12,977 nt of DNA from Desulfobacula sp. GTDB lineage: Bacteria; Desulfobacterota; Desulfobacteria; Desulfobacterales; Desulfobacteraceae. The position numbers were made by a program, and so were the translations under genes. The stretch is taken from contig JAQICW010000485.1 in the NCBI GenBank assembly GCA_027858355.1, positions 1 through 12,977 of the forward strand. The letters run 5' to 3'. Below the pieces are notes generated by a model that saw only the letters and a list, made by a program, of their open reading frames with translations, searched no databases and was not told the origin of the DNA. Shown in pieces: positions 1 to 12,977 of this stretch (position 1 is its first letter; each line of letters begins with the position of its first letter).

Positions 1-90
1 ACTAACCTCCAAAATAAACAATAAACCAAAACAAACAATAAACTGGACAATCTTCATTTTCATCTTATTTTATTGCCTTATTCATTTTGT

Positions 91-116
91 ATATCCAGGT
101 AATGGATATTTTTTTT
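91..116 (+). terminator. Possible weak terminator at the left edge
   Basis: A 6-bp inverted repeat (ATATCC at 91-96, GGATAT at 104-109, 7-nt loop) is followed directly by a run of eight T (109-116). The layout is that of an intrinsic terminator, but the stem is AT-rich and short. It would end a gene lying to the left of the window. It could equally be chance in AT-rich DNA. Confidence 0.25.
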
Positions 117-181
117 AACTGCCAATACCTTACAGGCAAGCAAGCCTGAAAGGGTTTGGGAAATCAGGGATAGGGGCTAAA

Positions 182-205
182 GCTATGGATCAATGCTATG
201 GATCA
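182..205 (+). repeat. Short tandem direct repeat upstream of the isomerase gene
   Basis: GCTATGGATCA occurs at 182-192 and again at 195-205, a period of 13 bases, just ahead of the SlyD-like gene. The second copy carries an ATG-containing stretch that opens an upstream in-frame start at 193. That start has no ribosome binding site, so it is not preferred. No function is evident; slippage duplication is the simplest explanation. Confidence 0.6.
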
Positions 206-231
206 TGCCAGATCCTGGAAGGAATGAGATT

Positions 232-810
232 ATGACAGAAGCAATAAAATCAGGGGATACCATTTCTGTTGATTATACTGGAAAACACGAAGACGGGGAA
301 GTATTTGATACTTCCCAGGGCAAAGCACCCCTTACATTTACAGTTGGATCTGGAATGCTGATTCAGGGATTTGATACAGCTGTTATGGGGATGAAAAAAG
401 GGGAGTCAAAATCCGTTATTATCCCTCCTGAACAGGGGTATGGCCTGCGAAATGAGGATGCATTTGTGAATGTGCCCCGCACGCATTTCCCAGAAGAGAT
501 CCCCCTGTCTGAGGGATTGCTGCTTGAACTCCAGGACCCTGAAGGACGTCCGGTTCCGGCACTGGTTGCAGAGATTGGTGAGGATTCGGTTAAAATGGAT
601 ATAAACCATTTTCTTGCAGGAGAAACCCTGACCTTTGACATTACCATCAAAGAAACCGGCGTGGCTCCCCTGGCCCATACTTGCGGGTGCGGGCCTGATG
701 CTAACGGCGGATCTGATGCTAAAGGCGGGTCTGATGCTAACTGCGGATGCGAATCCCATTCTGATGGCTGCTGTTCTGATTCAGAAAGTGGCTGCAATTG
801 CGGCGATTAA
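232..810 (+). CDS. slyD: SlyD-like FKBP peptidyl-prolyl cis-trans isomerase with Cys-rich metal-binding tail
   Basis: Cytoplasmic prolyl isomerase/chaperone of the SlyD class, 192 aa from the preferred start. The ATG at 232 is chosen because GGAAGGA (217-223) lies 8 bases before it and the family N-terminus begins here; an in-frame ATG at 193 would add 13 residues without a good ribosome site. The FKBP fold is shown by VDYTGKHEDGEVFDTS near residues 11-26, GSGMLIQGFDTAVMGM near 37-52, and the insert-in-flap segment from the GYGLRNEDAF region to about residue 120. After about residue 145 comes a tail with eight Cys, in CGC, CGC, CC and CNC clusters, plus two His. In SlyD proteins such tails bind nickel and other metals and support nickel-enzyme maturation. 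The tail contains three 18-bp repeats. The gene is monocistronic with a strong terminator downstream. The family call is firm; the metal role is inferred from the tail. Confidence 0.92.
   Translation: MTEAIKSGDTISVDYTGKHEDGEVFDTSQGKAPLTFTVGSGMLIQGFDTAVMGMKKGESKSVIIPPEQGYGLRNEDAFVNVPRTHFPEEIPLSEGLLLELQDPEGRPVPALVAEIGEDSVKMDINHFLAGETLTFDITIKETGVAPLAHTCGCGPDANGGSDAKGGSDANCGCESHSDGCCSDSESGCNCGD
697..750 (+). repeat. Three 18-bp tandem units in the SlyD tail
   Basis: Units at 697-714, 715-732 and 733-750 encode DANGGS, DAKGGS and DANCGC. The copies differ at few positions, so they look like a recent in-frame expansion that lengthens the metal-binding tail and spaces its Cys clusters. A gain or loss of one unit would keep the reading frame. 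Confidence 0.75.
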
Positions 811-896
811 GTACCTCAAATGAAATAAATTGAGCAAAAGACAAGCAATTTTGTTCAAGTTATAAAATTTGTGGTCCTAAACTGTTTTACTGGTCT

Positions 897-960
897 ATCC
901 TTGCTGGATTCCGGACCGGGGAGCCACTGCCCTTGGCCCGGAATCCAGCAAGGATGTTTT
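897..960 (+). terminator. Intrinsic terminator with a perfect 18-bp stem
   Basis: The arms at 897-914 and 938-955 are perfect reverse complements over 18 bases, separated by a 23-nt GC-rich loop and followed by GTTTTT. The position, 87 bases after the SlyD stop, fits termination of that gene. The stem is longer than needed for termination, so it may also be a copy of a dispersed palindromic element. Confidence 0.8.
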
Positions 961-1028
961 TCAAACTGCTGAGCCTTTATTTTGCTGTCTGATTCGTTAG
1001 CATTCTCTCAGGATTTGTCATGATATGA

Positions 1029-1130
1029 CTATCCCATGCCTTCGTGCATATCCTTGAAAGCCTGCCATTCAGCTTCATTTAACTGGCCGTCTTTATCCTT
1101 ATCCAGGATATTGAAATTATCTTCAATATG
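1029..1130 (-). pseudogene. Remnant of an EF-hand protein (C-terminal fragment)
   Basis: The minus strand reads 33 codons between an upstream in-frame TAG (1131-1133) and a TAG stop at 1029-1031. It contains the canonical 12-residue EF-hand loop DKDKDGQLNEAE, with Asp at positions 1, 3 and 5, Gly at 6 and Glu at 12, then a helix-like WQAFKDMHEGMG terminus. There is no ATG and no ribosome site. It is therefore most simply the 3' end of a lost calcium-binding protein gene whose body has been deleted or mutated. An unusual start such as ATT for a 33-aa protein is possible but unlikely. The loop assignment is secure; the pseudogene status is inferred. Confidence 0.7.
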
Positions 1131-1177
1131 CTAATATGTCAGGAATGAGCAGATAGGAGCTTCAGATATAATATAAT

Positions 1178-1351
1178 ATGGAAACCATGACATCAATTAC
1201 AGGTTTATTCCATCCCCTGATCAAGAAATGGTTTCTTGATTCTTTTTCCAATCCCACTGATATCCAGGAGCTTGCCTGGCCTTTAATGGCCAATAAAAAA
1301 AATGTTCTTATCACAGCACCCACGGGAAGCGGAAAAACCCCATTAAAATAA
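1178..1351 (+). pseudogene. Truncated N-terminus of an Lhr-type DEAD/DEAH helicase
   Basis: From the ATG at 1178 (or the in-frame ATG at 1187) 57 codons are open, ending in TAA at 1349-1351. The residues match the start of Lhr-family large ATP-dependent helicases: a hydrophobic/aromatic segment FHPLIKKWFLDSF, the Q-motif-like PTDIQELAWPLM, and Walker A APTGSGKT at about residues 47-54. Homology stops three codons after Walker A; full Lhr proteins run to well over 800 residues, often about 1500. No DEAH box or later motif follows in any frame. A break therefore lies near 1340. An AGGAG at 1155-1159 is too far from the ATG to be convincing. The product would be inactive. The family call at subfamily level is from memory of the motif spacing. 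Confidence 0.75.
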
Positions 1352-1366
1352 AGCGATCTGCTTTAT
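1348..1366. repeat. Short hairpin at the helicase break point
   Basis: ATAAAGC (1348-1354) and GCTTTAT (1360-1366) form a 7-bp inverted repeat with a 5-nt loop, overlapping the stop codon of the truncated Lhr-type helicase. It sits where homology is lost, so it may be a scar or terminal repeat of whatever entered here. Chance is also plausible at this length. Confidence 0.4.
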
Positions 1367-1462
1367 CCTGCAAGGTAATAAAAAATATGAGGTGCTATTA
1401 TGTTATTCCTTCTTTTTAAAAGGATGAATACGGAGCTTTATAGCCAGTCGACCGGCCTTTGA

Positions 1463-1492
1463 AAATTAATTTCACCTTGATAAAATTAATTT
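1463..1492. promoter_or_regulatory. Paired palindromes, possible operator
   Basis: The self-complementary 10-mer AAATTAATTT occurs at 1463-1472 and at 1483-1492, exactly 20 bases (about two helical turns) apart centre to centre. Two sites on the same face of the helix are what a dimeric repressor would use. They lie about 360 bases before the helicase start, which is far for an operator unless a promoter lies nearby. AT-rich background makes chance a real alternative. Confidence 0.25.
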
Positions 1493-1511
1493 TTATTTTT
1501 GCGTCCATGAT

Positions 1512-1534
1512 AAAGATTTCACACAGAAATCTTT
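1512..1534. repeat. Perfect 9-bp hairpin
   Basis: AAAGATTTC (1512-1520) and GAAATCTTT (1526-1534) are perfect reverse complements with a 5-nt ACACA loop. No T-run follows on either strand, so it is not a standard terminator. It could be a leader structure or a protein site. Confidence 0.5.
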
Positions 1535-1772
1535 CCGACTATCAGGTGCGTTTAATAAAGGGAGCTTAAGGATATTATTTGAATGGTTGAATAATTGAAA
1601 TGCCTTTACAGGCTTTTGAGATGTTGCTATGAAATTCCAGAACAGAATTTTTATTTTATTTTGTCAGAGATCATTCAAAATTACGAGACAAACAGATCTG
1701 TATAATTAAATTGTTAAATGTTAGTGTAAAAAATGAGATATCTCCAAAAAATTATTGGGGACATCAACTTCC

Positions 1773-1801
1773 TTGAAAATATTGTTAATTAAGTATATTC
1801 A
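1773..1801 (+). promoter_or_regulatory. Candidate sigma70-type promoter for the defence operon
   Basis: TTGAAA at 1773-1778 is followed after 17 bases by TATTCA (1796-1801), or after 15 bases by TATATT (1794-1799). The position is about 45 bases before the TTG start of the helicase gene. Neither pair is a strong consensus match and the region is AT-rich, so this is only a best guess. Confidence 0.3.
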
Positions 1802-1846
1802 TTCTTAGTTTCTGAAAGACATTTTAATGATAAAAAAGGATGCTAA

Positions 1847-4800
1847 TTGAATTCTTCTGATCTCACATTTTTCACTAATGAAAGTGGACAAACTTTGCTT
1901 GATCGTTTTAAATCAACTTTAAACGATACAGTTTTGTTTGATATTCTAGTCGGCTATTTTCGATCAAGTGGTTTCTACCAGCTATATGAATCCATTGAAT
2001 CCGTCGATAAAACGAGAATTTTGGTTGGCCTTGGCATAGATGCAAATGCTTACCAAACCATTCAAACCTATCAGAACAAATCAGTTTTGGATTTTGATTC
2101 CCACTACAAAGTAAAACGACAGTTTCAAAATGATTTAATCAATGAGGTTGAAAACTCAACAGGCCAGGATGAAAAACTCGAATTAGGACTTAAAAAATTT
2201 ATAGAATTTCTTCTGGTTGATTGTGCTGAACAAAATCAGGATCTGCAAAATGGCGGTAATGGTAAAAAATTGGAAATCCGCGCATATCCTTCCAAAAACA
2301 TCCACGCGAAAGTATATATAGGCCGATTCGCTCCAGATGACAGAGATTATGGTTTTGTGATTACCGGTTCAAGCAATTTTTCTTATTCCGGTCTTGTGGC
2401 CAATCGTGAATTCAATGTTGAATTACGGCAAAGAAGGGATGTTGAATTTGCTTTGGACCAGTTTGAAACGCTTTGGAAAGAATCTGTTGATATTTCGGAA
2501 GAATTTGTAGATGCAGTAAGGAATAAAACATGGTTGAATGATCAGATCACACCATATGAGCTGTATTTAAAACTTATTTATGAATACCTTCAAGAGGATA
2601 TTAATTTGAGTGATGAAATTGATACCTTCTTGCCTGAAGGATTTATGTCTCTGCAATACCAGCAGCAAGCTGTTATCCAGGTACTAAAAAAACTGGAAGA
2701 GTACAATGGGGTCTTCCTTTCGGATGTGGTTGGATTGGGAAAAACATTTATTGCGGCCCAGCTGCTCCAGCAAATAAAAGGCCGTATTCTAGTCATTTGC
2801 CCGCCAATGATCAAAAGCTACTGGGAAGAAAGTCTTCATGATTTCAGAGTGCCGGCGAAAGTAGAATCTCTTGGGAAATTAGATCAGATTATCCATTTTG
2901 GGCTTGATCGATTCAATTATATTGTTGTTGACGAAGCACACCGTTTCAGAAATGAAACAACCCAGTCATATGCAGACTTGCTGGATATCTGCCGTGGTAA
3001 GAAAGTTATTCTGATTACTGCAACCCCCATGAACAATACCATTGATGATATTTTTTCTCAGCTTAAACTTTTTCAAGCCCCCAAAAGGAGCATGATACCC
3101 GGAATTCCAAACCTTGAAAAATACTTTAACACCCTGCGGAAACGGTTTAAAAATATTGATAAAAAAGATCCTGAATATCATCAGATTGTCTTGGAGGTCT
3201 CAGAAGAAATAAGGGAAAAGATTTTAAAACATGTCATGGTCAGGCGAACTAGAAGTGATGTGACAACCTTTTTTAAAGAAGATATTGAAAATCAGGATCT
3301 TAAATTCCCTGAAATGCAGGACCCTGTAAAAATAGTATATCAATTTGAAGGTCAGCTGGAGTCCATTTTCAACGAAACCATCAACCTTTTGAGTTCATTC
3401 CGTTACTCAAGATATACCCCTTTGCTGTATTACACAGGCAAAAAACGTTTAAGTGAATTTGAAAAGCAGCAGCAGAGGAATGTTGGCGGCTTTATGAAAG
3501 GTATTTTAATCAAACGACTTGAAAGTAGTTTTCATGCCTTCAAAAAGACATTGCACCGATTTGTCCAGTCATACAAAAACTTCATCAAAATGCTGGATCA
3601 GGGGACTGTTTATATCAGTAAAAAAATAGATGTTTACGATCTGCTGGATAATGACGATCTGGAAAAATTGGAAAAATTTATTGAGCAGGAAAAAGTTCAG
3701 AAATACATGGCTGATGATTTTAACCCATTATTCCATAAAGACCTGCAACATGATCTGAAAATTTTAAACGGGCTGTCACATTTATGGACCAAGGTTGTGC
3801 ATGATCCAAAAATCCAAAGCCTAATTCATGCATTAAAGAATGACAAAGCGTTGAAAAGAAAAAAACCAATCATTTTCACGGAATCAAAAGAGACAGGCGA
3901 TTATCTTTATGATTGCCTGAGCCGCGAGTTCCCGGATGGGGTCTTTTCTTTCAGCAGCCAGGGCGGGTGTTTTCAGAATAAAAATGCCACTCTTTCTCCA
4001 TCAATTGCTAAAAATATCATCAAGGCAAACTTTGACCCCAATCAAAAGAACAAGCGAAATGATATCAATATCCTGATTACCACAGACGTTCTTTCAGAGG
4101 GGATTAACCTTCATCGCAGCAATATCCTGATCAATTACGATCTTCCCTGGAATCCCACACGGGTTCTTCAACGATCCGGACGGGTGAATCGCCTGGGTTC
4201 AAGATACTCAAAAATCTATATTTATAATTTTTTTCCGACCACACAGTCTGATGCCCATCTGGGACTTGAAACCAATATTATGAACAAAATACAGATGTTT
4301 CATCATATCCTGGGCGAAGATGCAAAGTATCTGTCAGAGGGCGAAGAGATCGGTAGCCAGGAACTTTTTGATACGTTAAACAAAAAAAATACATATACAG
4401 GCGAAATGGAACCTGTTGATTCCGAACTTAAATATCTTGAGATGATGCGGACACTCAGGGATGAAGATCCAGCTCTGTTTGAACAAATTAAAAAACTCCC
4501 CAAAAAAGCCCGATCCGGTGCCATGGGAGATGGTATTTCAGCAAATCGACTGGTTACTTTTTTCAGGCTCGGAAAATTGAAAAAATTCTATTTAAACACA
4601 GGGCACAGATCCAGAGAAATTACTTTTTTTGATGCCGCTGGCCTAGTTGAATGCTACCCCAAAACACAAAGACAACCCATACCCAAAGATTACTACCAGC
4701 TTCTGGAAACCAATAAGCTGTGTTGTGAACAGGATACGCTGCAAAGTACAGAACCTGATTTAAAAAGTATGGGCGGCAGAAGCAATATTAATTATATTGA

Positions 4801-5089
4801 AAGTAGATTAAAAGAAAGAAGTTTTAAGCAATGCAAAAAATTTACCGATTCAGATGAGGATTTTTTGGATGGTGTAAAGCGGATGATCAAACAGGGAACG
4901 CTTGCTAAAAAAACAGCCATGAATATCAAGCGGGCGCTTGAAAAAACGCTTGACCCTTTAAAAATACTGGAAATCCTTCGAAAACATATCCGGATCATTG
5001 ACAGCCCTGAATCGACAGGCTACAAACAGCATCAATATAAAAGAGAAATTATTCTATCTGCTTATCAGGTAAAAAAAGGGGTTTCATAG
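1847..5089 (+). CDS. PLD-domain/SNF2-family helicase (defence-associated)
   Basis: First gene of the operon: 1080 aa, complete. TTG start at 1847 preceded by AAAAGGA (1834-1840) at 6 bases; no closer alternative in frame. Residues about 1-210 form a phospholipase-D-like module with one HxK...N signature: H153, K155, then GSSNFS with N177 and a downstream EFNVEL. Residues about 265-830 are an SF2/SNF2 helicase core: Walker A GLGKT with K299, DEAH at 362-365, TATP at 391-394, TTDVLSEGINL with D747, and QRSGRVNR at 775-782. The last 250 residues are an unassigned helical C-terminus. Such proteins translocate on double-stranded DNA; with a PLD module they occur in restriction-like defence loci. 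A single HKD half-site would need dimerisation to be catalytic. The function in defence is inferred from its neighbours. The next gene starts 17 bases later. Confidence 0.88.
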   Translation: MNSSDLTFFTNESGQTLLDRFKSTLNDTVLFDILVGYFRSSGFYQLYESIESVDKTRILVGLGIDANAYQTIQTYQNKSVLDFDSHYKVKRQFQNDLINEVENSTGQDEKLELGLKKFIEFLLVDCAEQNQDLQNGGNGKKLEIRAYPSKNIHAKVYIGRFAPDDRDYGFVITGSSNFSYSGLVANREFNVELRQRRDVEFALDQFETLWKESVDISEEFVDAVRNKTWLNDQITPYELYLKLIYEYLQEDINLSDEIDTFLPEGFMSLQYQQQAVIQVLKKLEEYNGVFLSDVVGLGKTFIAAQLLQQIKGRILVICPPMIKSYWEESLHDFRVPAKVESLGKLDQIIHFGLDRFNYIVVDEAHRFRNETTQSYADLLDICRGKKVILITATPMNNTIDDIFSQLKLFQAPKRSMIPGIPNLEKYFNTLRKRFKNIDKKDPEYHQIVLEVSEEIREKILKHVMVRRTRSDVTTFFKEDIENQDLKFPEMQDPVKIVYQFEGQLESIFNETINLLSSFRYSRYTPLLYYTGKKRLSEFEKQQQRNVGGFMKGILIKRLESSFHAFKKTLHRFVQSYKNFIKMLDQGTVYISKKIDVYDLLDNDDLEKLEKFIEQEKVQKYMADDFNPLFHKDLQHDLKILNGLSHLWTKVVHDPKIQSLIHALKNDKALKRKKPIIFTESKETGDYLYDCLSREFPDGVFSFSSQGGCFQNKNATLSPSIAKNIIKANFDPNQKNKRNDINILITTDVLSEGINLHRSNILINYDLPWNPTRVLQRSGRVNRLGSRYSKIYIYNFFPTTQSDAHLGLETNIMNKIQMFHHILGEDAKYLSEGEEIGSQELFDTLNKKNTYTGEMEPVDSELKYLEMMRTLRDEDPALFEQIKKLPKKARSGAMGDGISANRLVTFFRLGKLKKFYLNTGHRSREITFFDAAGLVECYPKTQRQPIPKDYYQLLETNKLCCEQDTLQSTEPDLKSMGGRSNINYIESRLKERSFKQCKKFTDSDEDFLDGVKRMIKQGTLAKKTAMNIKRALEKTLDPLKILEILRKHIRIIDSPESTGYKQHQYKREIILSAYQVKKGVS

Positions 5090-5106
5090 AAGATTAACAA
5101 TTAATT

Positions 5107-5877
5107 GTGTTAAAAAGAAATCTGAATATGGAAAAAGCACAGGCTAAAGAACATATTGAATCGATTTTCCAACATCCATTTGAAAGGGTGTCATATGAAA
5201 ATTTCCTTCGCAACCTGCTCAATGAATTTGAACCCAGGGGCCGCCATTACAGTGGAAATGTGATCCCCCATGCATTTAAACAGCACATCACCCAATATTG
5301 GCGATTGGGCAAATATATTGATCCGAACAGCCTTGAAATGGATTTGCTGGTGGTTGAGGTCAAAAGCCTTGCCAAACTTGACCGGGCAAGGACAGCCCTG
5401 AGAAATTTTGCTGTCAACCGGTTGTCTGTATTTGGGAAAGAATATTCACTCATTGCTTTTTATGCAAAAGAAGACAAGGGATCGGACTGGAGGTTTTCGT
5501 TTGTTAAAATTGAGCCAGTGGCATATCAGGATGAAAAGGGAAAGATCAAAACCCAAAAAGAGCTGACACCTGCCAAGCGGTATTCGTTTCTTGTTGGGGA
5601 GCATGAAAACAGCCACACTGCCCAGGCCCAGTTGCTGGATATCCTGGTGATGGATTATGCAAGACCCAGGATTGAAGACATTGAGAAGGCTTTCAGTATT
5701 GAAAGAGTAACCAGAGAGTTTTTCAACCAGTATAAAGACCTGTTTATATTGCTGGCAGATCACCTTAAAACCCAGCCGCTGTTTAAAAAAGATATTGATA
5801 AATTTCCCCAGAATGTCCATCGGTTTTCAAAAAAACTGCTGGGTCAGATTGTTTTTTTATATTTCCTGCAAAACTAA
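5107..5877 (+). CDS. Fragment 1: N-terminal nuclease-like domain of the restriction-methylase
   Basis: 256-aa open segment up to the first TAA. The start is uncertain: GTG 5107 lies 17 bases after the helicase stop, while ATG 5128 matches the usual MEKAQ-like beginning better; neither has a strong ribosome site. The residues include FLRNLLNEFEPRG near 33-45 and a D72...E84-V-K86 pattern in a hydrophobic strand (LLVVEVKS), which resembles a PD-(D/E)XK core. Then come AFYAKEDKGSDWRFSFVKIEP and a helical tail ending in LLGQIVFLYFLQN. The stop falls at the edge between the nuclease-like domain and the helical connector, so a free 256-aa product could in principle fold. If it is made and active it would lack the target-recognition and methylase parts. 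That is inference. Confidence 0.6.
   Translation: MLKRNLNMEKAQAKEHIESIFQHPFERVSYENFLRNLLNEFEPRGRHYSGNVIPHAFKQHITQYWRLGKYIDPNSLEMDLLVVEVKSLAKLDRARTALRNFAVNRLSVFGKEYSLIAFYAKEDKGSDWRFSFVKIEPVAYQDEKGKIKTQKELTPAKRYSFLVGEHENSHTAQAQLLDILVMDYARPRIEDIEKAFSIERVTREFFNQYKDLFILLADHLKTQPLFKKDIDKFPQNVHRFSKKLLGQIVFLYFLQN
5875..5877 (+). other. Internal TAA stop 1
   Basis: TAA in the frame of the restriction-methylase gene, after ...LYFLQN and before GWLGVPK. Relatives known to me read QKKGW here, so the AAC-TAA pair probably derives from two Lys codons by two adjacent substitutions. It is not a frameshift: the downstream residues continue in the same frame. Confidence 0.85.
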
Positions 5878-5943
5878 GGCTGGTTAGGGGTACCCAAATC
5901 AAAAAAATGGGGCAATGGCGATAAGCGGTTTTTACGTCATCAA

Positions 5944-6513
5944 TTGAACGCAACAGTTGAAAACAACAGCAGTTTTTATACAGATTGTCTCCGTTTTCTT
6001 TTTTATGAAGCATTGGCTAAAGAACGGAATGAGCAGAAGGATCAAGGTTACTATCCCCGCCTTGACTGCAAGATCCCGTTCCTGAACGGCGGTCTGTTCG
6101 AGCCTGATTATGACTGGGAAAAAGAGGCAGTCCATATTCCAAATGATATCTTTACTAACCAGGAAAAAAATAAATCCGGGGATCAAGGGACCGGAATCCT
6201 GGATGTGTTTGACCGCTATAATTTTACGATCAAAGAAGACGAACCCCTTGAAAAAGAAGTGGCGGTTGATCCTGAAATGCTGGGAAAAGTTTTTGAAAAC
6301 ATGCTGGATGTAACGGAAAGAAAAAGCAAAGGCGCATTTTATACCCCCAGGGAAATCGTCCATTATATGTGCCAGGAAAGCCTGATCCATTTTCTGGACA
6401 ATGCATTAAATACATACCAGGAAACAGCATCTGCTTCAGATGTGTTTGAGGAACCCAAAGATTCTCTATTTGCAACTTCCGTCCAGCAGACCCTTTTTCC
6501 GACATCCTCATAA
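5944..6513 (+). CDS. Fragment 2: connector and methylase motif X of the restriction-methylase
   Basis: Open segment between the two TAA codons; the frame is in fact open from 5878, and TTG 5944 is only the first start-like codon. No ribosome site precedes it, so independent translation is unlikely. Family-typical stretches are visible: LRFLFYEALAKER, YYPRLDCKIPFLNGGLFEPD, GTGILDVFDRYNFTIKEDEP, EKEVAVDPEMLGKVFENMLD, and motif X KGAFYTPREIVHYM, which helps bind S-adenosylmethionine. The segment from 5878 to 5943 also encodes conserved family residues (GWLGVPKSKKWGNGDKRFLRH), which shows that the true gene crosses the first stop. It ends at the second TAA just before motif I. Confidence 0.45.
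   Translation: MNATVENNSSFYTDCLRFLFYEALAKERNEQKDQGYYPRLDCKIPFLNGGLFEPDYDWEKEAVHIPNDIFTNQEKNKSGDQGTGILDVFDRYNFTIKEDEPLEKEVAVDPEMLGKVFENMLDVTERKSKGAFYTPREIVHYMCQESLIHFLDNALNTYQETASASDVFEEPKDSLFATSVQQTLFPTSS
6511..6513 (+). other. Internal TAA stop 2
   Basis: Second TAA in the same frame, between methylase motif X (ending 6369) and motif I (starting 6700), in a poorly conserved linker. The residues after it (NTIHVSKKEIEALIRKGPLYLEN) are family-typical. A single substitution from a GAA or AAA codon would be enough. Confidence 0.85.
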
Positions 6514-6549
6514 AATACGATCCATGTTTCGAAAAAAGAGATTGAAGCC

Positions 6550-8712
6550 TTGATTCGAAAAGGCCCCCTTTACCTTGAAAATGATAGTCATGTCATTGAA
6601 AAGGGGAAAGAAACAACAGCTCATCAATTCAAACTGCCCCCAAGCGTTCGAAACCATGCCAAAAAAATCGACGATAGTCTGGCCGGGATTAAGATCTGCG
6701 ATCCTGCTATTGGTTCCGGCGCATTTCCAGTGGGCATGCTGCATGAAATTGTCAATACCCGTCTGGTGCTGGAACCCTACACAAAAAACGGCCTGACCGC
6801 CTATGATTATAAACGGCATGCCATCCATGAAAGTCTTTATGGTGTTGATTATGATGCCAGCGCCATTGATATCGCCCGGCTTCGGTTGTGGCTGTCCCTG
6901 GTGGTGGATGAAGAAGATTATACCTCCATCAAGGCGCTTCCCAATCTGGATTATAAAATCATCCAAGGAAATTCTTTGATCGGACTGGATGAGCGATACC
7001 GACCGGCATGGCTGTCAACCATTGAAGCCTTAAAAGAAGATTTTTACCAATGCAAAGATCCGAATGAAAAGATCCGGTTGAAAGACGAAATCAATAAAAA
7101 ACTCTACGGCCATTTGAAATCTTCTAAATCTCATTCAGGGTTTTATTCAAAGTCCGCTTCAGGATATAAAATTGATTTTGACTTTAAATTGTTTTTTTCA
7201 GAAGTCTGGGCGCAAAATGACGGGTTTGATATTGTGATCGGTAATCCGCCCTATGTCCAGATCCAGAATTTCAGCGGCCAGCAGATTCAAAAAGACCTGG
7301 AAAAGCAGAATTATGAGACCTTTGCCAAAACCGGAGATATCTATTGCCTGTTTTATGAAAAAGGCTACCGCCTGCTGAAAAAAGGCGGGGGATTGTGTTT
7401 TATTACTTCTAATAAGTGGATGAAGGCAAATTATGGTGAAAGACTACGGCAGTTTTTCAACAAAAAAACCGACATATCTATTTTGATTGATTTCGGGGAT
7501 TCTCCAATTTTTACTGAAGCCGTGACCTATACAAATATCCTACTCTTTTGCAAACAGAAATCCCATATCCATCCACCGGCATGGGATTTAACAAAAGTAT
7601 TTAAAGTGCATAGTTCGCTTAATAAATTGTTGTCTGAAAATTCTCCTGGTTGCATCCTGACAACCAAAGATTCATTTGTGATTGCATCAAAAGAAATGGC
7701 GGATATCAAAATCCGTATTGAAACTTCCGGGATGCCGCTAAAAGATTTAGCATCTTCAATAAATTACGGTATGAAAACTGGCTTTAATGAAGCCTTCATC
7801 CTCGATGGCCGGACAAAAGACAGACTTATTTCAGAAGATCCCAAAAATGAAGAAATTCTAAAACCCATTCTTCGGGGGAGAGATATCAAACGCTATCATG
7901 CATCCTTTGCAGATTTATGGCTAATTAATTCCCATAATGGCTACAATGGCGCACCTGCTGTAAACCTTGACGATTACCCATCTGTGAAGCAGCATTTGGA
8001 AGCTATAGAACAAAAACGGATTGCCGGTGGTTTAGGAAAAAGCGCAATAAAAGCAAAGGGTCTTTTTAATAGAGATGATCAGGGAAAGACCCCTTATAAT
8101 CTCCGAAGCTGCGCATATATTCCTGATTTTTATAAAGAGAAAATCATTTGGCTTGAAATGTCACCAAGGCCCAATTTTACATACTCTTCAACAGAAATGT
8201 TTGTTTTAAACACATCATATATTTTAACTGGGGATAATCTTTTAAGTCTTTTGGCTATGCTTAACTCAAGCATTATGGATTTTTATTTTGCACTGATATC
8301 TTCTGATGTGAGAGGGAAAACAAGGCGTTATATCAAACAATATGTTGAAAAAATTCCCATCCACAAAAATATTAGTAAAATTTCGTCTTCTTTATCAGCA
8401 CTCTCAAGTTATCTGCTGTATTTATCGAATACGGAAAATGGGTTGTTTTATTCTTATTTTGAACAACTCATTGACGGCCTGGCATACGAGCTTTATTTTC
8501 CGGATGAATTAAAAACAGCTGGAAAAGAAATCTTTTCACATGTGGGCAAATTGGTCCCTGTTTCAGATCAGATGACGGAGGAAAAAAAACTGGCAGTTAT
8601 CCAAAAAGAATTTGACCGACTTTACAACCCGGCCCATCCCGTTAGAAACCATCTTGAAACCCTTGACAGCGTGTCCATTGTCCGGATCATCCAGAAAGAA
8701 TTAAAAAGATGA
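6550..8712 (+). CDS. Fragment 3: adenine-methylase core and target-recognition domain
   Basis: 720-aa open segment from TTG 6550 to the stop at 8712; the frame is open from 6514. GAG at 6538-6540 is a weak ribosome site, so a separate start is doubtful. Motif I DPAIGSGAF begins at residue 51, VDYDASAIDIARLRLW follows, and NPPY is at 232-235, the catalytic motif of N6-adenine methylases of the gamma/Eco57I type. The C-terminal half contains a TaqI_C-like specificity region: SINYGMKTGFNEAF, ILKPILRGRDIKRY, WLEMSPRPNFTYS, LNSSIMDFYF. Motif X, encoded before the second TAA, is absent, so this piece alone is not expected to bind S-adenosylmethionine normally. The stop overlaps the next gene's ATG (ATGA, 8709-8712). 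Confidence 0.65.
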   Translation: MIRKGPLYLENDSHVIEKGKETTAHQFKLPPSVRNHAKKIDDSLAGIKICDPAIGSGAFPVGMLHEIVNTRLVLEPYTKNGLTAYDYKRHAIHESLYGVDYDASAIDIARLRLWLSLVVDEEDYTSIKALPNLDYKIIQGNSLIGLDERYRPAWLSTIEALKEDFYQCKDPNEKIRLKDEINKKLYGHLKSSKSHSGFYSKSASGYKIDFDFKLFFSEVWAQNDGFDIVIGNPPYVQIQNFSGQQIQKDLEKQNYETFAKTGDIYCLFYEKGYRLLKKGGGLCFITSNKWMKANYGERLRQFFNKKTDISILIDFGDSPIFTEAVTYTNILLFCKQKSHIHPPAWDLTKVFKVHSSLNKLLSENSPGCILTTKDSFVIASKEMADIKIRIETSGMPLKDLASSINYGMKTGFNEAFILDGRTKDRLISEDPKNEEILKPILRGRDIKRYHASFADLWLINSHNGYNGAPAVNLDDYPSVKQHLEAIEQKRIAGGLGKSAIKAKGLFNRDDQGKTPYNLRSCAYIPDFYKEKIIWLEMSPRPNFTYSSTEMFVLNTSYILTGDNLLSLLAMLNSSIMDFYFALISSDVRGKTRRYIKQYVEKIPIHKNISKISSSLSALSSYLLYLSNTENGLFYSYFEQLIDGLAYELYFPDELKTAGKEIFSHVGKLVPVSDQMTEEKKLAVIQKEFDRLYNPAHPVRNHLETLDSVSIVRIIQKELKR

Positions 8713-10094
8713 ATGTAGAAGAGCTGAAAACCATTATTAAAAAAGGTGAGGACAGTTCCTGCCAGCTTAAGGCGGATATCCGGAATGTGGATTCCCTGGC
8801 ATCTGAAATGGCTGCATTTGCCAATTCAGAGGGCGGTACCATCCTGATCGGGGTTCATGATGACGGTTCCATTCCCGGATTGTCCGGCAGTGATGTAACA
8901 AGGATCAACCAGTTGATCAGTAATGCCGCAAGCCAGCATGTGAGAAGCCCTTTGCAGGTAAAAACAGAGAATATTCTTCTTTCAAACGACAAAATCGTCA
9001 TTGTTGTGTTCATACCAAAAGGAATTGATAAACCCTATTTTGATAAAAACGGGGTGATCTGGCTTAAATGCGGATCAGACAAACGCCGCGTTAATTCCAA
9101 AGAAGAACTCAGACGTCTTTTCCAGATGTCCGGGCAGTTCCACGCAGACGGACTGCCTACAAAAGCTGGAATAGATAAACTTGATAAACTCAGATTCCGG
9201 GATTTTTTGCGGGATGTGTATAAACTCGAATTCCCTGAATCCCCGGAAGCACTTCTCAGGCTATTAAAGAACATGAACCTTGCTTCAGATGATGGGATGT
9301 TGAATCTGGCCGGGGTACTGCTTTTTTCCGAACAGCCGGAATGGATCGCACCCCAGTTCGTAATAAAAGCGATCCAGTACCCGGGCAATATGATTCACCC
9401 GTCGGACTATCTGGATACTGAAGATTTTTCGGGCCCACTGCCAAGGGTATTTGAAAATGCCCTGGCCTTTATTATGCGCAATCTTCACAAGATTCAGGCC
9501 GGACGCGGCATCAATATGCCGGGCAGACCGGAAATCCCGGAAGCGGTTTTTGAAGAGCTGCTGGTCAATGCACTAGTGCACAGGGATTACCTGGTCAGTG
9601 CTCCGATCCGCCTTTTTATATTTGATGACCGGATTGAAATCGTCAGCCCCGGTCATTTGCCGAACAATTTAACAGTTGAAAAAATCAGGACCGGCATATC
9701 CAATATCCGCAATCCCATCCTTGTTTCATACACTGCCAAAGGCCTTTTGCCCTATCACGGCCTTGGTTCGGGCATCAAAAGAGCCCTGGGTCAGTGGCAG
9801 GATATTGATTTTGAAGATAACCGGGAGGCCTGTTTATTTGTTTCAACAATTCATCGAAAAAAAGAACAACAGAAGTTAAGTTCGGAAAAAAGTTCGGAAA
9901 AAAGTTCGGAAAAGACCGATCTTCTGATTCTTGAAAAATTACGCCAAAATCCCCAGCTGACCATCAAAAACTTATCGGAAATCTTACATCTTTCCACCAG
10001 AGCAATTGAAAAACAGATGGCAACATTAAAAAAAACAGGAAGACTCAAACGGCGCGGTTCTCGACAGCAAGGGCACTGGGAAATTATTGAATGA
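8709..10094 (+). CDS. AlbA_2 / HATPase_c_4 / winged-helix protein (COG2865-type, RloA-like)
   Basis: 461 aa, complete. The ATG overlaps the methylase stop in ATGA, so translation is probably coupled. Residues 1-120 are an AlbA_2 (Schlafen AlbA-like) nucleic-acid-binding domain, with MAAFANSEGGTILIGVHDDG and VIWLKCGSDKRRV as typical stretches. Residues about 275-385 match the HATPase_c_4 domain: FEELLVNALVHRDY with the N-box N287, then IEIVSPGHLPNNL and the GLGSGIKRAL glycine loop. A repetitive linker SSEK x3 (391-402) leads to a winged-helix segment (about 403-450; LTIKNLSEILHLSTRAIEKQM). Proteins of this type are often called putative transcriptional regulators or RecG-like; they frequently sit beside type I and IIG restriction genes. 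The precise role is unproven. It may regulate the operon or act in defence. Confidence 0.85.
   Translation: MNVEELKTIIKKGEDSSCQLKADIRNVDSLASEMAAFANSEGGTILIGVHDDGSIPGLSGSDVTRINQLISNAASQHVRSPLQVKTENILLSNDKIVIVVFIPKGIDKPYFDKNGVIWLKCGSDKRRVNSKEELRRLFQMSGQFHADGLPTKAGIDKLDKLRFRDFLRDVYKLEFPESPEALLRLLKNMNLASDDGMLNLAGVLLFSEQPEWIAPQFVIKAIQYPGNMIHPSDYLDTEDFSGPLPRVFENALAFIMRNLHKIQAGRGINMPGRPEIPEAVFEELLVNALVHRDYLVSAPIRLFIFDDRIEIVSPGHLPNNLTVEKIRTGISNIRNPILVSYTAKGLLPYHGLGSGIKRALGQWQDIDFEDNREACLFVSTIHRKKEQQKLSSEKSSEKSSEKTDLLILEKLRQNPQLTIKNLSEILHLSTRAIEKQMATLKKTGRLKRRGSRQQGHWEIIE
9879..9914 (+). repeat. Three 12-bp tandem repeats encoding SSEK
   Basis: Units at 9879-9890, 9891-9902 and 9903-9914 (AGTTCGGAAAAA, last copy ending in G) encode SSEK three times in the linker before the winged helix of the AlbA_2 protein. 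Near-identical DNA copies point to replication slippage. Twelve-base units keep the frame, so copy number would change linker length only. Confidence 0.85.
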
Positions 10095-10465
10095 AAATAG
10101 ACCGAATTGAAATTGTGAATTATAAGGCCTTTATCGGGACTCATGAAATTTCGGTCAAAGGGAAAAATCTGTTTATTTACGGTGAGAATGGCAGTGGGAA
10201 AAGTTCCCTTTACTTTGCTTTGAAAGATTTCTTCCAGGCCTCTGTAGAGGATATTGACCTCAATGAACTTGAAAATGTTTTTCTTTCCGATGACCAGAAA
10301 GGGAAAACGGGAATTCGTGTTGATTTTAAACCAAATGTTCATGGCAAAAAAAAGTTAGGACATTATTCGTTCACAGCGGCCGGAAAAAGTTTAGGAGATC
10401 CTGGCGACACCAGTATTCGACAGGCTGTTACAGAATGCGGATTTTTCCCATTTTTGAAGTTGTAA
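10091..10465 (+). pseudogene. Truncated RecF/SMC-like AAA ATPase
   Basis: 124 codons. The ATG overlaps the preceding stop in ATGA (10091-10094), which makes this the fourth gene of the operon. The N-terminus is typical of RecF/SMC-like ATPases: a first strand IDRIEIVNYKAF followed by Walker A GENGSGKS at residues 31-38, then FALKDFFQAS. Family members need a C-terminal Walker B and signature motif several hundred residues later; none is present. The family-like sequence fades near residue 110 (DTSIRQA), and the last dozen residues (VTECGFFPFLKL) look foreign. The gene is therefore broken near 10420 by deletion or insertion. The product could bind but not productively hydrolyse ATP. Confidence 0.78.
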
Positions 10466-10600
10466 GTCATTGATTTTATTGATTTTCAATTTTTTTATAA
10501 AAAATAATGCGTGGAAATGGCCGGGCATGGCGCCCATGGCTTATAATTGAATATAAATTTCAGGGCTGTAAAAGCCTTGTATAACATATGTGCAATTGTC
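10420..10600. other. AT-rich junction after the truncated ATPase, possible mobile-element scar
   Basis: From about 10420 the sequence no longer reads as the ATPase in any frame. It contains a T/A-rich block (10466-10510) and then a GC-rich interrupted palindrome around 10518-10545 (GGGCATGGCGCCC within it). No transposase coding is visible. The abrupt change suggests the edge of an insertion sequence or a deletion join, but I cannot match it to a named element. Confidence 0.35.
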
Positions 10601-10602
10601 TT

Positions 10603-10631
10603 GGGGGGTATCAACAATAGTCAATCCCCCC
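10603..10631. terminator. G6/C6 hairpin between converging genes
   Basis: Six G (10603-10608) and six C (10626-10631) can pair around a 17-nt loop, followed on the + strand by TTTATT. It lies just beyond the stop of the antisense flavoprotein remnant, so it may have terminated that gene or transcription coming from the defence operon. The T-tract is imperfect. Confidence 0.35.
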
Positions 10632-10640
10632 TTTATTGTC

Positions 10641-10960
10641 TTATCGAATAAAATTGGTGGCAATTTTATCGACCCTGGCAGGTGGAGAAACTTTTGTGCT
10701 GCCGGCTTCGATCACCTTCATCAATCAGGCCATATTTCTACCGAGTACCTCCATAATCTGCTTGCCCTCGGCATCCTGCTCCATCTCACCGGGCACCAGG
10801 CCATGGGCTACAGTCCAGTAATTGGCGCTGGGCATGAACATTTCAGAATAAGCCAATATAGTGATTCAGGGTGTCTATGGTCGGAAGACCGCCTGACCTT
10901 CGCACTGCGGCAACGGATGCACCCACTTTGTGCCATGAATGGATTGCCAAAAAAACCAGC
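10641..10960 (-). pseudogene. Remnant of a flavodoxin-family (iron-sulfur-flavoprotein-type) NAD(P)H reductase
   Basis: The minus strand encodes the C-terminal half of an NADPH-dependent FMN reductase-type protein. One frame gives KVGASVAAVRRSGGLPTIDT then LNHYIGLF (from about 10929 to a TGA at 10843-10845). Another frame continues with MFMPSANYWTVAHGLVPGE, EGKQIMEVLGRNMA, then TGA at 10725-10727, then LMKVIEAG and VDKIATNFIR to the TAA at 10641. The two parts join into one family-like sequence if a frameshift lies between 10843 and 10866. The TGA stands where relatives have Trp in NMAWL, a TGG to TGA change. The N-terminal flavin-binding half is missing. It is a clear pseudogene. A + strand ORF of 128 codons over this region is its shadow. 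Confidence 0.75.
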
Positions 10961-11000
10961 CAGGGTGGTGATGTAAAATAATTTCCTGAGATGGATTTTA

Positions 11001-12494
11001 TTATGCCTTATAATAGGTATCCAGATATTTTTTCAGGATGTCGCTGACAATCCCCCTGGCAGGAATTGTTGCAGCCATGCCGTAAACGGGGGCCATGCCT
11101 TTTTTTGTGTCTGGTGTTGTTTTTACGATTTCAACAGATAGTTTCAAATCGTCAATAAACCTCTGGCTAACCCCTTCCCGGGTGTGTAAAAGCGTAATGG
11201 CGATATGAACACAGGAGGGTTTGTGAAGGCCGTTGAGGCTCCAGCCTTTTTGGGTCATTTCATCAAGCACTCTGTAAATATTAAGTTTTTTTGAACCAAA
11301 AGCAATCACCCACAAGGGTTTTCCAAGAATATAGAGTTCCGGAATTTCGCAAATTCCCTGTTTGATTTTATCTGCAGTAACCATTATTTTTTGGGTGGCA
11401 TCAAGATATCCTTTTTCGCCAATGGATAAAAGTGATGCCCAGCAGGCAGCACTTAATGCGCCGGGTCTGCTTCCGGCAAATGTTGGGGAAAAATAAAGGC
11501 CGCCGGGCCAGTCCGTGGCCGTGTAGTACTGGAAATGCCGAAGTTCTTCCCCGCGATACATGACAACAGAGGTGCCTTTGGCAGCATATCCATATTTATG
11601 GGTATCAGCTGACATGGAGGTGACACCCTTGAGTCTGAAATCAAACGGTGGCACATCAAAACCTAATTTTTCGGCAAAGGGCAGGACAAAGCCGCCAAGG
11701 CATGCGTCCGTGTGAAACCCGATATTATGTTCCAATGCAATGGCTGACATCTCTTCTATGGGATCAATCGTCCCATGGGGAAAGGAGGGAGCTGAGCCCA
11801 CAATGGCAATGGTATTTTTGTTGATGGCTTTTTTGATTTGACTGATATCAGCCTGGAAATTCTTGTTCACAAGAATATGCTGCATTTTGATATTAAAATA
11901 CTGACAGGCTTTGTCAAAGGCGGCATGGGCTGTTACAGGAACAATGAGTTCCGGGTTTTTTATGTTTTTATTAACCCTGGCAAAATCCCTATAGGTTTTC
12001 ATGGCAAGCAGAATGCTTTCTGTTCCGCCCGAGGTCACTGTGCCGCAGATGGGGTCATCCGTCTTTTTTGATGAAAGCATTGTGGCTGTCATTCCAATTA
12101 TTTCCGCTTCAAATTTCGAAGCACTGGGCCATAGATCGGAATGCAGCGGATTAATTTGTGATGTAACCGCATAGACCTTGTTTAAAAATTCAATATGCTC
12201 CTGGTTGCCATGGTAGACTGCTCCGGAGACATAACCATCTTTCCATTTATCTTCCTCCCTTGTGTTCATTTCTATAATCTGTTCAAGAATATCATCTTTT
12301 TTAAGCGGCTCCCGGGGAAGATGTGTATTTGAGTTTAAGACATCTTTATAGGGTTTTAAAGATGTTTCAAAATCTTTGACAACCTTATCTAATTCTTTAT
12401 CTACTTTATTTTTCACATAGGGTATTTTTTTTAAATGCTTTTCCATAAAGCAGGCAAGTTTTTGCGGGATGAAACTAACTAGTTTTTCAATCAT
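11001..12494 (-). CDS. Sphingosine-1-phosphate-lyase-like PLP-dependent enzyme
   Basis: 497 aa, complete, fold-type I PLP enzyme of the group II decarboxylase/S1P lyase family. Landmarks: TSGGTES at 154-160 (phosphate-binding), H190 in TAHAAFDKA (ring stacking), D263 in HTDACLGGF (pyridine nitrogen), and the Schiff-base Lys K300 in SADTHKYGYAAKG. Resemblance to eukaryotic S1P lyase continues through TDWPGGLYFSPTFAGSRPGA, LSAACWASLL and a C-terminal GMAPVYGMAAT. The eukaryotic N-terminal membrane anchor is not evident, so it is probably cytoplasmic. The family cleaves phosphorylated long-chain bases into an aldehyde and phosphoethanolamine; related bacterial enzymes act on other amino substrates, so the substrate is open. 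ATG 12494 lies 2 bases after the stop of the kinase fragment, suggesting a former operon. Confidence 0.88.
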   Translation of the reverse strand: MIEKLVSFIPQKLACFMEKHLKKIPYVKNKVDKELDKVVKDFETSLKPYKDVLNSNTHLPREPLKKDDILEQIIEMNTREEDKWKDGYVSGAVYHGNQEHIEFLNKVYAVTSQINPLHSDLWPSASKFEAEIIGMTATMLSSKKTDDPICGTVTSGGTESILLAMKTYRDFARVNKNIKNPELIVPVTAHAAFDKACQYFNIKMQHILVNKNFQADISQIKKAINKNTIAIVGSAPSFPHGTIDPIEEMSAIALEHNIGFHTDACLGGFVLPFAEKLGFDVPPFDFRLKGVTSMSADTHKYGYAAKGTSVVMYRGEELRHFQYYTATDWPGGLYFSPTFAGSRPGALSAACWASLLSIGEKGYLDATQKIMVTADKIKQGICEIPELYILGKPLWVIAFGSKKLNIYRVLDEMTQKGWSLNGLHKPSCVHIAITLLHTREGVSQRFIDDLKLSVEIVKTTPDTKKGMAPVYGMAATIPARGIVSDILKKYLDTYYKA

Positions 12495-12496
12495 TT

Positions 12497-12910
12497 TTAT
12501 TTATTTAACCTTTTATATATTTTTTTATTCTGTTTATAAATGGCCAGGTATTGTTTAAATAATTTTTCATAGAGTTTTAGATTTTTTGGATTGGGTTTGA
12601 AAATTGAATCATATTGAGTTCTTTCCGGTATTTCATCAAATTTAATATATCCAAGGGCAACAGATCCGATAAGCCCTGCCCCTCTTACATTTGCCTGGAT
12701 GGGGTTTTTAACCCTTCTGAGGGTCCGGTTCAAAATATCGGCATGGATCTGGCACCAGAGATCAGACTTGGCACCGCCGCCGATAATATTTATGGTTTTC
12801 ATTTTCTTTTTAATCAGTTTTTCAACATATTTCAGCAGCCATTTGGCATTAAAGGCAACTCCTTCAAACACTGCTCTTACCATATGGGCCCGTTTCGTAT
12901 TTAAAGACAT
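12497..12910 (-). pseudogene. C-terminal fragment of an FGGY-family carbohydrate kinase
   Basis: 137 codons open from ATG 12910 to TAA 12497-12499. It matches the C-terminal part of xylulokinase-like FGGY kinases: SLNTKRAHMVRAVFEGVAFN, the ATP-site IIGGGAKSDLW with G44-S49, and NVRGAGLIGSVALGY. Intact kinases are about 500 aa; the sugar-binding half is absent. Immediately upstream the frame reads through unrelated residues to a TAA at 12938-12940, so the homology is cut near 12908 rather than at the window edge. It would not be active. Its stop is 2 bases before the lyase start, so the two genes were probably co-transcribed, and the lyase may now lack its original promoter. Confidence 0.8.
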
Positions 12911-12977
12911 ATGGGGAGTGAGCTGACAAAACCTACCTTAAGGTGAATAGACCCATGAAACGTTTTTCTTGACTATT
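12911..12977. other. Unrecognised sequence replacing the kinase N-terminus
   Basis: Sixty-seven bases up to the window edge do not encode the missing part of the kinase in any frame. A perfect 10-bp palindrome ACCTTAAGGT lies at 12935-12944. This could be the end of an insertion element or a deletion join that continues outside the window. Confidence 0.4.

Follow-up and report, generated by a model that had tools for sequence, protein, structure and literature searches.

The window (the whole stretch of 12,977 nucleotides from Desulfobacula sp. that was analysed) carries a restriction-modification (RM) gene with two internal TAA codons, together with the following neighbouring genes and features.

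1114..1340, forward strand: remnant of the start of an Lhr-family helicase gene, of which about 54 codons remain beginning at 1178, situated at the putative left edge of an island (96% identical DNA in genome G391, locus L130)
1847..5089, forward strand: uninterrupted PLD-SNF2 helicase gene of 1080 aa with a TTG start (PLDc_2, SNF2-rel_dom and Helicase_C above Pfam cut-offs)
5128..8712, forward strand: type IIG-like (Eco57I/TaqI_C) RM gene with two internal TAA codons (PDLC03596 and Pfam)
5875..5877, forward strand: premature stop 1, TAA, residue 257, at a family-invariant lysine column (homolog alignments)
6511..6513, forward strand: premature stop 2, TAA, residue 469, in a variable linker upstream of the DPAIGSGAF motif (homolog alignment)
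8709..10094, forward strand: gene encoding a Schlafen AlbA_2, histidine-kinase-type ATPase and helix-turn-helix protein (SLFN_AlbA_2, HATPase_c_4, HTH_11 and HTH_24 above Pfam cut-offs)
10091..10465, forward strand: truncated AAA_15-type ATPase gene (blastp match to residues 1-112 of the 482-aa protein of locus L001, then unrelated sequence)
10417..10493, no strand assigned: 77-bp sequence at the ATPase break (92% identical copies at two places in genome G383)

Translation of 5107-8712 gave a single frame of 1202 codons, interrupted at residues 257 and 469 and closed by a terminal TGA at 8710-8712, and the three open segments separated by TAA at 5875 and 6511, as described in an earlier note on this DNA, were thereby recovered. 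The RM start is likely the ATG at 5128 (residue 8) rather than the GTG at 5107, since residues 1-7 were absent from all five nearest aligned homologs (P0002-P0006). Read through from this ATG, the protein aligned with homologs over its full length, and its length differences from P0002 and P0003 consisted only of gaps of 1-2 residues, indicating that the gene contains no frameshift, which the note had also claimed. The three RM pieces matched successive parts of the PADLOC profile PDLC03596 (1-254, 257-398 and 487-1099 of 1148), and such matching of each piece to its own successive part of the profile is more than chance.

The read-through protein, with X at the stops, matched PDLC03596 (type IIG RM) at 901.8 bits (E 1.9e-271), and the third piece matched Pfam Eco57I (146 bits) and TaqI_C (55.6 bits), both above cut-offs. 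DPAIGSGAF and NPPY, motifs of adenine methylases, were found in the third piece. D79, E84 and K86 were conserved in the N-terminal part of the alignment; no profile named a nuclease site there, and these residues presumably resemble a PD-(D/E)xK site. The gene shares domain content and order with type IIG enzymes (PDLC03596; Eco57I, TaqI_C), including the profile match along the protein, the methylase motifs and a target-recognition domain, but its nuclease and methylase are not encoded as one continuous polypeptide, being interrupted by the two premature TAA codons, and a complete product is not expected. Judged from its sequence, the gene is a disrupted type IIG copy and not a working member of the family.

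A protein search with the read-through scored 7997 proteins, of which the best 120 were used; the best homolog showed 74% identity over 99% of the query, and identities to P0002, P0003, P0004 and P0005 were 74, 70, 67 and 66%, respectively. Of the 120 listed homologs, 29 were aligned (P0002 to P0032 minus P0014 and P0030, which were left out as their local alignments cover about half). Seven sequences of solved structures matched, methylases such as BseCI and TaqI, with matches falling in the methylase region and some extending to residue 1088. The plasmid collection contained no near DNA match to 1100-10980, and none of the 195 plasmid records matched by the third piece had a place covering 80% of it. 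Two distant relatives (34 and 43%) were found in viral contigs.

The column of stop 1 is lysine in all 29 homologs of this first alignment, and a second alignment, of 52 homologs, shows no variation at this column or the adjoining ones (K, K, G, W, L, G); for stop 1, the GWLG directly after it bears out the note's remark that residues beside the stops look family-typical. At residue 256, adjoining stop 1, the window departs from a column that is otherwise invariant in the 29 homologs. The column of stop 2 is variable: among the 29 homologs it holds glutamine in P0002-P0005 and P0032 and histidine in 12, while 8 more have some other residue and 4 have a gap there, and in the second alignment it is glutamine in 6 of 52. 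Together with the window, P0002-P0005 and P0032 make up one clade (support 100/100 in the tree). AlphaFold2 modelling of P0002, an intact homolog, gave a low-quality structure (mean pLDDT 64, pTM 0.34) that is unfit for fold search; the stop-1 position (249) comes after a helix at 227-248 and the stop-2 position (462) lies within a stretch (430-463) with pLDDT under 50. Both stops lie near apparent domain edges of this poor model, a placement that a split protein also predicts.

That both internal stops are TAA would fit a sense reading of this codon in the organism or the gene, but homologs carry lysine at one site and glutamine at the other, and TAA is in any case the likeliest nonsense outcome from the RM codons (0.41-0.52). 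In the window, the genes for FKBP and the decarboxylase also end in TAA, and the decarboxylase keeps its length of 497 aa in G391, indicating that TAA terminates translation here. Recoding is therefore extremely improbable.

The earlier note had stated that Eco57I-like restriction-methylases are single long polypeptides, and this holds in nearly all of the relatives examined. Among genome loci with a relative, of which the best 80 of 551 were kept, one open frame contains both QIVFLYFLQ (before stop 1; up to 3 mismatches allowed) and DPAIGSGAF (after stop 2; up to 2 mismatches allowed) in 78 of 80, the exceptions being L067, whose contig begins within the gene, and L078, interrupted by an in-frame TAA of its own at residue 305. 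The two stops therefore do not mark natural boundaries between subunits. The first RM piece alone gave 304 protein matches, of which the best 120 were checked for their end point; 15 of these 120 end within residues 245-270, scattered, and none at 256, so that homologs ending at the exact point of stop 1 as separate subunits, which the note had named as evidence against its reading, did not appear. Their tails show changed sequence at or before the site (e.g., P0122, P0145, P0167 and P0168), an abrupt end shortly before it (P0138, P0147, P0182 and P0216) or conserved sequence continuing beyond it (e.g., P0154, P0185 and P0186). P0182, on a 37.9-kb contig, stops one residue short of the end of the window's first piece, where a contig end and a true stop are indistinguishable. 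Separate subunits were rejected on these two counts of single-frame loci and of short homologs.

The same counts weigh against a working split protein, in which nuclease, connector and methylase would be made separately by reinitiation or jointly by low-level stop readthrough. Such a protein would be favoured by the position of stop 2 in the variable linker ahead of DPAIGSGAF, by a coding sequence that is not eroded, by a TTG start 12 codons past stop 2 with an A/G-rich run upstream, which could serve the third piece, and by the end of the short homolog P0182 (stop or contig end) one residue before that of the window's first piece. The second piece, however, offers no start codon of any type until 22 codons past stop 1, and together with the single frame of the relatives and the scattered ends of the short homologs this makes a working split protein very unlikely. 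Marginally less probable again is the stronger proposal that the stops tune rather than abolish expression, with the N-terminal nuclease and C-terminal methylase pieces as the separate, selected parts of a split type IIG enzyme.

The note had called two clean stops without an indel unusual, a view that did not hold up. For the window's own RM codons, 4.1-4.9% of random substitutions yield a stop, and if small indels are assumed to be 5-20% as frequent as substitutions, with 80% of them shifting the frame, neutrality gives a probability of 0.04-0.30 that both of two lesions would be nonsense. Clean in-frame stops also occur in relatives. The stop scan covered 82 loci, namely the 80 above plus L085 and L087, the last two chosen for known stops, which biases the sample; clean in-frame TAA lesions were observed in L014 (close to the end, at residue 1134), L018 (around residue 558, within an insertion), L078 (305) and L085 (167). 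The other five of the nine listed stops were not counted, as they lie on the other strand (L024), after a frameshift (L032), at what was taken as the natural end (L036) or before the start (L072 and L087). Frame changes were found in L032 and L067, while in L056 the frame is lost after residue 716 and the match resumes from 1048 in a different one, which is ambiguous as to damage.

Phase variation by slippage in an A run was considered and rejected, as the window lesion involves no length change. Among 86 QKKG sites including that of the window, a run of eight A was present in 3 and a run of six in 38.

To place the damage in time, conservation of the rest of the RM protein was compared with that of its homologs. 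When invariant columns were counted by leaving out one sequence at a time (30 sequences, the window and 29 homologs), the window departed at 3 of the 292 columns that did not vary among the rest, one of the three being residue 256 beside stop 1; the 29 homologs departed at 0-6, except P0032 with 26. At columns conserved in at least 90%, the window departed at 17 of 482 and the 28 other rows at 1-35, with P0032 omitted on account of its 26 departures among 315 invariant columns. The maximum-likelihood tree of residues 8-835 gave the window an end branch of 0.14, no longer than that of its sister P0002 (0.042 + 0.099 measured from their common fork).

Pairwise relative-rate tests gave mixed results, with a sign that changes with the outgroup, some showing an excess of window-unique changes and others a deficit. 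Counted over the full protein, the window showed more unique changes than P0002 (117 vs 58 and 108 vs 61) and than P0003 (211 vs 49 and 208 vs 47) when P0004 and P0005 served as outgroups. With P0006, P0011 and P0019 as outgroups it had fewer, both against P0002 (64 vs 80, 68 vs 82 and 62 vs 80, not significant) and against P0003 (63 vs 114, 60 vs 116 and 75 vs 107). Since the tree of residues 8-835 puts P0003 with P0004, P0005 and P0032, apart from the window, and the bulk of the P0003 excess falls in the third piece, the tree was relied on over these tests. On balance, most of the RM divergence appears to have built up under constraint, and both stops are probably recent, since the remainder of the protein shows no erosion; recent stops would also explain the missing indels. 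The two nonsense changes in a decaying gene proposed in the note thus stand as nonsense changes, while the decay looks recent rather than old.

The window helicase is 83% identical to that of L001, with the same length and the same TTG start, and departs at 18 of 498 conserved columns (1-29 in the 39 relatives with more than 58% identity, of 63 gathered). In 74 of 80 loci, a relative of this helicase has its end under 2 kb upstream of the RM match. Of the six loci without one, five start no more than 470 bases from the edge of the available DNA, and L080 has room yet carries no helicase. By comparison, a relative of the L001 ATPase lies at most 5 kb downstream of RM in 38 of 80 loci; of the remaining 42, 18 have the full 9 kb and no ATPase match, L009 and L041 have it further away, and the rest have less room. 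The helicase-RM pair thus forms the stable core, with an ATPase gene nearby often but not always. The gene at 8709-10094 starts in overlap with the RM stop (ATGA), and L002 and L038 carry a gene with SLFN_AlbA_2 and HATPase_c_4 in the same slot with the same overlap; the window protein gave no tblastn match to these two counterparts at 1e-5. A search of the window with the C-terminal part of the L001 ATPase returned chance matches only (best E 0.21). The helicase and the Schlafen-type gene are still open, and decay of the operon is not uniform.

The outer limits of the region were compared with G391, which was found among relatives of the L001 genome (a Desulfobacula MAG). The left-edge remnant corresponds to the L130 gene (DEAD, WH_Lhr and DEAD_assoc domains), and this Lhr-family helicase is itself split across two overlapping frames in G391. 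On the right side, 10934-12600 shares 95% identity with contig C554 of G391; the match stops at 10934 and the contig goes on. The block from about 1340 to 10934 would accordingly be an island relative to G391, as inferred from two edges that lie on different contigs of this possibly incomplete genome.

Similar gene combinations have been described in known defence systems. The Type-2 BREX-related systems described in PMC12839542, in the part consulted, combine an N6-methylase with a Swi2/Snf2 helicase to which an HKD nuclease is fused. The window likewise has a PLD(HKD)-type domain on an SNF2-type helicase beside an adenine methylase, but compared with that account its methylase is of type IIG, its ATPase is of the AAA_15 type and DUF499 is not among the matches listed. 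The same part of PMC12839542 presents Schlafen-histidine-kinase-wHTH proteins as auxiliary effectors; the 8709-10094 gene shares their domain order and, unlike in the system compared, sits between the RM and ATPase genes. PLD nucleases also occur in DISARM and related systems (part of PMC12458937). For the six ORFs of 1847-10465, no other core genes of DISARM or BREX are among the matches listed, and DISARM/BREX models matched only the helicase and RM, below NCBIfam curated cut-offs. This exact arrangement is not named in the parts consulted of PMC12839542 and PMC12458937, which is no proof of its being unpublished.

These results together point, with a probability of roughly 80%, to recent nonsense inactivation of a type IIG RM gene within a damaged defence island. 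The operon consists of the PLD-SNF2 helicase, RM, Schlafen-type protein and ATPase genes, the last of which has lost three quarters as well. Points against this reading are the still open helicase and Schlafen-type genes, the mixed relative-rate tests and the placement of both stops near apparent domain edges. The RM gene would have been intact until recently and would have lost its function by the two nonsense changes, with translation terminating at residue 256 and leaving at most an N-terminal nuclease-like fragment and no methylase. The ATPase may have been damaged first and RM second, and loss of the ATPase may have relaxed selection on the remaining operon.

A base-calling or assembly error at one or both TAA codons in an intact RM gene would look identical in the sequence. 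Such an error would agree with the apparent constraint on the RM protein outside the stops and with a plasmid collection lacking a near-identical copy of 1100-10980. It would take two separate errors, both giving stops, with no indel error in 3.6 kb; moreover, the departure of residue 256 from its invariant column means that the local change exceeds one miscalled base, and the cut ATPase is independent damage. Sequencing error is therefore unlikely, though more probable than either a split protein or recoding.

If the split reading were true, this would be a naturally split type IIG enzyme, although the evidence leans against it. Read as recent inactivation, the locus would be a clear case of an RM gene lost inside a multi-gene defence module with a cut ATPase, and would provide one data point on how defence modules get lost.

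Both flanks of the island carry short multi-copy sequences, each found in several copies in related genomes:

1333-1720, short multi-copy sequence on one island flank
10488-10592, short multi-copy sequence on the opposite island flank

Since such sequences lie on both sides, repeated insertion and deletion at the edges of the window's island is suggested.

A further short repeat was observed directly 3' of the FKBP gene:

826-884, short dispersed repeat (core approximately 835-881)

A search of six related genomes listed more than 40 matches to this repeat, and four of these genomes contributed matches.

In the related genome G391, the Lhr-family helicase gene (locus L130, 4338-8839) is split between two overlapping frames of 575 and 960 aa, and the gene may therefore be broken by a frameshift.

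A remnant of the Schlafen-type gene was observed in the related genome G294 (locus L141 on contig C387, 2013-2438), comprising the C-terminal third with 84% identity and two internal stops, and no relative of the helicase, RM or ATPase genes was found in the 6 kb examined around it.

Among the best 80 of the 551 genome loci with a relative of the window's RM gene (L001-L080), the type IIG RM gene and the adjoining PLD-SNF2 helicase gene form a recurrent pair in many bacterial groups, as judged from record titles, often with an AAA_15/SMC-like ATPase gene alongside and sometimes with a Schlafen-type gene.
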